DNA of 64,000 nucleotides. Origin: an uncultured Pseudomonas sp. (lineage in GTDB: Bacteria > Pseudomonadota > Gammaproteobacteria > Pseudomonadales > Pseudomonadaceae). The stretch is from positions 1 to 64,000 of the forward strand of contig NZ_CAJYVE010000019.1 of the NCBI RefSeq assembly GCF_913777995.1, written 5' to 3'. The notes under the pieces are model-generated. The model saw nothing but the letters and a program-made list of their open reading frames with translations. It was not told the DNA's origin and did no database searches. Position 1 is the stretch's first letter; every line of letters starts with the position of its first letter. The translations under genes were made by a program, and so were the position numbers. Positions 1 through 64,000 of this stretch are shown piece by piece.

Positions 1-418
1 CGAAGCCTTCATGCAACAGGTCGACGCGACGGTTGGTGCTTTCGATGAACAGCTCCACCTGTGGGTACTTGAGCATGTAGCGCGTGAGCATCGGCCCGAC
101 CCACGAGTTGAGCAGGGTAGTGGGGCAACTGATACGCACCAGGCCACGTGGTTCGCTGCGGTTGCGCTCGATGATCTCTGCCGCGCCCTCGGCTTCCACA
201 CGCATGGCCAGGCAACGGTTGTAGTAGGCCTGGCCGATCTCGGTCAGCGAGCAGTGGCGGCTGGTACGGTGCAGCAGGCGAACGCCAAGACGGTCTTCCA
301 GGTCGGCGATGCGCCGGCTGAGTTTCGACTTGGGCATGTCCAGCGCCCGGCCCGCCGGGGCGAAGCCGCCATGCTCGACGACCTGGGTGAAGAAATAGAG
401 GGAATTCAGGTCTTCCAA
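1..418 (-). CDS. LysR-family transcriptional regulator (N-terminal part; C-terminus beyond window)
   Basis: About 139 residues are visible; the rest lies left of the window. The N-terminus reads MEDLNSLYFFTQVVEH and continues through a typical LysR winged helix-turn-helix (AGRALDMPKSKLSRRIADLE) into the start of the effector-binding domain. I chose a TTG start at 418 because GGAG lies 7 nt upstream and no ATG fits the family N-terminus. The gene is divergent from the YcaC-type hydrolase at 553, and LysR proteins commonly control the divergent neighbour, so that gene is the likely target (inference). The effector is unknown. Confidence 0.85.
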   Translation of the reverse strand, partial: MEDLNSLYFFTQVVEHGGFAPAGRALDMPKSKLSRRIADLEDRLGVRLLHRTSRHCSLTEIGQAYYNRCLAMRVEAEGAAEIIERNRSEPRGLVRISCPTTLLNSWVGPMLTRYMLKYPQVELFIESTNRRVDLLHEGF

Positions 419-552
419 GATCGTTCTCCAGATAGAACGCTACAGACAATTTTTGCAGTCTACCGCATCAAAGGTGATGTTTTTAATCTGTACTCATCAA
501 CGCGCACTACCCCACCTACCGCACATCGAAGACACATTTGGGAGTACAGACC

Positions 553-1179
553 ATGAGCCAATTCACCTACAACCGCCTGAACAAAGACGACGCCGCCGTA
601 CTGCTGGTGGACCACCAGGCAGGCCTGCTGTCGCTGGTCCGCGACATCGAGCCGGACAAGTTCAAGAACAACGTGCTGGCGCTGGCCGACCTGGCCAAGT
701 TCTTCAACCTGCCGACCATCCTCACCACCAGCTTCGAGCAAGGTCCCAACGGCCCGCTGGTGCCGGAGCTGAAAGAGCAGTTCCCGGACGCGCCGTACAT
801 TCCACGCCCTGGGCAGATCAACGCCTGGGACAACGAAGACTTCGTCAAGGCGGTCAAGGCCACCGGTCGCAAGCAACTGATCATCGCCGGTGTGGTCACC
901 GATGTCTGCGTGGCGTTCCCGACGCTCTCGGCCATTGCCGAAGGCTTCGAAGTGTTCGTGGTCACCGACGCCTCCGGTACGTTTAACGAAACCGTACAGC
1001 AGGCTGCCTGGGCGCGGATGACTGCCGCAGGTGCGCACCTGATGAACTGGTTCTCGGTGGCCTGTGAGCTGCACCGCGACTGGCGCAACGACATCGAAGG
1101 CCTGGGCAACCTGCTCAGCCAGCGCTTGCCCAACTACCGCAACCTGATGAACAGCTACTCGGCGCTCAGCGCTCGCTGA
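553..1179 (+). CDS. ycaC: YcaC-type isochorismatase-family cysteine hydrolase
   Basis: The 208-residue protein has the length of E. coli YcaC and looks like it throughout. The isochorismatase fold shows the catalytic Asp in AAVLLVDHQAG (about residue 22), and the nucleophile Cys lies in the conserved GVVTDVCVAFP loop (about residue 118). The family hydrolyses amides or related small substrates in the cytoplasm; the true substrate of YcaC is not known. Start ATG 553 has GGGAG about 9 nt upstream. A divergent LysR gene shares the 134-bp intergenic region. A long inverted repeat that could serve as terminator lies 46 bp after the stop. Confidence 0.85.
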   Translation: MSQFTYNRLNKDDAAVLLVDHQAGLLSLVRDIEPDKFKNNVLALADLAKFFNLPTILTTSFEQGPNGPLVPELKEQFPDAPYIPRPGQINAWDNEDFVKAVKATGRKQLIIAGVVTDVCVAFPTLSAIAEGFEVFVVTDASGTFNETVQQAAWARMTAAGAHLMNWFSVACELHRDWRNDIEGLGNLLSQRLPNYRNLMNSYSALSAR

Positions 1180-1224
1180 TCTCGTCCGGCGGCGGCCCGC
1201 GCCGCTTCTGGAATACGCGGTCAC

Positions 1225-1288
1225 AGGCAGACTGACAAGTTTTGTAGTGGTCTGAAATATTCACTACAAAACTTGTTGACGTCTGCCT
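1225..1288. repeat. Long inverted repeat, AT-rich, possible terminator or operator
   Basis: The perfect 15-bp arms ACAAGTTTTGTAGTG (1235-1249) and CACTACAAAACTTGT (1262-1276) face each other across a 12-nt spacer. After a short bulge the pairing continues for 8 bp (AGGCAGAC at 1225-1232 with GTCTGCCT at 1281-1288). The right side is followed by TTTCGTTTT, so it could terminate ycaC transcription. The AT-rich stem differs from the GC-rich terminators elsewhere in the window. Confidence 0.7.
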
Positions 1289-1697
1289 TTTCGTTTTGCA
1301 TGATGAGGCCATCTCCCCGATCGGGAGTGCTGCAAAGGTGTACAGAACAGGCCCGACAAGCCGTCGGGATGTTCCAGGATGTAGGCTGCCCACAAGGCAG
1401 ATTGACGTAGATGACCCGGCCGACCGTCGTTACAGGCGAGAGCTGGCGAACCGACCTCATGACGCGCTTGTGGCTGATCTGTTCCCGATCGCCAGTCGAG
1501 TAATCGGCTTTCGCTGTTCTTCCTCTGGATCCGACGCCGCGCTGTAGTGGCTTCCCGTCAAGGCTACCTGCATCTCCTTCAAGCCCGGATGGTTCCGGTG
1601 GCACGCCACGTATCGTCGCGTTCACCGCCTGTTCGGCGCCGAGTCGATGTATCAAGCCATTTGATTTGAAACAGTGAACGAGCGAAGGAGCATCAAC
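1289..1697. other. Intergenic region without a recognisable gene
   Basis: About 400 bp between the inverted repeat and the next gene. Short open frames exist on both strands, but none has a ribosome-binding site with a family-like protein. I recognise no RNA gene or promoter. Confidence 0.5.
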
Positions 1698-2006
1698 ATG
1701 ACTATCAACACCCTGACCATTGATGAACTGGCTCGTCTGTTTGCCGCCCGCAAGGACACCCTGGACAGCCACGTACTCTGGATCACCCGCGCGGGTGAAG
1801 TCCGCCTGGACCCCATGACACCGCATACCGAGGAACAGGCGTTCCGCGATGCCCAGCCGCAATTGTGCGCGGCATTGCCGATGTACCGGCGTGGTCTGGG
1901 CTATGTCGGCAAGAAGGCCGCCGCCGACCGGGACTTCATCGAGGAGCAGCTGGGCTGCCTGCGCCACGCTTGGCACCAGGCGCGTCCCAGTGCCCGCGTC
2001 GCCTAG
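1698..2006 (+). CDS. Hypothetical protein, 102 aa
   Basis: A small soluble protein starting MTINTLTIDELARLFAARKD; family not recognised. There is no signal peptide or membrane segment. The sequence is mixed alpha-helical and charged, with one Cys in the EEQLGCLRHAW segment near the C-terminus. The start is well supported by GAAGGAG 7 nt before ATG 1698, and a hairpin follows the stop. It stands alone between ycaC and the convergent moaA, so context gives no hint of function. Confidence 0.7.
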   Translation: MTINTLTIDELARLFAARKDTLDSHVLWITRAGEVRLDPMTPHTEEQAFRDAQPQLCAALPMYRRGLGYVGKKAAADRDFIEEQLGCLRHAWHQARPSARVA

Positions 2007-2019
2007 TCCCGAGGGGACG

Positions 2020-2046
2020 GCGCCACGGTTCTGGTGGCGCTGTCTT
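2020..2046 (+). terminator. Probable intrinsic terminator
   Basis: Stem GCGCCAC (2020-2026) with GTGGCGC (2034-2040), a 7-nt loop, then TGTCTTCATT. The T content is modest, so efficiency is uncertain. It follows the 102-aa gene. Confidence 0.5.
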
Positions 2047-2288
2047 CATTCTGTTGCAAAACCGGGACATGTAGCACGTGCCGGTTGTATCACCCGGCCA
2101 TAATGGGATAGCGTTGATCTCATGGAGCCAGCGCGCGGCGCTGAAGTGACCAACGGGTCTAGACCACGTCGCTGGCTCTTCTGTCTATTTTCCCACCGAG
2201 CCTGCGAGCCTGCGAGCCCGCCCTCGACCGAACCCGGTCGCTGTCACAGTAACCGCTACCCGCACAACCTTGTGGCAAATGACGCCGG

Positions 2289-3287
2289 TCAGCCGCCGGT
2301 CATGTTCATGAAACGCACCACCTGTACTTCGTCATCGAGCCGGAAATCGTGGCTCCAGGGCTTGAGCTGCATGGCCTGGACGATGGCCTCGCGCAGCACT
2401 TGCGGCTGGCCGGGGTTGGCGCGCAGCACGGCTTTCAGATCGGCCGAATGCTCGTTGCCCAGGCACAACAGCAGGCGGCCTTCGACGGTGAGTCGTACGC
2501 GGTTGCAGGTGGCGCAGAAGTTATGGCTGTGCGGCGAGATGAAGCCGATGCGGATGGCCGGTGCCTCGGCGACGCGCCAGTAGCGCGACGGGCCCTGGGT
2601 CGACTCGGTGGAGGGCAGCAGCGTGTAGCGCTCGGCGATACGCTGGCGCACCGCTTCGCTGGAAAAGAAAGCTTCCTTGCGGCTGTGCTCGCTGATCGCG
2701 CCCAGGGGCATTTCTTCGATGAAGGAGATGTCCAGCTGGCGTTCGGCGGCAAACGCCACCAGGTCGTTGATCTCGTGATCGTTGCGGCCTTGCATGACCA
2801 CGCAGTTGAGCTTGGTATGGGTGAAACCGGCGGCGATGGCGGCATCTATGCCGGCGATGACCTGCTGCAGGTCGCCGGTACGGGTCAATTCACGGAAGCG
2901 TTGCGGGTCGAGGCTGTCGAGGCTGATGTTCAGGCGCCGTACCCCGGCCTGATACAGCGGCGCGGCCAGTTTGCCCAGTTGAGAGCCGTTGGTGGTCAAG
3001 CACAGTTCGCGCAGGCCGGGCAGGGCGGCGATGCGCTCGCACAGGCCGACGATGCCGGAGCGTACCAGGGGTTCGCCGCCGGTCAGGCGGATCTTGCGGG
3101 TGCCCAGGGCGACGAAGCTTTCGGCAACCTGGTAGAGCTCTTCAAGGCTGAGGATCTGCTGGCGGGGCAGGAAGGTCATGTCTTCGGCCATGCAGTACAC
3201 GCAGCGAAAGTCGCAACGATCCGTCACCGACAGGCGCAGATAGTCGACCTTGCGTGCAAAACGGTCCATCAGGACAGATTCAGCCAT
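2289..3287 (-). CDS. moaA: GTP 3',8-cyclase MoaA (molybdenum cofactor synthesis)
   Basis: Radical-SAM enzyme that, with MoaC, converts GTP to cyclic pyranopterin in molybdenum cofactor synthesis. The N-terminal cluster motif CDFRCVYC is at about residues 25-32 and the C-terminal cluster lies in [11 protein letters not shown] plus a later Cys in LLLCLG. The GGEP SAM-binding motif is present, and the protein ends in the Gly-Gly that MoaA needs for activity. I chose ATG 3287 (332 aa) because GAGGG precedes it at close range; an ATG at 3305 lacks a ribosome-binding site. No other moa gene is nearby, so this is an isolated copy. Confidence 0.93.
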
Positions 3288-3440
3288 TTCACCCTCACCA
3301 CTCATGACAACCGCCAGCTTGCGGGGCGCCTGCGCAATCGTCCAATCGCTTGTGACGATAGCATGATCGACCGGCTCTATGCCCGGCGTAGCGCCGCCTT
3401 TCAGGGAGTCTGACCCGCGTACTGGACGGAGGTTGTCGGT

Positions 3441-3836
3441 TTATTCGCCGGCCGCTTCGCGCAGCTGCACCACGTTGCCCTCTGGGTCGAAACCGTCGCA
3501 GGCCCTGAAGTTGCGTGCCTCCCACTCCTGGGCGGGGGTGCCAAGACCGCCGCCGCACTGTTCAGCCTGTTGCCGGGCGGCCGCCAGGCTGGCGACGGGG
3601 AACACCAGCTTGACCGGCAGGTCCTGGCGCAGCGCCGGCGGACGGGTGATCTCCAGGCGTTTGGCGACCTCTGCTGGCACCGCGTGCAGGACCAACTGAT
3701 AGGTGGCCGATTCCATGACGATCAATCGCGCTTGCTGCACAGTGACCTGCAGGCCGGCGACCTGCCGGTAGAACTGTGCCAGGCCTGGCAGGTCCTTGCC
3801 GAACAACACGGCGCCGTGCTTGGGAAGCTGAGTCAT
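3441..3836 (-). CDS. VOC-family (glyoxalase/bleomycin-resistance fold) protein
   Basis: The 131-residue protein has the paired beta-alpha-beta-beta-beta modules of the vicinal-oxygen-chelate family: HGAVLFGKDLPGLAQFYRQV at the start and CDGFDPEGNVVQLREAA at the end, including the usual D-P-E-G-N turn and the final metal-type Glu. Substrate unknown. Its ATG overlaps the stop of the upstream methyltransferase gene as ATGA (3833-3836), so the two are probably translationally coupled. No ribosome-binding site of its own is obvious. Confidence 0.85.
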   Translation of the reverse strand: MTQLPKHGAVLFGKDLPGLAQFYRQVAGLQVTVQQARLIVMESATYQLVLHAVPAEVAKRLEITRPPALRQDLPVKLVFPVASLAAARQQAEQCGGGLGTPAQEWEARNFRACDGFDPEGNVVQLREAAGE

Positions 3837-4807
3837 GCTTGAAACTCCGGTTCGGTTGACGGTGCGTTCTCGTCCAGAGCGAAGACCAGCACCTTGAGGC
3901 TGCCATCGACACTGGCATCGGGAAACTCTGGCGGGTTGTCCAGGCGTTCGACGAACTGCAGCTGCGGCGCCTCGCGGGCCGTCTGCTCGATGAGAAATTG
4001 CGGGCCAATGGCCGGATCGTTCATGCACGCCAGCACCCGCCCATCGGGGCTGAGCAGCTGCGGCAGACGGCGCAGCACCCGCTGGTAGTCCTTGTCGAGC
4101 ACGAAGCTGCCTTTCTGGAAGGACGGCGGGTCAACGATGATCAAGTCGTAGGGGCCGCTGCGGCTGACCTTGCCCCAGGAATTGAACAGGTCATGGCCGA
4201 GAAAACTCACCCGGCCCAGGTCGTGGTCGTTGAGCTTGTGGTTTTCCCGGCCACGGCTGAGCGCGGCCTTGGCCATGTCCAGGTTGACCACCTGCTGCGC
4301 GCCGCCGGCGATGGCGGCCACGGAAAAGCCGCAGGTGTAGGCGAAAAGATTGAGTACGCGCTTGCCTGCCGCCTGCTGGCGCACCCAGTCGCGACCAAGG
4401 CGCATGTCGAGGAACAGCCCGGTGTTCTGCTTGCGGCCCAGGTCCAGCTTGAAGCGCAGACCGCCTTCGCTGATCAGCCAATGCTCGACCGGCTCGCCGA
4501 GCAGCCATTCGCTGTCGCTTTGCGGTTTGTAGCGGTGCTGCAGCAGCAGGCTGTGCGCCTGGCTGTCCCGCCATGGCGCGGAGGTGGTCCACTCGTGCAG
4601 CTGCTGGCGCAGGGCATCCAGCTCGTGCGGCTCAGGCTCGCGGAACAGTGCCACCAGTACCACGCCCTGCAGCCAGTCCACGGTGATGTGCTCCAGTCCC
4701 GGCCATACCCGGCCACGGCCATGGAACAGGCGGCGAGTTTCGGTCGGTGCGGGGGACAGGGCATCGAGCAGATGCTGGTGCAGGACAGCGAGGGATTGCG
4801 GAGTCAT
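3833..4807 (-). CDS. Class I SAM-dependent RNA methyltransferase (RlmI/RlmK-like)
   Basis: 324 residues. The C-terminal Rossmann domain carries VLNLFAYTCGFSVAAIAGG (SAM motif I, about residues 150-170), NLDMAKAALSRGREN and the catalytic-type IIVDPPSFQKGSF motif, as in 23S rRNA cytosine methyltransferases of the RlmI/RlmK group. The N-terminal part lacks an evident PUA domain, so the exact target is not predictable. ATG 4807 (MTPQSLAVLHQ) was preferred over 4894 because the upstream extension is low-complexity and not family-like. It overlaps the VOC gene by 4 bp. Confidence 0.8.
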   Translation of the reverse strand: MTPQSLAVLHQHLLDALSPAPTETRRLFHGRGRVWPGLEHITVDWLQGVVLVALFREPEPHELDALRQQLHEWTTSAPWRDSQAHSLLLQHRYKPQSDSEWLLGEPVEHWLISEGGLRFKLDLGRKQNTGLFLDMRLGRDWVRQQAAGKRVLNLFAYTCGFSVAAIAGGAQQVVNLDMAKAALSRGRENHKLNDHDLGRVSFLGHDLFNSWGKVSRSGPYDLIIVDPPSFQKGSFVLDKDYQRVLRRLPQLLSPDGRVLACMNDPAIGPQFLIEQTAREAPQLQFVERLDNPPEFPDASVDGSLKVLVFALDENAPSTEPEFQA

Positions 4808-4895
4808 GGCGGAAGTCGTCGACAAACAAGCCGCACATCTTAACAGCTCAGGCCCGCCGGGCGTCGCCCGCGGGCCGATGAAAAAGGAACGCAAG

Positions 4896-4921
4896 AAAAA
4901 GGGGAAGCGTCATGCTTCCCC
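4896..4921 (-). terminator. Intrinsic terminator of the 94-aa membrane protein gene
   Basis: Stem GGGGAAGC (4901-4908) with GCTTCCCC (4914-4921). On the minus strand a run of five T follows directly. Confidence 0.85.
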
Positions 4922-4947
4922 TTGTGGGCCTGGCGGGCAGCCGCGCG

Positions 4948-5232
4948 TCAGAGGTTCTGCGCGCTGACGATCATTGCCTGGGCCATCTGTTCCTTCTGCG
5001 CTTCGCTCATGGTGTCCCAGATGTGCGTCTTGGCGTAGTAACCCAACCCACCCAGGCAGTAGGCGCTCAGAGCCACCACCAGCAGGATGCTCGACAGGCT
5101 CCAGCTGGCCTCGCGCTCCTGTTCGCGGGTGAAGTCGCGAGCATAGCGTTTGTCGGCATGGTGACGTGGGTCCTGTTCCGAGGAAAAACGTTTAAGCCAT
5201 TGGGACAGGTGGGATACTACATACCGCAGCAT
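4948..5232 (-). CDS. Small single-pass membrane protein, 94 aa
   Basis: It starts MLRYVVSHLSQWLKRF with a basic N-terminus and a charged stretch (HHADKRYARDFTREQERE). One transmembrane helix follows (about residues 45-68, SSILLVVALSAYCLGGLGYY), then a short tail rich in Glu, Gln and Met. Family not recognised. ATG 5232 has GAGG about 9 nt upstream. It has its own terminator and lies downstream of a candidate sRNA on the same strand. Confidence 0.7.
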   Translation of the reverse strand: MLRYVVSHLSQWLKRFSSEQDPRHHADKRYARDFTREQEREASWSLSSILLVVALSAYCLGGLGYYAKTHIWDTMSEAQKEQMAQAMIVSAQNL

Positions 5233-5316
5233 GGAAATGGGCCTCGATGAGTTCGTATGAAAAGGATGGCCAGCCTGGCAACGCCGGGTCGACCGCAATT
5301 TGCAGATCCTGAAAAC

Positions 5317-5430
5317 GCAAAAAGCCCGTCATAGGGACGGGCTTTCTTATTAGTCTGACGATGCACCGGATCTGCGGTCGCTGCCAGAAAGGCAGTTCGC
5401 GACACGGGGTCATTCGTCGAATTGGCAATA
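5317..5430 (-). ncRNA. Candidate small RNA ending in a strong terminator
   Basis: An intrinsic terminator (stem 5321-5330 with 5336-5345) is followed on the minus strand by TTTTTGCGTTTT. No convincing gene lies upstream on that strand until far beyond 5430. The preceding 85 nt can form a hairpin CTGCC-TTTCT-GGCAG and a small ATTCG/CGAAT hairpin, and TAAGAT lies at a plausible -10 position near 5440. Two short overlapping frames exist inside but lack a clear ribosome-binding site. I cannot tie it to a named Pseudomonas sRNA. The 5' end is a guess; the terminator is solid. Confidence 0.45.
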
Positions 5431-5839
5431 TCTTAAAACAAATCAGGCCTTGATCTCCAGCGCTGAAGCACTGTTGTCTGACAACTGGTCGCCGCAGGAC
5501 TGTGGCTTATTGTCGCAGCAGGGCCGTGATCGCGATCATCTCAGTGTCTCGGTCAAGCTTTGTAATACTTATCCGAACATTGAAATGTGACTCGCTGTTG
5601 TAGGATTTGCTCCCGTATTGAATTTCAGGATGCCATGAACACCCTCCAGGAACCTCCCAATCGCCGCAATCGCGTTTCCACGCCATTCTCGATCGCTCGC
5701 TGCGCCCGCAGCGACAGCTTGCGGCACGGCCAGTCGGCCTGCCTTTCCCGTATCAGCGTCTCTGTCCTCGAGCAAAGCCCGGTCCTGGCTGACCGCGTGC
5801 TGACGTCTGCCCCTCATATCTGCCAGAAGAACTGACCTC

Positions 5840-7414
5840 ATGGAATGGATTGCTGATCCCACGGCATGGCTTGGCCTGCTCACTCTCATCGTGCTGGAAC
5901 TGGTTCTGGGTATCGATAACCTGGTGTTCATCGCCATCCTCGCCGACAAGTTGCCACCGCACCAGCGCGACAAGGCGCGGATCATCGGCCTGACCCTGGC
6001 GCTGTTGATGCGTCTGGGCCTGTTGGCCAGTATCTCGTGGATGGTGACCCTCACCACGCCGCTGTTCGAAGTGTTCGGCCAGAGCTTCTCCGGGCGCGAC
6101 CTGATCATGCTGTTCGGTGGTGTATTCCTGCTGTTCAAGGCCACGATGGAATTGCATGAACGCCTGGAAGGCCATGTCAGCCAGCGCGCCACCACCGGTA
6201 GCTACGCCCTGTTCTGGCCGATCGTCGCGCAGATCGTGGTGCTTGATGCGGTGTTCTCGCTCGACGCGGTGATTACCGCCGTGGGCATGGTCGAGCACCT
6301 GTCGGTGATGATGATCGCCGTGATCATCTCCATTGGTGTGATGATCGTCGCCAGCAAGCCGCTGACCAGGTTCGTCAACGCACACCCGACGGTGATCATG
6401 CTGTGCCTGGGCTTCCTGATGATGATCGGCTTCAGCCTCACCGCCGAAGGCCTGGGCTTCCACATTCCGAAAGGTTACCTGTACGCGGCCATCGGCTTCT
6501 CGATCCTCATCGAGCTGTTCAACCAGATTGCCCGCAAGCGCCGCAAGGCTTCGGCGCATGGCAGCCTGCCACGCCGCGAGCGTGCCGCCCACGCGGTGAT
6601 GCGCCTGCTGGGTGGGCGCAAGCTGGAGGAAGGCTCGGTGGACGAAGAGATCAGCGACCTGGTCGAAGATGCCTCGGGCAGTGAAGAAGCGGTGTTCGAC
6701 CGCCGCGAGCGGGTGATGATCAGCGGCGTGCTGCAGCTGGCCGAGCGCCCGATCCGTACGGTGATGACCCCGCGCGCCGAGGTGGAATACATCGACCTCA
6801 AGGATGACGCCGAGAAGATCCGCCTGAAGCTGATGCATTCTTCGGTGTCGCGCCTGCCGCTGGTGGGCGAGGGCGGCATCGACGAACCGCAAGGCTACGT
6901 GCACAAGAAAGAGCTGCTGCGTGAGCTGTTGGCCGGCAATGAGCCGGACATGGCCCTGATGGCGCGCAAGGCGATCAACCTGCTGGAGAACTTCTCGATC
7001 CTCAACGCCCTGGAGCAGATGCGCAAGGAGTCGACGCACATCGCCTTCGTGGTCAACGAGTTCGGTGATTTCATCGGCATCCTCAGCATGACCGACATCC
7101 TTGAGTCCATCGCTGGCCAGTTGCCCGACGCCAGCGAAATGGCCGGCCCGGATGTCGTCGTGCAAGGCGATGATTTCCTGGTCTCCGGTGCCCTCAACCT
7201 CAACCTGATCCGCGAGCGCACCGGTTTTCAGGCGCGTGTCACCGAGGACTACCAGACCCTTGCCGGCCTGGTGATGAGCCTGCTCGACCGTCTGCCGGTG
7301 ATCGGCGACAGCCTTGAATACCAGGGCTGGAAGCTGCAGGTCGCCGCTGTCGAAGAGCGACGGGTCACCCGCGTACTGCTGCAGCCGCCCGCCGCGCTGC
7401 AAAGCACCCGATGA
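5840..7414 (+). CDS. TerC-family membrane protein with CBS pair and CorC/HlyC domain
   Basis: 524 residues with the architecture of E. coli YoaE and YegH. The TerC integral membrane domain fills residues 1-235 with about seven helices, including the conserved VLGIDNLVF and [13 protein letters not shown] motifs. Two CBS domains lie at about 300-420 ([14 protein letters not shown] and [17 protein letters not shown]), and a C-terminal transporter-associated domain at about 440-515. TerC proteins are linked to metal-ion export, particularly manganese, but this subgroup is uncharacterised. ATG 5840 follows a weak purine stretch. A shorter TerC paralogue lies at 54511. I looked for a yybP-ykoY manganese riboswitch upstream and did not find one. 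Confidence 0.88.
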
Positions 7415-7430
7415 TGGCCAGCCGCCCAGC

Positions 7431-7459
7431 CTGCAGGCCCCGGATGACGGGGCGTGCAG
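7431..7459 (+). terminator. Possible terminator hairpin after the TerC-CBS gene
   Basis: An imperfect inverted repeat of about 12 bp (CTGCAGGCCCCG and CGGGGCGTGCAG) around GATGA. No T-run follows, so it may be rho-assisted or only an mRNA-end stem. Confidence 0.4.
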
Positions 7460-7563
7460 CTGGTCGGCTGGTTTAAACGGGAGGCCTTGAGGCCGGTCTA
7501 TCCTGCCTCATTCCCCGTGGCTTCAACGTGCAGTCAGCCACCTCACCGCACACGGAGCCAGCC

Positions 7564-7836
7564 ATGACTGCCGCAGCCCTGTTCAACCCCAACCTGACCT
7601 ACGACGTGATCTCGACCCGCAAGGCCCATCCTGTGTGGCGCATCCGCGAGCGCAAGGTGTACGCCTACCTGGAGCACGATCCGCGCCGCGACTGGAGCGG
7701 TGAAATCGGGACCCTGAGTCTGGGCACGCCGCAACGCCTGGTCGATCACGACGGCCATACCATGGCCTGGATCGTCGGCAACGAGGTGCGCGACATCAAG
7801 GGCCAGCGTTTCGCGCTCAGCGAAGTCAAGGAGTGA
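7564..7836 (+). CDS. Hypothetical protein, 90 aa
   Basis: Starts MTAAALFNPNLTYDVISTRK; no signal peptide or membrane segment. Rich in Arg and aromatic residues (VWRIRERKVYAYLEHDPRRD) with a predicted all-beta character. Not recognised. ATG 7564 has CGGAG about 7 nt upstream. It stands alone between the TerC-CBS gene and the convergent GNAT gene. Confidence 0.65.
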   Translation: MTAAALFNPNLTYDVISTRKAHPVWRIRERKVYAYLEHDPRRDWSGEIGTLSLGTPQRLVDHDGHTMAWIVGNEVRDIKGQRFALSEVKE

Positions 7837-7881
7837 ACGGGTGTCACCTCGTGCCGGATAGCCACAGGGTGCAGGCGCGCT

Positions 7882-7913
7882 GGCCCGGTGGGACCGGCTT
7901 CAGCCCGGAAGCT
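7882..7913. repeat. Degenerate solo REP palindrome
   Basis: GGCCCGGTGGGACCGGCTT followed by CAGCCCGGAAGC matches, with a few changes, the REP half found inside the mobile elements at 23978 and 30742, including their GGCCCGGTGGGA flank. Confidence 0.6.
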
Positions 7914-7966
7914 TTTTGCGACTGAGGTCCCCTGTGCCGAAAAGAGAGGCGCGAACGACCGTGCGC

Positions 7967-8533
7967 TCAACGCCGCCGTGGCCGGGAGACCACCGACTCG
8001 ATGTTCTTGCGCCCGATCAGCATCGGCCGTTCGGGTCGAGTGTCAGGGCCCAGCCACTTGTACATCACCAGGCAGTCCACCAACCCCTGCCGCGCATGCC
8101 GGTAGGCCTTGGGCAGACGCCCGACGGTCTCGAAGCCCAGACGGGTCCATAGCCCGACTGCCACCGTATTGCAGGCCACCACGGAGTTGAACTGCATGGC
8201 CTGGAAACCGCTCTGCCGCGCCAGCTGCTGCGAGTGCTCGCACATCAGCCTGGCCACACCGCGACCTCGTGCGGCCTCGGCGACCATGTAGCCGCAATTG
8301 CACACATGATTGCCGGGCCCGGCGGCGTTGGCCTTGAGGTAGTAGCTGCCCAGCAGTTGGCCGTCCTCTTCGGCGACCAGGGTGTGCAGCGGCAGGTCCA
8401 GCCACAGGGCGGCGGCCTGCTCGGCGTTCAGCGCGGGGTCGTAGGCGTAGGTTTCCTGAGCGGCGACGACGGCCTGGAAGGTTGGCCAGAACAGCGCGAA
8501 GTCTTCGCGGGTCATGGGGCGGATGCTGATCAT
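7967..8533 (-). CDS. GNAT-family N-acetyltransferase
   Basis: 188 residues with the GNAT acetyl-CoA signature in order: MISIRPMTREDFALFW (strand 1, helix 1), a central GSYYLKANAAG strand, the pyrophosphate loop AEAARGRGVARLM (Q/R-x-x-G-x-G/A, about residues 88-100) and a C-terminal NTVAVGLWTRLGFETVGR with the usual Trp/Tyr-Leu-Gly-Phe. Substrate unknown. ATG 8533 has AAGGA 8 nt upstream; an upstream ATG at 8566 lacks one. The gene is divergent from cysC with a 135-bp shared region. Confidence 0.88.
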   Translation of the reverse strand: MISIRPMTREDFALFWPTFQAVVAAQETYAYDPALNAEQAAALWLDLPLHTLVAEEDGQLLGSYYLKANAAGPGNHVCNCGYMVAEAARGRGVARLMCEHSQQLARQSGFQAMQFNSVVACNTVAVGLWTRLGFETVGRLPKAYRHARQGLVDCLVMYKWLGPDTRPERPMLIGRKNIESVVSRPRRR

Positions 8534-8668
8534 GGAAGTCCTTGCAGTTTCAAGCGTGTGGCGCACCTTATGCGTCAGAGGCGCCGCCCTGCAAGCCTGG
8601 CTTGCCGAGCTTCGGGCTTGGCGTTACCGTCACGCCAGGAGTGCGCCATTCGTCATGCAAGGAAGACC

Positions 8669-9274
8669 ATGCCCAGTCACGCTTCAGATTCCCCCTCCGT
8701 ACCGTCCAGCGCCGCCGCAGGCGCGGGCCACGTATTCTGGCTGACCGGACTGCCGGCAGCGGGCAAGACCACCCTGGCCAGGGCGCTGGCGCAACGTCTC
8801 GACGCGCAGGGCCTGCGTGCCCTGGTGCTCGATGGCGATGAGTTGCGCCGTGGGCTGTGCGCCGACCTGGGCATGAGCGATGCCGACCGCCGCGAAAACA
8901 TCCGTCGTGCTGGCGAAGTGGCGCTGCTGTTGCAGCGTGCCGGGCTGCACGTGATCTGCGCGTTCGTTTCACCGTTCGCCGAGGACCGTCAGCGGGTGCG
9001 CCGGCTGTTCGCGATCGGGCAATTTACCGAGGTGCATGTCAGCACCTGCCTGGAAGTGTGCATGGCGCGTGACCCCAAGGGGCTTTATGCCAAGGCGCGT
9101 CGTGGCGAGTTGCACAACCTCACCGGCTGGGACGCGCCGTTCGAGGCGCCTGTCGACGCGGAGTTTCGCTTCGACAGCCACAGCATGGCCATCGCGCCGC
9201 TGCTCGAGGCCTTGTGTGAACGCGCTGCGGCCAGCGCTCAGTCGGCCGGCTTGCCCCACTGTTCCAGCACGTAG
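8669..9274 (+). CDS. cysC: Adenylyl-sulfate kinase (free-standing CysC)
   Basis: Phosphorylates adenylyl sulfate to PAPS. The P-loop is GLPAAGKTT (about residues 27-35), followed by LDGDELRRGLCADLGMS, RRENIRRAGE, the FVSPFAEDRQRVR substrate loop and DPKGLYAKARRGE, all diagnostic. In pseudomonads the kinase domain is usually fused to CysN, so a 201-residue separate copy is a paralogue whose sulfate source or purpose is open. ATG 8669 has AAGGA 6 nt upstream. The last 37 bp overlap the convergent LysR gene, so the C-terminal tail may be free to vary. Confidence 0.9.
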   Translation: MPSHASDSPSVPSSAAAGAGHVFWLTGLPAAGKTTLARALAQRLDAQGLRALVLDGDELRRGLCADLGMSDADRRENIRRAGEVALLLQRAGLHVICAFVSPFAEDRQRVRRLFAIGQFTEVHVSTCLEVCMARDPKGLYAKARRGELHNLTGWDAPFEAPVDAEFRFDSHSMAIAPLLEALCERAAASAQSAGLPHCSST

Positions 9275-10152
9275 TCGACGAAAGCGCGCAGTTTTGGCAA
9301 TCGATAGCGATCCTGCGGGTAGATCAGGTGCATCGGGCGGCTGGGCAGGCCGTATTCGGGCAGCAGGGCGATCAGACGGCCGCGGGCCAGGTCCTCTTCG
9401 ACAAGCGCATCGGGCAGCATCACGATACCCATGCCACTGCGCGCTGCCTGGTACAGCGCGGCGGTGTTATTGAGGGTCAGGGGGCCGGAAACCGGGACCT
9501 CGATCTCGCCATCCATGCCATGAAGCCGCCATTTTCGTTCGACGGTGCTCCAGTCGTCGCCGGCCGGGTAGGCGAAGGCCAGGCAAGCGTGCTGGCTGAG
9601 CGCTTCGGGGACCTGCGGGGTGCCGTGGCGCGCCAGGTAGGCGGGCGCGGCGCAGATGGTCAGGGTGTAGTCCTGCAGCGGCCTGGCCACAAGGCGCGTC
9701 GAGGAGGGCAGCGTCCCCATGCGGATGCCGGCGTCGAAGCCGGACTCCAGCAGGTCGGTGCGCTGGTTGCTGAGCATCACGTCCAGGCGGATGCGTGGAT
9801 AACGCTGGTGGAAGCCATGCAGGGCCGGGGCCAGGCGCTCGGAGCCGAAGGTCAGCGGCGCGGTGATGCGCAGCGTGCCGATGGGTTCGCCGACGGTCTG
9901 CTCGGCGAGCTGCTCGGAGTCGGCGACCAGGCCCAGCACCTCGGTGCAACGCTGGTAATAGGCCTCGCCAAACTCGGTGAGACGCTGGCGGCGCGTGGTG
10001 CGCTTGAGCAGGCCGACCCCCAGGCGTTGCTCCAGCGCGCGCAGGTGATTACCCACCATTGTGGTGGAAATCGCACATTCGCGGGCTGCGGCGGTCATGC
10101 TGCCGGACTCGACCACTTTGACGAACACCGACATGGCCTGGAATAGATCCAT
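9238..10152 (-). CDS. LysR-family transcriptional regulator, divergent from an aminotransferase
   Basis: 304 residues. The N-terminal winged helix-turn-helix (MDLFQAMSVFVKVVESGSMT; helix ISTTMVGNHLRALEQRLG) leads to a periplasmic-binding-protein-like effector domain with the FDAGIRMGTL and GMGIVMLPDALV segments. ATG 10152 was taken because it begins the standard LysR N-terminus; 10203 adds an unrelated extension. The adjacent divergent gene at 10257 encodes a class III aminotransferase and is the likely target (inference). The stop lies inside the 3' end of cysC on the other strand. Confidence 0.88.
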   Translation of the reverse strand: MDLFQAMSVFVKVVESGSMTAAARECAISTTMVGNHLRALEQRLGVGLLKRTTRRQRLTEFGEAYYQRCTEVLGLVADSEQLAEQTVGEPIGTLRITAPLTFGSERLAPALHGFHQRYPRIRLDVMLSNQRTDLLESGFDAGIRMGTLPSSTRLVARPLQDYTLTICAAPAYLARHGTPQVPEALSQHACLAFAYPAGDDWSTVERKWRLHGMDGEIEVPVSGPLTLNNTAALYQAARSGMGIVMLPDALVEEDLARGRLIALLPEYGLPSRPMHLIYPQDRYRLPKLRAFVDYVLEQWGKPAD

Positions 10153-10256
10153 TGACAACTCACACTTGAAAGATTTTGAAGTTTTGCCGGGTTTATCCAG
10201 CAAGGGTGGCTAACGATACTGCAAGGCAACCCCGTACCACCATGGAGCCCGCCGTA

Positions 10257-11426
10257 ATGACCGCCGATTGCCTGATGAGCACCTACCAGCCGATGCCCTT
10301 GAACTTCGTACGTGGCCTCGATACGCGCCTGTGGGACCAGGACGGGCGTGAATACCTTGACGCGGTGGCCGGGGTCGCGGTGACCAACATCGGGCACGCA
10401 CACCCCGCGCTGGTTGAGGCGATCAGCGAGCAGGCCGGGTTACTGTTGCACACCTCCAACCTGTACGGCATTGACTGGCAGCAACGTCTGGCGCGTGCCC
10501 TGGTACGCCTGTCCGGACTGGAAAAGGTGTTCTTTTGCAATTCCGGTGCCGAAGCCAACGAGGCGGCCCTCAAGCTCGCCCGGCTGCACGGCTGGTACAA
10601 GGGCATCGAACAGCCCCTGGTGGTGGTCATGGAAGACGCCTTCCATGGTCGTACCCTGGGGACCCTTGCCGCCAGCGACGGCCCGGCGGTACGTCTGGGA
10701 TTCGCGAAGTTGCCGGGGGATGTGCTGCGCGTGCCGTTCGGCGACCTGGCGGCCTTCGACCAGGCCTGCGCCCGTCACGGCGCACGCATTTCGGCGGTGC
10801 TGGTAGAACCGGTGCAGGGTGAGGCCGGGGTGCGGGTCGCCCCGGCAGGTTATCTGCAAGCGCTGCAGGCGCGCTGCGCGCGGCGCGGCTGGCTGTTCAT
10901 GGTCGATGAGATCCAGACCGGGCTGGGGCGTACCGGTCGGTGGTTCGCCACCGAGCACGCCGGCATCGTGCCGGATGTCATGACCCTGGCCAAAGGGCTT
11001 GGCAACGGCGTGCCCATTGGTGCCTGCCTGGCCAGGGGGCAGGCCGCCGGCCTGTTCACCCCCGGCAGCCACGGCAGTACCTTCGGTGGCAACCCCCTGG
11101 CCTGTCGGGCAGGCTGCACCGTGCTGGAAGTCATCGAGCGGCAACAATTGGTCAATAATGCCCGCGAGCAGGGCGAGTACCTGCTGGCGGCCCTGCAGGC
11201 GCGCCTGGCGGATTGCGCGAAGGTGGCCGAGGTGCGCGGGCTGGGGCTGATGATCGGCATCGAGCTGCACTCGGCCATTCCGGGTCTGGCCCTGGCGGCA
11301 GCCCGTGAGCAGGGCCTGCTGATCAATGTCACCCGTGGCCGGGTGGTGCGTCTGCTGCCGCCGCTCACCCTGGCGCGCGCGCAAGCGCAGAGGATCGTCG
11401 AAGCACTGCACAGCCTGCTGGCCTGA
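10257..11426 (+). CDS. Acetylornithine/succinylornithine-type class III aminotransferase
   Basis: PLP enzyme of the ArgD/AstC/GabT family, 389 residues. It shows [18 protein letters not shown], the [13 protein letters not shown] segment, the [12 protein letters not shown] Asp that binds the PLP nitrogen, the active Lys in [15 protein letters not shown] (about residue 247) and [12 protein letters not shown]. It resembles ArgD but stands outside an arginine operon beside its own LysR gene, so a catabolic or alternative role is plausible. ATG 10257 has GGAG 8 nt upstream. Confidence 0.85.
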
Positions 11427-11551
11427 GGCACCACTGGCCGGGCGGGTGAAATTTGCGCTGTACCGAAAGGACTCACATGGGGTAGAAACCCACATGGGAT
11501 TTGCGAATCACATCGCAACATGCCGACCCATGGATTTACAAGGAGCTCCCC

Positions 11552-12082
11552 ATGCCTATCCGGTCACTGACCCTTGCCACCCTGTTGCTGGCCGCCGCGC
11601 CGGTGTTCGCCGCCGATGGCGACACGCCGCTGGCGCAGGAGCGCGGCAAGGCCAGGCCTCTGATCATCATCGCGCCCAGCCCCACCGACCCGACCCTGGT
11701 GCATCTCAAGAAGGCCCTGGAAGAACCGGCCAATCGCGAGGCGTTCGCGCAGCGCAACATGGTGCTGTACACCGTGGTGAACACCATCGGCGAGCGCAAC
11801 GGCAAAGGTATGGACGCGCAAGCGACCATGGCGCTGATCCGTGAGCTGAAACTGGGCGCGGGCAACAAGACCCGCGTCATTCTGGTAGGCAAGGACGGCG
11901 AGAAGAAGATCGAGGCCGACAGCATCGAGCCCAAGGAAATCTTCGCCACCATCGACCAGATGCCGATGCGCGAGAAGGAAGCCGCTGCACCGGCTCCGGC
12001 CGCTGCGGCCCCAGAAGCGCCAGCTCCGGCGCCGAAAGCGGCGAAGAGCGGCAAGGGCGCTGCGGCGGCCCTCGACGACTGA
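11552..12082 (+). CDS. DUF4174 periplasmic protein with Ala/Pro/Lys-rich tail
   Basis: 176 residues. A signal peptide (MPIRSLTLATLLLAAAPVFA, cut before ADG) precedes a thioredoxin-like DUF4174 domain (KARPLIIIAPSPTDPTLVHL to KEIFATIDQMPMR). The family lacks redox cysteines and this protein has none. The tail is a low-complexity Ala-Pro-Lys stretch. ATG 11552 has AAGGAG 6 nt upstream. In the leader, CACATGGG occurs twice 19 nt apart (11476 and 11495), significance unknown. Function unknown. Confidence 0.8.
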   Translation: MPIRSLTLATLLLAAAPVFAADGDTPLAQERGKARPLIIIAPSPTDPTLVHLKKALEEPANREAFAQRNMVLYTVVNTIGERNGKGMDAQATMALIRELKLGAGNKTRVILVGKDGEKKIEADSIEPKEIFATIDQMPMREKEAAAPAPAAAAPEAPAPAPKAAKSGKGAAAALDD

Positions 12083-12216
12083 GTTTTCCATCAAGCCTCG
12101 CCAGCACAGGTTCAGCCGCACTGGACTTGTGCCTGGGCCGGCCTTTCTTGCGGCCAGGCCGCTGCGCCGGATTCCGCTAGCGTCTGCACGACCCCAAGCA
12201 GCGGCCTCAGGTGGCG

Positions 12217-12657
12217 TCACTCCCCGCGAATATACTGCTCCAGCTGCTGAATCAGGCTGGCCTGTTCCGCGATCGCTTCCTTGACCAGGTCACCGATCGA
12301 CAGCAGGCCGAGCAGTTCGCCGTTGTCGACCACCGGCAGGTGTCGCAGGTGGTGGTCGGTCATCAGGTTCATGCAGGTCTCGACGTTCTGCGCCGAGTCC
12401 ACGGTGATCACCTTGCTGCTCATGATGGCGCTGACCGGTGTACCGACCGAGGAGCGGCCCAGCAGCACCATCTTGCGGGCATAGTCACGTTCGCTCACCA
12501 CGCCGATGACGGCACCGTTCTCGACCACGGCCAGGGCGCCGATGTTCTTCTCGGCCATCAGGCGCAGCGCATCGATGACCAGCGCATTCGGGGCGATGCT
12601 GTGGACCTGGCGGTGCGCTTCGGGTTTGAGTTTGAGCAGTTGGGCAACGGTCTTCAT
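12217..12657 (-). CDS. CBS-domain pair protein
   Basis: 146 residues made almost entirely of two CBS motifs (VIDALRLMAEKNIGALAVVE with GVVSERDYARKM, and CMNLMTDHHLRHLPVVD with GLLSIGDLVKEAI). Stand-alone CBS pairs sense adenosine nucleotides or SAM; the target here is unknown. ATG 12657 has GGAGA about 8 nt upstream. It lies 107 bp downstream of the GGDEF-EAL gene on the same strand and may be read with it. Confidence 0.88.
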   Translation of the reverse strand: MKTVAQLLKLKPEAHRQVHSIAPNALVIDALRLMAEKNIGALAVVENGAVIGVVSERDYARKMVLLGRSSVGTPVSAIMSSKVITVDSAQNVETCMNLMTDHHLRHLPVVDNGELLGLLSIGDLVKEAIAEQASLIQQLEQYIRGE

Positions 12658-12764
12658 GGTGCTCTCCGGGTACGGGGCTTGTTGTCGGTAACCTTGCCGG
12701 GCAAGCATCGGACAAGCCAGTTCGGGCCGCAAGCCTGAAAGCGGCGTATACCGGGAAGAAAACG

Positions 12765-15362
12765 TCAATCGGGTTGATAGGCGCTGTCACTTTGCCGGGC
12801 AATGGCCTCCAGCAGGGCCGCCAGGGGCATGGGGCGGCTCAGGAAGTAGCCCTGTGCTTCATCGCAGGCGAAGGAGGCCAACTGCTGCAACTGCTGTTCG
12901 GTCTCGACCCCCTCGGCCGTGACGCTCAAGGACAGTGCCCGGCCCAGGTCGATGATCGCCTGGACGATGCAGCGGCCCTGGGCGCTGCGGTCGATCTCGT
13001 TGATGAAGCTGCGGTCGATCTTCAGGGTGTCGAACGGGTAATCCTTGAGGTAGCTGAGCGACGAATAGCCGGTACCGAAGTCGTCCATCGACAGGCGCAC
13101 GCCCAGGGCCTTGAGTGCCAGCATCAGCTCCAGGCTGGATGGCGCATCGTCGATCACCACCCGTTCGGTCAGCTCCAGTTCCAGCCGCGCCGCCGGCAGG
13201 CCGGTGGCGGCGAGTACCGAGCGGATGCGCTCCACCAGCCCGGCGGTGCGAAACTCCACGGCGGAAATGTTCACCGAGACACGCAGCTCGCCTGGCCATT
13301 GCAGCGCATCGGTGCAGGCACGCAGCAGCACCCAGTCACTGAGCGGCACGATCAGGCCCTTTTCCTCGGCCAGGCCAATGAACTGGTCGGGCATGCACAG
13401 GCCCAGTTGCGGATGTTCCCAGCGGATAAGCGCTTCGGCGCCGCTGATGCGGCCGCTGCGGATGTCATAGCGGGGCTGGTAGCGCAGGCTGAACTGGCCG
13501 TGCTGCAGCGCCTTGCGCAGATGTTTTTCCAGTTCGCGCTGGCGCTCCATGAGCTGGGTCATGGCGGGCTCATAGAAGCGCCAGGTATTGCGACCGCCTT
13601 TCTTGGCCTGGTACAGCGCCAGGTCGGAAAAGCGCAGCAGGTCTTCAGCCAGCGTGCCATGGGTCGGCGCGCAGGCGATACCGATGCTCAGACCGATGAC
13701 CACTTCCTGGCCGCTGACCACGAACGGCTGGTCGATGGCGCCGATCAGGCGCTGACACAAGGCTTCGGTGGCTGCCTGGTCAGGCACCGTGTCGAAGAGC
13801 ATCACGAACTCGTCGCCTCCCTGGCGTGCCAGCAGTGCACCCTCGGGTTGGCAGCGCGTCAGGCGCAGCGCCACCTCACGCAGGACCTGGTCACCGCCAC
13901 TGTGGCCGTACAGATCGTTGACCGGCTTGAAATGGTCCAGGTCCAAGGTCAGCAACGCCAGCGACTCAGCCTCGCCCGTCAGACGCTCAAGACGCGCTTG
14001 CAGCGCCTCGCGCAGGCGCGAGCGGTTGGCCAGGCCGGTGAGGGCGTCATGCTCGGACAACTGACGCAGACGTGCCTCGGCTGCCACCTCACGGGTGATA
14101 TCCGAGGCACTGCCCTGGTAGCCCACCACCTGGCCGGCGTTGAGCACCGGCCTGGCGGCGAGCAGGCTGGTCAGGGTGTCGCCGTGCAGCGTGACATGGG
14201 TACAGCGCAGCACTGCCCGCGGCCCGCCGGTATGCTGGTTGGCGATCCACGTGCCCAATGGCTGTTCCAGACTGTGCAGCAGGTGGTCGAGACGCTGGCC
14301 CAGCCAAGCCTGGGCCGGCTGTCCGGTGATGGTTTCGAAGCGCTCGGACAGGTAGAGCAACCGCAGTTCCAGGTCGGTTTCCCAGAACCAGTCGGAAGCG
14401 GCCTCGGCCAGATTGCGAAAACGCGCCTCGCTGTCGCCGAGGGCGGTGCGGCTGGCCTGGATGACGGTGTATTGATGATCGAGCAGGCGGGCGTTGTTGA
14501 GGGTTCGGCGCGCAATGCGCACGGCCATGAAGAGCAACACGACCAGTGAAACCAGCAGTGTCGGCAACAGGACCTTGAGCAGGCGGTTGCCCGGCTGCTC
14601 CGGGTTCCAGCGCAGCACCCACTGTGGCGCGATCCGCAGCTGTGGCTCGGCGGTCGTATCCGTGCTGTCGATGGCAGCACGCAGTTGATCGATCTCGTAG
14701 CTGTCACCCATTGCCCTGAGCTTGCCTGGATTGAGCAGATAGGCCAGGACCAGCACCGACTGCTCGCCGGTGACGTCTTCCACGTCGACCCTGTTACCGG
14801 GGCCGAGCCGGGCGGCGCTGAGCAGCACGGGCTGGCCATAGCGCTCGACGATACGCAGGGCGACATCGTCTTCGTCGTTGGCCTCGCGGGCCTCCTGTAT
14901 GAGGTCTTCAGGAAAGACCTTGAGCCAGGCCTGCAGGCTGGCGTCACTGAGTTGACCTTGCTCGACGGCATAGGTGGTACGGTTGCCAGGGCCAATGACG
15001 AAGATGCCCTCGAAACCGAAGTGGTTGAATAACGACGGGCCGAGGTTGTCGCGGGTGAACGCCCAGTCCAAGTCGGTTCGCAGGTGCAGGGCACTGTAGG
15101 CGTCGCCCCAGTTGGCGTTGTCGCGGGTCGTGGTGGTCAGGCGCTGCTCGGTGGCTTGCCAGAGCTTTTCCGCCAGGCGCTGGCTGTGGGCGCTGGTCTC
15201 ACGGTTGAGCTGCCAGGCGATCGACAGCACCATCGCGATCATCAGCAGCGAGATGGCGCCCAACAGCCCCAGCAGCACGAACAATGTGCGTCTGACCAGC
15301 AGGGCATTGCGCGAGGGCGCGGTGCCGAGCGTCGAGATGGCTGGAGATTGGGCTGCAGTCAT
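12765..15362 (-). CDS. Membrane CHASE4-PAS-GGDEF-EAL cyclic-di-GMP protein
   Basis: 865 residues. Membrane helix 1 lies at about 25-48. A periplasmic CHASE4-type sensor follows (NWGDAYSALHLRTDLDWAF and a VIGPGNRTTYAVEQG segment), then membrane helix 2 at about 255-278, PAS (ASDWFWETDLELRLLYLSER), GGDEF and EAL. GGDEF is intact in ARQGGDEFVM, but the RxxD inhibitory site five residues before it is absent. The EAL domain keeps all key acids: AEALIRW, SVNIS, ELTE, MDDFGTGYS, LKIDRSF and TAEGVE, so it is probably an active phosphodiesterase. Start ATG 15362 is chosen over 15467; its ribosome-binding site is weak, so the N-terminus is uncertain. Confidence 0.9.
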   Translation of the reverse strand: MTAAQSPAISTLGTAPSRNALLVRRTLFVLLGLLGAISLLMIAMVLSIAWQLNRETSAHSQRLAEKLWQATEQRLTTTTRDNANWGDAYSALHLRTDLDWAFTRDNLGPSLFNHFGFEGIFVIGPGNRTTYAVEQGQLSDASLQAWLKVFPEDLIQEAREANDEDDVALRIVERYGQPVLLSAARLGPGNRVDVEDVTGEQSVLVLAYLLNPGKLRAMGDSYEIDQLRAAIDSTDTTAEPQLRIAPQWVLRWNPEQPGNRLLKVLLPTLLVSLVVLLFMAVRIARRTLNNARLLDHQYTVIQASRTALGDSEARFRNLAEAASDWFWETDLELRLLYLSERFETITGQPAQAWLGQRLDHLLHSLEQPLGTWIANQHTGGPRAVLRCTHVTLHGDTLTSLLAARPVLNAGQVVGYQGSASDITREVAAEARLRQLSEHDALTGLANRSRLREALQARLERLTGEAESLALLTLDLDHFKPVNDLYGHSGGDQVLREVALRLTRCQPEGALLARQGGDEFVMLFDTVPDQAATEALCQRLIGAIDQPFVVSGQEVVIGLSIGIACAPTHGTLAEDLLRFSDLALYQAKKGGRNTWRFYEPAMTQLMERQRELEKHLRKALQHGQFSLRYQPRYDIRSGRISGAEALIRWEHPQLGLCMPDQFIGLAEEKGLIVPLSDWVLLRACTDALQWPGELRVSVNISAVEFRTAGLVERIRSVLAATGLPAARLELELTERVVIDDAPSSLELMLALKALGVRLSMDDFGTGYSSLSYLKDYPFDTLKIDRSFINEIDRSAQGRCIVQAIIDLGRALSLSVTAEGVETEQQLQQLASFACDEAQGYFLSRPMPLAALLEAIARQSDSAYQPD

Positions 15363-15538
15363 AGTGCTATTACCGGGCGCTTTTAATGAACAGGTATAGA
15401 CGGCTGCCCGTCGCCCTGCCGACTTCATGCCTCTTGCCCGGTTTATCGGCAGCACCGGGTGGTCCATGAGGTTTTCTGCGAATGCCCGGCGTGTGCCGCA
15501 GGTAGAATCCGTATCCAGTTCAAGCAGGCGAGGCAGCG

Positions 15539-17899
15539 TTGGATCTACAACAGGGTTTCATTCTCAGCCGCCACTGGCGTGATACGCCGGAAGGCACCGA
15601 GGTCGAGCTGTGGCTGGCCACCGACCAGGGGCCACGCCTGATACGCCTGGTCCCGCAGGTGCAGGTGGCGTTCGTGCCGGTCGTGCAGCGTGAACGCGCG
15701 CAAGCGCTGTTGCGCGACGAGGCCGGCATCGAGTGGCGGGAACTGGCGCTGCGCGATTTCCGTCAGCGCCCGGTAGTGGGCCTGTACTGCAAGCAGTACC
15801 GGCAGTTGCTGGCGGTCGAGAAGCTGTTGCGCAAAGGCAACCTGGATGTCTATGAAGCCGACATCCGTCCGCCGGAGCGCTACCTCATGGAGCGCTTCAT
15901 CAACGCCCCCGTGCAGTTCAGTGGCCGTGACGACGGCAGTGGAGTACTGCTGCAGGCACAGCTACGTCCGGCGCCCGACTACCGCCCGCGCCTGCGGCTG
16001 GTCTCGCTGGACATCGAAACCACCGAGCGGGGCGAGCTGTATTCCATCGGCCTGGAAGGTTGTGGCCAGCGTGTGGTGTACATGCTCGGACCGGCCAACG
16101 GTGACGCCAGCGGCCTGGATTTCGAGCTGCACTACTGCGCCAGCCGCGCCGAGCTGCTGCACGCCTTGAACCGCTGGATAGCACAGCACGACCCCGACGC
16201 GATCATCGGCTGGAACCTGGTGCAGTTCGACCTGCGCGTATTGCAAGAGCATGCCCGGCGCCTGGGCATTGCGCTGATGCTCGGGCGCGGCGCCACGCCA
16301 CTGGGCTGGCGCGAGCACGGCAGCCGCCAGCACTTCTTCGCCGAGGCTGCCGGCCGTTTGATCATCGATGGCATCGAGGCACTGCGCTCGGCCACCTGGA
16401 GTTTTCCGTCGTTCAGCCTGGAGTCGGTGGCGCAGACGCTGCTGGGCGAGGGCAAGGCCATCGATACGCCTTACCAGCGCATGGACGAAATCAACCGCAT
16501 GTTCGCCGAAGACAAGCCGGCCCTGGCGCACTACAACCTCAAGGACTGCGAACTGGTCACGCGGATCTTCGCCAAGACCGAGTTGCTGAGCTTCCTGCTC
16601 GAACGCGCCACGGTCACTGGCCTGGCCGCAGACCGCAGCGGTGGCTCGGTGGCGGCGTTCTATCACCTGTACATGCCGCAGATGCATCGCCTGGGCTTCG
16701 TCGCGCCGAACCTTGGCGAACGCATGCCCGAGGCCAGCCCCGGTGGCTTCGTCATGGATTCGCGGCCTGGCCTGTACGAGTCGGTGCTGGTGCTCGACTA
16801 CAAGAGCCTGTACCCGTCGATCATTCGGACCTTTCTCATCGACCCCGTGGGGTTGATCGAAGGCCTGCAGCATCCGACCGACCAGGACTCGGTGGCCGGC
16901 TTTCGTGGCGCACGTTTCTCGCGCACCCGACACAGCCTGCCGAGTATCGTCGAGCAGGTCTGGCAAGGCCGTGAGGCGGCCAAGCGCGAGGGCAATGCGC
17001 CGCTTTCGCAGGCGCTGAAAATCATCATGAACGCCTTCTACGGGGTGTTGGGTTCCAGCGGTTGCCGATTCTTCGACACGCGCCTGGCCTCGTCGATCAC
17101 CCTGCGCGGACACCAGATCATGCAGCAGACCCGCGAGCTGATCCAGGCCAGAGGCTACGAAGTGATCTATGGCGACACCGACTCGACCTTCGTCTGGCTG
17201 GGCCGGCCGCACGGCGAGCAGCAGGCCGAGGCGATCGGCCGCGAGCTGGTGGCGGCCGTCAACCAGTGGTGGCAGACCCACCTGCGCGAGACCCACGGCC
17301 TGCACAGCGCCCTGGAACTGCAGTACGAAACCCATTTCAGCCGCTTCCTGATGCCGACCATCCGCGGTGCGGAGGAGGGCAGCAAGAAGCGCTACGCCGG
17401 CCTGGTGACACGCGCCGATGGTCAGCAGGAGATGGTCTACAAGGGCCTGGAGTCGGTGCGTACCGACTGGTCGCCGCTGGCCCGCGAGTTCCAGCAGCAG
17501 TTGTATCTGCTGATTTTCCAGCGCCGGCCTTACCAGGCGTTCGTGCGCGACTACGTGCAACGCACCCTGGCCGGCGAGCATGATCAACTGCTGGTGTACC
17601 GCAAGCGCCTGCGCCGCCCGCTGGGCGACTACGAGCGCAACGTGCCGCCGCATGTACGCGCCGCGCGCCTGGCCGACGAATACAACGACCGCCAGGGTCG
17701 CCCGCGGCAGTACCAGAACGGCGGCTGGATCAGCTACGTGATGACCACTGCCGGGCCTGAACCCCTGGAAGCTCGCCAGGCGCCCATCGACTACGACCAT
17801 TACGTGACGCGTCAGCTGCAGCCGCTGGCCGATGCGATCCTGCCCTTCGTCGACGATGACTTCACCACGCTGGTCGGCGGCCAGCTCGACCTGTTCTGA
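15539..17899 (+). CDS. polB: DNA polymerase II (family B, repair/restart polymerase)
   Basis: 786 residues, the usual Pol II length. Exonuclease motifs: [10 protein letters not shown] (Exo I), NLVQFDLRV (Exo II) and YNLKDCELV (Exo III). Polymerase motifs: [10 protein letters not shown] (A), [15 protein letters not shown] (B) and [10 protein letters not shown] (C). The last residues, GGQLDLF, match the consensus beta-clamp binding peptide, so the C-terminus is complete. The start is TTG 15539 ([13 protein letters not shown]) with a weak purine-rich stretch upstream. E. coli polB is LexA-controlled; I found no convincing LexA box in the 180 bp upstream here. Confidence 0.95.
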
Positions 17900-17911
17900 A
17901 GGGCCGTAATG

Positions 17912-17939
17912 CCGAAGGCTGTTCGCTTCGGTTGCTTTT
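17912..17939 (+). terminator. Weak intrinsic terminator after polB
   Basis: Stem CCGAAG (17912-17917) with CTTCGG (17926-17931), then TTGCTTTTG. Confidence 0.4.
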
Positions 17940-17971
17940 GATCCTGGTGGAGCGAGCGATCAGTATGGGGA

Positions 17972-18796
17972 TCAGCCCAGGGCCTGTACGACGCTTGGCA
18001 GCAATAGCTCGCACGGCTGTGCCGTGCGTGCGGTGATCAGTGGGTCGGCGCGGGTCTTGCCCTGGTTGATGGCCAGAATCGGCTTGCCGTCTTCGGCCAT
18101 CGCCTTGCACAGGCGAAACGCCGACCAGGCCATCAGCGAGCTGCCGACCACCAGCAGACCCGTCGCCGCGCTGGCCTGGGCCGCCGCCCGGGCAGCCGTG
18201 GCGCTGGCGACGTTTTCACCGAAGAACACCACATCGGGTTTGAGTCGCAAGCCTTGGCAGGCCGGGCAAGGCGGTACTTGGAAATCCGCCACGTAGACAG
18301 GGTCGAGCAGGGTATCGCCATCGGGAGCCTGCCGCGCCTGGACGTCGGCCATGTAGGGGTTGTCGGCAAGCATACGCGCCTGGATGTCGGCACGCGGAAA
18401 GCGCCGGCCGCAATCCAGGCACAGCACTCGATGCAGGCTGCCGTGCAGCTCGGTGGCGTCGCTGCCGGCGCGCGCATGCAGGGCATCGACGTTCTGAGTA
18501 ATCAATCCGCCGATGCGCCCGGCCTGTTGCAGACTGGCCAGTGCCTGATGCGCGGCATTGGGCTGTGCGGCGAGGATGCGGGGCCACCCGAGCAGGGCGC
18601 GGGCCCAGTAGCGCTGGCGGGCGGCGGGGTCGTTGAGAAATTCCTGATACATCATCGGTTGCTTGCCGCGCCGCACGCCGTCGCGGTCGCGATAGTCCGG
18701 AATACCGGAGGCGGTGCTGATTCCGGCGCCGCTGATCACCAGCAACGGTTGCTGCAGGTAGTCACAAAGCCGTTCGAGGGTCAGGCTGTCAGGCAT
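17972..18796 (-). CDS. Sir2-family NAD-dependent protein deacetylase
   Basis: 274 residues. Sirtuin signatures: VISGAGISTASGIPDYRD (NAD pocket), TQNVDALH (catalytic base His follows in ELHGSLH), two zinc Cys pairs CLDCG and CPACQ, and PDVVFFGENV. It removes acyl groups from lysines, releasing nicotinamide; protein targets unknown. ATG 18796 has AAGGAG 9 nt upstream, and that Shine-Dalgarno lies after the alternative ATG 18814, which settles the start. Convergent with polB, divergent from the PhzF gene. Confidence 0.93.
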   Translation of the reverse strand: MPDSLTLERLCDYLQQPLLVISGAGISTASGIPDYRDRDGVRRGKQPMMYQEFLNDPAARQRYWARALLGWPRILAAQPNAAHQALASLQQAGRIGGLITQNVDALHARAGSDATELHGSLHRVLCLDCGRRFPRADIQARMLADNPYMADVQARQAPDGDTLLDPVYVADFQVPPCPACQGLRLKPDVVFFGENVASATAARAAAQASAATGLLVVGSSLMAWSAFRLCKAMAEDGKPILAINQGKTRADPLITARTAQPCELLLPSVVQALG

Positions 18797-18908
18797 GGAT
18801 AGGTACTCCTTCATCAGGCTGCTGAGAGCTTAACCGCTCACACATGGCTTTACCCGCCTGTCGTGGCTGTGACAGGCTCGCGGGTTCTGAATGGACGGGA
18901 GCTTCAGG

Positions 18909-19751
18909 ATGCGCCGCTATGCCTTCAAACAACTCGATGTGTTCACCGACCGCCCTTTGCTGGGCAATCCGCTGGCGGTGGTGCTGCAGGCCGACACGCT
19001 GAGCGAGCAGCAGATGGCGGCACTGGCCAACTGGACCAACCTCAGTGAAACCTGCTTCCTGTTGCAGCCCACCGATCCACGTGCCGATTATCGGGTGCGG
19101 ATCTTCACCACCGTCAAGGAACTGCCCTTCGCCGGGCATCCGACCCTCGGCAGTTGCCAGGCATGGCTGGAGGCCGGTGGCGTAGCCAAGGGCGAGGAAA
19201 TCATCCAGCAGTGTGGTATCGGGCTGGTGCGCATTCGTCGCGATGGGTCCCGGCTGGCCTTTACCGCACCGCCCTTGCTGCGCAGCGGCCCGTTGCAGGC
19301 CGAGCTGCAGGCGCGAGTCTGCGCGGCGTTGGGATTGGCGACCGGACAGGTGCTCGACGCGCGCTGGGTTGACAATGGCGCCGGCTGGATGGCCTTGCGC
19401 CTGGCCAGCCGCGCTGAGGTGTTGGCGGTGAAACCGGACTTCAGCCAGCTCGACGGCCTGGCCGTGGGCCTATTCGCGGCCTGCGACCCGGCGACAGAGG
19501 GTGAGCAGGCGGACTTCGAGGTGCGCGCCTTCATCGGTGGCGACGGCATGCCGGAAGACCCGGTGACCGGCAGCCTGAACGCCGGCATCGCACGCTGGCT
19601 GTTCGACGAGGGGCTGGCTGCGGAGCGCTACGTGGTTTGCCAGGGTACGGCGATCGGTCGTGATGGCCGGGTGCACGTGCAGCGGGTGGGCGATGACATC
19701 TGGGTGGGCGGCGATGCCGTCGCGTGCATCGACGGCCATATCAGTCTTTAG
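18909..19751 (+). CDS. PhzF-family isomerase/epimerase-fold protein
   Basis: 280 residues with the duplicated diaminopimelate-epimerase fold. RRYAFKQLDVFTDRPLLGNPL opens the first half, and the catalytic Glu sits in NLSETCFLL (about residue 45). ELPFAGHPTLGS and DPVTGSLNAGIARWL are the paired active-site loops. There is no phenazine operon here, so it is one of the many family members of unknown substrate. ATG 18909 follows a GGGAG about 10 nt upstream. Confidence 0.88.
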   Translation: MRRYAFKQLDVFTDRPLLGNPLAVVLQADTLSEQQMAALANWTNLSETCFLLQPTDPRADYRVRIFTTVKELPFAGHPTLGSCQAWLEAGGVAKGEEIIQQCGIGLVRIRRDGSRLAFTAPPLLRSGPLQAELQARVCAALGLATGQVLDARWVDNGAGWMALRLASRAEVLAVKPDFSQLDGLAVGLFAACDPATEGEQADFEVRAFIGGDGMPEDPVTGSLNAGIARWLFDEGLAAERYVVCQGTAIGRDGRVHVQRVGDDIWVGGDAVACIDGHISL

Positions 19752-19801
19752 CGCAATACAGTACAGGCTTCACCTTGCTGCCAGGCCGGACTGACTGGCC
19801 T

Positions 19802-20650
19802 TTAGCGCGGTGGACCGGCTGCGCGGATCCGTTTGCCGGGGCGCGCCGCAACGTCGCGGGCCTGGCCGTCGCGCTGCTTGCCGGTGCGCGCCTGGCTGAT
19901 CAGCTCTGGAATCAGCGGGCCTTCCGGGAGGTTCTTCCAGAAGCGTGTCGGCAGGTGGCCTTGCATGACCTTGGGGTTCAGGCGTGCCGGGTTGAAGATG
20001 TTCTGGTAGTAGGTCAGCCACAGCTCACCGCCCGGATCGTCCGCCTGGCGGGCCATGGCCTGCCAGGCGGGTGGGCAGATACGTTCGTGGCGCAGGCGCT
20101 CGCCGTCGTAGAACACCCCGTCGCGGGGCGTGGCGATCATCCAGCGATGACGCCCCATGCGGCCGATGAAATGCCGACTGGCGCAGGCCAGGATGTCGTG
20201 GGCCGGCTCGTGCCAGGCCACGTACTCTGGCGGCAGCGCGTCGGCATGCGGTGCTTCGGCGGGCAGCGCCACGAAGCGCAGGAAGGCGTGCAGGTGATGG
20301 GCCTCGCGGTTGACCTGCTTGAGCCGCCGTTGCAGCTCGCTGCCCAGTCGGTCGCCAGCCAGCATGGCGGTGCGGTCGCCATGGCAGACCCGCCACAGCA
20401 CTTCGTACAACAGGCTCCAGCGCTGCTCGCCACGATACTGCGACGCAGCCTGCAGCTGCTCGACCAGCGCCAGGGGCACCTTGGCCTGAAACGGACCGGC
20501 ACCCTCTGGCAAGGCCTCATCGCTGCCGAACAGATCAATATCGTGCTCGCCGCCCCAACTGACCCGGCTGGGGTCTACCCCATGGCTGAGCAACCAGCGT
20601 GCCTGTTGCCGCCAGGTGTCGAACAGGTCGTCGCAATCCAGGCGGATCAT
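19802..20650 (-). CDS. TIGR03915-type putative DNA repair protein (DUF4130)
   Basis: 282 residues. The family always pairs with the radical-SAM protein encoded just upstream. Conserved features are the acidic MIRLDCDDLFDTWRQQARWL start, a YEVLWRVCHGD helix and the DUF4130 core with HEPAHDILACASRHFIGRM and TPRDGVFYDGERL, followed by a basic Arg/Lys-rich tail. DUF4130 resembles a helical glycosylase-like fold, but the activity is unproven. ATG 20650 overlaps the upstream stop as ATGA (20647-20650), so I prefer it over GTG 20656. SOS control is expected through the box at 21882. Confidence 0.85.
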   Translation of the reverse strand: MIRLDCDDLFDTWRQQARWLLSHGVDPSRVSWGGEHDIDLFGSDEALPEGAGPFQAKVPLALVEQLQAASQYRGEQRWSLLYEVLWRVCHGDRTAMLAGDRLGSELQRRLKQVNREAHHLHAFLRFVALPAEAPHADALPPEYVAWHEPAHDILACASRHFIGRMGRHRWMIATPRDGVFYDGERLRHERICPPAWQAMARQADDPGGELWLTYYQNIFNPARLNPKVMQGHLPTRFWKNLPEGPLIPELISQARTGKQRDGQARDVAARPGKRIRAAGPPR

Positions 20651-21867
20651 GCCCACAGGCCCATTTGCTGGGGTTGCGGGCGGTCGCGCAATTGCTGGTA
20701 CAGGTGGTCGCTGGACGACTCGGCCTGGGGCGGACGGTAGTCGCTGGTGATGATGAACGGCCGCGCCTTGGCCAGCACGCAGCGCATGCGCGCCAGGTCT
20801 TCATAGCGGATCCGCCGCTGGCGGCGCAATTCCACCAGCCGCTGTGCGGTGCGCAGGCCGATACCGGGAATGCGCGCGATGAGGTTGGGCTCGGCGCGGT
20901 TCAGGTCCAGCGGGAAGACCTCGCGATTGCCCAGCGCCCAGGCCAGCTTGGGGTCGATGTCCAGCGCCAGGTCCCCCGGCCCCTTGAGCAGCTCGCTGGC
21001 GCTGAAGCCGTAGCCGCGCAGCAGGAAATCCGCCTGGTACAGACGATGCTCGCGCAGCAGCGGCGGGGCGGCCAGGGGCACGCTGCCGGGGCTGTTGGGG
21101 ATCGGGCTGAACGCCGAGTAATAGACCCGGCGCAGTTTATAGCTGCTGTAGAGGGTCTGCGCGCTGCGCAGGATGGTGCTGTCATCGGTGGCGTCGGCAC
21201 CGACGATCATCTGCGTGCTCTGTCCGGCGGGGGCGAAACGCGGCGCGCGCGGTTCGTCGCGCACCTGCTGCTCGCCATCGTGGATGATGTGCATGGCCTT
21301 GCGGATGGAGACCACGTTCTTCTCCGGTGCCAGGGTCTGCAGGCTGCGGTCGGTGGGCAGCTCGATGTTGACGCTGAGGCGGTCGGCGTAGCGCCCGGCC
21401 AGGGCGATCAGCGCCGGATCGGCATCCGGGATGGTCTTGAGGTGAATGTAGCCGCGGAACTGGTGGTCTTCGCGCAACTGGCGGGCGACCTCGACCAGTT
21501 GCTCCATGGTGTAGTCGGCCGAGCGAATGATGCCGGAGCTTAGAAACAGTCCGCTCACGCAGTTGCGCCGGTAGAAGTCCAGGGTCAGGCGGACCACTTC
21601 CTCGGGGCTGAAACGCGCCCTGGGTACGTCGCTGGAGCGGCGGTTGACGCAATACTGGCAGTCGTAGAGACAGAAGTTGGTGAGCAGCACCTTGAGCAGC
21701 GACACGCAGCGGCCGTCCGGCGTGTAGCTGTGGCAGATGCCCATGCCATTGGTGGCGCCGAGCCCGGCCTTGCCCTGTGAGCTGCGCTTGGGGGCGCCGC
21801 TGCTGGCGCAGGAGGCATCGTACTTGGCGGCGTCGGCCAGAATGCTCAGCTTGTCGATCAACTGCAT
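20647..21867 (-). CDS. TIGR03916-type radical-SAM DNA modification/repair protein
   Basis: 406 residues. The radical-SAM cluster motif is CLYDCQYC (about residues 64-71). The C-terminus has a helix-hairpin-helix DNA-binding motif (LIARIPGIGLRTAQRLVELR, about residues 333-352). The combination of radical chemistry and a DNA-binding HhH is the mark of this family, named a putative DNA modification/repair protein. ATG 21867 starts MQLIDKLSILADAAKYDAS, the usual family N-terminus. A consensus LexA box lies 14 bp upstream, and the next gene overlaps by 4 bp, so this is a two-gene SOS operon (inference from sequence). Confidence 0.9.
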   Translation of the reverse strand: MQLIDKLSILADAAKYDASCASSGAPKRSSQGKAGLGATNGMGICHSYTPDGRCVSLLKVLLTNFCLYDCQYCVNRRSSDVPRARFSPEEVVRLTLDFYRRNCVSGLFLSSGIIRSADYTMEQLVEVARQLREDHQFRGYIHLKTIPDADPALIALAGRYADRLSVNIELPTDRSLQTLAPEKNVVSIRKAMHIIHDGEQQVRDEPRAPRFAPAGQSTQMIVGADATDDSTILRSAQTLYSSYKLRRVYYSAFSPIPNSPGSVPLAAPPLLREHRLYQADFLLRGYGFSASELLKGPGDLALDIDPKLAWALGNREVFPLDLNRAEPNLIARIPGIGLRTAQRLVELRRQRRIRYEDLARMRCVLAKARPFIITSDYRPPQAESSSDHLYQQLRDRPQPQQMGLWA

Positions 21868-21881
21868 GAAAAAGCCCGATA

Positions 21882-21897
21882 CTGTTTTTATGTACAG
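21882..21897 (-). promoter_or_regulatory. LexA (SOS) box within a longer palindrome
   Basis: CTGTTTTTATGTACAG fits CTG-N10-CAG exactly. Pairing extends outwards as AAGCCCGATACTGT and ACAGTATCGGGCTT. On the minus strand TTGAGT lies 17 bp before TACTGT, a plausible -35/-10 pair whose -10 overlaps the box, so bound LexA would block the promoter of the radical-SAM operon. Confidence 0.85.
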
Positions 21898-21941
21898 TAT
21901 CGGGCTTCTGGCTATCACTCAATAGGGTGTGGACGGCTTGG

Positions 21942-22289
21942 TCAAGGTTGCGGATAGGCGGTCACATAGCGGCGGTTGATGCTCACGCAATCGGCGTACA
22001 CCTTCAGCGAACGTCGGTATTCGTTGCCCGGCTTGCCAGGATCGGTCGACGGCTGTAGCGCCTGGCCCTCCCAGAACGGGCTGAAGTCGCTTTCCGCAGT
22101 GGTTTCGCAGTGAATGGTCTCGATGAACTCGTCGAGGGTGTACCACTGCGGCTGTCCATTGCTGTAGCTCATGATCCGGCTGTTGGGGTGCATGGTACGA
22201 CGCAGCAGGGATTCATCGGCGAACACTAGGCCCGAAACCAGATTGCCTACGGCCTGTTCGATGTAGTCGTCTTCCAGTGGTGTCAGCAT
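21942..22289 (-). CDS. NTF2-like (lumazine-binding type) protein, short C-terminus
   Basis: 115 residues. The N-terminal two-thirds look like the NTF2-like fold: EDDYIEQAVGNLVSGLVFAD, LLRRTMHPNSRIMSYSNG and YTLDEFIETI. The family normally continues for another 20-30 residues with strands ending in a W-(K/R)-I-V motif; here the frame stops after YVTAYPQP, so the last strands are missing. The start has AAGGA about 10 nt upstream. Either it is C-terminally truncated or the tail has diverged. Function unknown. Confidence 0.65.
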   Translation of the reverse strand: MLTPLEDDYIEQAVGNLVSGLVFADESLLRRTMHPNSRIMSYSNGQPQWYTLDEFIETIHCETTAESDFSPFWEGQALQPSTDPGKPGNEYRRSLKVYADCVSINRRYVTAYPQP

Positions 22290-22447
22290 TTCAATAGTCC
22301 TTTAAGTTGAAAGGCAGGAAGGAAGTGGGTTGAAAAAGTGATGTCGTACACGACCGGCTAAGCATAGTTGCCGGTCACGGTCTGCCAGAGCCGTGCGACC
22401 AATGGCCGTTGGCAGAAAATTCAGATTGGCGGCGACGGGTAAGTTAA

Positions 22448-22462
22448 ATAGAATTATTCGCA
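22448..22462 (+). promoter_or_regulatory. Fur box upstream of fecI
   Basis: ATAGAATTATTCGCA resembles the 7-1-7 Fur motif (TGATAAT-n-ATTATCA, with GAGAAT variants common in Pseudomonas). It lies 32 bp before fecI, as expected for iron-repressed sigma factors. Confidence 0.6.
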
Positions 22463-22493
22463 TTTCAATAGCTGACTTCCTGGTGCCGCTGGC

Positions 22494-23009
22494 ATGACCG
22501 ACGCAGTCCATCCTCTCCAGCCTGGCCTGGACGCTTTCTATCGAGAACACAGCAGTTGGCTGGAGTCGTGGTTGCGCCGCCGCCTGGGCAATGCCTGGGA
22601 TGCCGCCGACCTCAGCCAGGAAACCTTCCTGCGCGTGCTGCTGGGGCCGCAAGGCCAGGCCCTGGAGGCGCTGCGCGAGCCGCGGGCCTATCTGGCCACG
22701 GTGGGCAAGCGCCTGATGCTCAACCATCACCGCCGCCGTCAACTGGAGCAGGCTTACCTGGATGCACTGGCCACCTTGCCCCAGGAACTGATTCCCTCGC
22801 CGGAGCAACGCTGGATGCTCCTGCAGACTCTGCAGGCCCTCGACGAGCTGCTCGACGGTCTGGCGGGCGGGGTGCGCCGGGCGTTCCTGTGGGCCCAGCT
22901 CGAAGGCCTGGGCTACGCGCAGATCGCCGAGCGCCTCCAGGTGAGTGAGCGTACCGTGAAGCGCTATATGGCCCAAGCCTACGCCCACTGCCTGATGGCC
23001 GACCTGTGA
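22494..23009 (+). CDS. fecI: FecI-type ECF sigma factor
   Basis: 171 residues. Region 2 is FYREHSSWLESWLRRRLGN with WDAADLSQETFLRVL (core and -10 recognition), and region 4 is LEGLGYAQIAERLQVSERTVKRYM (-35 recognition). FecI-type factors turn on a TonB-dependent receptor when the matching FecR relays the signal. fecR follows with a GTGA overlap, and a Fur box lies upstream. No TonB receptor gene is adjacent, so the target receptor must be elsewhere or lost. Confidence 0.92.
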   Translation: MTDAVHPLQPGLDAFYREHSSWLESWLRRRLGNAWDAADLSQETFLRVLLGPQGQALEALREPRAYLATVGKRLMLNHHRRRQLEQAYLDALATLPQELIPSPEQRWMLLQTLQALDELLDGLAGGVRRAFLWAQLEGLGYAQIAERLQVSERTVKRYMAQAYAHCLMADL

Positions 23010-23962
23010 GGCGGCCGCACGACGATCAGGCCCGTGAGCTGGCACAGGCTGCCGCACACTGGTTGGCACTCATCGAGTCGGGCGGTGCCAGTGCCGAAGA
23101 CCACGCCCGCTTGCAGCAATGGCGGATGCAGTGTCCGCGCCATGAGCAGATGTGGCAGAAAGCTCAAGGGCTGCGTCAGCGCTTCGCGCAGGTTCCGGCG
23201 CAACTGGCGCTGGCCAGCCTCGATCGTCCATCTGCCGAGGCCGGGCGCCGCCGAATGCTCAAGCAGGCCCTGGTCTTGGCGGGCTGTATACCAGGCGCCT
23301 GGCTGCTCGGCACGCAAACCCCCTGGCGTGCCTGGACGGCCGATCTGCGCACCGCAACCGGCGAGCGGCGTACCCTGAACCTTCCGGACGGCAGCCGTCT
23401 GCAATTGAACACGGCGTCGGCGGTCAGCCTGAGGTTTCGCGATGGGCTGCGTGCCTTGAACCTGATCGAGGGCGAGGTAGCGCTGGACGTCGTCCCCGGT
23501 AACACGCCGCTGACGATCGCCACCCGCCAGGGCCAGGTGCTCGTTGACTCGGCGCGGTTGTGCATTCGCCTGGACGCGCAGCATTGCCGGGTCGCGGTGA
23601 ACACGGGCAGCGCCCTGTTGCTGGCCGAGGCAGGGGCCAGCCAGTCTCTATTGGCGGGCCAGCGCGCAGCACTGAGTCATGGCGGCATCGGCGCTGTCGA
23701 GCGCTTCGACCCTGCGCAGCCTGACTGGCGCTCTGGCGTGCTGAGCGTGGAAAACCGTGCGTTAGGCAGCTTTCTCGGTGAGGTTTCACGCTATCGCCCC
23801 GGCATCCTGAACTGGAATGCGAGGGTCGAGAAGCTGAAGGTCACCGGCGTGTTTCGCCTCGACGACACCGAGGCGATCCTCGACCTGCTGGCCGCCAGCC
23901 TGCCAGTCAGCATCGAACGTCGCACACGTTACTGGGTGACCGTGGTGCCACGCTTGGCATGA
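23006..23962 (+). CDS. fecR: FecR-type anti-sigma/sigma regulator
   Basis: 318 residues. The N-terminal cytoplasmic FecR_N/DUF4880 domain binds sigma (AQAAAHWLALIESGGASAEDHARLQQW in outline), a single membrane helix lies near residues 85-105 (ALVLAGCIPGAWLLGTQ), and the periplasmic FecR domain has LPDGSRLQLNTASAVSLRF and GEVALDV. The C-terminal secretin/TonB-like segment (VTGVFRLDDTEAILDLLAASL) contacts the receptor signalling domain. GTG 23006 overlaps the fecI stop. A REP-containing element begins 15 bp after its stop. Confidence 0.92.
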   Translation: MRRPHDDQARELAQAAAHWLALIESGGASAEDHARLQQWRMQCPRHEQMWQKAQGLRQRFAQVPAQLALASLDRPSAEAGRRRMLKQALVLAGCIPGAWLLGTQTPWRAWTADLRTATGERRTLNLPDGSRLQLNTASAVSLRFRDGLRALNLIEGEVALDVVPGNTPLTIATRQGQVLVDSARLCIRLDAQHCRVAVNTGSALLLAEAGASQSLLAGQRAALSHGGIGAVERFDPAQPDWRSGVLSVENRALGSFLGEVSRYRPGILNWNARVEKLKVTGVFRLDDTEAILDLLAASLPVSIERRTRYWVTVVPRLA

Positions 23963-23977
23963 GGGTGTGTGTTTCAG

Positions 23978-24122
23978 CCAATACTGATCAGTTAGACCGG
24001 GTGGGAGCGGCTTCAGCCGCGAAGCGATCGCATGTTCACAACAGATGCAGTAAGTTTCCTGGCGCTTTCGCGGCTAAAGCCGCTCCCACCGGGCCACATG
24101 CCGCTTAAGCGAACAGTATTGG
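23978..24122. mobile_element. 145-bp non-coding REP-containing element with TIRs and 8-bp target duplication (copy 1)
   Basis: Terminal inverted repeats CCAATACTG (23978-23986) and CAGTATTGG (24114-24122). The element is flanked directly by TGTTTCAG on both sides (23970-23977 and 24123-24130), an 8-bp target-site duplication. Inside are two Pseudomonas REP sequences in opposite orientation (GGTGGGAGCGGCTTCAGCC and its inverse), as in a REPIN. It has no coding capacity. A second copy in opposite orientation is at 30742. Confidence 0.8.
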
Positions 24123-24174
24123 TGTTTCAGTCGATGCTGGCCAGTGAGACCGTCGAAGCGAGCCTGCTGGTAAT

Positions 24175-24621
24175 TCAGCGGGTTCTTGCCGTGTTGTAGA
24201 TGAGCCTTACCGCCGCCAGGCTGATCGCCTCGGCGTCCTTGCACAGGTTCTGCACGTACTCGTGGTCGAAATCTTCGTCCTGGTCTTGCCGGGCCTCGAG
24301 CAGCCGCGCCAGCTGATAAAGGTGCTGGTTCATGCCGTGCAGGCTCGCATGCAGACCCGACACCGTCTGTTCCAGCAGGCTTTCGGATTCAGCGGTGGCG
24401 TTGTCGTTGGCGGGCGCCGGCATCTTGCGGCCGGTGATCACGTAGTTCACATCGATCCCGACTTCCGACAGCTTCGACAGGTAATCGGCGCGCGGTGAGC
24501 GCAGGCCGTTCTCGTAGTTGCCTTGGGCGTTGGCCTCCACGCCGCCTATGGCGCCGAGGGCGCTTTGGGAAAGTTTCAGGCGTACGCGTTCGCGTTTCAG
24601 GCGGGGACCGATCCCTGTCAT
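24175..24621 (-). CDS. XRE-family helix-turn-helix regulator
   Basis: 148 residues. The N-terminal Cro/CI-type domain (IGPRLKRERVRLKLSQSALG with GNYENGLRSPRADYLSKL) is followed by the VGIDVNYVITGRK segment typical of Pseudomonas phage-repressor-like regulators, then a helical C-terminal half with no peptidase site. ATG 24621 has GAGGA about 8 nt upstream. No genes of an obvious regulon adjoin; the 290-bp upstream region contains GTTCGCAGAAC and GCGCGAAC, possible operator halves. Confidence 0.8.
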   Translation of the reverse strand: MTGIGPRLKRERVRLKLSQSALGAIGGVEANAQGNYENGLRSPRADYLSKLSEVGIDVNYVITGRKMPAPANDNATAESESLLEQTVSGLHASLHGMNQHLYQLARLLEARQDQDEDFDHEYVQNLCKDAEAISLAAVRLIYNTARTR

Positions 24622-24911
24622 CCGTTTGTCCTCGAAAATCTGCCGCATAGGGTGTAAGCCTTGCGTATAAATTGACGTAAGAAGAAGCGAACAGACCTGC
24701 TAGCTGGAACAGCAGCAACTGATGGTCGTATGTGGGAGTTCGCAGAACAATGTTACAGAGCGCGAACATTACCCGGAAATCAGCGAGGACAGTAGGGGGG
24801 ATTTGAACTTTTTTGTACGATTTTGAACGCGGCCTGGTTAATTCTTGGTAACAGAAGTATTACACCCCTCGAGCGGCACCTGTTCCCGGGTATCGCTCGA
24901 CGCTGCGACGC

Positions 24912-25526
24912 TCATGGGCAGCCTTTGGCCTGCTGGCTGACCCATGCCTGTGTGCCGCGGGCGATGCTGTCAGCTAGGCGCGAGATAGCCTTCTGATGCG
25001 CGATTACCAGACTGTCCAACCCGCTACCGGCCTGCTCGCGAATCACGCTGCTGCAGGTCAATGTCTGGCGTTTGCCGCCCTCTGCGCCACCACGCAGGCT
25101 GAGGTTCCAGACCACATCGAGCAGTGCATACTGGCCGGGCACCGACTCGAAGCGACGCACGTCGGTGCGCAGCGACAGCACCGGCAGGTCGCCTTCCTTC
25201 GGCAGGCCGGCCATGTCACGGCGGCCCCAGCGCTGTTCGAGCTGTGCGGTCAGGGCGTCATGGAATTCATCCCCCAACGGTGCACCCCAGCGTTCGGTAT
25301 CGAGAATGGCCAGGCTGCCGTCACCCTGGCGCACCACCAGCGGTGGCTGGTCGACCTGGACGGGTAGCAATACGGGTAGCATCTCGAACTGGAACGGCGC
25401 AGGCGCGCCGCTGGTTGCTTCGCTGTGCAACGGCGCGACCAGCGTGTAGTAGTGCATGGTCGGTGAGGAACAGGCGGCCAGCCCCAGGGCCGTGGCCAGG
25501 ACAGCGAGTTTCAGGCGCAGGGTCAT
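24912..25526 (-). CDS. pqiC: PqiC outer-membrane lipoprotein of the Pqi lipid-transport system
   Basis: 204 residues. A lipoprotein signal ends in the lipobox LAAC (Cys at residue 19), followed by the PqiC/YmbA (ABC-type transport auxiliary) domain: HYYTLVAP, LPVLLPVQVDQPPLVVR and LDTERWGAPLGDEFHDALTAQL. PqiC anchors the PqiB tunnel at the outer membrane. It overlaps pqiB as ATGA (25523-25526) and is the last of four coupled genes. Confidence 0.9.
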   Translation of the reverse strand: MTLRLKLAVLATALGLAACSSPTMHYYTLVAPLHSEATSGAPAPFQFEMLPVLLPVQVDQPPLVVRQGDGSLAILDTERWGAPLGDEFHDALTAQLEQRWGRRDMAGLPKEGDLPVLSLRTDVRRFESVPGQYALLDVVWNLSLRGGAEGGKRQTLTCSSVIREQAGSGLDSLVIAHQKAISRLADSIARGTQAWVSQQAKGCP

Positions 25527-27199
25527 TGTTGCGGCTCCAGGGTCTTGGTGCGTGACGAACTCTTGTACGACGCCGGCGCGGCATCGCCGCTACGGCCACG
25601 GATGAGCGATTCGGGCTGGCGGCTGAGGAAGTCGGTGAGCACGCGCATCGAGCGTGCGGCCCGTTGCACTTCTTCAAGCATCTGGCCGAGTTGCTGGCGG
25701 CCTGGCGAGTCCTCGGCCAGGCTGTCGTTGGCGCTGGCCAGGGTCTTCTCCGCCTGCTGCAGCGTACCGCGCACATGCGGCAGCACGCTGCCGTTGACGG
25801 TCTTGAGGGTCTTTTGCAGTTCGCTCAGGCTGCCGTTGAGGTTGGCGGCCAGTTCGTCGATCGGCACCCGGCCGAGCTTGTCGACGAAGGCCTGCAACTG
25901 CTCCTGCAGCTTGTCGAAACTGCCAGGCACCGTGGGAATTTCCAGAGGTCGTGCACGGGGGTTGAAGGTGACCTTGGGAGCCTTGGGATCGAACTCCATC
26001 GCGATGTACAACTGGCCGGTGAGCAGGTTGCCGGTGCGTACCTGCGCGCGCAGGCCGTTGCCGATGAATGAGCCGAGAATACGTGCCGACTGCTCGTCGG
26101 GATCGCCGTTGCCGGCCAGGTCGCGAAGTTTTTCTTCGGCGGCGCCCAGGCGCTTTGGGTAGATCAGCGCACCGACCACCCCAGGGAACGTGCGGGTATC
26201 GCCATCGTAGTCGAGGTCAACGGACAGCACCTTGCCGATGTTGACGCCCAGGAAGTCCACCGGCGCACCGACCGCCAGGCCACGCAGCGACTGCTTGAAG
26301 CGCATGCGGATATACAGCGGGTCGCCGTCTGGCGGCGCCAGCGCGGTGGCCTGGTCGTCGAAGATACGGAACTCCGCGTTCTCGGCGGCGGGCTTGGCGT
26401 CGGGGCTCCAGTTCGGTTCACGGAAGGCGATACCGCCCGATACGATGGACGCCAGTGACTGGGTGTCGATCTTCAGGCCCGCGGTACCGACCGTGACGTC
26501 CACGCCACTGGCGTTCCAGAAGCGCGTGTCGGTGGTGATGTATTTGTCGTTGGGAGCATTGATGAAGATCTGTACGTCGACACCCTTGCCGTCATCGGAC
26601 AGGTTGTAACCCACCACCTGGCCGACCTGGATGCGCCGGTAATAGATCGGCGAGCCGATATCCAGTGAGCCGAGGTCGTCGGTGTGCAGGATGAAGCGCT
26701 TGCCCTTTTCCCCGAAGGTCACCGGCGGCGGGGTTTCCAGGCCGACGAACTCATGAGTGGTCTGCTCGGCGTTGCCGGCGTCGGCGTTGATGAAAGCTCC
26801 CGACAGCAGGGTGTCGACCCCGGAGATGCCGTGTGCGCCGATGCGCGGACGGACCACCCAGTACTGGCTGTCGACGCGGGTGAAGGGGCCTGCGGAGTTG
26901 TTCAGTTCGATGGTGGCCAGGACGTGCGTGCGGTCCTCGCTGAGGCTGATGGCGGTGACCATGCCGATCACCACGTTCTTGTACTTGACCTGGGTCTTGT
27001 TGGCTTCCAGGCCCTCGGCGGTCTCGAAGCTCACGGTGATCTTCGGACCCAGGTTCATCCAGTCGTGCAGAGCCATCGACAGGCCGATCAGGCCGGCGAC
27101 GATGGGCACCAGCCATACCAGCGAGATACGCGCCTTGCGTTGCCTGATCTGCGGCTGAGGGGGTGTAGCGGCCGTTTTCGGGGGGGCATTATCAGACAT
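25523..27199 (-). CDS. pqiB: PqiB, multi-MCE-domain intermembrane lipid-transport protein
   Basis: 558 residues. A short cytoplasmic tail and one membrane helix (ISLVWLVPIVAGLIGLSMAL, about residues 26-46) precede three tandem MCE/MlaD domains (about 50-145, 165-270 and 285-400; each has a VxYxxVxIG-like core such as TQVKYKNVVIGMV). A long C-terminal coiled coil follows (DKLQEQLQAFVDKLGRVPID onwards) and forms the needle across the periplasm. ATG 27199 has AGAGG 6 nt upstream; TTG 27205 is less likely. It overlaps pqiA by 8 bp. Confidence 0.93.
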   Translation of the reverse strand: MSDNAPPKTAATPPQPQIRQRKARISLVWLVPIVAGLIGLSMALHDWMNLGPKITVSFETAEGLEANKTQVKYKNVVIGMVTAISLSEDRTHVLATIELNNSAGPFTRVDSQYWVVRPRIGAHGISGVDTLLSGAFINADAGNAEQTTHEFVGLETPPPVTFGEKGKRFILHTDDLGSLDIGSPIYYRRIQVGQVVGYNLSDDGKGVDVQIFINAPNDKYITTDTRFWNASGVDVTVGTAGLKIDTQSLASIVSGGIAFREPNWSPDAKPAAENAEFRIFDDQATALAPPDGDPLYIRMRFKQSLRGLAVGAPVDFLGVNIGKVLSVDLDYDGDTRTFPGVVGALIYPKRLGAAEEKLRDLAGNGDPDEQSARILGSFIGNGLRAQVRTGNLLTGQLYIAMEFDPKAPKVTFNPRARPLEIPTVPGSFDKLQEQLQAFVDKLGRVPIDELAANLNGSLSELQKTLKTVNGSVLPHVRGTLQQAEKTLASANDSLAEDSPGRQQLGQMLEEVQRAARSMRVLTDFLSRQPESLIRGRSGDAAPASYKSSSRTKTLEPQQ

Positions 27200-27806
27200 C
27201 TTCAACCTCTGCGTCCCAGATGAGCCGGGGATCGAAACTCATGGCGGCGAACATCGTCATCACCACGACCAAACCAAAGAACAGGATGCCGATGCGCGGC
27301 TCGATGCTGCTGAGCTCGCGGAACTGCACCAGCGAAGCCACCAGGGCCACGACCAGCACGTCGAGCATCGACCAGTAGCCGATCAGCTCGATGAAGCGAT
27401 ACAGGCGGGTGCGTTCGACCATGGCCCAGCGGCTGCGTCGCTGGCAGGTCACCAGCAGCATGCCGAGCACGGCGAATTTCAGGCATGGCACCAGCACGCT
27501 GGCGATGAAGATCAGCAACGCGATGTCCCAGGAACCGTGATGGAAAAAGTCGATCACGCCGCTCATGATCGTGCTTTCGCTGCTGTTGCCGAGCATGTTG
27601 GTGTACATCACCGGCAACACGTTGGCCGGTATGTAGAAGATCATGCCAGCGATGAGAAACGCCCAGGTACGGGCAATGCTGTTCGGCTTGCGATGATGGA
27701 CCGGCGCGTCGCAGCGTGGGCAGCAGTGGGCGTGCTCAGGGCAGGCATAGCCGCAGAGGTGGCACAGGTTGAGCCGATGCTGCCAGGCATAGGGGATGCG
27801 GCTCAT
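27192..27806 (-). CDS. pqiA: PqiA-domain inner membrane protein (second half)
   Basis: 204 residues. An N-terminal zinc-ribbon-like set of Cys (LCHLCGYACPEHAHCCPRC) precedes four membrane helices of one PqiA domain (SIARTWAFLIAGMIFYIPANVLPVM in outline; IGYWSMLDVLVVALVASLVQF). E. coli PqiA carries two such domains in one chain; here they are split between this gene and the one upstream, joined by an ATGA overlap (27803-27806). Inner-membrane partner of PqiB. Confidence 0.9.
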   Translation of the reverse strand: MSRIPYAWQHRLNLCHLCGYACPEHAHCCPRCDAPVHHRKPNSIARTWAFLIAGMIFYIPANVLPVMYTNMLGNSSESTIMSGVIDFFHHGSWDIALLIFIASVLVPCLKFAVLGMLLVTCQRRSRWAMVERTRLYRFIELIGYWSMLDVLVVALVASLVQFRELSSIEPRIGILFFGLVVVMTMFAAMSFDPRLIWDAEVEDV

Positions 27807-28465
27807 GTCGGCCGTACCTCGAGCAGGTCCCAGAGGCGACGGATGTTGCGGTTGGCGATCAGCAGGATGAGCACCATGAGCATCGCCATGGCCCAGAGCC
27901 CGACGCCGGGATGCACGTCGAGCATGCCGGCCAGCTTGATGATCGCCACCAGGATCCCCAGCATGCACACTTCCAGCATGCTCCACGGTCGCAGGTGTTC
28001 GAGCGCCCGCATGCAGGCCTTGAAGCCCGGCGCGACGATGCCGCGTTGAGCATGCAGCAAGACCCAGAGCAGCAGGACGATCTGCAGCAGTGGAGCGAAG
28101 ATGATCGATAGCCCGGCGACCAGGGCGATCAGAGTAATGCGGCCCTGGGCCAGGGCTTGCACCGATTGCCACAGGGTCACTTCGTTACTCAGGCCCTGCA
28201 TGCTGATGCTGATGACCGGGAATATGTTGGCCAAGATGAACAGCATGGCCGCCGTGAGGGTGAGCGCCAGCCATTGTTCGAGCGACATGCGCTGGCCACG
28301 GCTGAGCAGCGCAGCGCAGCGCAGGCAATAGGCGGCTTCGCCGGCACGCAAGGGGTGGATCTCATACAGCGAGTCGCAATGTTCGCAGATGATCAGGCCC
28401 GCTGGCGGGTGGCTGGGAGGTTCGATACTCATCGGCACCGTGAATACTGGTTCTGAGAGAGTCAT
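27803..28465 (-). CDS. pqiA: PqiA-domain inner membrane protein (first half)
   Basis: 220 residues from ATG 28465; ATG 28432 is an alternative, and neither has a strong Shine-Dalgarno. The N-terminal Cys pairs CEHCDSLYEI and CLRCAALL form a rubredoxin-like knuckle, followed by four membrane helices (MSLEQWLALTLTAAMLFILA and later). It is the first gene of the pqi operon. Named for paraquat inducibility in E. coli (SoxRS); I see no SoxR box here. Confidence 0.88.
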   Translation of the reverse strand: MTLSEPVFTVPMSIEPPSHPPAGLIICEHCDSLYEIHPLRAGEAAYCLRCAALLSRGQRMSLEQWLALTLTAAMLFILANIFPVISISMQGLSNEVTLWQSVQALAQGRITLIALVAGLSIIFAPLLQIVLLLWVLLHAQRGIVAPGFKACMRALEHLRPWSMLEVCMLGILVAIIKLAGMLDVHPGVGLWAMAMLMVLILLIANRNIRRLWDLLEVRPT

Positions 28466-28641
28466 GCAGGGCAGGGGAAGATACCCTGTTACCGTGGTGA
28501 CGGCTTGTAATTATGCACACAGGTTCATCACCGCGCGGGGGCGACTACATGATGGACCGCAGCCGCAGGGCGACGTTCGCCTGGCATCGGGCGGATATTC
28601 TGAACTGCCGGGCGGCGGACTGCCAGCCCGGCATGGGCCGC

Positions 28642-28941
28642 TCAGGGACGGTCCGGACGGGCCTGGCGTTGCAGAAAGCCCAGCAGAGGACGTACGGCTT
28701 GGGGAATGTTGTGCTCGTCGAACACCAGGCACAGGGTGTTGCTCTGGTCTTCGATGGTCAGCTCGTACTCCCGGGCATCGCGGTTCTGGCTTTCGGTGAC
28801 CTGGTCCGAGGGCCGCAGGCCACTGTCCAGCACCAGTTGGCGCAGGTGCTGGGCCTGTTCGTCTGGCAACTGTTCCGTGTCGACCTCGTAGCGCCGCACC
28901 GCACCGACGAATCCGCCGGACTGGACGAAGCAGACTTTCAT
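28642..28941 (-). CDS. Emfourin-type inhibitor of M4 metalloprotease
   Basis: 99 residues starting MKVCFVQSGGFVGAVRRYEV, with the beta-rich protealysin-inhibitor fold (REYELTIEDQSNTLCLVFDE and NIPQAVRPLLGFL). Emfourin from Serratia binds and blocks protealysin and is encoded in the same operon as the protease; here the spacing to the protease gene is 20 bp. It has no signal peptide, consistent with protecting the cytoplasm. The start is supported by family length and AGGAGG upstream. Confidence 0.85.
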   Translation of the reverse strand: MKVCFVQSGGFVGAVRRYEVDTEQLPDEQAQHLRQLVLDSGLRPSDQVTESQNRDAREYELTIEDQSNTLCLVFDEHNIPQAVRPLLGFLQRQARPDRP

Positions 28942-28961
28942 GAGCGGATTCCTCCTCGGAG

Positions 28962-30029
28962 TCAGGTCAGGATGCCGACTTCGCGCCAGGCGGCTGCCAC
29001 TGCCTTGCGCGCTGCGGGCCCGTATGGCTGGCGACCGGCAATCTCGATACTGAGTCGCGCGCAGTCAATGAACTGACTGTCGGCCGGCAACTGCAGAAGT
29101 GTGTCATACCATATCCGCCCGGCTTCGTCCCAGGCATTACCGCCCAGCGCCTTGGCCACCAGCACGAAGGCGCGGTTGGGAATTCCGGAATTGATATGCA
29201 CGCCGCCCCGATCTCGCGCGCCGGTGTAGAGCTCGTTCATGTGGGCCGGCTGCGGGTCGTCGCCCAGGTCGGGGTCCTGGCGGTAGGCGTGGCCCGGTTG
29301 TTCCATGTCGCGGATCCCGCGTCGTGTGGCGGCCGGCACCAGCAATTCGCGTCCCACCACCCAGCTTGCCTCGCGAGCCGGTGTGCCCTCGTGCCAGTGG
29401 CGCACCAGAATGCCGAACACGTCGGCGAAATGCTCGTTCAGTGCGCCGGACTGGCCCTGGTAGGTGAGGTTGGAGGTGAAGCTCTGCAGGCCATGGTTGA
29501 GTTCGTGGCCGATCACTTCCAGGCTGCCGGTAAAGCGCCGGAACACCTCGCCGTCGCCATCTCCGTAGGCCATCTGCCGACCATTCCAGTAGGCGTTGTT
29601 CAATGGCACCGTATCGCCTTGCAGGTCGACCTCGCCCACATGAACGGTGGAAACCAGCGCCATGCCCTGGCCGTCCAGCGAGTCACGCGCGAACAGCTTG
29701 TCATAGAAGTCATGGACCAGGCCCGACCCGTCGTAGGCCTCATCCACTGCCGGATCGCCGCTGTCGGGCTGGCCTTCGCTGCGCGCCAGGCGTCCGGGCA
29801 GCCTTGGCGTACCTTCCGCGTCGTAGATCAGGCGGTGTCTGCCGCCTGGGCCGGGCTGGACGGGCAGCAGGCCGGGGGTGGCCTGGGCGGTAAGGCGGCT
29901 GGCGAGAAACGCCGAGCCGCCGGCCAGGTTGGCGATTGCGCATTGGCTGACCCGGCGATGGGGGGACTGGGTCATGTGTTCGAGAATGTAGGGCGGTACG
30001 AAACAGTGAAGCGGGTCATGGTTGCACAT
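28962..30029 (-). CDS. Protealysin-like M4 zinc metallopeptidase
   Basis: 355 residues. A short propeptide holds the protealysin-type motif FVPPYILEHM at residues 9-18. The catalytic domain shows zinc site HELNH (VIGHELNHGLQ), the third ligand Glu in LNEHFADVFG and the transition-state His in DRGGVHINSGIPNRAF. There is no Sec signal, as in protealysins, which act inside the cell or leave by unknown routes. ATG 30029 has CAGGAG 7 nt upstream. Its inhibitor gene follows 20 bp downstream. Confidence 0.92.
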   Translation of the reverse strand: MCNHDPLHCFVPPYILEHMTQSPHRRVSQCAIANLAGGSAFLASRLTAQATPGLLPVQPGPGGRHRLIYDAEGTPRLPGRLARSEGQPDSGDPAVDEAYDGSGLVHDFYDKLFARDSLDGQGMALVSTVHVGEVDLQGDTVPLNNAYWNGRQMAYGDGDGEVFRRFTGSLEVIGHELNHGLQSFTSNLTYQGQSGALNEHFADVFGILVRHWHEGTPAREASWVVGRELLVPAATRRGIRDMEQPGHAYRQDPDLGDDPQPAHMNELYTGARDRGGVHINSGIPNRAFVLVAKALGGNAWDEAGRIWYDTLLQLPADSQFIDCARLSIEIAGRQPYGPAARKAVAAAWREVGILT

Positions 30030-30293
30030 CGATGGACTCCTGCCGACAGGCTTGAATGAAGCAGGTGCGCTGCTGAGCATAGACCGCCGTCACCGGCGCA
30101 TTGCCCGTGCGGCCGTTTTACCGGCGTGTCGAAACATCCGATTACATCATTGTCGTTCCCGCTTCAGCCTCAGGCTTCCCGAGGCGCGGCGTGCTCGGCG
30201 CGCTATCCAGGGGCTGCGGCACCTTAACGCAGGGCGTCGAGCGACCCGTCAGGGGTGATAGACTCGCGCCTCTTCAATCAGGAGCGATCCCAC

Positions 30294-30647
30294 GTGCGCA
30301 AGATGGTAATGATGATGGCGATGCTGGCATTGGCGGCGTGCGATGCCGGAAAGCCCGAGGCTCCGGCCCGTTCCGACACGGCCAATGCGCCAGCGGCGGC
30401 AGCGCCGGTCAGCGAGCCGAAGTGGTACATCCAGATGAATACCCGTGAGGCGGTGAGTGACACCAGCGCTTGGCTGTTGGAACGGCACTACGCACCGACA
30501 ATCGTCAACATCGAAGGCAAGCAGCAGATCATACTCGGCCCCTACGCCACTGAAGCGGAAGGCCAGGCCCAACTCACCGAGCTGCAGGCCAAGGTGGACA
30601 AGTCGCACCGCTTCACCAAGCCGACCCTGGTACATCGCGCACTTTAG
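30294..30647 (+). CDS. SPOR-domain lipoprotein, 117 aa
   Basis: The GTG start at 30294 (AGGAG 9 nt upstream) gives MRKMVMMMAMLALAAC, a lipoprotein signal with lipobox LAAC. After an Ala/Pro linker comes a SPOR-like domain (KWYIQMNTREAVSDTSAWLL with IILGPYATEAEGQAQL), a fold that binds denuded peptidoglycan. Probably an envelope lipoprotein that recognises septal or remodelled wall (family knowledge). The REP-element cluster lies just downstream. Confidence 0.75.
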   Translation: MRKMVMMMAMLALAACDAGKPEAPARSDTANAPAAAAPVSEPKWYIQMNTREAVSDTSAWLLERHYAPTIVNIEGKQQIILGPYATEAEGQAQLTELQAKVDKSHRFTKPTLVHRAL

Positions 30648-30674
30648 GACGTCAGGCCCGGACCGACCGTTCAG

Positions 30675-30936
30675 GTACTGGCTGGAGCGGCCTTGTGTTC
30701 ATGGCAGATGCAGTGAACTTCGGGGCCTCTTCGCGGCTAAACCAATACTGTTCGCTTAAGCGGCATGTGGCCCGGTGGGAGCGGCTTTAGCCGCGAAAGC
30801 GCCAGGAAATGCACTGCATCTGTCATGAACATGCGGTCGCTTCGCGGCTGAAGCCGCTCCTACCCGGTCTAACTGAACTGTATTGCGGCCAAAGCCGCTA
30901 CCTACCGAACGACATGCCGCTTGGCCGAACGGTAGG
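30675..30936. repeat. Degenerate third copy of the REP-containing element, split by copy 2
   Basis: Without the insert and one target duplicate, the flanks join into a diverged version of copy 1 in the same orientation. CAGATGCAGTGAACTT, TTCGCGGCTAAA, GCCGCTACC and ACATGCCGCTTGGCCGAAC line up with the corresponding parts of 23978-24122. Confidence 0.65.
30742..30885. mobile_element. 144-bp REP-containing element (copy 2), inserted into an older copy
   Basis: Nearly identical to the reverse complement of 23978-24122. The left end is CCAATACTG (30742-30750) and the right end CTGTATTG (30878-30885), slightly decayed. Flanks CGGCTAAA (30734-30741) and CGGCCAAA (30886-30893) are a target-site duplication with one mismatch; the target is a REP stem of a degenerate older copy. 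Non-coding. Confidence 0.75.
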
Positions 30937-30956
30937 GCGGCTGAAGCACCCTCCGG

Positions 30957-31274
30957 TCAGCGACGGCCCAGCAGCAGGCCGACCACCAGGCCGAATCCGG
31001 CGGAGACCGCCACGGTCTGCCAAGGATGGCCGCCGATGTAGGTCTCGGTGGCTTCGACCACCGGGCGGGTACGCTCACGTACGCTGGTCACTGCATCCAG
31101 GGCCTGGGTGAGCTTCTGGCCCAGTTGTGCCTTGAGGGTCTCGGCGTCTTCGCCTACCAGCGATGCGCTGTCCTTGAGGAGTTTTTCCGATTCTTCGATA
31201 AGCGCCTGCAGTTCGCTGAATGCCTGGTCCTTGATCTGGTCGGCGGTGTTTTGCGCGTTGGTCTTGCGAGCCAT
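30957..31274 (-). CDS. DUF883 (ElaB/YqjD/YgaM-type) ribosome/membrane protein
   Basis: 105 residues. A long amphipathic helical N-terminus (ADQIKDQAFSELQALIEESE and onwards) ends in ETYIGGHPWQTVAVSAGFGLVVGLLLGRR in outline, the family's tail-anchor helix with the GxxxG-rich end. E. coli members bind ribosomes at the inner membrane in stationary phase under RpoS. ATG 31274 has AAGGAA 7 nt upstream. Confidence 0.88.
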   Translation of the reverse strand: MARKTNAQNTADQIKDQAFSELQALIEESEKLLKDSASLVGEDAETLKAQLGQKLTQALDAVTSVRERTRPVVEATETYIGGHPWQTVAVSAGFGLVVGLLLGRR

Positions 31275-31401
31275 GATGGTTTCCTTTCAGTGGATGGCAT
31301 TTGAGCAATGGAGTAGGGCGGCAAGGCAAAAGTTGCAACGCGATGAACCTGCGCGCCACCCCGTGTAAGATTGCACCCGGTTTTAGTAGGAGGTAACCGC
31401 C

Positions 31402-31656
31402 ATGAGTTTCAATCTCGCCAATCTCAGCCTGCCCGAACGTGCGGCGATCGAAGATGAAAAGGCGCGCCTGTTCGAGCTATGGCAGAGCAATCTGGGCAAG
31501 GCCAAGGGTGAAGCGGCACGCCTGATCGGGGAAAAATCCAAGCGCAAGGGCAAATGGGCCGAATGGGTACGTGCCGAACTCGACGCCATGAGCCCGCCAG
31601 AGTTCGCCAACATGGTGCGTAGCGAGGTCAACCGGCTCATGGCTGCGGCTCGCTGA
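31402..31656 (+). CDS. Hypothetical protein, 84 aa
   Basis: Highly charged and helical (MSFNLANLSLPERAAIEDEK; KAKGEAARLIGEKSKRKGKW; PEFANMVRSEVNRLMAAAR). It has a perfect Shine-Dalgarno AGGAGG 8 nt before ATG 31402. No recognised family; it is common enough in Pseudomonas that I treat it as a real gene. Its last 20 bp overlap the convergent LEA-type gene. Confidence 0.75.
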   Translation: MSFNLANLSLPERAAIEDEKARLFELWQSNLGKAKGEAARLIGEKSKRKGKWAEWVRAELDAMSPPEFANMVRSEVNRLMAAAR

Positions 31657-32137
31657 GCCAGCGGCCGTCGGGGCTCGATGCGCGGGGTCTCAGGTCCAGG
31701 GTGCCGCTGGCTTCGAAGCGCTGGGTGGCGAACGGACCCGCGGAAAGCTTGCCGTGCAGCGTGTAGGGCAGTTGCTCGATCTGCTGTCCCTGGGCCAGCC
31801 CCAGCGCCTGGCGCAGGGCGGAAAAGGCGCTGATGCTCACCGGCACCACGACCAGGCTTTCCGAAAAGCGCGGCACCCGACCCGACCGATCACTGACCCC
31901 GGAGGCCAGCAGTCGGTCATTCACCTCCAGACGCAACGCCACGCCGTTGTAGTCGATGTCTCGGTCATTGGGGTTCTGCACCCGCAGCGTGACCGCCATC
32001 CGCACTTCCAGGTCCTGGCCCGGCAAGGGCTCGACCCCGGCCACGTCGATCAGCAGCGGGTCCTGGTCGGGCAACAGTGCACAGCCGCCGTTTCCGAGCA
32101 TCAGCGTGGTGAGCAACAGGTAAAGTAATCGGCGCAC
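31637..32137 (-). CDS. LEA type 2 family lipoprotein
   Basis: 166 residues from GTG 32137 (GGAG 9 nt upstream). The signal peptide MRRLLYLLLTTLMLGNGGC carries a lipobox-like GGC. The mature part is a WHy/LEA14-type beta sandwich (VAGVEPLPGQDLEVRMAVTL with QNPNDRDIDYNGVALRLEVN and FSESLVVVPVSIS). The fold is linked to stress or desiccation protection, but bacterial roles are unclear. Confidence 0.82.
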   Translation of the reverse strand: MRRLLYLLLTTLMLGNGGCALLPDQDPLLIDVAGVEPLPGQDLEVRMAVTLRVQNPNDRDIDYNGVALRLEVNDRLLASGVSDRSGRVPRFSESLVVVPVSISAFSALRQALGLAQGQQIEQLPYTLHGKLSAGPFATQRFEASGTLDLRPRASSPDGRWLSEPQP

Positions 32138-32323
32138 GTCGAGTTTCTCCGCAATGGTCGTCAGGCATCTGACCGCAACGGGACGGCGCGATTCGCTGCC
32201 GGTGATGAGGCGTTCAGGGCCGTCTTCTTCCGCTACGCTCAAGACATGGCCATCGCATTGGTCGATGGCGTTGCTGTGTCGCCCGACGGCGGCATCGCTG
32301 CCCCATCTCGCAAGGAGTACAGC

Positions 32324-33523
32324 ATGTCCGTTCAAGCTCAGCAGGATCCGGTGGTCATCGTCAGTGCGGCGCGTACGCCCATGGGTGGTTTTCAAGGTGA
32401 CCTCAAGGGGCTCAGCGCGCCGCAGCTGGGCAGTGCGGCGATCCGCGCTGCGGTACAGCGGGCCGGCATCGAGGCCGGAGCCATCGAAGAGGTGTTGTTC
32501 GGTTGTGTGCTTCCGGCAGGTCTCGGCCAGGCCCCGGCGCGCCAGGCGGCACTGGGGGCCGGGCTGAGCCTGGCGACACGCTGCACGACGGTCAACAAAA
32601 TGTGCGGTTCCGGCATGCAGACCGTGATCCAGGCTCATGACCTGTTGCTGGCGGGCAGTGCCAGCGTGGTGGTGGCCGGCGGCATGGAGAGCATGTCCAA
32701 CGCCCCCTATCTACTGGACCGCGCCCGTGAGGGCTATCGCATGGGCCATGGTCGAGTGCTCGATCACATGTTCCATGACGGGCTCGAAGACGCCTTCGAA
32801 CCGGGTCGACTGATGGGCACCTATGCCGAAGACTGTGCGCAACGTCACGGCTTCAGCCGTGAAGCGCAGGATGCCTACGCGCTGTCGTCGTTGGGCAGGG
32901 CGCAGGAAGCGATGGACAGCGGCTGGTTCGACGAAGAAATCGTGCCGTTGCAAGTGCCCCAGGGCAAACAGACGGTCACCATCAGCCGCGATGAGCAGCC
33001 CCCCAAGGCGCGGCCGGAACGTATCGCGACGCTCAAGCCGGCGTTTCGCGAGGGCGGAACGGTCACCGCGGCCAACTCCAGTTCAATTTCCGATGGCGCG
33101 GCGGCGCTGTTGTTGATGCGCCGTTCCGAAGCGCAGCGTCGCGGCCTGGCACCCCTGGCGGTGATCCATGGCCACGCTGCCTATGCGGATCAGCCTGGGC
33201 TGTTCACCACCGCGCCGATCGGCGCCGTGCGTGCGCTGTTCGCGCGTACCGGCTGGAGCGCCGAACAGGTCGATCTGTTCGAGATAAACGAGGCTTTCGC
33301 GGTGGTGAGCCTGGTGGCGATGAGCGTACTGGAGTTGCCCCATCACAAGGTCAATGTCCACGGTGGAGCCTGTGCGTTGGGGCATCCGGTAGGTGCCTCG
33401 GGCGCGCGGATCCTCGTGACGCTGTTGTCGGCACTGCGCCGCCGTGGCCTGAAGCGAGGTGTGGCGGCCATTTGCATTGGTGGTGGAGAGGCGACGGCAA
33501 TTGCGATAGAAATAACCCAATAA
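32324..33523 (+). CDS. Acetyl-CoA C-acyltransferase (thiolase)
   Basis: 399 residues. The acylated Cys is in NKMCGSGMQTV (about residue 93), the activating His in NVHGGACALGHPVGASGAR (about 353), and the second Cys in CIGGGEATAIA (about 384). The QDPVVIVSAARTPMGGFQG start is typical of thiolase II. It acts in acetoacetyl-CoA metabolism or the last step of beta-oxidation; the substrate cannot be read from sequence. ATG 32324 has AAGGAG 6 nt upstream. An enoyl-CoA hydratase follows after 83 bp, suggesting a short acyl-CoA degradation unit. Confidence 0.92.
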   Translation: MSVQAQQDPVVIVSAARTPMGGFQGDLKGLSAPQLGSAAIRAAVQRAGIEAGAIEEVLFGCVLPAGLGQAPARQAALGAGLSLATRCTTVNKMCGSGMQTVIQAHDLLLAGSASVVVAGGMESMSNAPYLLDRAREGYRMGHGRVLDHMFHDGLEDAFEPGRLMGTYAEDCAQRHGFSREAQDAYALSSLGRAQEAMDSGWFDEEIVPLQVPQGKQTVTISRDEQPPKARPERIATLKPAFREGGTVTAANSSSISDGAAALLLMRRSEAQRRGLAPLAVIHGHAAYADQPGLFTTAPIGAVRALFARTGWSAEQVDLFEINEAFAVVSLVAMSVLELPHHKVNVHGGACALGHPVGASGARILVTLLSALRRRGLKRGVAAICIGGGEATAIAIEITQ

Positions 33524-33577
33524 ATCAATTAGTTGTGGTTGTTTTTGAAGGTGATTTGTCTGATTTGCTGCATGACT

Positions 33578-33597
33578 AAGAAAAAGAAAAATAAGGA
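33578..33597 (+). promoter_or_regulatory. A-rich Crc/Hfq-type motif over the enoyl-CoA hydratase ribosome-binding site
   Basis: AAGAAAAAGAAAAATAAGGA contains consecutive AANAANAA-type triplets and overlaps the Shine-Dalgarno of the gene starting at 33607. Such motifs are the documented targets of Hfq/Crc in Pseudomonas catabolite repression. Assignment is by pattern only. Confidence 0.5.
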
Positions 33598-33606
33598 ACT
33601 AATTCA

Positions 33607-34380
33607 ATGAGTTACAAGGCTATTCTCACAGAGATTAGAGGAAGGGTCGGCGTAGTCACGCTGCATCGTCCACAGGCCCTGAATGCGCTTAACGCACAGT
33701 TGATCGAGGAGCTCAATCAGGCCCTCGACGCCTTCGAACGCGATGCCCAGATTGGCTGTATCGTCCTTACCGGTTCTGAAAAGGCCTTCGCGGCGGGGGC
33801 CGATATCAAGGAAATGGCCGAGCTGACCTACCCGCAAATCTACCTCGACGACCTGTTCGCAGCCAGCGACCGGGTCGCCAGTCGTCGCAAACCGCTCATC
33901 GCAGCGGTGGCTGGCCACGCGCTGGGCGGTGGCTGCGAGTTGGCCCTGATGTGCGATTTCATCCTTGCGGCGGACAACGCGCGTTTCGGTCAACCGGAAA
34001 TCAATCTCGGTGTTCTGCCGGGCATGGGCGGCACCCAGCGGCTGACCCGCGCCGTTGGCAAGGCCAAGGCTATGGAAATGTGCCTCAGTGGCCGGCTCAT
34101 GGACGCCGCCGAGGCAGAACGTGCCGGCCTGGTTTCGCGGGTGGTACCGCTCGGGCAATTGCTCGACGAGGCCGTGCGGGTGGCTGGGCTGATCGCGGAG
34201 AAATCCCTGCCGGTGGCGATGATGGTCAAGGAAAGTGTGAATCGGGCCTTCGAGGTCAGCCTGGCGGAGGGTGTACGTTTCGAACGTCGCGTGTTTCACG
34301 CGGCGTTCGCCAGCCATGACCAGAAGGAGGGCATGGCCGCGTTCATCGACAAGCGGCCACCCTCTTTCAAGGGCCGCTAG
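33607..34380 (+). CDS. Enoyl-CoA hydratase/isomerase (crotonase family)
   Basis: 257 residues. Oxyanion-hole segments are [11 protein letters not shown] and [17 protein letters not shown]; the catalytic Glu pair is in GCELAL (first) and [18 protein letters not shown] (second), both present, as in true hydratases. The C-terminal [13 protein letters not shown] is standard. It hydrates trans-2-enoyl-CoA in beta-oxidation. AAGGA lies about 9 nt before ATG 33607. The leader is unusually AT-rich and carries the Crc-type motif. Confidence 0.93.
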
Positions 34381-34505
34381 CGAGGTGAATCACGAGTCCG
34401 CCGCACAAGTGCGCCGTGATCTTCGTTGCGAAGCTGCGTTGCTACGCCTTGCGGCGGCGCTCTGCCTGACATCAAGAGTATCGCCCGAACTTGTGAGTCA
34501 CCCCG

Positions 34506-36377
34506 CTAAGGAGCAGGCTGCAAACGCCCGACTTCCAGAAGCGCGACGTGCAGGTCCTGCTGCTCGCTGCGATGCAGGTGCTCGTACAGCGTCACACAGC
34601 GGCCCGGTTGGAGCAGGCACAACTGCCCCGGTGTACGGGCATACTCGACGGCCAGGCGCTGGCGATCGATGGGCGTCAGCCCCAGGCAGCCATTTTCGTC
34701 GCTGCGGCCCTCGAACAGCACATCCTCGGCATTCAGTCGCGAAAGGTGCTCCAGCCCCGGTTCGGCCATGCGCACGATGTACCAGACCTGTCGGCCTGGC
34801 GCGCATTCCGCTGTGTCGAGCCGCAGGTCCTGCAGGGCGGCCTGCAGAGGCTGCTGCCCCAGGCGCAGCGCCTGACTGCCCTGTACCCCGATACCCTGGT
34901 CGGTCATCGTCAGGGCTCCCGCCAGACCCTCCACGACCAGCTCCTGACAACCCCGTACCGTCAGGGACTGCCCGGCCTTCACTTGCAGCGCCTCGGGTAG
35001 CGTGCTCACTTCCTGGCCATCCAGCCACAGGCGTGGCGTAGCATGCTGCCCTGCTGCAGCGAGCAGGGCGCAGATCACCGGGCGGTCGGGGTCGTTGTCC
35101 AGGCAGGCTATCAGCACCCGGTCGCCCTCGCTCAGCCGGTGTCCCACAGGAATGCGTTCAACGGCCAGTTGTGCCCGTGGCCAGGTTGGCGGCATTGGTG
35201 CCGAGAGCTGCCAGTCGAAACGCACTGGCAGGCAACCGCTCGCATCAGGCGTACCGCCCATCAGCGTGGCAGGCTGCACACCGCTCGCCGGTGGCCTGGG
35301 GTGCTTGAGCTGGGGGCGGAAGGCATGCGTCCATTCGATCACTTCGAAGTGATTCACATAGTTGTCCAGGGCGTCCTCCTGCGTGCTCTCGGGTACTGCC
35401 AGCTGGGCAACGATCGCGGCGATGTCGTAGGGGTCATGGCCTTCGAAGACTTCAGGCTGGCGGCCGACGTGGCGCAGCCGGGTGACCAGCCAATGGTCAT
35501 TGAAGCGCGGCTGCGAGTGCCCGACCACCCGTACCACCTGTCCGCAAGTCAGCGCCGCGTCGCGGCTCCACCCCTGCACTTGGCGGGTTTGCCCGCGAAG
35601 TCGTTCGAGACGCCGGGCACGACGTTGCAGGTCGCTGTCGGGACCCTGCCGTTCACAGGGCTGATTGTCAGCCTGTGCACAATGCTCGCCCGCTGGGCAG
35701 GCCAGTTCGCCAGGGCTGGCAGGCTCGGGCGTGGCGCTGCGGATGGTCAGGCTTTCGACGAGATCGCCAAGTGCCTGCCCGCTGGCCGGGCAGGGCCCTA
35801 GCGGCAAGGCGCTGGAGCGCTCGGCAAAGCTGCACGGGTCATCGGAAAACACCAGTTGTGTGTCGACGAAGCGGAAATAGAGTCCTTCCTCTTCGCACAG
35901 CCGCTGCAGCAGATGCAGGTCGCTTTCCCGATGCTGCATGCACAATGGGCGAGTCTGGTAGAGCCCTTGCAGGGCCTCGAAGCTGTAGTCCTGCACCGTG
36001 AAACCATGCTCGCCGAGCAGTCGTTCGATGATCTGCGGTGCGCTGAGATGGTGGAAAGCGCGCTGGCATGGCGGGCCATTCAGGCGCCCGAGTGCGGGAC
36101 CCAGCGTCAGGCGGTAGTGGCTCAGGCAGGTGCCGGCGTAGACCTGGGTGACACGGGTGATCTCGCCTGACACGCCGGGGTGTCCGCCAGCGAGGGTCAG
36201 TCGGGCCTGGCGCCCGGTGAGGCGGGCGAGGTCCATGTGGGCTTCCCGGCTGATCAGCTCGACGTCGAAGCGCCAGGGTTCGTTGAGGGCTTCCTGGCCG
36301 GTGTAGCCGGCCACCTGCAGGTCGGGCAGGCAGCCGACGATCTTCAGGGTCATCGGCCAGGGGGGTACTTGGGTCAT
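34506..36377 (-). CDS. vgrG: Type VI secretion VgrG/TssI spike protein (orphan)
   Basis: 623 residues. The gp27-like part (MTLKIVGCLPDLQVAGYTGQ, EALNEPWRFDVELIS, QRLCEEEGLYFRF) spans to about 330. The gp5-like OB fold and beta-helix entry follow (GTPDASGCLPVRFDW, VPVGHRLSEGDRVLIACLDN with a divergent WP-R segment). The last 160 residues (from about GLEHLSRLNAEDVLFEGRSD) form an extension that could carry or bind an effector. No other T6SS gene or effector/immunity pair adjoins, so it is an orphan. ATG 36377 or 36353 could start it. Confidence 0.8.
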   Translation of the reverse strand: MTQVPPWPMTLKIVGCLPDLQVAGYTGQEALNEPWRFDVELISREAHMDLARLTGRQARLTLAGGHPGVSGEITRVTQVYAGTCLSHYRLTLGPALGRLNGPPCQRAFHHLSAPQIIERLLGEHGFTVQDYSFEALQGLYQTRPLCMQHRESDLHLLQRLCEEEGLYFRFVDTQLVFSDDPCSFAERSSALPLGPCPASGQALGDLVESLTIRSATPEPASPGELACPAGEHCAQADNQPCERQGPDSDLQRRARRLERLRGQTRQVQGWSRDAALTCGQVVRVVGHSQPRFNDHWLVTRLRHVGRQPEVFEGHDPYDIAAIVAQLAVPESTQEDALDNYVNHFEVIEWTHAFRPQLKHPRPPASGVQPATLMGGTPDASGCLPVRFDWQLSAPMPPTWPRAQLAVERIPVGHRLSEGDRVLIACLDNDPDRPVICALLAAAGQHATPRLWLDGQEVSTLPEALQVKAGQSLTVRGCQELVVEGLAGALTMTDQGIGVQGSQALRLGQQPLQAALQDLRLDTAECAPGRQVWYIVRMAEPGLEHLSRLNAEDVLFEGRSDENGCLGLTPIDRQRLAVEYARTPGQLCLLQPGRCVTLYEHLHRSEQQDLHVALLEVGRLQPAP

Positions 36378-36667
36378 GCTGGGGACTCTGCATCCACGGG
36401 TTTTCAGGCTGCGAAGGGTACGAAATGCCGGGCGGCAAAAGCATGTTGGTGGGTTATTTCAGAAATGGACTACAGGTCTCGTTACGTGCCGGGTAATTGT
36501 CCAACACGACCCGGGCCGCTTTGCCAGGGGTTCCATCTGCGCGGCGGGCGTATAGAATGCTCGCCCTGTCCCCGGGTGTTCCGGGCAGTATCTTTTCAAC
36601 GTCCTGTACCGAGGCGCGCCAAAGCGGTGCCCGAGCGGCGGGACGCCAGCGAATCAAGAGAGCAGAC

Positions 36668-37369
36668 ATGGGCGCACAGTGGAAAGCCAAACATAAAGAA
36701 GCGGCTGCCAATGCCAAGGGCAAGATTTTCGGCAAGCTGTCCAAGGAAATCATGGTCGCCGCCCGCGCCGGCGCCGATCCTGACATGAACTCGCGCCTGC
36801 GCCTGGTGGTGGAGCAGGCGAAGAAGGCTTCGATGCCGCGTGACACCCTGGAGCGGGCGATCAAGAAGGGTGCCGGCCTGCTGGGCGAGAGCGTGAGCTT
36901 CGAGCGCGTGACCTACGAAGGTTTTGCCCCGCACCGCGTGCCAGTGATCGTCGAGTGCCTTACCGACAACGTCAACCGCACCGTCGCGGAAATCCGCGTG
37001 CTGTTTCGCAAGGGGCAGCTGGGCGCTTCCGGCTCGGTGTCCTGGGATTTCCTGTACCAGGGCATGATCGAGGCCGTGGCCAACACCGAAGGCCTGGACC
37101 CCGAAGAAGCGGCCATCGAAGCCGGCGCTCAGGATTGCGAGATAGGCGAGGATGGGGTGGTGCTGTTCCTCACCGAGCCGACCGACCTCGACGCCGTGTG
37201 CAAGGCGCTGCCTGACCAGGGCTTCACCGTGCAATCCGCGCAACTGGGCTACCGGCCGAAGAACACCGTGGATGGCCTGAATGATGAACAGATGGCCGAG
37301 GTCGAGGCGTTTCTGGAAGCGCTCGACAACCATGACGACGTACAGAACATGTACGTGGGCCTGGCCTGA
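36668..37369 (+). CDS. YebC/PmpR-family DNA-binding protein (YeeN-like)
   Basis: 233 residues. The N-terminus [20 protein letters not shown] lacks the usual MAGHSKWANIKHRK of canonical YebC and looks like the YeeN branch. Core motifs are [50 protein letters not shown] and GSVSWDF. YebC proteins act as transcription regulators (PmpR) or help ribosomes through proline stalls (recent YebC work); the YeeN branch is little studied. ATG 36668 has AAGAG about 8 nt upstream. Confidence 0.88.
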
Positions 37370-37454
37370 GGCCCGCTCACTGACACTTGGCGGTTTCGCT
37401 CACCAGGACCGTTGCGCTTGAAACCGCCGCCCCGCGCAGACAGGGTCTGTGGCG

Positions 37455-38750
37455 TCATGCCTCAGACAGTTGCAGCAGACGGCGATGTACCTCGTGCATC
37501 GCCGGTCGCGCCAGTACCTGGTCCTGTCGGCAGGCCTGTGCCAGTGCCTGCAGGCGGCTTTCGTCGCTGGCCGCCGGGCAGCGGTCGAGCAATTCCTGCA
37601 AGAGAATCCCGAAAGCCCTCACTTCGATCCGCTCCAGCGCCTGTGCCTGGGCAGCCGCAGGATGGAAGGCGGCTGCACCGAAATCACCCAGCAGGCACCG
37701 ACCGTCTGGTTGCCAGAGAATGTTGTGTGCATACAGGTCGCCGTGGGTCAGCGAGCGCGCATGCAGGTGGGCCGTCACGGCGGCGATACCCGTGGCCAGG
37801 CGCATCAGCGCCGGCAGGTCGAGGGTCAGGTCCGCCGGGTAGCAGTCGCGGGTGCAGGAGTCCAGGCTGGGCGGCCCGGCCAGGTTGCTCCATTCCGGGT
37901 CGATCAGTCCCATGACCAGTCCGCGGCGCTGCTCGGGGTGATCGGTGATTTCTCCCAGAACGTCGATCAGCTGTGGATGCGTGGCGGCAGCCATGCAGGC
38001 CTGCATTTCGTCTAGAGGCGAGCCGTCACTGGTGAGCTCCCCTTTGTACAGTTTGATCGCGACCGGCCGTGAGCCTTCCTCGCTCTGCCACTGGCCCTGC
38101 TGGATGATGCCCGATGCGCCTTCCCCCAGCTGCTGGCTGACCGTCAACTGCCGCCAGGGTATGCGGCGAATGCGCGCCGGCGCCGGGCAGGTACTGAACG
38201 GATTGCCGGCGTGGGCAAGCCAGGCCAGTGCCGGCATGCTCAGCAGCCAGTCGGGCAGGGTGTACAGCCGATTGGAGGCGATGCGCAGCAGTTCCAGGCG
38301 GTGACAGTTCGCCAGGCTGGCCGGCAGGCTGCGCAGCCGGTTGCCCGCCAGCATCAGTTTTTGCAGGTCGCTGCAGTGGCCCAGTTGCTCAGGCAGGCTT
38401 TCCAGGTGGTTGTCGGTGAGGATCAGCCAGCGCAGGTGGGCGGGCAGCGCCTGGGGAGGTACATGTTCGATGCGATTGGCCTTGAAGCCGATCATGCTCA
38501 GCCGCTTGCAGCGTCCCAGCGCAGATGGCAGCTCGGTGAAACGGTTTTCCGAGGCGAACAGCACTTCGAGACGATGCAGTCGGTACAAGTCATCGGGTAG
38601 CTGATCCAGAGCGTTGCCGCTGAGGTTCAGCACGCGAAGCGTGTCGGCCAGCTCGAAGATTTCCGGCGGAAACTGCTCCAGGCCGCAGCTCAGGTCGAGG
38701 CGTTCGATACCGGCCAGGCGGCCGGCGCGCAGGTCTGCAAGGGTGTGCAT
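37455..38750 (-). CDS. Leucine-rich-repeat protein with C-terminal Ser/Thr-type kinase domain
   Basis: 431 residues. About six to seven LRR units at residues 15-200 (LRVLNLSGNALDQLPDDLYR; LRWLILTDNHLESLPEQLG; LQKLMLAGNRLRSLPASLA) precede a eukaryote-like kinase fold. Glycine loop LGEGASGIIQQG, ATP-binding Lys in VAIKLYKG, catalytic HGDLYAHNIL and the metal loop LLGDFGAAAF are all present, so it should be active. The activation segment and C-lobe are short. Likely cytoplasmic; substrate unknown. Confidence 0.88.
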   Translation of the reverse strand: MHTLADLRAGRLAGIERLDLSCGLEQFPPEIFELADTLRVLNLSGNALDQLPDDLYRLHRLEVLFASENRFTELPSALGRCKRLSMIGFKANRIEHVPPQALPAHLRWLILTDNHLESLPEQLGHCSDLQKLMLAGNRLRSLPASLANCHRLELLRIASNRLYTLPDWLLSMPALAWLAHAGNPFSTCPAPARIRRIPWRQLTVSQQLGEGASGIIQQGQWQSEEGSRPVAIKLYKGELTSDGSPLDEMQACMAAATHPQLIDVLGEITDHPEQRRGLVMGLIDPEWSNLAGPPSLDSCTRDCYPADLTLDLPALMRLATGIAAVTAHLHARSLTHGDLYAHNILWQPDGRCLLGDFGAAAFHPAAAQAQALERIEVRAFGILLQELLDRCPAASDESRLQALAQACRQDQVLARPAMHEVHRRLLQLSEA

Positions 38751-38821
38751 CGGGCAAGTCGTCCAGCGAAGGAGGGCGGGGAATGCTGAGGGGCGGCCGG
38801 GGTCAGCGGCCGCCGCCTGAT

Positions 38822-39958
38822 TCAGCGCAGGTCGTGCACCATGCGCGACAGTGTGGAGAGCACGTCAACGCCCAGCTTCTTCGAGCGCTCGCCAGACCAG
38901 CCGGTGCGCGGGTTGGGCGCATCGTCATGGTCCTTGAACGGCATTTCCAGGGTCAGTGCCAGGCATTGGTAGCGTTCGCCGACGCTATTGCAGGCCAGGG
39001 TCATGTTGGCCTGCCCCGGTGCACTGAGCGGGTACCCGTGCACGCTCTGGAAGTCCTTGGTGATGCTCTCCAGGGTTCTGCGGAACTGGGCTTCCAGCTC
39101 GGCCTGCTTCGGCGTGTAGCCAGGGTTGCCTTCGCAGGCGGCGGTGAATACATGTGGAATGTCTTCGTCGCCGTGGGCGTCGAGGAACATGTCGACACCA
39201 TACTTTTCCATCTGCTGCTGGACGAAGTGCACCTCGGGAGTGTCTTCGGCATTGGCGTCCTGCCAGGCCCGGTTGAGGTCCTTGCCACGTGCGTTGGTGC
39301 GCAGGTGGCCGTGGAAGGCTCCGTCGGGGTTCATGTTCGGCACCAGATACAGATCGGCGGCGCTCAGCAGCTGCTGCAGGCTGGTGTCGGCAGGCGCTTG
39401 CAGGCGTTCGATGATGCCTTCCATGAACCACTCGGCCATGTGCTCGCCAGGGTGCTGCTGGGCGATGATCCAGATCTTGCGCTTGCCCGGTGCGCCATCG
39501 CCTTTGCGCAACAGCGGGATGCTGCGGCCCTCGACGCTCTGCCCGGTGGCCAGACGTTGGCAGCCGGCCTGTTGTTCTGCCTGGGTGATCAGCCGGTCAT
39601 GGCGCGCGCGGCTATAGGGTTCGAAATAGGCGAACCAGACCTGCGGCCCCTCAGCCTCGTAGGTGAATGTCAGTGCCTGGCCGTCGAAGCTCGATGGCAC
39701 GCGGAACCAGTCGTATCCGTTGGTGGAGGCGACGGCGTTGTAGCCGCGCCAGGCGTGGCCATAGCTGGAACCGCCGGCATTGCCGAGCCTGAAGGTGTAG
39801 CGCTGGCCTGGCACCAGGGCCTCGACCTTGAAGTGGAACCATTGGTAATGCGCGCTGTGGGTATCCGGGCGGATAGCCAGCTCGATGGCTGCCGGGTTAC
39901 CGGCGTCGATGACTTCAATGTTGCCGCTGTCGAAATCGGCACGGATGATCGGACTCAC
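38822..39958 (-). CDS. M14-family zinc carboxypeptidase
   Basis: 378 residues from GTG 39958, chosen because AGGGAG lies 5-6 nt upstream; ATG 39979 has none. The N-terminal beta domain of cytosolic carboxypeptidases (FDSGNIEVIDAG with HYQWFHFKVEAL) is followed by the catalytic domain: zinc ligands in QQHPGEHMAEWF (HxxE), third His in FLDAHGDEDIPHV, catalytic Glu in LTLEMPFKD. It resembles the AGBL-type cytosolic carboxypeptidases that trim C-terminal residues; the bacterial substrate is unknown. Confidence 0.88.
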   Translation of the reverse strand: MSPIIRADFDSGNIEVIDAGNPAAIELAIRPDTHSAHYQWFHFKVEALVPGQRYTFRLGNAGGSSYGHAWRGYNAVASTNGYDWFRVPSSFDGQALTFTYEAEGPQVWFAYFEPYSRARHDRLITQAEQQAGCQRLATGQSVEGRSIPLLRKGDGAPGKRKIWIIAQQHPGEHMAEWFMEGIIERLQAPADTSLQQLLSAADLYLVPNMNPDGAFHGHLRTNARGKDLNRAWQDANAEDTPEVHFVQQQMEKYGVDMFLDAHGDEDIPHVFTAACEGNPGYTPKQAELEAQFRRTLESITKDFQSVHGYPLSAPGQANMTLACNSVGERYQCLALTLEMPFKDHDDAPNPRTGWSGERSKKLGVDVLSTLSRMVHDLR

Positions 39959-40048
39959 GTGGTCTCCCTGTAGGCGCATGCACAGAACATGGCGGTTACT
40001 TTACAGGGATTGAGCCGCGCGGTTCAGTCGTGAATGGGTCATTGACGA

Positions 40049-40591
40049 TCAGCTGAAGGTTTCCACGGCCGTCAGAAGGCTGCAGACGAACGTGACGGCC
40101 AGGCACCAGGCCAGTGTTCCCTTGGGTTTGCGGCGATGCCAGCCGCTGGCGCCCAATAGTGCCGCTGGGGTACGCAGGCGCTGCCACAGCCGTTCGCTGG
40201 CCTGAAAGGCGGCCAGGTGGGCCGGGTCGGCGTCCAGCCAGTGACGGAATTCGATTCGCTGGCTGGGTGTGGCCGAAGGGTTCTGCAGGTGGATGTACCA
40301 GGCATCGGCGCTGTCGTGGATGGCCAAGGGTGCAGCCGGATCTGCCAGGTGGCGATGGGCATGGCGCATGGCGCGCAGCATGGCGCGTTCCACCTTGGCG
40401 GCGTCTACCTGCATGAAGGCGGCGACTTCGGCATGCGAACGCTGCTCCAGCCGACAGAGCAGGAAGATCTGCCGGGTACGTCGCGACAGCTTGCGCAGTC
40501 GGCGGGCGAGTGCAAGGTCCTGCGTGCTGACGTCGGAGGCGGCCGGCCTGGAGCCCGGCAATGCAGACAAAATCTGGCTACTCATGGGCAT
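40049..40591 (-). CDS. Sigma-region-4 / FecR N-terminal domain fusion with membrane anchor
   Basis: 180 residues. Residues 25-85 read as ECF sigma region 4 (LRKLSRRTRQIFLLCRLEQR with SHAEVAAFMQVDAAKVERAM). Residues 90-145 read as the FecR N-terminal DUF4880 domain (ADAWYIHLQNPSATPSQRIE with FRHWLDADPAHLAAF). The chain ends in a membrane helix (TLAWCLAVTFVCSLLTAV), so region 2 of sigma and the periplasmic FecR domain are both missing. A Fur box lies upstream and PrrF farther up. It may be a remnant or a small iron-controlled anti-sigma-like protein. Confidence 0.7.
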   Translation of the reverse strand: MPMSSQILSALPGSRPAASDVSTQDLALARRLRKLSRRTRQIFLLCRLEQRSHAEVAAFMQVDAAKVERAMLRAMRHAHRHLADPAAPLAIHDSADAWYIHLQNPSATPSQRIEFRHWLDADPAHLAAFQASERLWQRLRTPAALLGASGWHRRKPKGTLAWCLAVTFVCSLLTAVETFS

Positions 40592-40664
40592 CGCTCGTGG
40601 AGGGTCCTGGAAGAAAGGTCATGCCGAGGAGGTGGCATCCATAATTAAAACAGGCTAGTGCAAC

Positions 40665-40679
40665 CGATAAGCATTCTCA
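40665..40679 (-). promoter_or_regulatory. Fur box upstream of the sigma/FecR fusion gene
   Basis: CGATAAGCATTCTCA matches 12 of 14 fixed positions of TGATAAT-n-ATTATCA. It lies 74 bp before the start at 40591. Confidence 0.65.
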
Positions 40680-40816
40680 AGTGTTAGACATGAACAATTG
40701 CCTGATTCCATCGTGTCGTGAGGAAGATTCTATGACCCGACAGGGTGAGCCTTTGTTATGCTGCGCGGCATATGCAGCACCTTCCGACTTCATTAGCCTG
40801 AAGCAGCGAAAAACCA

Positions 40817-40926
40817 AAAAAAAGACCCGGCAAAAAGCCGGGTCAAAAACCGTGATTAGCCTGATGAGGAGATAATCCTGGAGTCGACCTGTGACTCCGG
40901 GGTTACCCGCCAGTCTCGCGACCAGC
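40817..40926 (-). ncRNA. prrF: PrrF-type iron-responsive small RNA
   Basis: Fur-repressed, Hfq-dependent sRNA that blocks iron-using protein mRNAs when iron is scarce. The minus strand begins CTGGTCGCGAGA, has a central ACAGGTCGACTCCAGG, then the conserved target-pairing core ATTATCTCCTCATCAGGC, and ends in terminator GACCCGGC-TTTTT-GCCGGGTC followed by eight T. The length of about 110 nt and a near-perfect Fur box at the promoter fit PrrF1/PrrF2. I cannot say which paralogue it is; no second copy is nearby. Confidence 0.9.
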
Positions 40927-40934
40927 GAGATAAA

Positions 40935-40949
40935 TAATAATCATTATCA
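40935..40949 (-). promoter_or_regulatory. Fur box of the PrrF promoter
   Basis: TAATAATCATTATCA matches 13 of 14 fixed positions of the 7-1-7 Fur motif and overlaps the expected -10 region (TATTTAT) of the sRNA. Confidence 0.9.
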
Positions 40950-41146
40950 TTTTTCGTTCAAGGCTTTTTCCGCATTGATTGAAATATACAATCCATCTGG
41001 CGTGATCGATGGAGTGTGTCTTTTCTAAAGTGGCGTGATGCCACTGCTTCCCCCTTCACTTTTTTCCTTATACCGCCTTGCGCTTCGCCGGGCGCTGCCC
41101 GCTGCCGCGCGTGGCTGGCGGGATGGGGTGCAGAAAGGGAATGACG

Positions 41147-41508
41147 AAAAGCACGAAGGGGAGCCTGGGCTCCCCTTCAAGGTTTCTTGGTATGCTCTTT
41201 TTGTTTTTCGGGTGGCCTGTTGTTGTTCTTGGTAGCCTGGCCCGTTCCTGCTTTGGCGACCCCCATGCGGGGTCAAGAGCAAACGTATTTTTTTGAGCGC
41301 TGATCGATCTTCGGTGAAAGATCCAACCTGTCGTGTAGCTGCCTTGGGCAGTCTTGTTGTTCTGTGACCGGTCGTGGGCACGCGGCCCGTGAAGCGATCG
41401 ACTTCAAAAAAATCAGTTGGCTGCGTCTCTGTCCGTGTTGTTCTTGTTATGTCAGAGCCGGTGCATCTTGTTTTTATTGGGTTGCTGCGTTTCTTGTTCT
41501 TGTTATGC
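41147..41508 (-). ncRNA. CrcZ/CrcY/CrcX-type Crc-Hfq decoy RNA
   Basis: About 360 nt. On the minus strand it carries at least five A-rich catabolite-activity motifs: AACAAGAACAAGAAA (about 41505), AATAAAAACAAGA (41478), AACAAGAACAACA (41450), AACAACAAGA (41362) and CAAGAACAACAACA (41232), plus AAAAACAAAAAGAG (41207). They titrate Hfq/Crc and so relieve catabolite repression. It ends in an 11-bp GC-rich hairpin (41155-41178) followed by a T-rich stretch. The 5' end is set from the sigma-54 promoter. Which of crcZ, crcY or crcX it is cannot be told without the cbrB context. Confidence 0.85.
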
Positions 41509-41517
41509 CTGTATCTA

Positions 41518-41533
41518 AGCAGATGCCGTGCCA
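41518..41533 (-). promoter_or_regulatory. Sigma-54 promoter of the Crc decoy RNA
   Basis: The minus strand reads TGGCACGGCATCTGCT, i.e. TGGCAC-N5-(T)TGCT, the -24/-12 consensus with one change. CrcZ-type RNAs are known to use RpoN with CbrB; a GTGTTACCC half-site about 120 bp upstream (near 41650) may be part of a CbrB site. Confidence 0.85.
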
Positions 41534-41877
41534 GTTTTTTAAAATCCCCGAAAACCGGGGGCTTCACGCCACTCTCATCGGCTCTATCAACCTGTTCATC
41601 TGTCTGAAATGTTTCCGTGCTACCCGAACACCTGAGCAGATGCGTATGCAGGGTAACACCCTGTGACAAGCTGTCGCACGGCTAGCCCGACAGGCGTAGC
41701 GATGTCAAGGTGCTGCTTGCTCTTCGTTGATGGGAAAACGCTGGGAGGGGTTCGACATCCGGGGGCCTGATGTGCATCGGTGACCGGGCTTGGTGAAGAT
41801 GTGCCGAACGGTCGGTCTCTTGTCGGCGTGGGGGTGTAAGGTAAGTGATGCAACACATCCGCTTTCTGGAGGTGAAC

Positions 41878-42060
41878 ATGAGCACTGCGATGCTGCACAA
41901 GATGCAAGTCAACGGCTACCAGGTGATCAGTGTGAACAACGGACCCTGGCGGGTCTGCACCGACCATGACCGGCTGGCCACTTTCAATACCCGCGATGAG
42001 GCGATGGCCTACGCGGTGTGTCTGCCGACCCGGACAGCCCGGCCAGATACCCATCACTGA
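41878..42060 (+). CDS. Hypothetical protein, 60 aa
   Basis: ATG 41878 has GGAGG 7 nt upstream. It starts MSTAMLHKMQVNGYQVISVN and contains a single small beta-rich segment (YQVISVNNGPWRVCTDHDRL) with a following helix (TRDEAMAYAVCL), reminiscent of small DUF2188-like folds but not assignable. A shared terminator separates it from acdS. Confidence 0.65.
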   Translation: MSTAMLHKMQVNGYQVISVNNGPWRVCTDHDRLATFNTRDEAMAYAVCLPTRTARPDTHH

Positions 42061-42065
42061 TCGCT

Positions 42066-42095
42066 AGGCCCCGGTCGTGGCAGTGGCCGGGGCCT
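42066..42095. terminator. Bidirectional terminator between the 60-aa gene and acdS
   Basis: Stem AGGCCCCGG (42066-42074) with CCGGGGCCT (42087-42095) and a 12-nt loop. Confidence 0.6.
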
Positions 42096-42105
42096 TGGCA
42101 GATTT

Positions 42106-43122
42106 TCAACCGTTGCGGAACAGGAAGCTGTAGGCATTGAGCGCCGGCACGCCACCCAGGTGTGCATACAGCACGCGCGAGCCTTCGGGGAACTCGCCGT
42201 TGCGTACCTTATCGATCATCCCGTGCATGGATTTGCCCTCGTACACCGGGTCGGTCAATACGCCTTCGAGTCTGGCGCACAGGCGGATCGCCTCGAGCGT
42301 GCCCTCGTTCGGCAAACCGTATTCCGGTCCACCATAACGGGTGTCGAGTATCACGTCCTCGGCGGTGATGGGCTGGTCCAGCTCCACCAGTTCCGCGGTG
42401 TGCCGGGCAATGCGCAGGATCTGCGCATGGGTCTTCTCGGGCTTGGCCGAAGCGTCGATGCCGATCACGCGTCTGGCCCGGCCGTCTGCCGCGAAGCCGG
42501 CGACCATGCCCGCCTGGGTGCTGCCGGTCACCGAGCAGACCACGATGTAGTCAAAGGTGAACCCCAGAGCCTGCTCCTGGGCACGCACTTCTTCGGCGAA
42601 ACCGACGAAACCCAGACCGCCATAAGGGTGTTCCGAGCAACCGGCCGGGATAGGGAACGGCTTGCCACCGGCAGCCCTGACATCGGCCATGGCCTGTTCC
42701 CAGCTGGGGCGGATACCGATATCGAAGCCTGCGGCGTCGAGCCTTACATCAGCCCCCATGATCCTGGACATCTCGATATTACCCACCCGGTCATAGACCG
42801 CATCGGAGTAGTTGACCCAGTTTTCCTGCACCAGTACGCACTTCATGCCCAGGTGCGCGGCAACCGCTGCGACCTGCCGGGTCTGGTTGGACTGGATGCC
42901 GCCGATCGACACCAGCGTGTCGTAGCCACCAGCCAGAGCCTCGGGAATCAGATATTCCAGCTTGCGCGTCTTGTTGCCGCCGAATGCCAGCCCACTGTTG
43001 CAGTCTTCGCGTTTGGCATACAGCTCGACCTTGCCGCCCAGATGTTCGCTCAGGCGCTTGAGCGGGGTGATTGGCGAAGGTCCGAAGGTGAGGGGATAGC
43101 GCGGGAATTTCTCAAGGTTCAT
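42106..43122 (-). CDS. acdS: 1-aminocyclopropane-1-carboxylate (ACC) deaminase
   Basis: 338 residues, the exact family length, starting [20 protein letters not shown]. It cleaves ACC, the ethylene precursor of plants, to ammonia and 2-oxobutyrate. The PLP Lys is K51 (GGNKTRK). Residues that separate true ACC deaminases from D-cysteine desulfhydrases are in place: Tyr294 and Glu295 (DPVYEGKS) and Leu322 (YAHLGG). ATG 43122 fits; 43176 adds an unrelated extension. Lrp-type acdR is divergent across a 139-bp AT-rich region, the classic acdS layout of plant-growth-promoting pseudomonads. Confidence 0.95.
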
Positions 43123-43261
43123 GGCACGGCTCCATCGTCTGATTGCGATGCCTTGAAGCCTAGAAAAGATCGTCAAAAAGCGGATTGCAAAAAATGCGAT
43201 GAAAAAATAACAAAAGTCAGCTTATCTTTGATTGACGAAATATAAGTTCGTGGAAAGGCTA
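43123..43261. promoter_or_regulatory. Divergent acdS/acdR control region
   Basis: 139 bp, far more AT-rich than its surroundings. ATTGCGATG (43142-43150) is partly repeated as TGCGATG (43195-43201). ATTGCA-AAAAA-TGCGAT (43184-43200) is a near palindrome, a candidate AcdR half-site pair. In studied strains AcdR activates acdS in response to ACC and leucine status. Confidence 0.55.
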
Positions 43262-43744
43262 ATGAAAGCAACAAATGAAACTTCCGTGGCTTTGGATCGC
43301 ACGGACAAGGCCATCCTGCGGCTGCTGCAGCGCGATGCCTCGATCTCCAACGTGGCGCTGGCCGCCAAGGTCAATCTCAGCCCACCTGCCTGTCTGCGAC
43401 GGGTCGAGCGCCTCAAGGAGACCGGGGTTATCCGCAGCACGGTCGCGCTGCTCGATGGTGAGCGCCTGGACGCGGGCATGGTGGTTTTGATCGGCGTAGT
43501 ACTGGATCGCTCCACACCTGAGTCGTTCGCGCAATTCGAGGCCGCCGTACAGAAGGTCTCCGGCTGTATGGAAGTGCACGTGGTGACGGGGGAGTTCGAT
43601 TACTTCGTGCTGTTGCGCACCCGCGACAACCAGAGCTTCAACCGTCTGCATGCCGAGCAATTACTTTACCTGCCCGGTGTCCGGCAGATCCGCTCGTTCA
43701 TGGGCTTGCGCCAAGTGCTGTCGACTACCCAGCTGTCGTTCTGA
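43262..43744 (+). CDS. acdR: Lrp/AsnC-family regulator of acdS
   Basis: 160 residues. The N-terminal helix-turn-helix (LDRTDKAILRLLQRDASISN with VALAAKVNLSPPACLRRVERL) precedes a RAM ligand domain (VSGCMEVHVVTGEFDYFVLL). Divergent position next to acdS and Lrp type identify it as AcdR, the known activator. I chose ATG 43262 with GGAAAGG just upstream; TTG 43232 is an alternative in the same frame. Confidence 0.9.
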   Translation: MKATNETSVALDRTDKAILRLLQRDASISNVALAAKVNLSPPACLRRVERLKETGVIRSTVALLDGERLDAGMVVLIGVVLDRSTPESFAQFEAAVQKVSGCMEVHVVTGEFDYFVLLRTRDNQSFNRLHAEQLLYLPGVRQIRSFMGLRQVLSTTQLSF

Positions 43745-43820
43745 GCGAACAGGTTTGCGGGGGAGGCAGGGCGATCAGCATCGGGTGCTGGCAGAGCATG
43801 GCGCAGGTTCGGGCTGTCGC

Positions 43821-44156
43821 TCAGCTGCAGGCTTCGCTGGCGATATAGGCAGCTGTCGAATCGGGAATGACCGGCAGCATGCCAACAGAGGGGCTTGCAG
43901 CGTGCAGGGCCTGTAGGCTTTCACCGGTGCCCAGCAACGCTACGGTATGGCGCTCGCAGTTGTACATCAGGCGTGAATACAGCGTCCCCAGTAACCCATC
44001 GCGACGAGTGACCACCACGCGCTGCTGGGCATGGCCGGATTTCTCCAACAGGGCATGCCGGGCATTCGGGTCGTGGGGAACGTCGATATTGCGTTCGCTC
44101 GCCTGGACGGCCAGACCTGGCATAAGAAGGGTCAGGGTGAGAATCAGGGCTTTCAT
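43821..44156 (-). CDS. Hypothetical periplasmic protein, 111 aa
   Basis: A signal peptide (MKALILTLTLLMPGLAVQA, cut before SER) precedes a small mature domain with two Cys (YNCERHTVALLG; ASEACS) that may form one disulfide. No recognised family. ATG 44156 follows GGAGG about 6-11 nt upstream. Nothing nearby suggests a role. Confidence 0.65.
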   Translation of the reverse strand: MKALILTLTLLMPGLAVQASERNIDVPHDPNARHALLEKSGHAQQRVVVTRRDGLLGTLYSRLMYNCERHTVALLGTGESLQALHAASPSVGMLPVIPDSTAAYIASEACS

Positions 44157-44497
44157 CGGTGCCTCCTGCGGATGAGATGACGCGCCGTGCGTGGTTAGAA
44201 AATATGGGATCCAAAACACTGGGCGCAGTACCGTTCATCGGCGCTGTCGCGTGCGTTCTTGAGCGACTCGCAGCCTTGGAGTCTTTTCTTCGAACAGTCA
44301 GCGAGTTAGCTGTGCAAGACGATCTGCGACGGACCGTTGGAGCTGCAGTGGCGCGGCGATTTCCGATGGATGGCAGATTGCCTTGCCTGCATGTCGGTGA
44401 TGACCGCTCGTCAGGGGTTCAGGGCAACGTGCTGAACGATGCCGGGGGGCGCAAGGCCACAAACAGGGTCACTCCCACCTTTGAAAGGAGCATTCCC
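44157..44497. other. Intergenic region, no gene recognised
   Basis: 340 bp between a periplasmic protein gene (minus) and the SDR gene (plus). It must hold two divergent promoters, but I see no clear -35/-10 or repeat. Confidence 0.4.
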
Positions 44498-45355
44498 ATG
44501 GCTGACTATCCTCGTCCACCCTTCCCGAAACAGACCCAGCCGGTGCCCGGTAGCCAGGGCCGCATGGATCCTTACCCCGACTGCGGCGAAGAGCGTTATG
44601 TAGGCGCTGGCAAGCTGCAGGGCAAGGTCGCGCTGATCACCGGTGCCGACAGCGGTATCGGTCGTGCGGTGGCCATCGCCTTCGCTCGTGAAGGTGCCGA
44701 TGTCGCCATCGGTTATCTGGATGAGCATGAAGATGCCCAGGAGACCGCCCGCTGGGTGGAGCGGGCAGGGCGCCAGTGCCTGCTGCTGCCGGGCGACCTG
44801 GCCGACAAGGCGGTGTGCCGAGAAATCGTCGACAAGACCGTTGCGCAGTTCGGCCGCCTCGATGTGCTGGTCAACAACGCCGCGTTCCAGATGACCCATG
44901 AGCGCTTCGAAGACATTCCTGACGATGAATGGGTGCGCACTTTCGATATCAACATCACCGCGATGTTTCGCATCTGCCAGGCAGCCGTACCACACATGCA
45001 GCCTGGGGCGTCGATCATCAACACCAGTTCGGTGAATTCCGATATGCCCAAGCCGAACCTGTTGCCCTACGCGACCACCAAGGGCGCCATCGCCAATTTC
45101 ACCGGCGGGCTGGCGCAACTGCTAGGTGAACGTGGCATCCGGGTCAACAGTGTGGCGCCCGGGCCGATCTGGACACCGTTGATTCCGGCGACCATGCCCG
45201 CCGAAGAGGTCGAGCAGTTCGGCAGCAATACACCGCTGGGGCGCCCCGGTCAGCCTGTGGAAGTGGCGCCGTTGTATGTGCTGCTGGCCAGCGACGAGGG
45301 CAGTTACTTGTCTGGCGAGCGCTTCGGGGTGACCGGTGGGCGGCCGATTCTCTGA
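44498..45355 (+). CDS. Short-chain dehydrogenase/reductase (YghA-like)
   Basis: 285 residues. The N-terminal extension PRPPFPKQTQPVPGSQGRMD is typical of the YghA/general-stress SDR branch. The NAD(P) motif is LITGADSGIGRAVA (about residues 46-60), NNAAF replaces NNAG, and the catalytic Ser...Tyr-x-x-x-Lys is in NTSSVNS and YATTKGA. Substrate unknown; relatives are stress-linked alcohol/aldehyde reductases. ATG 44498 has AAAGGAG 7 nt upstream. An aldehyde dehydrogenase follows after 81 bp, possibly working on the same compound class. Confidence 0.9.
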   Translation: MADYPRPPFPKQTQPVPGSQGRMDPYPDCGEERYVGAGKLQGKVALITGADSGIGRAVAIAFAREGADVAIGYLDEHEDAQETARWVERAGRQCLLLPGDLADKAVCREIVDKTVAQFGRLDVLVNNAAFQMTHERFEDIPDDEWVRTFDINITAMFRICQAAVPHMQPGASIINTSSVNSDMPKPNLLPYATTKGAIANFTGGLAQLLGERGIRVNSVAPGPIWTPLIPATMPAEEVEQFGSNTPLGRPGQPVEVAPLYVLLASDEGSYLSGERFGVTGGRPIL

Positions 45356-45436
45356 GTCCACTTGATCTGCGTGGCAACGTCCCCATGTAGAGAAAGACAC
45401 GCGATTCTACTTGCAACCTGCCAATGGAGATGTGCG

Positions 45437-46867
45437 ATGTATCCTGATGTACAGCTGTATATAGATGGCCAGTGGCGTGCCGCTCGCGAAGGCCGAACCC
45501 AGCCTGTAGTCAACCCGGCCACCGGGAAAGTCATCGGTCAGGTCGCCCATGCCGACATCGCCGACCTGGACGACGCACTCGCCGCTGCCGAGCGCGGTTT
45601 CGCCACCTGGCGTGCCACGCCGGCTTTCGAGCGCTACAAGATCATGCGCCAGGCCGCCGTGCTGATGCGCGAGCGTGCCGACGCCATAGCCAGGATTATG
45701 ACCCAGGAGCAGGGCAAGCCGCTCGCTGAAGCACGTGCCGAGACCCTCTCGGCGGCCGATATCATCGACTGGCTGGCCGAAGAAGGCCGGCGCAGCTACG
45801 GTCGTCTGGTTCCGTCGCGCAATGCCAGCGTCGAGCAGAAGGTCATCAAGGAGCCGGTAGGCCCTGTCGCGGCGTTCACGCCCTGGAACTTCCCCATCAA
45901 CCAAGTGGTGCGCAAGCTGTCGTCGGCCCTGGCGGCCGGTTGCTCGATCATCGTCAAGGCTCCGGAAGAAACCCCGGCATCGCCGGCTGAGCTGATCCGT
46001 GCGTTCCATGACGCCGGTGTGCCGGCTGGGGTGATCGGTCTGGTGTATGGCGACCCGGCGCAGATCTCCGGCTACCTGATTCCTCATCCGGTCATCCGCA
46101 AGGTCACCTTCACCGGCTCCACGCCGGTGGGCAAGCAACTGGCGGCATTGGCCGGACAACACATGAAGCGCGCGACCATGGAGTTGGGGGGCCACGCCCC
46201 GGCACTGGTGTTCGCCGATGCCGACCTGGATCTGGCTGCACGTACCCTGGCCACCGCCAAGTTCCGCAATGCCGGGCAGGTCTGCGTGTCGCCAACGCGC
46301 ATACTGGTGCAGCGCCCGGTTTTCGAGCAATTCGTCGAGAAGTTCGTCGGCCTGACCCGTGAGGTACAGGTGGGCGATGGTTTGGACAGCACCACCACCA
46401 TGGGGCCGTTGGCCAACGAGCGTCGGGCGCCGGCGCTGCGCGAGCTGGTCGAAGATGCGGTCCGCCAGGGCGCGAAGCTGGAGACCGGCGGCAAGGCCAT
46501 CGAGGGCGATGGCTGGTTCTTCGAACCGACGGTGCTCAGCGGGCTGACTCCCGCGATGCGCATCATGAACGACGAGCCGTTCGGTCCCGTGGCCTTGCTG
46601 GTACCTTTCGACAGCGTGGAGGAAGCGATTGCCGAATCCAACCGCGTGCCATACGGGCTGGCGTCCTACGCCTTCACCACTTCGATCAAGACCGCCCAGG
46701 CGCTCAGCTATGGCATCGAGGCCGGTATGCTGAGCATCAACCATCAGGGTATCGGCCTGCCGGAGGTGCCGTTCGGTGGCATCAAGGATTCCGGTTATGG
46801 CTCTGAAGGGGGGACCGAGGCCATCGAGGCCTACCTAAACACCAAGCTGGTCACGCAGTTCGGCTGA
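45437..46867 (+). CDS. NAD(P)-dependent aldehyde dehydrogenase (succinate-semialdehyde type)
   Basis: 476 residues. ALDH signatures: [20 protein letters not shown] (cofactor and oxyanion Asn), [11 protein letters not shown], catalytic Glu in TMELGGHAP and nucleophile Cys in [11 protein letters not shown] (about residue 286). The C-terminus [19 protein letters not shown] is typical of GabD and alpha-ketoglutarate semialdehyde dehydrogenases. The exact substrate is not set. A weak GGAGATG precedes ATG 45437. A large perfect hairpin terminates it. Confidence 0.9.
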
Positions 46868-46878
46868 CCGCCAGCGTA

Positions 46879-46925
46879 AAACGCCAGCGGCCCGGGGAGT
46901 GAGGCTCCCCGGGCCGCTGGCGTTT
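46879..46925. terminator. Perfect 21-bp stem, bidirectional terminator
   Basis: AAACGCCAGCGGCCCGGGGA plus one G (46879-46899) pairs completely with 46905-46925 across a 5-nt loop. It sits between convergent genes. Beginning with AAA and ending in TTT, it can serve both. Confidence 0.85.
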
Positions 46926-46935
46926 CAGAACAGGA

Positions 46936-47880
46936 TCATTCCTTGGCCTGTTGCAGGCCGTTCTGGCGGATCGACAGGTTCTTTTCCTTCTTGTATTGCA
47001 GGGCCACCGCCGGCACCGGGCCGCTCTGTCCGGTTTCCAGCCAGCGGCGCAGGCGTGCTGCATCGGCGAAGTGAGTCTGCTTGCCGAATGCGTCGAGGAT
47101 CACCACCGACACCGGACGCTTGGCCATGCTGGTCAGCAACACCAGACAATGGCCGGCCTGATTGGTGAAGCCGGTCTTGGTCAGGCGAATGTCCCAGTTG
47201 TCACGATGCACCAGGTGGTCGGTATTGCGAAAACCCAGGGTGTAGGTGGGCTTGGTGAAACGCACGGTCTTCTCTTCGGTGGTGCTCAGCTCGCTGAGCA
47301 GCGGGTATTTGCGCGCCTCCATGATCAGTTTGGTAAGGTCGCGTGCGGTCGACACGTTGTACACCGACAGCCCGGTCGGCTCCACGTAGGCGGTGTGCTT
47401 CATGCCCAGGGCCTTGGCTTTGGCGTTCATTGCCTGGATGAAGGCGGGGTAACCGCCCGGATAGCTGTGCGCCAGGCTCGCTGCTGCGCGGTTTTCCGAG
47501 GACATCAGGGTGATCAGCAACATGTCGCGCCGACTCAGTTGGCTGCCCAGCTTGACGCGGGAAAATACGCCTTTCATTTCCTTGGTCTGGGAAATGTCGA
47601 CGGGAATGACTTCATCCATCGACTGCTTGGCATCCAGCACGACCATGGCGGTCATCAACTTGGTCACTGAGGCGATGGGTACCACGACATCGGGGTTGCT
47701 GGAATAGATGACCTTGTTGGTCTGCAGGTCGACGACCATGGTGCTGCCCGAGGCCAGATGCAGATTGGCCGGGTCGCGATTCAGTGCAGCAGGCTCGCTG
47801 GCCTGTGCGCTTGCGAACAGGGGGCTGGTAACGGCAAGCAGGATGCTCAATACACAAATACGGATTTTCAAGAACAACAC
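46936..47880 (-). CDS. pbpG: D-alanyl-D-alanine endopeptidase (penicillin-binding protein 7 type)
   Basis: 314 residues from GTG 47880; TTG 47871 (MKIRICVLS) has GAGTGAG at better spacing and may be the real start. The signal peptide ends near FASAQA. Active-site motifs are IASVTKLM (Ser-x-x-Lys), MSSENRAA (Ser-x-Asn) and LTKTGFTN (Lys-Thr-Gly). It cleaves D-Ala-meso-DAP cross-links in murein in the periplasm. It shares the bidirectional terminator with the aldehyde dehydrogenase. Confidence 0.9.
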
Positions 47881-48217
47881 TCACTCGGTAGTGTGCGTGG
47901 ATGCACGACGGCAGGGGCATAAGGCGTGCATTCTAGAAGCAGCCTTCGACTAAAGTCGATGGGCGTAGCCTGCAATTGCCGCGCTGCCGGATAAATAGCC
48001 TGTTCATTCAGACACTGTTAAGTAGGCAACAAGTATTTGCTCACGATAGCCGCTTATTACCTGGGCCGCCGGCCATGGCCGCGATCCAGACCCGTGGCGG
48101 TCGGCACAGTCGGGGTATTGCAATAAGCACGCGGGTATTTCGATAGTCATGGCGCGCGGCACCTGCAGCGATTAGCATCCACGCCATTCGAAGAACTTGG
48201 AAGTAAGGAGTCGGGTA
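47881..48217. other. Intergenic region between pbpG and a divergent gene
   Basis: 337 bp with two outward promoters expected. CACTCGGTAGTG near the pbpG start is a small palindrome. No RNA gene or repeat recognised. Confidence 0.4.
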
Positions 48218-48778
48218 ATGCCCAAAGGGTTGGTCGGCAAGGATTACATGCTCCTGGTCATCGCAGCGATAGCTTTGACGGTACTCATGCTGGGAGCGGG
48301 CTTTTTCATCAAGCCGGTGGACTGGGCGGGCTGGGTGCAGGCCACGGGCGTGGTCGTCGCGCTGCTGATGGCCGTGGCGGTACCGGCGATTCAACGTGCC
48401 CAGCAGGCCAGGGAAGCGCAGCGACAACTGCGCGAACGAGAAATCGGCTATGCCCGGCGGGTCCAGTATCTGTGTGCGGAGCTGACCGAGATGCAGGGGC
48501 GCATCAACCTTAACCTGATGCACCTGCGGGCCAGTGACCGGCATCATCTCAAGTTCATGCTGCAGGATTATCTGCACCGTCTGTTCGAGTCCCACAAGCA
48601 CGATCTCAACGACGACCGTATTGTCGTGGTCCACGAGTTGCGCCAGGTGGCTGGAGACCTGATCGACGAACTGGAAAGCGGTCGTAGCGACCGCACCGTG
48701 TACGCCGCTGTGGAGCGGCGTCTGCAGAAGCTGGCACAGCGTTGTCAGATCATCGTGGTCATCGCCGAGCGTCTCTAG
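48218..48778 (+). CDS. Two-helix membrane protein with cytoplasmic helical domain
   Basis: 186 residues. Membrane helices lie at about 10-30 (YMLLVIAAIALTVLMLGAGF) and 40-58 (WVQATGVVVALLMAVAVPAI), followed by a long charged helical region (QRAQQAREAQRQLREREIGY onwards). Not recognised. ATG 48218 has AAGGAG 7 nt upstream. Confidence 0.7.
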   Translation: MPKGLVGKDYMLLVIAAIALTVLMLGAGFFIKPVDWAGWVQATGVVVALLMAVAVPAIQRAQQAREAQRQLREREIGYARRVQYLCAELTEMQGRINLNLMHLRASDRHHLKFMLQDYLHRLFESHKHDLNDDRIVVVHELRQVAGDLIDELESGRSDRTVYAAVERRLQKLAQRCQIIVVIAERL

Positions 48779-48787
48779 CGGGCGTGT

Positions 48788-48970
48788 TCAGCTGTTCAGC
48801 ACGTGGCTGGCCAGCTGCAGGTGCCGGGCCTGGGCGACCGGCAGCGAGGTGAATGGACCGTCGACGGGCTCGCCGTCACGCATCAGGTACCAGCAGGCCA
48901 GCAGCCCCCGTTCACGCAATGAGGCGGGGACGGCGCTGCCGACCACCGACATGATTTGAACCTTGCTCAT
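48788..48970 (-). CDS. Hypothetical protein, 60 aa
   Basis: ATG 48970 has GGAGG 5 nt upstream. MSKVQIMSVVGSAVPASLRE with YLMRDGEPVDGPFTSLPVAQ resembles a small GYF-like or DUF4339-like module, but I would not assign it. Convergent with the two-helix membrane protein gene. Confidence 0.6.
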   Translation of the reverse strand: MSKVQIMSVVGSAVPASLRERGLLACWYLMRDGEPVDGPFTSLPVAQARHLQLASHVLNS

Positions 48971-49146
48971 GGATGCCTCCGTCAATCGATGGCTTCACTC
49001 TACGCAAGGGTCCCGGCAGGCAGAAATCAACCTGCTCGATAGTGGTCATTGATCCATGTATTGGCCCGCGGACGGTCAACGGTAAGTGTTGTCTGACGCC
49101 GCAGGAACGGCTTCAGCCGTCCGGCCTGATTGACGGTCGTGCGGCT

Positions 49147-49177
49147 GAAAAAGGAAACCCCGCCAGAGGGCGGGGTT
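49147..49177 (-). terminator. Intrinsic terminator of the Pro/Tyr-rich protein gene
   Basis: Stem AACCCCGCC (49156-49164) with GGCGGGGTT (49169-49177). On the minus strand a TTTCCTTTTT-type tail follows. Confidence 0.85.
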
Positions 49178-49188
49178 CCAGGGTGTCT

Positions 49189-49539
49189 TCACCAGCGGTG
49201 AGGAGGGCCGTAGTAGGCCGGTGGTGGTGGCGGACCGTAGTGACGGTAGTAGACCGGCGCTGGATAGCGTTCCACGACCTCGTATACCGGTGCCGGCTGA
49301 TAATAGACCGGTGGAGGCGGCGGTGCGTAGTACACGGTGCGCGGCTGGACGTAGACCGGCTCGCGCTCGACGTAGACCGTACGGTCGTGGCTGTTGGCCA
49401 CGGCGGCACCCACCACGGCGGCGCCGACAATCGCTCCCGCTATCGCCGGACCTCCCCAGCCTCGGCCGCCCGCATTGGCTTGAGTCGCCAGAGCGAGGGC
49501 ACCTACTAACAGGGCGATCTTGGGTAAATGACGAATCAT
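49189..49539 (-). CDS. Secreted Gly-zipper, Pro/Tyr-rich protein, 116 aa
   Basis: A signal peptide (MIRHLPKIALLVGALALATQ, cut after ANA) precedes a glycine-zipper stretch (GPAIAGAIVGAAVVGAAVAN) and a long tail of Tyr, Pro and Val repeats (PPPPPVYYQPAPVY). The composition suggests a surface or envelope structural protein; no family assigned. ATG 49539 has GAGGAA 8 nt upstream. It has its own terminator. Confidence 0.75.
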   Translation of the reverse strand: MIRHLPKIALLVGALALATQANAGGRGWGGPAIAGAIVGAAVVGAAVANSHDRTVYVEREPVYVQPRTVYYAPPPPPVYYQPAPVYEVVERYPAPVYYRHYGPPPPPAYYGPPHRW

Positions 49540-49761
49540 GACGGTAGTTCCTCGGCTTTCGACCCGTTGTCGCACGGCACCAGGCTCTGGTGCTGCCACG
49601 GGGTTAATACTAAGACCACGAAAGTGTTCAATCTGCGAAGCCGTAAAGTAAAGTTTGTGTAAGGTCGTGGGACAGGTCGACAAACGGCTGTCTGCTTCGT
49701 TCGTCGCTGCCAGTTTACGCCTGCGCCGCAGCTTTAATCCAATACCGTTCGGGAGATTCAT

Positions 49762-50575
49762 ATGCCCATTACTGCCAGCAGGGACACCGTGCTCTGTATG
49801 TCCCTCGCCGCTCGCCCGGGCAACTTCGGGGTGCGTTTTCACAACTTCCTGTACCGCGAACTGCAACTTGACTATTACTACAAGGCCTTCGCCCCCCACT
49901 GACTTGCCTGGCGCAGTGGCCGGCATGCGCGCATTGGGTATCCGGGGCTGTGGTGTGTCCATGCCGTTCAAGGAAGCCTGCATCGAACTGGTCGATGAAC
50001 TGGACGCGTCGGCGGCGGCCATCGACTCGATCAACACCATCGTCAATACCGCTGGTCATCTCAAGGCCTACAACACCGATTACATCGCTGTGGCGCAGTT
50101 GCTCGACAGCCATGCGGTGCCGCGTACGCCCTTCGCCTTGCGTGGCAGTGGCGGCATGGCCAAGGCCGTGGCCTGCGCCATGCGTGATGCCGGCTTCGAC
50201 GAGGGTCTGATCGTCGCTCGCAATGAGCGCGCTGGCCGGCAGCTGGCCGAGACCTGCGGCCTGCGCTGGCAGCCGACGCTGGGCGATGAGTGCCCGCCGT
50301 TGCTGGTGAATGTCACGCCCTTGGGGATGGCTGGGGACTGTGCCGACGAACTGGCCTTCGAGATGCAGGCCATCGAGGCGGCCGATACGCTTTTTGACGT
50401 GGTCGCCACGCCAGCGTTGACGCCACTGATCCAGGCAGGCCAGCGACTGGGCAAGCGCCTGATCACGGGTGACCAGGTGGCGGCCATTCAGGCGCTGGAG
50501 CAGTTCGTTCTGTACACCGGCGTGCGTCCGAGCGACGAGCAGTACCAGCGGGCGGCAGCGTTCGCTCGCGGCTGA
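49762..50575 (+). pseudogene. Shikimate-dehydrogenase-like (SDH-L) gene with +1 frameshift in a C6 run
   Basis: Frame 1 gives MPITASRDTVLCMSLAARPG to YYKAFAP and then stops. The matching remainder (TDLPGAVAGMRALGIRGCGV to the end) lies in the next frame. Removing one C from the six at 49892-49897 restores a 270-residue chain of the HI0607-type SDH-L length and order, with the catalytic Lys in SMPFKEAC, Asp in KAYNTDYIA and the NADP loop RGSGGMAKAVA. GGGAG lies 7 nt before ATG 49762. It could be a sequencing error, a real lesion or slippage. Function of the family: NADP-dependent shikimate/quinate-type oxidoreductase. Confidence 0.85.
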
Positions 50576-50577
50576 AT

Positions 50578-51228
50578 TCAGCCTTCCAGGCGTGCCAGGC
50601 GTTCTTCGAGCGCCGCAATGCGCGCCTCTAGCTCATCGAGGCGGTCGCTGCTGGCTGAGGCAAAGCGTTCCGGGGCGCTCTGCCGCTGACTGAGCAGTTC
50701 CTGCAGGTCTTCTTCGCTGCCCAGGCTGTGCATGTAGCGGTCTTCACGCTGGCCGCCCTGGCGCGGCAGGAGAATCGCCAGGCCACGGGCGATCAGGCGT
50801 TCGAGTTGGTGGACGACCTGACCGGCATCGTCGAAGTCGTGCATGCGCTGGCTGCGGGTCAGCAGTTCGTTGACGGTCTGCGGGCCGCGTAACAACAGCA
50901 GGCCGGTGAGGATCAGTTGGGCCGGCACCAATTCCAGGTGCCGATCGACGCGGTGCTCCCAGCGGTCGGCGCGGCTACCCATGACCAGGCGCGCCAGCCC
51001 GAGGTTTTCGAGGCTGCGCAGCGCCTGCCCGACCTGCGCCTGGGTCAGGTTCATCACCGGCTCGCGGCTGGTCTTCTGATTACAGGCCAGCATCAGAGCG
51101 TTGAGCGTAAGAGGGTAGTTTTCCGGGCTGGTGGCCTGCTTTTCGATCAGGCTGCCGAGAATCCTGACCTGGACGGCGTCCAGTTGCAGGGCTTCGGTGG
51201 TTTCGGCTGGGATGGACGGCGTGGACAT
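50578..51228 (-). CDS. yceH: YceH-family protein (DUF480)
   Basis: 216 residues. Two winged-helix repeats ([20 protein letters not shown] and [40 protein letters not shown]) end in a C-terminal coiled coil ([20 protein letters not shown]). Conserved but of unknown role. ATG 51228 has AGGAAG 7 nt upstream. Its stop lies 2 bp from the end of the SDH-L gene on the other strand. Confidence 0.9.
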
Positions 51229-51462
51229 GGGCGCTTCCTGAGCAGTTGCAGGCTGCCAGTCTATTGCAAAGGCGCAGCCGTGTGCAGTTTGGAAAGGGGG
51301 CTGAAAGGGCTGCGTCATAAGGGGGCTGCAGATGACTCTCGCGCAGAGGCAGCGTGAATGAGGCGAAATGACCTGTTCCAGGGTGTTGCGCTAAAGTGGG
51401 GCGGCGATTTGGCGTGACGGGATCGCCCCCCCCCTTGTTGTCGGACTCAGCGAGTCAGGGCA

Positions 51463-51747
51463 TCAGTCGCGTTCAAAGCGCCATTTGTCATTGACCAGGT
51501 TTTTGCCTTCAATGTGCATCGTGCCGTTGAAGGTCATGCCAGTGAAAATCACATTGTCGCCGCTGACCTCGTAAGTGCCGCTGGCGCCTGTTTCGAAGGA
51601 GAACTTTTCCTTGCCCAAGGTCAGCTTGACGCCCTTCACCGGGCCGGAAGCGACGGTGTAGGTGCCCTCGACGGATTTGCCGCAGGCGGCCAGAAGCAGG
51701 GAAGTCAGGAGAACGGCGGAGATTTTCAGGCGGGAAGCGACTTTCAT
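51463..51747 (-). CDS. Small lipoprotein, 94 aa
   Basis: Signal with lipobox LAAC (MKVASRLKISAVLLTSLLLA then AC), then a compact beta-rich domain (VEGTYTVASGPVKGVKLTLG; GTYEVSGDNVIFTGMTFNG). Family not assigned; probably outer-membrane anchored. AAGGA lies about 11 nt before ATG. A run of nine C (51426-51434) sits downstream of the stop. Confidence 0.75.
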   Translation of the reverse strand: MKVASRLKISAVLLTSLLLAACGKSVEGTYTVASGPVKGVKLTLGKEKFSFETGASGTYEVSGDNVIFTGMTFNGTMHIEGKNLVNDKWRFERD

Positions 51748-52052
51748 CGTGCTTTAGTTCCTTTTAGTAAATAAGTTGCAAATTGTAACAGAATGGACAG
51801 CGAGTAGAGGCGCTTCGCAAGGTACGAGGGCCGACCCGATCGCAGGTACCCTGATTCATCGTTCCTTGCCGGGCGCTTGTTCCCGACGTCTGTGTTAAGG
51901 GTGTTCCTGGATGCCGAGCGCGTCGATGCGTGGCGGTCATACCGACAGCATCGCCGAGCCGCATGTTCCACCTGCCGTTCTTCGCCGGGCTGCGTGCCTG
52001 GCGTTTCACCTGACGCCCTCAACCGGGTGGTGTCTGTATCTGGAGTTTTTCC
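51748..52052. other. Intergenic region, nothing recognised
   Basis: 305 bp between the divergent lipoprotein gene and the MFS gene. Short frames only; no promoter I would assign. Confidence 0.4.
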
Positions 52053-53198
52053 ATGTTGCCCGTCTATCTGTTGTCGGCCGCCGGCTTTACGGTGGTGACC
52101 ACGGAGTTCGTCATCGTTGGGCTGTTGCCGGCCCTGGCCAGGGACCTTGAGGTGTCGATTTCCCAGGCCGGTCTGCTAGTCACCCTGTTCGCCTTCACCG
52201 TTGCAGCGCTCGGCCCGCTGTTGACCGCCTACTTTTCCCGTTTCGAACGCAAGCGGTTGTTCATCGGTATGCTGCTGGTGTTCGGGGCGTCCAACCTGCT
52301 CGCGTCCTCGGCCCCCAGTTATGGGGTCATGGCCCTGGCACGGCTGCTGCCGGCCTTGGCCTTACCGGTGTTCTGGTCGCTGGCCAGCGAAACGGTCGTT
52401 AACCTGGCCGGCCCGGACCAGGCCGGACGCGCTGTGGCGCGATTCGGCGTAGGCATCATCCTGGCCATGGTGTTCGGCATTCCGGTCGGTACGCTGATCA
52501 GCGATGCCTTCGGCTGGCGCGCAGCGTTCGCGGTAGTGGGCGCGCTGGCGCTGCTCAAGGCCTGCTCATTGGTGATCTGGCTGCCTGCCAGTCAGCCTTT
52601 TGCGCCCGCCTCGATGCGCAGGCAGCTCGGGCTGTTGCGCAGTCCGCGACTGCTGGGGCACGTGTTGTTGTCGGTGCTGGTATTCAGCGGCATGTTCACG
52701 GCGTACACCTACCTGGCCGACATCCTCGAACGCCTGGCGGGTTTCGATGGTGCGTTGGTGGGGTGGTGCCTGATGGGTTTCGGTGCGGTGGGCCTGTTGG
52801 GCAACGCCTGGGGTGGGCGGATGGTCGACAGGCACCCGTTGCTGGCCAGCCTGTTCTTCTGCGTGCTGCTGGCCACCGGTGTGCTGGCGGTGGTGCCCAG
52901 CATCGGTTCGCTACCGGCACTGGCGGCGACGCTGGCCCTGTGGGGCATCACTCAGGCTGCGCTGTTTCTCGTCTGCCACGTACGGCTGATGAAGGCCGCG
53001 CCCCAGGCGCCGGCCTTTGCCGCTTCGCTGAATGTGGCCGGGGGTAATCTGGGCATCGGCCTGGGGGCGCTGATCGGTGGTCGGGTCATCGACAACCTGG
53101 GGCTGGCCAGCGTCGGTATGGTGGCGGCGCTGATCATCGGCCTGTCGGTGCTGCTTGCCCTGGCCATGCTCAAAGACGCCGGGCGCCTGCCGGCGTAA
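52053..53198 (+). CDS. MFS transporter of the DHA1 drug/sugar efflux type
   Basis: 381 residues, 12 membrane helices. The N-terminus has FTVVTTEFVIVGLLPALARD (helix 1 and the D-motif typical of the AraJ/NepI/YdhP group), with a short SRFERKRLF loop 2-3. Substrate unknown; relatives export nucleosides, arabinose or drugs. TGGAG lies about 9 nt before ATG 52053. The LysR gene is convergent, with 7 bp between the stops. Confidence 0.88.
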   Translation: MLPVYLLSAAGFTVVTTEFVIVGLLPALARDLEVSISQAGLLVTLFAFTVAALGPLLTAYFSRFERKRLFIGMLLVFGASNLLASSAPSYGVMALARLLPALALPVFWSLASETVVNLAGPDQAGRAVARFGVGIILAMVFGIPVGTLISDAFGWRAAFAVVGALALLKACSLVIWLPASQPFAPASMRRQLGLLRSPRLLGHVLLSVLVFSGMFTAYTYLADILERLAGFDGALVGWCLMGFGAVGLLGNAWGGRMVDRHPLLASLFFCVLLATGVLAVVPSIGSLPALAATLALWGITQAALFLVCHVRLMKAAPQAPAFAASLNVAGGNLGIGLGALIGGRVIDNLGLASVGMVAALIIGLSVLLALAMLKDAGRLPA

Positions 53199-53205
53199 CG
53201 CCAGG

Positions 53206-54102
53206 TCAGTCGCTGAACAGCTCGCTGCGCGCCGCCTCGGTGATCGCGACCACGCCGGGGTGACTGACCTTGCGCTCCACGGTGATGGCGTAGAACGACT
53301 CGCTTACCGCATCGGTCTGGCCGATCAGCCGTACGCCGTATTGCGCCTGCACTTCGCTGGCAATCACGCTAGGCGCCACAAATACGCCGCTGCCGGAGCG
53401 GCCGAAGGCTTGCATCAGCGCGCTGTCGTCGAACTCGCCGATGATTCGCGGCCTGAGTTTGTGTTCCGCGAACCAGCGCATCAACCGCCCGCGTACCACC
53501 GTGTCCTGGCCGGGGATCAGCAGGGGAGCGTTGTCCAGGTTCGCCGGGAAGTCGCCGGCAAGGCGTTGCTCGACCGCTTCGGTGGCGAAGAAGCTCACCC
53601 CGCATTCACCCAGTTTCTGACTGTGCCCACGGATGTCCAGGTGCGGTGGCATGGGACTGTCGGAAACCACCATGTCCAGGCGCTGGATGGCCAGGTCAGC
53701 CAGCAGCCTTTCCAGCTTGTCTTCGCGGCAGGTGATGCGGATCGGTTCGTTCAGCTGCATGGTGGGGGCGATCAGGCGGTAGACGATGGACTTGGGCACC
53801 ACATCGGCCACGCCGATGCGAAACAGCGTGTGCTGCTCGCCCGGCTGCGAGCGCAGCAGGCTTTCCAGCTCATGGCCCAGCTGGAACATCTGTTCGGCGT
53901 AGGGCAGGGCCAGGCGTCCGGCTTCGGTCAGCTCCAGCTGGCGGCCAACGCGCTGGAAAAGGTCCACGCCCAGGCTGTCTTCCAGCAGGCTGATCTGCCC
54001 GCTGATGGTCTGTGCGGTGAGGTTCAACTGCTCGCAGGCGCGCACGATGCTGCCGGTGCGGGCGACCACCCAGAAGTAGTGCAGCTGACGATAATTGAGC
54101 AT
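53206..54102 (-). CDS. NhaR-like LysR-family regulator
   Basis: 298 residues. MLNYRQLHYFWVVARTGSIV with NLTAQTISGQISLLEDSLGV is the NhaR-type N-terminus, which differs from ordinary LysR proteins, and RIGVADVVPKSIVYRLIAP opens the effector domain. E. coli NhaR responds to Na+ and pH. No antiporter gene adjoins. ATG 54102 is the family start; earlier codons give an unrelated extension. Confidence 0.88.
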   Translation of the reverse strand: MLNYRQLHYFWVVARTGSIVRACEQLNLTAQTISGQISLLEDSLGVDLFQRVGRQLELTEAGRLALPYAEQMFQLGHELESLLRSQPGEQHTLFRIGVADVVPKSIVYRLIAPTMQLNEPIRITCREDKLERLLADLAIQRLDMVVSDSPMPPHLDIRGHSQKLGECGVSFFATEAVEQRLAGDFPANLDNAPLLIPGQDTVVRGRLMRWFAEHKLRPRIIGEFDDSALMQAFGRSGSGVFVAPSVIASEVQAQYGVRLIGQTDAVSESFYAITVERKVSHPGVVAITEAARSELFSD

Positions 54103-54234
54103 GACGATCATCACTTCGTAAAAACCGAAGTATATAACTTGTAAATACGAATTTTCCGGATGTTTCAAGCTGGCTAGAATCGCCTCAACGCCGCGGCACT
54201 CATCCATCGCCCGGCAGCAGAGATCGAGGACGTC

Positions 54235-54477
54235 ATGAAAAGCGCTCTATACATAGCACTGTTGGCAGGCTCGCTGGTCGTAGTCAGTGGTTGTGATCAG
54301 GTCGAGTCGTCCGGCAAGCAGTTGCTCGACACGGCGGCCGAGTCGGCCAGGCAGGCCGTCGACGATACGCACAAGGCGGCTACCAAGGCCCTGGAAGATG
54401 CCCGTCAGGAGCTGTCGGTGCTTGAGCCGGCAGACAAGCCCGAGCCGAAGGCCGAGCAGGCCGGCAAGGACAGCTGA
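54235..54477 (+). CDS. Small lipoprotein with helical mature part, 80 aa
   Basis: The signal MKSALYIALLAGSLVVVSGC carries lipobox VSGC at the end. The mature part is a charged amphipathic helix (SGKQLLDTAAESARQAVDDT) with a Pro/Lys/Glu tail. ATG 54235 has GAGGA 6 nt upstream. It lies 33 bp before terC and may be cotranscribed with it. Confidence 0.75.
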   Translation: MKSALYIALLAGSLVVVSGCDQVESSGKQLLDTAAESARQAVDDTHKAATKALEDARQELSVLEPADKPEPKAEQAGKDS

Positions 54478-54510
54478 TTCACCCACTTGAACACACGCAG
54501 GATATAAGTC

Positions 54511-55257
54511 ATGGAATACCTGTTGGAACTTGCAACAAGTCCCGCGGCCTGGGTGGCGCTGGCAACACTGGTGGTCATGGAAGTCGTGCTCGGCATCGAT
54601 AACCTGATCTTCATTTCGATCCTCACCAACAAGCTTCCCGAGCATCAGCGCGCCAAGGCGCGTCGGCTGGGCATCGGCATGGCACTGTTCATGCGTCTGG
54701 GCCTGCTCAGCACCGTGGCGTGGATCGTCCAGCTCACCGAGCCGGTACTGGAAGTGTTTGGTCAGATGTTCTCCTGGAAGGACATGATCCTCATCGCCGG
54801 TGGCCTGTTCCTGGTCTGGAAGGCGACCACCGAGATCCACCACAGCATGGAACACAGCGCCGAGAAGGAGGCATCGGTGGGTGGCAAGGTCACTCTGAAC
54901 ATGGGCGCGGCCATTACACAGATCCTCATGCTTGATCTGGTGTTCTCCATCGACAGCATCATCACGGCGGTGGGCATGACCGAACACTTGCCGATCATGA
55001 TCATTGCCGTGGTCAGTGCCGTGGTGGTCATGCTGGTGGCAGCCGACCCGTTGGCCAAGTTCATCCATGACAACCCTACGGTGGTGATGCTGGCCCTGGG
55101 GTTTCTGATCATGATCGGCATGACGCTGATTGCCGAGGGCTTCGGAGCCCATGTGCCCAAGGGCTACGTGTACGCCGCCATGAGCTTCTCGGCGCTGATC
55201 GAACTGCTCAACATGATGGCCCGCCGTGCCAGGCGCAAGCGAGGTGAGGCAGCCTGA
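54511..55257 (+). CDS. TerC-family integral membrane protein
   Basis: 248 residues, about seven helices. Conserved metal-type motifs are [10 protein letters not shown] and [18 protein letters not shown], and a tail of Arg/Lys ([11 protein letters not shown]) follows the last helix. It matches the TerC domain of the TerC-CBS protein at 5840 but lacks CBS. TerC proteins are linked to manganese efflux and to metalation at the Sec translocon. AGGA lies about 9 nt before the ATG; a strong terminator follows. Confidence 0.9.
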
Positions 55258-55283
55258 GCCTGAGGCTGTCGAGGCGGAAAAAG

Positions 55284-55321
55284 AAACGGTCGGTTCCGTG
55301 ACGCGGAACCGACCGTTTTAC
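55284..55321 (+). terminator. Intrinsic terminator after terC
   Basis: Stem AAACGGTCGGTTCCG (55284-55298) with CGGAACCGACCGTTT (55304-55318), then a T stretch. Confidence 0.88.
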
Positions 55322-55342
55322 CTACAGGGGGCTGGATAAGGA

Positions 55343-55519
55343 TCAGTGAGCCGTCACAGGCCGTTGCGCGTGCGGTCTTGCAGGTTGTGGGCGAACCTGC
55401 GGCGCCTGGCGGTTGGACTGTTGATGGCGGCGAGCGATGCGCAACACGCCCCACAGCATGGCGCAGGCCACGGCCAGCCAGGCGGCGATCAACATCACGA
55501 TGGTCATTTCCAGGCTCAT
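55343..55519 (-). CDS. Small single-pass membrane protein, 58 aa
   Basis: MSLEMTIVMLIAAWLAVACA begins an N-terminal membrane helix (about residues 5-26), followed by a basic Pro/Gln-rich tail. ATG 55519 has GGAGG 8 nt upstream. Family not recognised. Confidence 0.65.
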   Translation of the reverse strand: MSLEMTIVMLIAAWLAVACAMLWGVLRIARRHQQSNRQAPQVRPQPARPHAQRPVTAH

Positions 55520-55745
55520 AGAAAGTGCCTCCACGGTTGCTGCAATCTGTTGCAGTCCTGATAAATGACAGTCTAGCCCGCCCGGTGTTTCGTCAATTTG
55601 ACCAGCGGCCCCTGGCTTCGAATCTTTTGATCTATGCGGGGCAGGGGACTGCACTGTCAGGCTATACCGGGGCCGACAGGCGCTCTATGATCGGCGCCTG
55701 TACCTGGCCGACGGGTGTCGGGTGTCGTCAAGCAAGTGAGGGAAC

Positions 55746-56447
55746 ATGCAGTCGGTTGTCATTTCATCGCGTTCGGCCCTGAAGATGCTCGCTATCCTGG
55801 CGTTGACGGCGGTTGCCGGGTGTTCATCGCCGCACCGCCTGGCGGCGATCCCGCCCGATCCTCAAGGCCTGCCGGACCGGGTTGAACTCAAGGCCGTACC
55901 GGTGTTTCGTGGCAATGTCTTCCAGAGCGGCCCCGCGTCACTGGCCAGCATGCTTGGCAGTCAGCAGGTGGCGACCACGCCCGGGCTGCTGGAAAAGAAC
56001 CTGCAGCTGCCGCAGGCCGAACACCAGCTGGAGCAGAACCTGCAAAGGGTCGCCCGGGAATATGGTTTCGTGGTCTACCCGTTGGGCGACGACTTCCATG
56101 ACCTGATGACCCAGGTGGCGGCCGGCTACCCGGTACTGGTCCGTTTCGACGCCGGACCCTTGCTGTTCAGTAAGCCTCGCTATGGCGTGCTGCTCGGTTA
56201 TGACCGCTTTCGCGATACGGTGGTGCTGCAATCGGGCATGAGCGCGCGGCAGTCGATGAGCTTCTCCAGCTTCACCTCGGCCTGGAAAAGCGCCGGCCAT
56301 TGGGCGGTGCTGATCCAGAATGCCCGGCAGTTGCCGGCCAAGGTCGATGCGCAGCGCTGGTTGCGGGCGGCCGATGAACTGGCCAGGGCCGGTCAGGAGC
56401 AGGCGGCGGCCGAAGCGCGCAAGACTCTGGCCCGGCAGGCCAATTGA
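55746..56447 (+). CDS. C39-like peptidase-fold lipoprotein, probably inactive
   Basis: 233 residues. Lipobox AVAGC (Cys near residue 26). The mature domain has the C39/bacteriocin-processing fold: VFRGNVFQSGPASLASMLG corresponds to the usual Q-x-x-Q-C-G-P site, but Ser replaces the nucleophile Cys. The usual His in the SKPRYGVLLGYDRFRD region is also missing. A short helical tail resembles TPR helices. Similar lipoproteins occur next to this tRNA in P. aeruginosa (recollection). GAGGGA lies just upstream of ATG 55746. Confidence 0.7.
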   Translation: MQSVVISSRSALKMLAILALTAVAGCSSPHRLAAIPPDPQGLPDRVELKAVPVFRGNVFQSGPASLASMLGSQQVATTPGLLEKNLQLPQAEHQLEQNLQRVAREYGFVVYPLGDDFHDLMTQVAAGYPVLVRFDAGPLLFSKPRYGVLLGYDRFRDTVVLQSGMSARQSMSFSSFTSAWKSAGHWAVLIQNARQLPAKVDAQRWLRAADELARAGQEQAAAEARKTLARQAN

Positions 56448-56521
56448 TGAGGCATGGCCCTGGCATCGCACCGCTTGGCTTAAAAAGTTTTCGGTTTTCA
56501 GTAAGTTAGCCAAAAAAGTCG

Positions 56522-56549
56522 TTGACAGGGTCGCGGATATCCGTAGAAT
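56522..56549 (+). promoter_or_regulatory. Sigma-70 promoter of tRNA-Val copy 1
   Basis: TTGACA (56522-56527), 16-bp spacer, TAGAAT (56544-56549), GC-rich discriminator. The same arrangement occurs before copy 2. Confidence 0.8.
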
Positions 56550-56561
56550 GCGCCCCACAGC

Positions 56562-56638
56562 AGGCACATAGCTCAGTTGGTTAGAGCACCACCTTGACAT
56601 GGTGGGGGTCGTTGGTTCGAGTCCAATTGTGCCTACCA
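56562..56638 (+). tRNA. tRNA-Val (anticodon GAC), copy 1
   Basis: 77 nt with CCA encoded. Acceptor AGGCACA pairs with TGTGCCT; D arm GCTC-AGTTGGTTA-GAGC; anticodon stem CCACC/GGTGG with loop TTGACAT (GAC at 56596-56598); T loop TTCGAGT. It differs from copy 2 only by a compensated pair at the base of the acceptor stem (A-T here, G-C there). Confidence 0.97.
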
Positions 56639-56665
56639 GATTTATCAACCTCATGGTTGTGAGAA

Positions 56666-56695
56666 AGGGGCGATCCGCAAGGGTCGCCCTTTTTG
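56666..56695 (+). terminator. Terminator of tRNA-Val copy 1
   Basis: GGGGCGATCC-GCAA-GGGTCGCCC (one bulge) followed by TTTTT. Confidence 0.85.
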
Positions 56696-56844
56696 TATGC
56701 GCCGTTCAGGCGGCGAGCGTTTCGATGATCCTCTTCCTCTAGCGTTCAAGCGTCCTGCCATTTCGCGGTGTGCGGCTTTTCCCCAGTGGACAGGGCCTAG
56801 TGCCTACTGGCAGCCTGAGCGACCTGTCGGCTTCGGGTGTGCCC

Positions 56845-58371
56845 GTGAAACGTGATCTTCACCTCGTCATCGTGTTGTTGCTGGTCGTGTGCCTGTCACT
56901 GACCTTCATGACCGGCTGGAAACTGGTCGCCGCGCGCAAGGCGATCATCAACAATGTCAATGTGAATGGCCTGAACCTGGCGCAGGCGCTTGCCACCTAC
57001 TCGGAAGGCGTCGTCCGTCAGGGGGCGATGTTGCTCAATGGCGTGGTGGAGCGGATCGAAACCGAAGGTGCTGGTAGTGGGGCGCTCGAGCGGCTGGACA
57101 GGCTACTGCTTCTTCAGCAGCGGGCCATGCCTCAGCTCACCGGTGTCACCTTGCTGGATCGCCACGGCAATGAGATCGTCTCGTCGAATGTCGGGCACCG
57201 CCAGGCGGTCAGCGGTGCCGAACGTGCCTACTTCATCCACCACCGGCAGAATCCTTCGCAGGACATCTTCCTGGGGCCACCCATTCTCGACCGGTCCGGT
57301 CGTGAGTGGGTAATGACCATCAGTCGTCGCATCAACGATCCCCAGGGAGCTTTCATGGGGGTGGCGGTGGCGACCCTGGGGGTGAAGAACTTCCTTGATC
57401 TGTTCGGTCGCATCGACGTCGGCGAGAACGGCAGCATTTCGCTGGCGCTCAGCAATGGTCAACTATTGGTGCGTTATCCCTTCCGCGACCAGGATGTGGG
57501 GCGTGACTTTTCACGCTCGCCGGTGTTCCGGGAATATTTCGAAGACCGCAAGGAAGGAACGGCGGTCTATGCGTCGAGCCTGGACCACATCGAGCGCTTT
57601 GCGGCCTTTCGTCGCAGCGATAACCTGCCGCTGATAGTCACCGTCGCCCGTGAAACGAGCGAGGTGTTGCGGGGCTGGCGTCTCGATGCGCTGTGGTCGC
57701 TCCTCGTTCTGGCTGCGCTGATCCTGTTTACCATGGCCGTAGGCTGGGCTTTGTGGCGACACACCCGGCAGCGCATAGCCAACGAAGCTCGTCTGCATAT
57801 CGCCGGCCAGGAACTGTTGAGTACCAACTTGACACTCGAACAGCTGGCGTTGCGTGACCCGTTGACCGGTCTGGCCAACCGGCGTGGCTTTGACGAGGCG
57901 CTGCGCATGGAGGTGGGGCGTGCCCGGCGAGAGGGCGGCTCGTTGGCGCTGCTGTTGGTCGATATCGACTTTTTCAAGCGCTTCAATGACACCCTGGGGC
58001 ATGTGGCCGGGGACGAGTGCCTGCGCAAGGTGGGAGAGATGATGGGGGCATGCCTGCGTCGGCCCGCCGATCTGGCGGCGCGCTATGGTGGCGAGGAACT
58101 GGCGCTGTTGCTGCCCGGCACCTCGCTGGACGGTGCTCGACTCGTTGCCGAGGAGGTGCTCGTGCAGTTGCGCCGGCTCTCGATCACGCACCCGGCCAGC
58201 CCTTACGAGCGCGTCACGGCCAGCATCGGCATTGCCTGTTTCAGTGGTGCGCAATTGCAAGATGAGGTGTCGCAGCTTGTCCAGGCGGCAGACCAGGCCT
58301 TGTACCGCGCCAAGGCCGGCGGCCGGAATCGTTGCGAGAGCTGGCAGCCGGTGGAGATGCTTGAAGACTGA
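56845..58371 (+). CDS. Membrane diguanylate cyclase (dCache-GGDEF)
   Basis: 508 residues from GTG 56845 (MKRDLHLVIVLLLVV); several upstream GTG codons are possible and none has a clear Shine-Dalgarno. A membrane helix is followed by a periplasmic dCache-type sensor (about 30-270, with YFIHHRQNPSQDIFLGPPIL), a second helix (about 285-307) and GGDEF. The active site is ARYGGEELALL, so GGEEL instead of GGEEF; the inhibitory site RPAD sits five residues before it. It makes cyclic-di-GMP, probably with product inhibition. It sits between two tRNA-Val units; P. aeruginosa has a similar cyclase beside this tRNA (recollection). Confidence 0.88.
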   Translation: MKRDLHLVIVLLLVVCLSLTFMTGWKLVAARKAIINNVNVNGLNLAQALATYSEGVVRQGAMLLNGVVERIETEGAGSGALERLDRLLLLQQRAMPQLTGVTLLDRHGNEIVSSNVGHRQAVSGAERAYFIHHRQNPSQDIFLGPPILDRSGREWVMTISRRINDPQGAFMGVAVATLGVKNFLDLFGRIDVGENGSISLALSNGQLLVRYPFRDQDVGRDFSRSPVFREYFEDRKEGTAVYASSLDHIERFAAFRRSDNLPLIVTVARETSEVLRGWRLDALWSLLVLAALILFTMAVGWALWRHTRQRIANEARLHIAGQELLSTNLTLEQLALRDPLTGLANRRGFDEALRMEVGRARREGGSLALLLVDIDFFKRFNDTLGHVAGDECLRKVGEMMGACLRRPADLAARYGGEELALLLPGTSLDGARLVAEEVLVQLRRLSITHPASPYERVTASIGIACFSGAQLQDEVSQLVQAADQALYRAKAGGRNRCESWQPVEMLED

Positions 58372-58484
58372 TTGCCGATGGAGGGGGGGGCGCCTGGCAT
58401 GTCGGAACGCTGAGCCCGGCTGGCGGTTTTTCCAGGCACTCGTGAAAAAATCCGCTTTTTCAGTGGCTTAGTAAGAAAAAGTCG

Positions 58485-58512
58485 TTGACAGGGTTGGGAA
58501 TCTCCGTAGAAT
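58485..58512 (+). promoter_or_regulatory. Sigma-70 promoter of tRNA-Val copy 2
   Basis: TTGACA (58485-58490), 16-bp spacer, TAGAAT (58507-58512). AAAAAGTCGTTGACAGGGT is shared with copy 1. Confidence 0.8.
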
Positions 58513-58525
58513 GCCGCCTCACAGC

Positions 58526-58602
58526 AGGCACGTAGCTCAGTTGGTTAGAGCACCACCTTGACATGGTGGGGGTCGTTGGTTCGAGTCCAATCGTGCCTAC
58601 CA
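58526..58602 (+). tRNA. tRNA-Val (anticodon GAC), copy 2
   Basis: 77 nt with CCA encoded; acceptor AGGCACG with CGTGCCT, anticodon loop TTGACAT (GAC at 58560-58562). The rest is identical to copy 1. Confidence 0.97.
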
Positions 58603-58631
58603 TACAAATCCGCCCCTGCTGGCGGTAACGA

Positions 58632-58657
58632 AAAGGGCGACCTCAGGGTCGCCCTTT
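58632..58657 (+). terminator. Terminator of tRNA-Val copy 2
   Basis: AAAGGGCGACC-TCA-GGTCGCCCTTTTT-type stem with a T-run, of the same design as copy 1. Confidence 0.88.
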
Positions 58658-58703
58658 TTGCATTCCGGATCATGTTCAGCCGGGTTGGAACATGCCGCGC
58701 TGC

Positions 58704-59066
58704 TCAATGACCGCCGACCAGAGAGCGGATAATTCGCCGCGTCGCGCTGGTCGCCTTGAGATCATCAATCTCCGCTTCCGCCAGCCATTTGCAGGCGCTG
58801 ATCTCGTTCAGCGGGCGAGGCTGGTCTTCATCCGGTACTTGGGTGATGAATACATGGTGCAACACCTCGTTGCCGCGGAATTCGTTCAGGTAGCGCAACT
58901 GCAGGCCTTCCAGTCCGGTTTCCTCGCTCAGTTCGCGCAGCGCGGCCTGTTCCGGTGTTTCTCCGGCTTCGATCTTGCCCCCCGGCAGGTTCCAGCGGGA
59001 CTTCGGCTTGCGCACATAGAGAATCTGGTTGTCGCGTTTGCAAATGACGGTGGCTCTGACTTTCAT
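58704..59066 (-). CDS. NUDIX hydrolase
   Basis: 120 residues. The Nudix box is PGGKIEAGETPEQAALRELS then EETG (about residues 28-52), with all catalytic Glu present. It hydrolyses a nucleoside diphosphate linked to another group; substrate unknown. ATG 59066 (MKVRATVICKRDNQILYVRK) fits the family start although the ribosome-binding site is weak; 59138 adds an unlike extension. Confidence 0.88.
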   Translation of the reverse strand: MKVRATVICKRDNQILYVRKPKSRWNLPGGKIEAGETPEQAALRELSEETGLEGLQLRYLNEFRGNEVLHHVFITQVPDEDQPRPLNEISACKWLAEAEIDDLKATSATRRIIRSLVGGH

Positions 59067-59203
59067 CGGTATGGCTGTTCCTGGCCCGCGCTGGGGCGAA
59101 ATGGCTCCCTTGAGCGGTTTGTCGGCCGGGCTCGGCAAAGGTTCAGATTTATTTGTCGGGGCGTGGCGACAGAGCCCGACGGCGCAGGGCTCTGCTGCAA
59201 CGC

Positions 59204-59581
59204 TTAGAAGTCCCCCGAGGCGGGCGAGGCCTCGAAAGGCTGGTTCATCCTGCGGTAGGTCTTGTCATCCGTGGCGGCAAGCAGCTTGCGGCCATCCTTG
59301 AGCGTGGCCAGAAAAGTGACTTCCTTTTCCTCGCCAGCCAGCATCAGCCCGGCAGCGGCGCCTACCGGACCCAGCATCAGGGCTCCGGCCAGGCCCAGTC
59401 CGAGGGCGCCTTCGATATTCTTGTTATGCCCTTGGCTGGCGACTTCCATCGACTGGATGTCGCTACGCCGGAAGCTGATTCCGGGCCAAGGGTGGAGCGG
59501 GGTGATCAGCGTCAGGGTATCGGCCCGATAATCCCCGTCACCCTGAAGAAAATCCCCCGCTAAAACATTGATCTTAGCCAT
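59204..59581 (-). CDS. Hypothetical protein with Gly/Ala/Leu hydrophobic core segment, 125 aa
   Basis: ATG 59581 (MAKINVLAGDFLQGDGDYRA) has GGAG 8 nt upstream; ATG 59587 is too close to it. The middle holds a Gly-rich hydrophobic stretch (GALGLGLAGALMLGPVGAAA) between two beta-rich ends (LTLITPLHPWPGISFRR; KEVTFLATLKDGRKLLAATD). Not assigned; relatives are common in proteobacteria. Confidence 0.7.
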   Translation of the reverse strand: MAKINVLAGDFLQGDGDYRADTLTLITPLHPWPGISFRRSDIQSMEVASQGHNKNIEGALGLGLAGALMLGPVGAAAGLMLAGEEKEVTFLATLKDGRKLLAATDDKTYRRMNQPFEASPASGDF

Positions 59582-59919
59582 GTTCATTTCTCCATCGTTG
59601 CAAACGAGCGACCATTGCGCGCCCGGGGTTCGGGGCTGTCAATGGCCAGCGGACGATCAGGGTGAGCGTTCATCGGCCAGTTGTCGAAAACCTGCGGTGA
59701 TCATGTCGGCAAGCGGCGAGTGTTGCGCTTGAGTGGCAGATTGATGACTGGCTCAGGGGTGAGCCACAGGGCGGTGGGTGAGGTGCGCGGCATGAACGGC
59801 CGGATAGAGAGCGAGGAAGTCATTTCCACTATGTGCGCCAGGCGTGCCCTCGCATAGAATAGGCCGCTTTCCTATGAGCCACGGCGATGCGGAGACAGGC
59901 TGATGGATGGGATGCCCTC
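59582..59919. other. Intergenic region, no gene recognised
   Basis: 338 bp between divergent genes; no repeat, RNA or clear promoter seen. Confidence 0.4.
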
Positions 59920-62766
59920 ATGAATGTGCCTCATACCGTTTCGTCGCTAAAGAAAATGCACGCGTCCTCTGCCGACCGTGAAGCGGTGGCTGCCGCCATT
60001 GGTTGTCTGCTGGATGCCTTGCGCCTCGCACAGCCCAAGGCTCGCTGGGCGGCCTATGCCGCCGGCGAGCACAAGCGCCTGCTGGGCTGCGATGCACACC
60101 CGCTGGACTGGCCAACCTGTATTTCCGGTGCAGAGTTCGAATCCTTCTGCCGTGCCTATGACTTGCGTCGCCTGGCTACCGGGCGAGGCGAGCAGGTACT
60201 GGGTTGGCTAGTGGCGCCGCAGGCACAGGCCAGCGAGCCGTGGCTCGAAGACACCGCGCTGCGTCTGGGCTCGCTGCTGCAGGAGTCCGCACTGGTGCGC
60301 GCCCAGGCGACCCAGCGGGTGCTTTACGAGATCAGCCACCTGGCCAGTTCTTCCCGGGACAGCGGCAGCTTCATCGCGGGTGTCCATCACCAGCTGGGCA
60401 CGCTGATGGATGCCGAGAACTTCTACCTGGCCTTGTACGACAGCCAGCAGCAACGCATCAGCTACCCTTACTACGCCGATACCATTGATCGCGAGGTGCC
60501 CGCCCCCGACAGCTTCGAGGACTTCAACCCGCAGCGGCGCTCGCTGACCGGCCATGTGCTGGCCACCGGTGCGCCATTGTTCGTCGATGCTGCCGGTATC
60601 GAGCGGGCGGAGGCGCAAGGACGCTTCTGGTGTGCCGGTGCCCGTCCTGCCTTCTGGATGGGCGCGCCATTGCGCAACGCGGCTGACGACGTGTTCGGCG
60701 TGCTGGGGATGCAGATCTATGATGCCCGCCGGGCCTACAGTGCCGAAGACCGTGCGCTGTTCCAGGCGGTGGCCCGGCATGTCGCCATGGCCCTTGACCG
60801 GCTGTTGCAGCGCACCGATCTGCAACAGACGGTGCTGTTGCGCACCCAGCAGCTCTCGGCCGCCAACGATGCCTTGCGCCAGGAGGTCAGCGACCGCGAA
60901 CGCGCCGAGCACCTGCAGAGCGCGTTGTTCAAGATCGCCGAGCTGTCCAGCCAGCAAGGCGACATGGATGCGCTGTTCCACAGTCTGCACCTGATCGTTG
61001 GCGAACTGCTGGAAGCGCACAACTTCTACATCGCCCTGCACGACAGTCGCACCGGCGAGGTCACCTTTCCCTATTACGTGGACGAGCGGGCAACGCGTCC
61101 GCATTCCAGGCGCGGGCAGCGCGGTTTCACCGAGTATGTGATCCGCCAGCGTCGTGCCTGCCTGATCGACCGCGAACAGGCGCTGCTGCTTGAAGACCTG
61201 GGGGAGATCGAGCGGCAGAAAGAGGCGCAGCGCTCCTGGTCCTGGCTGGGCGTTCCGTTGTACGAGGGTGACGATGTGCGCGGCATCCTCGTGGTGCAGA
61301 GCTACTCGCGAGACGTCAGCTACAGCCAGCGTGACCTCGAACTGCTGACCTTCGTGTCGCGGCATGTCGACACCGCATTGTCGCGGCGCAGCGCCGCCGA
61401 AGCCGTGCAGGCGGCCAACCTGCAGCTGGAGGCGCGTGTTCAGGACCGCACCCGTGAGCTGGACGTCGCCAACGCCAAGCTGCAATACGAGAACAGCCAT
61501 GATGCCCTCACCGGGCTAGCCAACCGCAGCCACCTGCAACAGCGCCTGCAAGGCGCCTGGCAGACGTTCTGCGAGCAGGCCCGTCCGTTGCTGGTGATGT
61601 TCATCGACCTGGATCGTTTCAAGCTGGTCAACGACAGTCTGGGCCACCATTGCGGTGACAACCTGCTGGTCCAGGCCACCGAGCGGCTGCTTGGCTGCAT
61701 GCGCGGCTCCGACCTGCTGGCGCGGCTGGGTGGCGATGAGTTCGCCGTGTTGGCCCATGGCGCGTCACTGGACATCGGCGTGCGGATCGCCGAGCGGATC
61801 ATCGAGGCATTCGACCAGCCGTTCGACATCGATGGTCATACGGTGTTTTCCTCGTGCAGCATCGGCATTGTGGGCGCCGACCGGCAGTTCCACGTCGAGC
61901 CGGCAGATCTGCTGCGCGACGCCGACATCGCCATGTACCGCGCCAAGAATGCCGGACGTGACAACTTCGCGGTGTTCAACCAGCAACTGCGCAGCGAGGT
62001 ATCCGACCAGATCGAGCAGGAGGGTGCCTTGCGCAATGCGCTCAAGCGCACCGATGAGCTGCTGCCGTATTTCCAGCCCATCGTCTGTGTCGAGACGGGC
62101 AGGCTGCTGGCGTTCGAAGCGCTGATCCGCTGGCGGCAGCCTGATGGTCGGCTGGTGACCCCAGGGGCCTTCCTGCCGGCCCTGGAGGGCTTGCGATTGA
62201 TCGGGCGGTTGGACCTGTACATGCTGCAGCAGGTCATCACCATCCTGGCTCAGCCGGAAAACGCGCACTGGCCGCCGGTGCACGTCAATTGTTCCGCCTA
62301 CAGCATCACCCGACCGGAGTTCGCCGAAGAGGTGCTGGCGCTACTGGTCGAACAGGGCGTCGCCGCTTCGCGTATCTGCCTGGAACTCACCGAAGGGGCT
62401 TTGGTGGCAGAGCCGGAGCGTGCCCGACAGACGATGAAAAAGCTGGCTGAAAGCGGTATTTCGGTGATTCTGGATGACTTCGGTGCAGGTTTTTCGTCGC
62501 TCAGCTACGTGCATCAATACCATTTCAGCGGCCTGAAGATCGACAAGTCGTTCATTCTCGAACTGAGCAGTTCGTCACGCAGCCGCGCTATCGTGCGAGC
62601 CATCGTGCGCATGGCCGAATCCCTTGGGCTGGCAGTGGTGGCCGAGGGGGTCGAAGACCCGCAGACGCTGGAGTGGCTGCGACAGATCGGTGCCGGGCAA
62701 GCCCAGGGCTACTATTTTTCCCGGCCCTTACCCCAGGAGCTGCTGGTGTCCTGGGCCTTCGCCTGA
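59920..62766 (+). CDS. GAF-GAF-GGDEF-EAL cyclic-di-GMP protein (soluble)
   Basis: 948 residues from ATG 59920 (MNVPHTVSSLKK); ATG 59887 is an alternative. No membrane helices. GAF 1 lies at about 135-290 (VHHQLGTLMDAENFYLALYD), GAF 2 at about 340-490 (MDALFHSLHLIVGELLEAHN), then a short coiled coil, GGDEF and EAL. RLGGDEFAVL is intact and has the RGSD inhibitory site. EAL residues are complete (FEALIRW, VHVNCS, ELTEGA, LDDFGAGF, LKIDKSF, AEGVED). Bifunctional or phosphodiesterase; the signal bound by the GAF domains is unknown. Confidence 0.92.
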   Translation: MNVPHTVSSLKKMHASSADREAVAAAIGCLLDALRLAQPKARWAAYAAGEHKRLLGCDAHPLDWPTCISGAEFESFCRAYDLRRLATGRGEQVLGWLVAPQAQASEPWLEDTALRLGSLLQESALVRAQATQRVLYEISHLASSSRDSGSFIAGVHHQLGTLMDAENFYLALYDSQQQRISYPYYADTIDREVPAPDSFEDFNPQRRSLTGHVLATGAPLFVDAAGIERAEAQGRFWCAGARPAFWMGAPLRNAADDVFGVLGMQIYDARRAYSAEDRALFQAVARHVAMALDRLLQRTDLQQTVLLRTQQLSAANDALRQEVSDRERAEHLQSALFKIAELSSQQGDMDALFHSLHLIVGELLEAHNFYIALHDSRTGEVTFPYYVDERATRPHSRRGQRGFTEYVIRQRRACLIDREQALLLEDLGEIERQKEAQRSWSWLGVPLYEGDDVRGILVVQSYSRDVSYSQRDLELLTFVSRHVDTALSRRSAAEAVQAANLQLEARVQDRTRELDVANAKLQYENSHDALTGLANRSHLQQRLQGAWQTFCEQARPLLVMFIDLDRFKLVNDSLGHHCGDNLLVQATERLLGCMRGSDLLARLGGDEFAVLAHGASLDIGVRIAERIIEAFDQPFDIDGHTVFSSCSIGIVGADRQFHVEPADLLRDADIAMYRAKNAGRDNFAVFNQQLRSEVSDQIEQEGALRNALKRTDELLPYFQPIVCVETGRLLAFEALIRWRQPDGRLVTPGAFLPALEGLRLIGRLDLYMLQQVITILAQPENAHWPPVHVNCSAYSITRPEFAEEVLALLVEQGVAASRICLELTEGALVAEPERARQTMKKLAESGISVILDDFGAGFSSLSYVHQYHFSGLKIDKSFILELSSSSRSRAIVRAIVRMAESLGLAVVAEGVEDPQTLEWLRQIGAGQAQGYYFSRPLPQELLVSWAFA

Positions 62767-62932
62767 TCGGCAAGGTCTTGCCGCGTCTGGCAAGGCCTGT
62801 CCGCCAGGCCCCGCGTCGTGAACCTCTATCTGGACGCTGCACTGCGCTATCACGCGGGTTTCTCGCAGCTGGCACCCATCTTGCTGCGGACTGCGCGGGG
62901 CCATACGGCCCCGCCACAGCAGGAGACCAACG

Positions 62933-63472
62933 ATGTTCGTCAGCAACAGTACGCTCGACCACCTGACTTCCAGGTTCGTCAACGGGCGCCGGGCGCTGGA
63001 GGAGATATCCCGGGAGTCGACCCCTTCGTATGTGCCGTCCGCTGTCCAGGCAGCCGCTGCAACGCTCACCTCCGGTTCCGGAAGCGGGGCCTCGCAAGGC
63101 AATGCCCAGGACAATACGGCGTATAAGGAATCTTTCGCCAAGATGATGTTGAGCCTCAAATCCCAGGCATCCTTGGCGGCCGGTGTGGCCGACAAGGACA
63201 ACGGGGTGAGCGGCCAGCCAGACGTGTCAGCCGAGCAGCCGGAACGGATTTCAGCCCGGCAGGCGTTTCTCGACTACATGCAGCAGCCGGCGATGGACAG
63301 GGTGCGTGAACAGCTGACCGGTGTCAGCAAGGAAGCGTACGAAGCCATGACCCCCGAGGAGCAGCAAGGCGTCGATCGCAAGTTCCAGGAGGCCTTGAAG
63401 CAGCAGCAGGAGGTGGCCAAGGAAGACATCAACACCCGTATCAAGGCGCTCAAGGCCGGGTTGATCGCCTGA
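62933..63472 (+). CDS. Hypothetical protein, 179 aa
   Basis: ATG 62933 has AGGAG about 8 nt upstream. The N-terminal half is Ser/Gly/Ala-rich and probably disordered (MFVSNSTLDHLTSRFVNGRR; ATLTSGSGSGASQGN). The C-terminal half is helical (RISARQAFLDYMQQPAMDRV; TPEEQQGVDRKFQEALKQQQ). No signal peptide. Unrecognised; the layout recalls small secreted or chaperone-bound proteins, but this is only an impression. Confidence 0.7.
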   Translation: MFVSNSTLDHLTSRFVNGRRALEEISRESTPSYVPSAVQAAAATLTSGSGSGASQGNAQDNTAYKESFAKMMLSLKSQASLAAGVADKDNGVSGQPDVSAEQPERISARQAFLDYMQQPAMDRVREQLTGVSKEAYEAMTPEEQQGVDRKFQEALKQQQEVAKEDINTRIKALKAGLIA

Positions 63473-63527
63473 TGGTCGCGCCCGCTGTCGACAGGCAACG
63501 GGCGTTTTCCTGAGGCCGACTGGCGGT

Positions 63528-64000
63528 TCAGGCCAGGCGGTTCTTGGCCTCAATCCACTGCGCCATGTACTGGGTGCTCTTGTGCTGATGGTGACGCAGC
63601 ATCGCCCCGGTGAAATTGGCCAGGCGATGGGCGGGCAACCTGTCGCGCAGCTCGGTGATGCGCTGGATCAGGCTGGCGGCGTGGCGGTCACGCGGGTAAC
63701 GCTCGCCAAGCAGGCGCCAGCCGTCGACCTGCGCCTGCTCCCAGCGCGTCTGGTCACGGTACAGCCTCACGGCGGCCTCGGCGATGGCGGCGGCATTGGT
63801 GGCCACCAGGCCAGGCCAGGGCAATTCGCCGTGCATGGCTTCGGTGCCGATCGGCGTGGTCACCGAGGGCGTACCACAGAGCATCGCGTCGATCAGCTTG
63901 CCCTTGATGCCCGCGCCGAAGCGCAGCGGCGCCAGGCACACCCGTGCCTGGGCCATGACCTGCAGGGCGTCTTCTGCCCAGTCCATGATGTGGAAGCCCT
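63528..64000 (-). CDS. Glycosyltransferase family 1/4 (C-terminal part; N-terminus beyond window)
   Basis: About 157 residues visible, open at the right edge. The C-terminal GT-B domain shows GFHIMDWAEDALQVMAQARV and LAPLRFGAGIKGKLIDAMLC (the E/D-x7-E region of nucleotide-sugar binding), then PSVTTPIGTEAMHG. It transfers a sugar from a nucleotide donor, probably to a surface polysaccharide; the acceptor cannot be judged from this part. Confidence 0.85.
   Translation of the reverse strand, partial: GFHIMDWAEDALQVMAQARVCLAPLRFGAGIKGKLIDAMLCGTPSVTTPIGTEAMHGELPWPGLVATNAAAIAEAAVRLYRDQTRWEQAQVDGWRLLGERYPRDRHAASLIQRITELRDRLPAHRLANFTGAMLRHHQHKSTQYMAQWIEAKNRLA

What the first reader, a model, noticed from the sequence alone, without database searches (positions are those of the whole stretch)
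30675..30936. Nested insertion: a REP-containing element jumped into an older copy of itself
The fresh 144-bp copy (30742-30885) interrupts a diverged copy in the opposite orientation. The joint is marked by CGGCTAAA/CGGCCAAA, an 8-bp duplication with one mismatch. Removing the insert and one duplicate restores a REP stem. This is direct evidence that the whole unit, with ends beyond the REPs, moved as one piece.
Basis: seen in the sequence. Interest (0 to 1): 0.75.

Follow-up and report, generated by a model that had tools for sequence, protein, structure and literature searches.

The report
REP-carrying jumping element that targets REPs
A tiny transposon with no gene of its own carries a pair of the genome's common hairpin repeats (REPs) between its ends, prefers to land in those same repeats, and here has landed inside an older copy of itself.

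Summary
A 143-bp element (30743-30885) interrupts a diverged, oppositely oriented copy of the same family. The duplication is a damaged 10-bp repeat, not 8 bp. In this Pseudomonas genome 77 distinct copies of 120-160 bp with both ends were collected. 42 of 77 are flanked by 10-bp direct repeats with at most one mismatch; other lengths give almost none. Read by eye, all share one plan: IS4-type inverted ends around a REP doublet (REPIN), with two REP types. In 32 of the 42 clean cases the duplicated target is within two mismatches of the REP core GCTTTAGCCG. A second Pseudomonas species (G149) has such elements and a 1473-bp IS4-group insertion sequence with matching ends in the same kind of site, its reading frame interrupted by one stop: the likely relative of the missing transposase source. 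The window's assembly (92% complete) shows neither an IS4-type transposase nor a RAYT-type gene. So the MITE reading is supported, and the finding goes further: a large REPIN-bearing family spread as cargo of an IS4-type MITE, and that cargo itself offers new landing sites. Transposition in trans and present mobility are untested.

The parts
30743..30885 (+). Young copy of the element, 143 bp, no coding capacity recognised
30743..30760 (+). Left inverted end CAATACTGTTCGCTTAAG
   Evidence: First 19 bases differ at 1 position from the corresponding end of the G149 IS
30867..30885 (-). Right inverted end, read inwards CAATACAGTTCAGTTAGAC
   Evidence: 1 difference of 19 from the other end of the G149 IS
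30774..30797 (+). First REP arm of the cargo REPIN, contains the target core GCTTTAGCCG
   Evidence: whole element folds as a hairpin, z -6.6
30841..30864 (-). Second, inverted REP arm
30734..30742 (.). Left target duplication, damaged (CGGCTAAAC, 9 of 10 bases kept)
   Evidence: Sequence against the 10-bp rule of the family
30886..30895 (.). Right target duplication CGGCCAAAGC
30651..30733 (-). First part of the older, diverged copy in reverse orientation (left limit uncertain, 30641-30651)
30886..30937 (-). Second part of the older copy (aligned to 30934, implied end 30937)
30938..30947 (.). CGGCTGAAGC, possible right target duplication of the older insertion; no left partner recognised
   Evidence: Sequence only
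23979..24121 (-). Second copy in the window, flanked by GTGTTTCAGC (23969-23978) and GTGTTTCAGT (24122-24131), 10 bp with one mismatch, a site that is not the REP core

Best explanation
The unit is a non-autonomous transposable element (MITE) of the IS4 group. Its two ends nearly equal the two ends of a 1.47-kb IS4-group insertion sequence of another Pseudomonas species; the middle is a REPIN, two inverted REPs with a loop. A transposase acting in trans recognised the ends and moved the whole unit, inserting it through a cut staggered by 10 bp with strong preference for the REP core GCTTTAGCCG/CGGCTAAAGC. Because the element carries two such cores and the duplication renews the core at each border, copies pile up inside and beside one another; the window shows one nested event. 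Shown: fixed ends, constant 10-bp duplications, target consensus, nesting and chains, an IS with matching ends in the same kind of site. Inferred: which transposase, action in trans, the staggered cut, and origin by capture of a REPIN between IS4-type ends.
For: 77 copies of 120-160 bp with both ends; 28 of 77 perfect and 42 of 77 at most one mismatch at 10 bp, none perfect at any other length from 6 to 14; 32 of these 42 targets within two mismatches of the REP core, against 0.13% of 20,000 random window 10-mers; 9 of 9 neighbouring collected pairs spaced exactly 10 bp, 6 in opposite orientation, mean identity 0.74 against 0.79 for all pairs, so not tandem duplication; nested copy restored in the window and three further clear cases; G149 elements of the same plan and its IS: ends, REP-core flanks differing at 1 of 10, PF13006, PF01609 and NF033592 hits.
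Against: No transposase with these ends was found in the own assembly: PF01609, PF13006, G149 transposase. The only candidate partner lies in another species and has an in-frame stop. 35 of 77 copies lack a 10-bp repeat within one mismatch. Movement itself was not observed, and no same-species strains were available.
Confidence: 0.85

Rival explanations
1. It is an ordinary REPIN moved by a RAYT tyrosine transposase; the outer sequences are conserved flanks carried by chance.
For: The inner part is a REPIN-like doublet found without these ends in other Pseudomonas genomes, and 11 of 36 further REP loci of the own genome keep no recognisable end. RAYT-type genes are common in the genus: PF01797 in 177 of 199 genomes.
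Against: Conserved inverted ends outside the REPs and constant 10-bp duplications are not expected of this mechanism (PMC2817692 passage: IS200/IS605 members lack terminal inverted repeats and larger duplications). The own assembly has no PF01797 match.
Confidence: 0.05
2. Nesting and chains arose by recombination or gene conversion between repeats, not by insertion.
For: Repeats are abundant (249 REP-arm sites up to 2 mismatches), hybrid copies with arms of both REP types exist, and 35 of 77 copies lack a clean duplication.
Against: Exact 10-bp spacing in 9 of 9 neighbouring pairs, mixed orientation, no excess similarity of neighbours; duplications also at non-REP sites such as 23969-24131.
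Confidence: 0.05
3. It is a MITE, but moved by a transposase of another family that happens to share end sequences with IS4-group elements.
For: No transposase with these ends was found in the own genome.
Against: Each end differs at 1 of 19 bases from the corresponding end of the G149 IS4-group element. The 18-base end is also common in cyanobacteria, in short elements with 10-bp repeats and around IS4-type transposase pieces. Other Pseudomonas IS4-group elements have related ends such as TAATGCTGTTCACTTAAG.
Confidence: 0.05

Closest known systems
IS4-group insertion sequences (G149 element; relatives annotated ISBvi1-like) and their MITEs
   Same: Ends, transposase families of the partner, constant-length duplications
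   Different: Carries a REPIN as cargo and targets the core of that REPIN; no autonomous copy seen in the same genome
REPINs and RAYTs (Bertels and Rainey 2011, PMC3116915, passages)
   Same: Two inverted REPs forming a hairpin, high copy number, intergenic
   Different: IS4-type inverted ends outside the REPs and 10-bp duplications; no RAYT-type gene in the own assembly
ISRm22, IS4 family, inserted in REPs of Sinorhizobium meliloti 10/10 (Tobes and Pareja 2006, PMC1525189, passages)
   Same: IS4-family element entering REPs
   Different: An IS, not a MITE; the passages do not describe REPs inside the element
ISPpu9 and ISPpu10, IS110 family, in P. putida REPs (PMC1525189, passages)
   Same: Specific insertion into Pseudomonas REPs
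   Different: Two-base direct repeats, other family, no REP cargo described in the passages
Coxiella QMITE2 (review PMC10969869, one passage)
   Same: A MITE containing a REP that serves as a landing site for a mobile element
   Different: Entered by IS1111, a different element; no self-targeting described in the passage
REP dimers inside longer palindromes in Anabaena variabilis and others (PMC3733652, section 7)
   Same: REP dimers regularly framed by longer inverted sequences
   Different: No transposase family, target duplication or mobility assigned in the section read

Membership tests
MITE | Short, non-coding, terminal inverted repeats, fixed ends | tested here: met
   77 copies of 120-160 bp with both ends
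MITE | Constant-length target duplication | tested here: met
   10 bp, 42 of 77 at most one mismatch
MITE | Ends shared with an autonomous element | tested here: met
   G149 IS, 1 of 19 differences at each end; but that IS has one in-frame stop
MITE | Autonomous element in the same genome | tested here: not met
   None in the 92%-complete assembly; not a requirement for an ancient or stranded family
MITE | Mobilised in trans | not testable with these tools
   Needs an assay
IS4 group (for the partner IS) | IS4-type transposase domains | tested here: met
   PF13006 79.6 bits and PF01609 65.8 bits over their cut-offs; NF033592 185.6 bits over 115 for the longer piece, 47.1 below it for the shorter
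IS4 group (for the partner IS) | Y-(2)-R-(3)-E-(6)-K signature (recalled, from no call) | tested here: met
   YHERWEVENVFDELK in the translated piece
REPIN | Two inverted REPs forming a hairpin | tested here: met
REPIN | Cognate RAYT in the genome | tested here: not met
   No PF01797 match in the own assembly, 177 of 199 genus genomes have one
REPIN | The REP doublet itself is the mobile unit | tested here: not met
   For these copies the unit with 10-bp duplications extends beyond the REPs
IS110-type REP-entering elements | Two-base direct repeats as reported for ISPpu9 and ISPpu10 | tested here: not met
   10-bp repeats

The most novel reading that the evidence does not exclude
The REP cargo is a portable landing pad. 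By carrying two copies of its own preferred target, and renewing the target at each insertion, the element multiplies safe sites for itself; in a genome that appears to lack RAYTs it has taken over the spread of a REPIN population from the tyrosine transposase to an IS4-type one.
Probability: 0.4. Interest if true: 0.78.

Novelty: new variant of a known kind. Interest (0 to 1): 0.6.

Why it matters
REPINs are mostly discussed as elements moved by RAYTs. Here fixed ends and constant duplications indicate that a large REPIN-bearing family was moved by a different, DDE-type machinery, in a genome where no RAYT-type gene is seen. It also offers a bacterial case of a mobile element that brings along the site it prefers to enter, so that nested and chained copies make self-feeding or self-limiting spread testable.

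Tried and rejected
No match to the element in plasmids or phages at E up to 1e-5. No transposase relative and no exact end pattern in viral contigs. The other two PF01609 loci of G149 (L341, L343) have no such ends. Nine contig starts of the own genome were read for a remnant of the IS; none was recognised. The MAFFT alignment of the intergenic region with nine relatives was too diverged for an exact empty site; only gene-to-gene distances were used, for four of them. Five of nine copies flagged as nested by score are weak on inspection. The blastn search with the G149 IS found only relatives of 60-80% identity in plasmids, one annotated ISBvi1-like. Paper searches that did not show this architecture; only the held open-access library was searched, and the string CAATACTGTTC gave two unrelated papers.

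Full report
Setting. The window is G000:C19:1-64000 of a 4.76-Mb, 54-contig, 92%-complete assembly. CrcZ and PrrF RNAs in the window fit Pseudomonas. The stretch lies between an ORF ending at 30647 on the + strand and one ending at 30957 on the - strand.

The element. The stretch has 40 near-full-length relatives at 85-97% in the own genome besides itself; 40 of 282 first-look candidates were scored. The end motif has 121 sites against 1 in the control, 100 of them listed. I used 30 loci, 30 and 68 stretches around further hits. Pairing ends in a script gave 98 intervals. I kept the 77 of 120-160 bp; the 21 dropped are one of 101 bp, one of 112 bp and 19 of 191-349 bp, many of which span two neighbouring copies. 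Read by eye, all 77 show the plan end, REP, loop, inverted REP, end, some with damaged arms. Split at 78% identity to the window copy, 46 are of one REP type (GAGCGGCTTTAGCCGC) and 31 of the rest, mainly GAGCGAGCTTGCTCGC; a few are hybrids. The closest pairs differ at about 1 of 140 positions, so part of the spread looks fairly recent. As single-stranded DNA the window copy folds into a long hairpin, -41.2 kcal/mol against a shuffled mean of -22.3, z -6.6.

The duplication. Comparing the last d bases on the left with the first d on the right, only d=10 stands out: 28 perfect, 42 with at most one mismatch and 47 with at most two, of 77. Cross-paired flanks give 4.4% perfect matches at d=10; for other d from 6 to 14 there is no perfect match and at most 2 within one mismatch. 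In 32 of the 42 clean cases the 10-mer is within two mismatches of GCTTTAGCCG, against 0.13% of 20,000 random 10-mers of the window. The other window copy, 23979-24121, has GTGTTTCAGC/GTGTTTCAGT, a site that is not the REP core.

Nesting and chains. Rejoining the window flanks yields an older copy in reverse orientation, score 112 against at most 35 in 20 shuffles, about 71% identical to the consensus. A rough sorting of the 77 gives 36 next to another end across the 10-bp core, 9 nested by score, 21 in other REP-core sites and 11 elsewhere. Of the 9, four are clear on inspection, the window copy among them, and five are weak. Nine pairs of collected copies lie within 14 bp of each other; in all nine the spacer is exactly 10 bp, 6 pairs are in opposite and 3 in the same orientation, and neighbours are no more alike (0.74) than all pairs (0.79). 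This fits repeated insertion into a renewed target rather than tandem duplication.

Beyond the own genome. Of 99 genomes of the genus 23, the own included, match the 144-bp query; in the other 22 the listed matches fall within positions 26-128, the REPIN part, with 8 candidates scored per genome. Seven such loci that I read show REP doublets without these ends. The exact end motif occurs in 2 of 398 genomes, the own (44 sites) and G149 (6 sites); diverged ends would be missed. In G149 I read six loci: REP-doublet elements with such ends, two with perfect 10-bp repeats (L092 and L094). G149 also has a 1473-bp element, L342:1184-2656, whose ends each differ at 1 of 19 bases from the corresponding end of the window copy. 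It is flanked by GGGCTAAAGC and CGGCTAAAGC and followed by another end and a REP doublet. Its transposase frame has one stop; the pieces hit PF13006, PF01609 and NF033592. At E up to 1e-40 this transposase is found in 1 of 398 genomes, G149; weaker relatives were not asked for. PF13006 itself is found in 16 of 149 genomes, not in the own; those elements have related ends. The exact 18-mer CAATACTGTTCGGTTAAG is common elsewhere: 80 listed loci of a scan that stopped at its limit, nearly all cyanobacterial, many in short elements with 10-bp repeats, two around IS4-type transposase pieces.

Which machinery is present. The own assembly has no match to PF01609, PF13006, PF01797 or the G149 transposase. 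PF01797 is found in 177 of 199 genus genomes; it covers IS200-type genes as well as RAYTs. At 92% completeness, and since repeated genes are often lost from draft assemblies, these absences are suggestive only.

How general the packaging is. The REP arm GGAGCGGCTTTAGCCGCGAA (up to 2 mismatches) has 249 sites in the own genome, none in the control; 100 were listed. I fetched 36 loci from that list, chosen as not lying in the element loci already held (at least L352 repeats one). By eye about 25 of 36 keep at least one recognisable end and 11 of 36 keep none. Bare REPINs thus exist, but the larger part of this sample sits in the MITE.

Empty sites. In 61 of 115 genomes part of the 1-kb query matched. 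In four relatives with the two flanking genes close together (L312, L315, L316, L332) the space between them is about 47-100 bp, against 309 bp here. They lack both copies; at 77-82% identity of the downstream gene no base-exact empty site can be shown. By the match coordinates a fifth, G020, is also shorter, while G022, G050 and G068 have wider spacing; these four were not analysed further.

Literature. I saw passages of PMC1525189, PMC3116915, PMC2718517, PMC3189936, PMC11708052, PMC10969869, PMC2817692 and PMC3733652, and sections 7 and 16 of the last. Insertion of IS elements into REPs, by an IS4-family IS among others, is known; REPINs and RAYTs are known; a MITE with a REP entered by IS1111 is mentioned for Coxiella; REP dimers within longer palindromes have been noted. 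I found no report of IS4-type ends around a REPIN in the searches listed under Tried and rejected.

Verdict. The element is a REPIN-carrying, REP-targeting IS4-group MITE, a new variant of known kinds. Action in trans and the landing-pad role of the cargo remain inferences.

Noticed in passing
window 24132-24168: Directly after the right duplication of the second copy, CGATGCTGGCCAGTGAGAC resembles a diverged end of the family, so an eroded copy may abut there.
   Followed up: partly
L368, L371, L370, L372, L309 (contig starts C24, C48, C32, C13, C4): REP arms broken at the same point by one shared unrelated sequence near contig starts, probably another REP-entering mobile element of this genome.
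   Followed up: no
L021, L031, L268 (contig starts C22, C1, C17): A different, longer repeat shared by three contig starts runs into the same type of IS4-like end.
   Followed up: no
L253:260-451: A 192-bp composite of a copy plus the tail of another, flanked by a perfect 10-bp repeat GACCTAAACA.
   Followed up: no
L095, L099, L101, L105, L112 (other Pseudomonas genomes): IS4-group elements with TAATGCTGTTCACTTAAG ends sit in short palindromic sites with repeats of about 11-13 bp.
   Followed up: no
window 7881-7912: A REP-like palindrome matching the family arms on both strands, without recognised ends.
   Followed up: no
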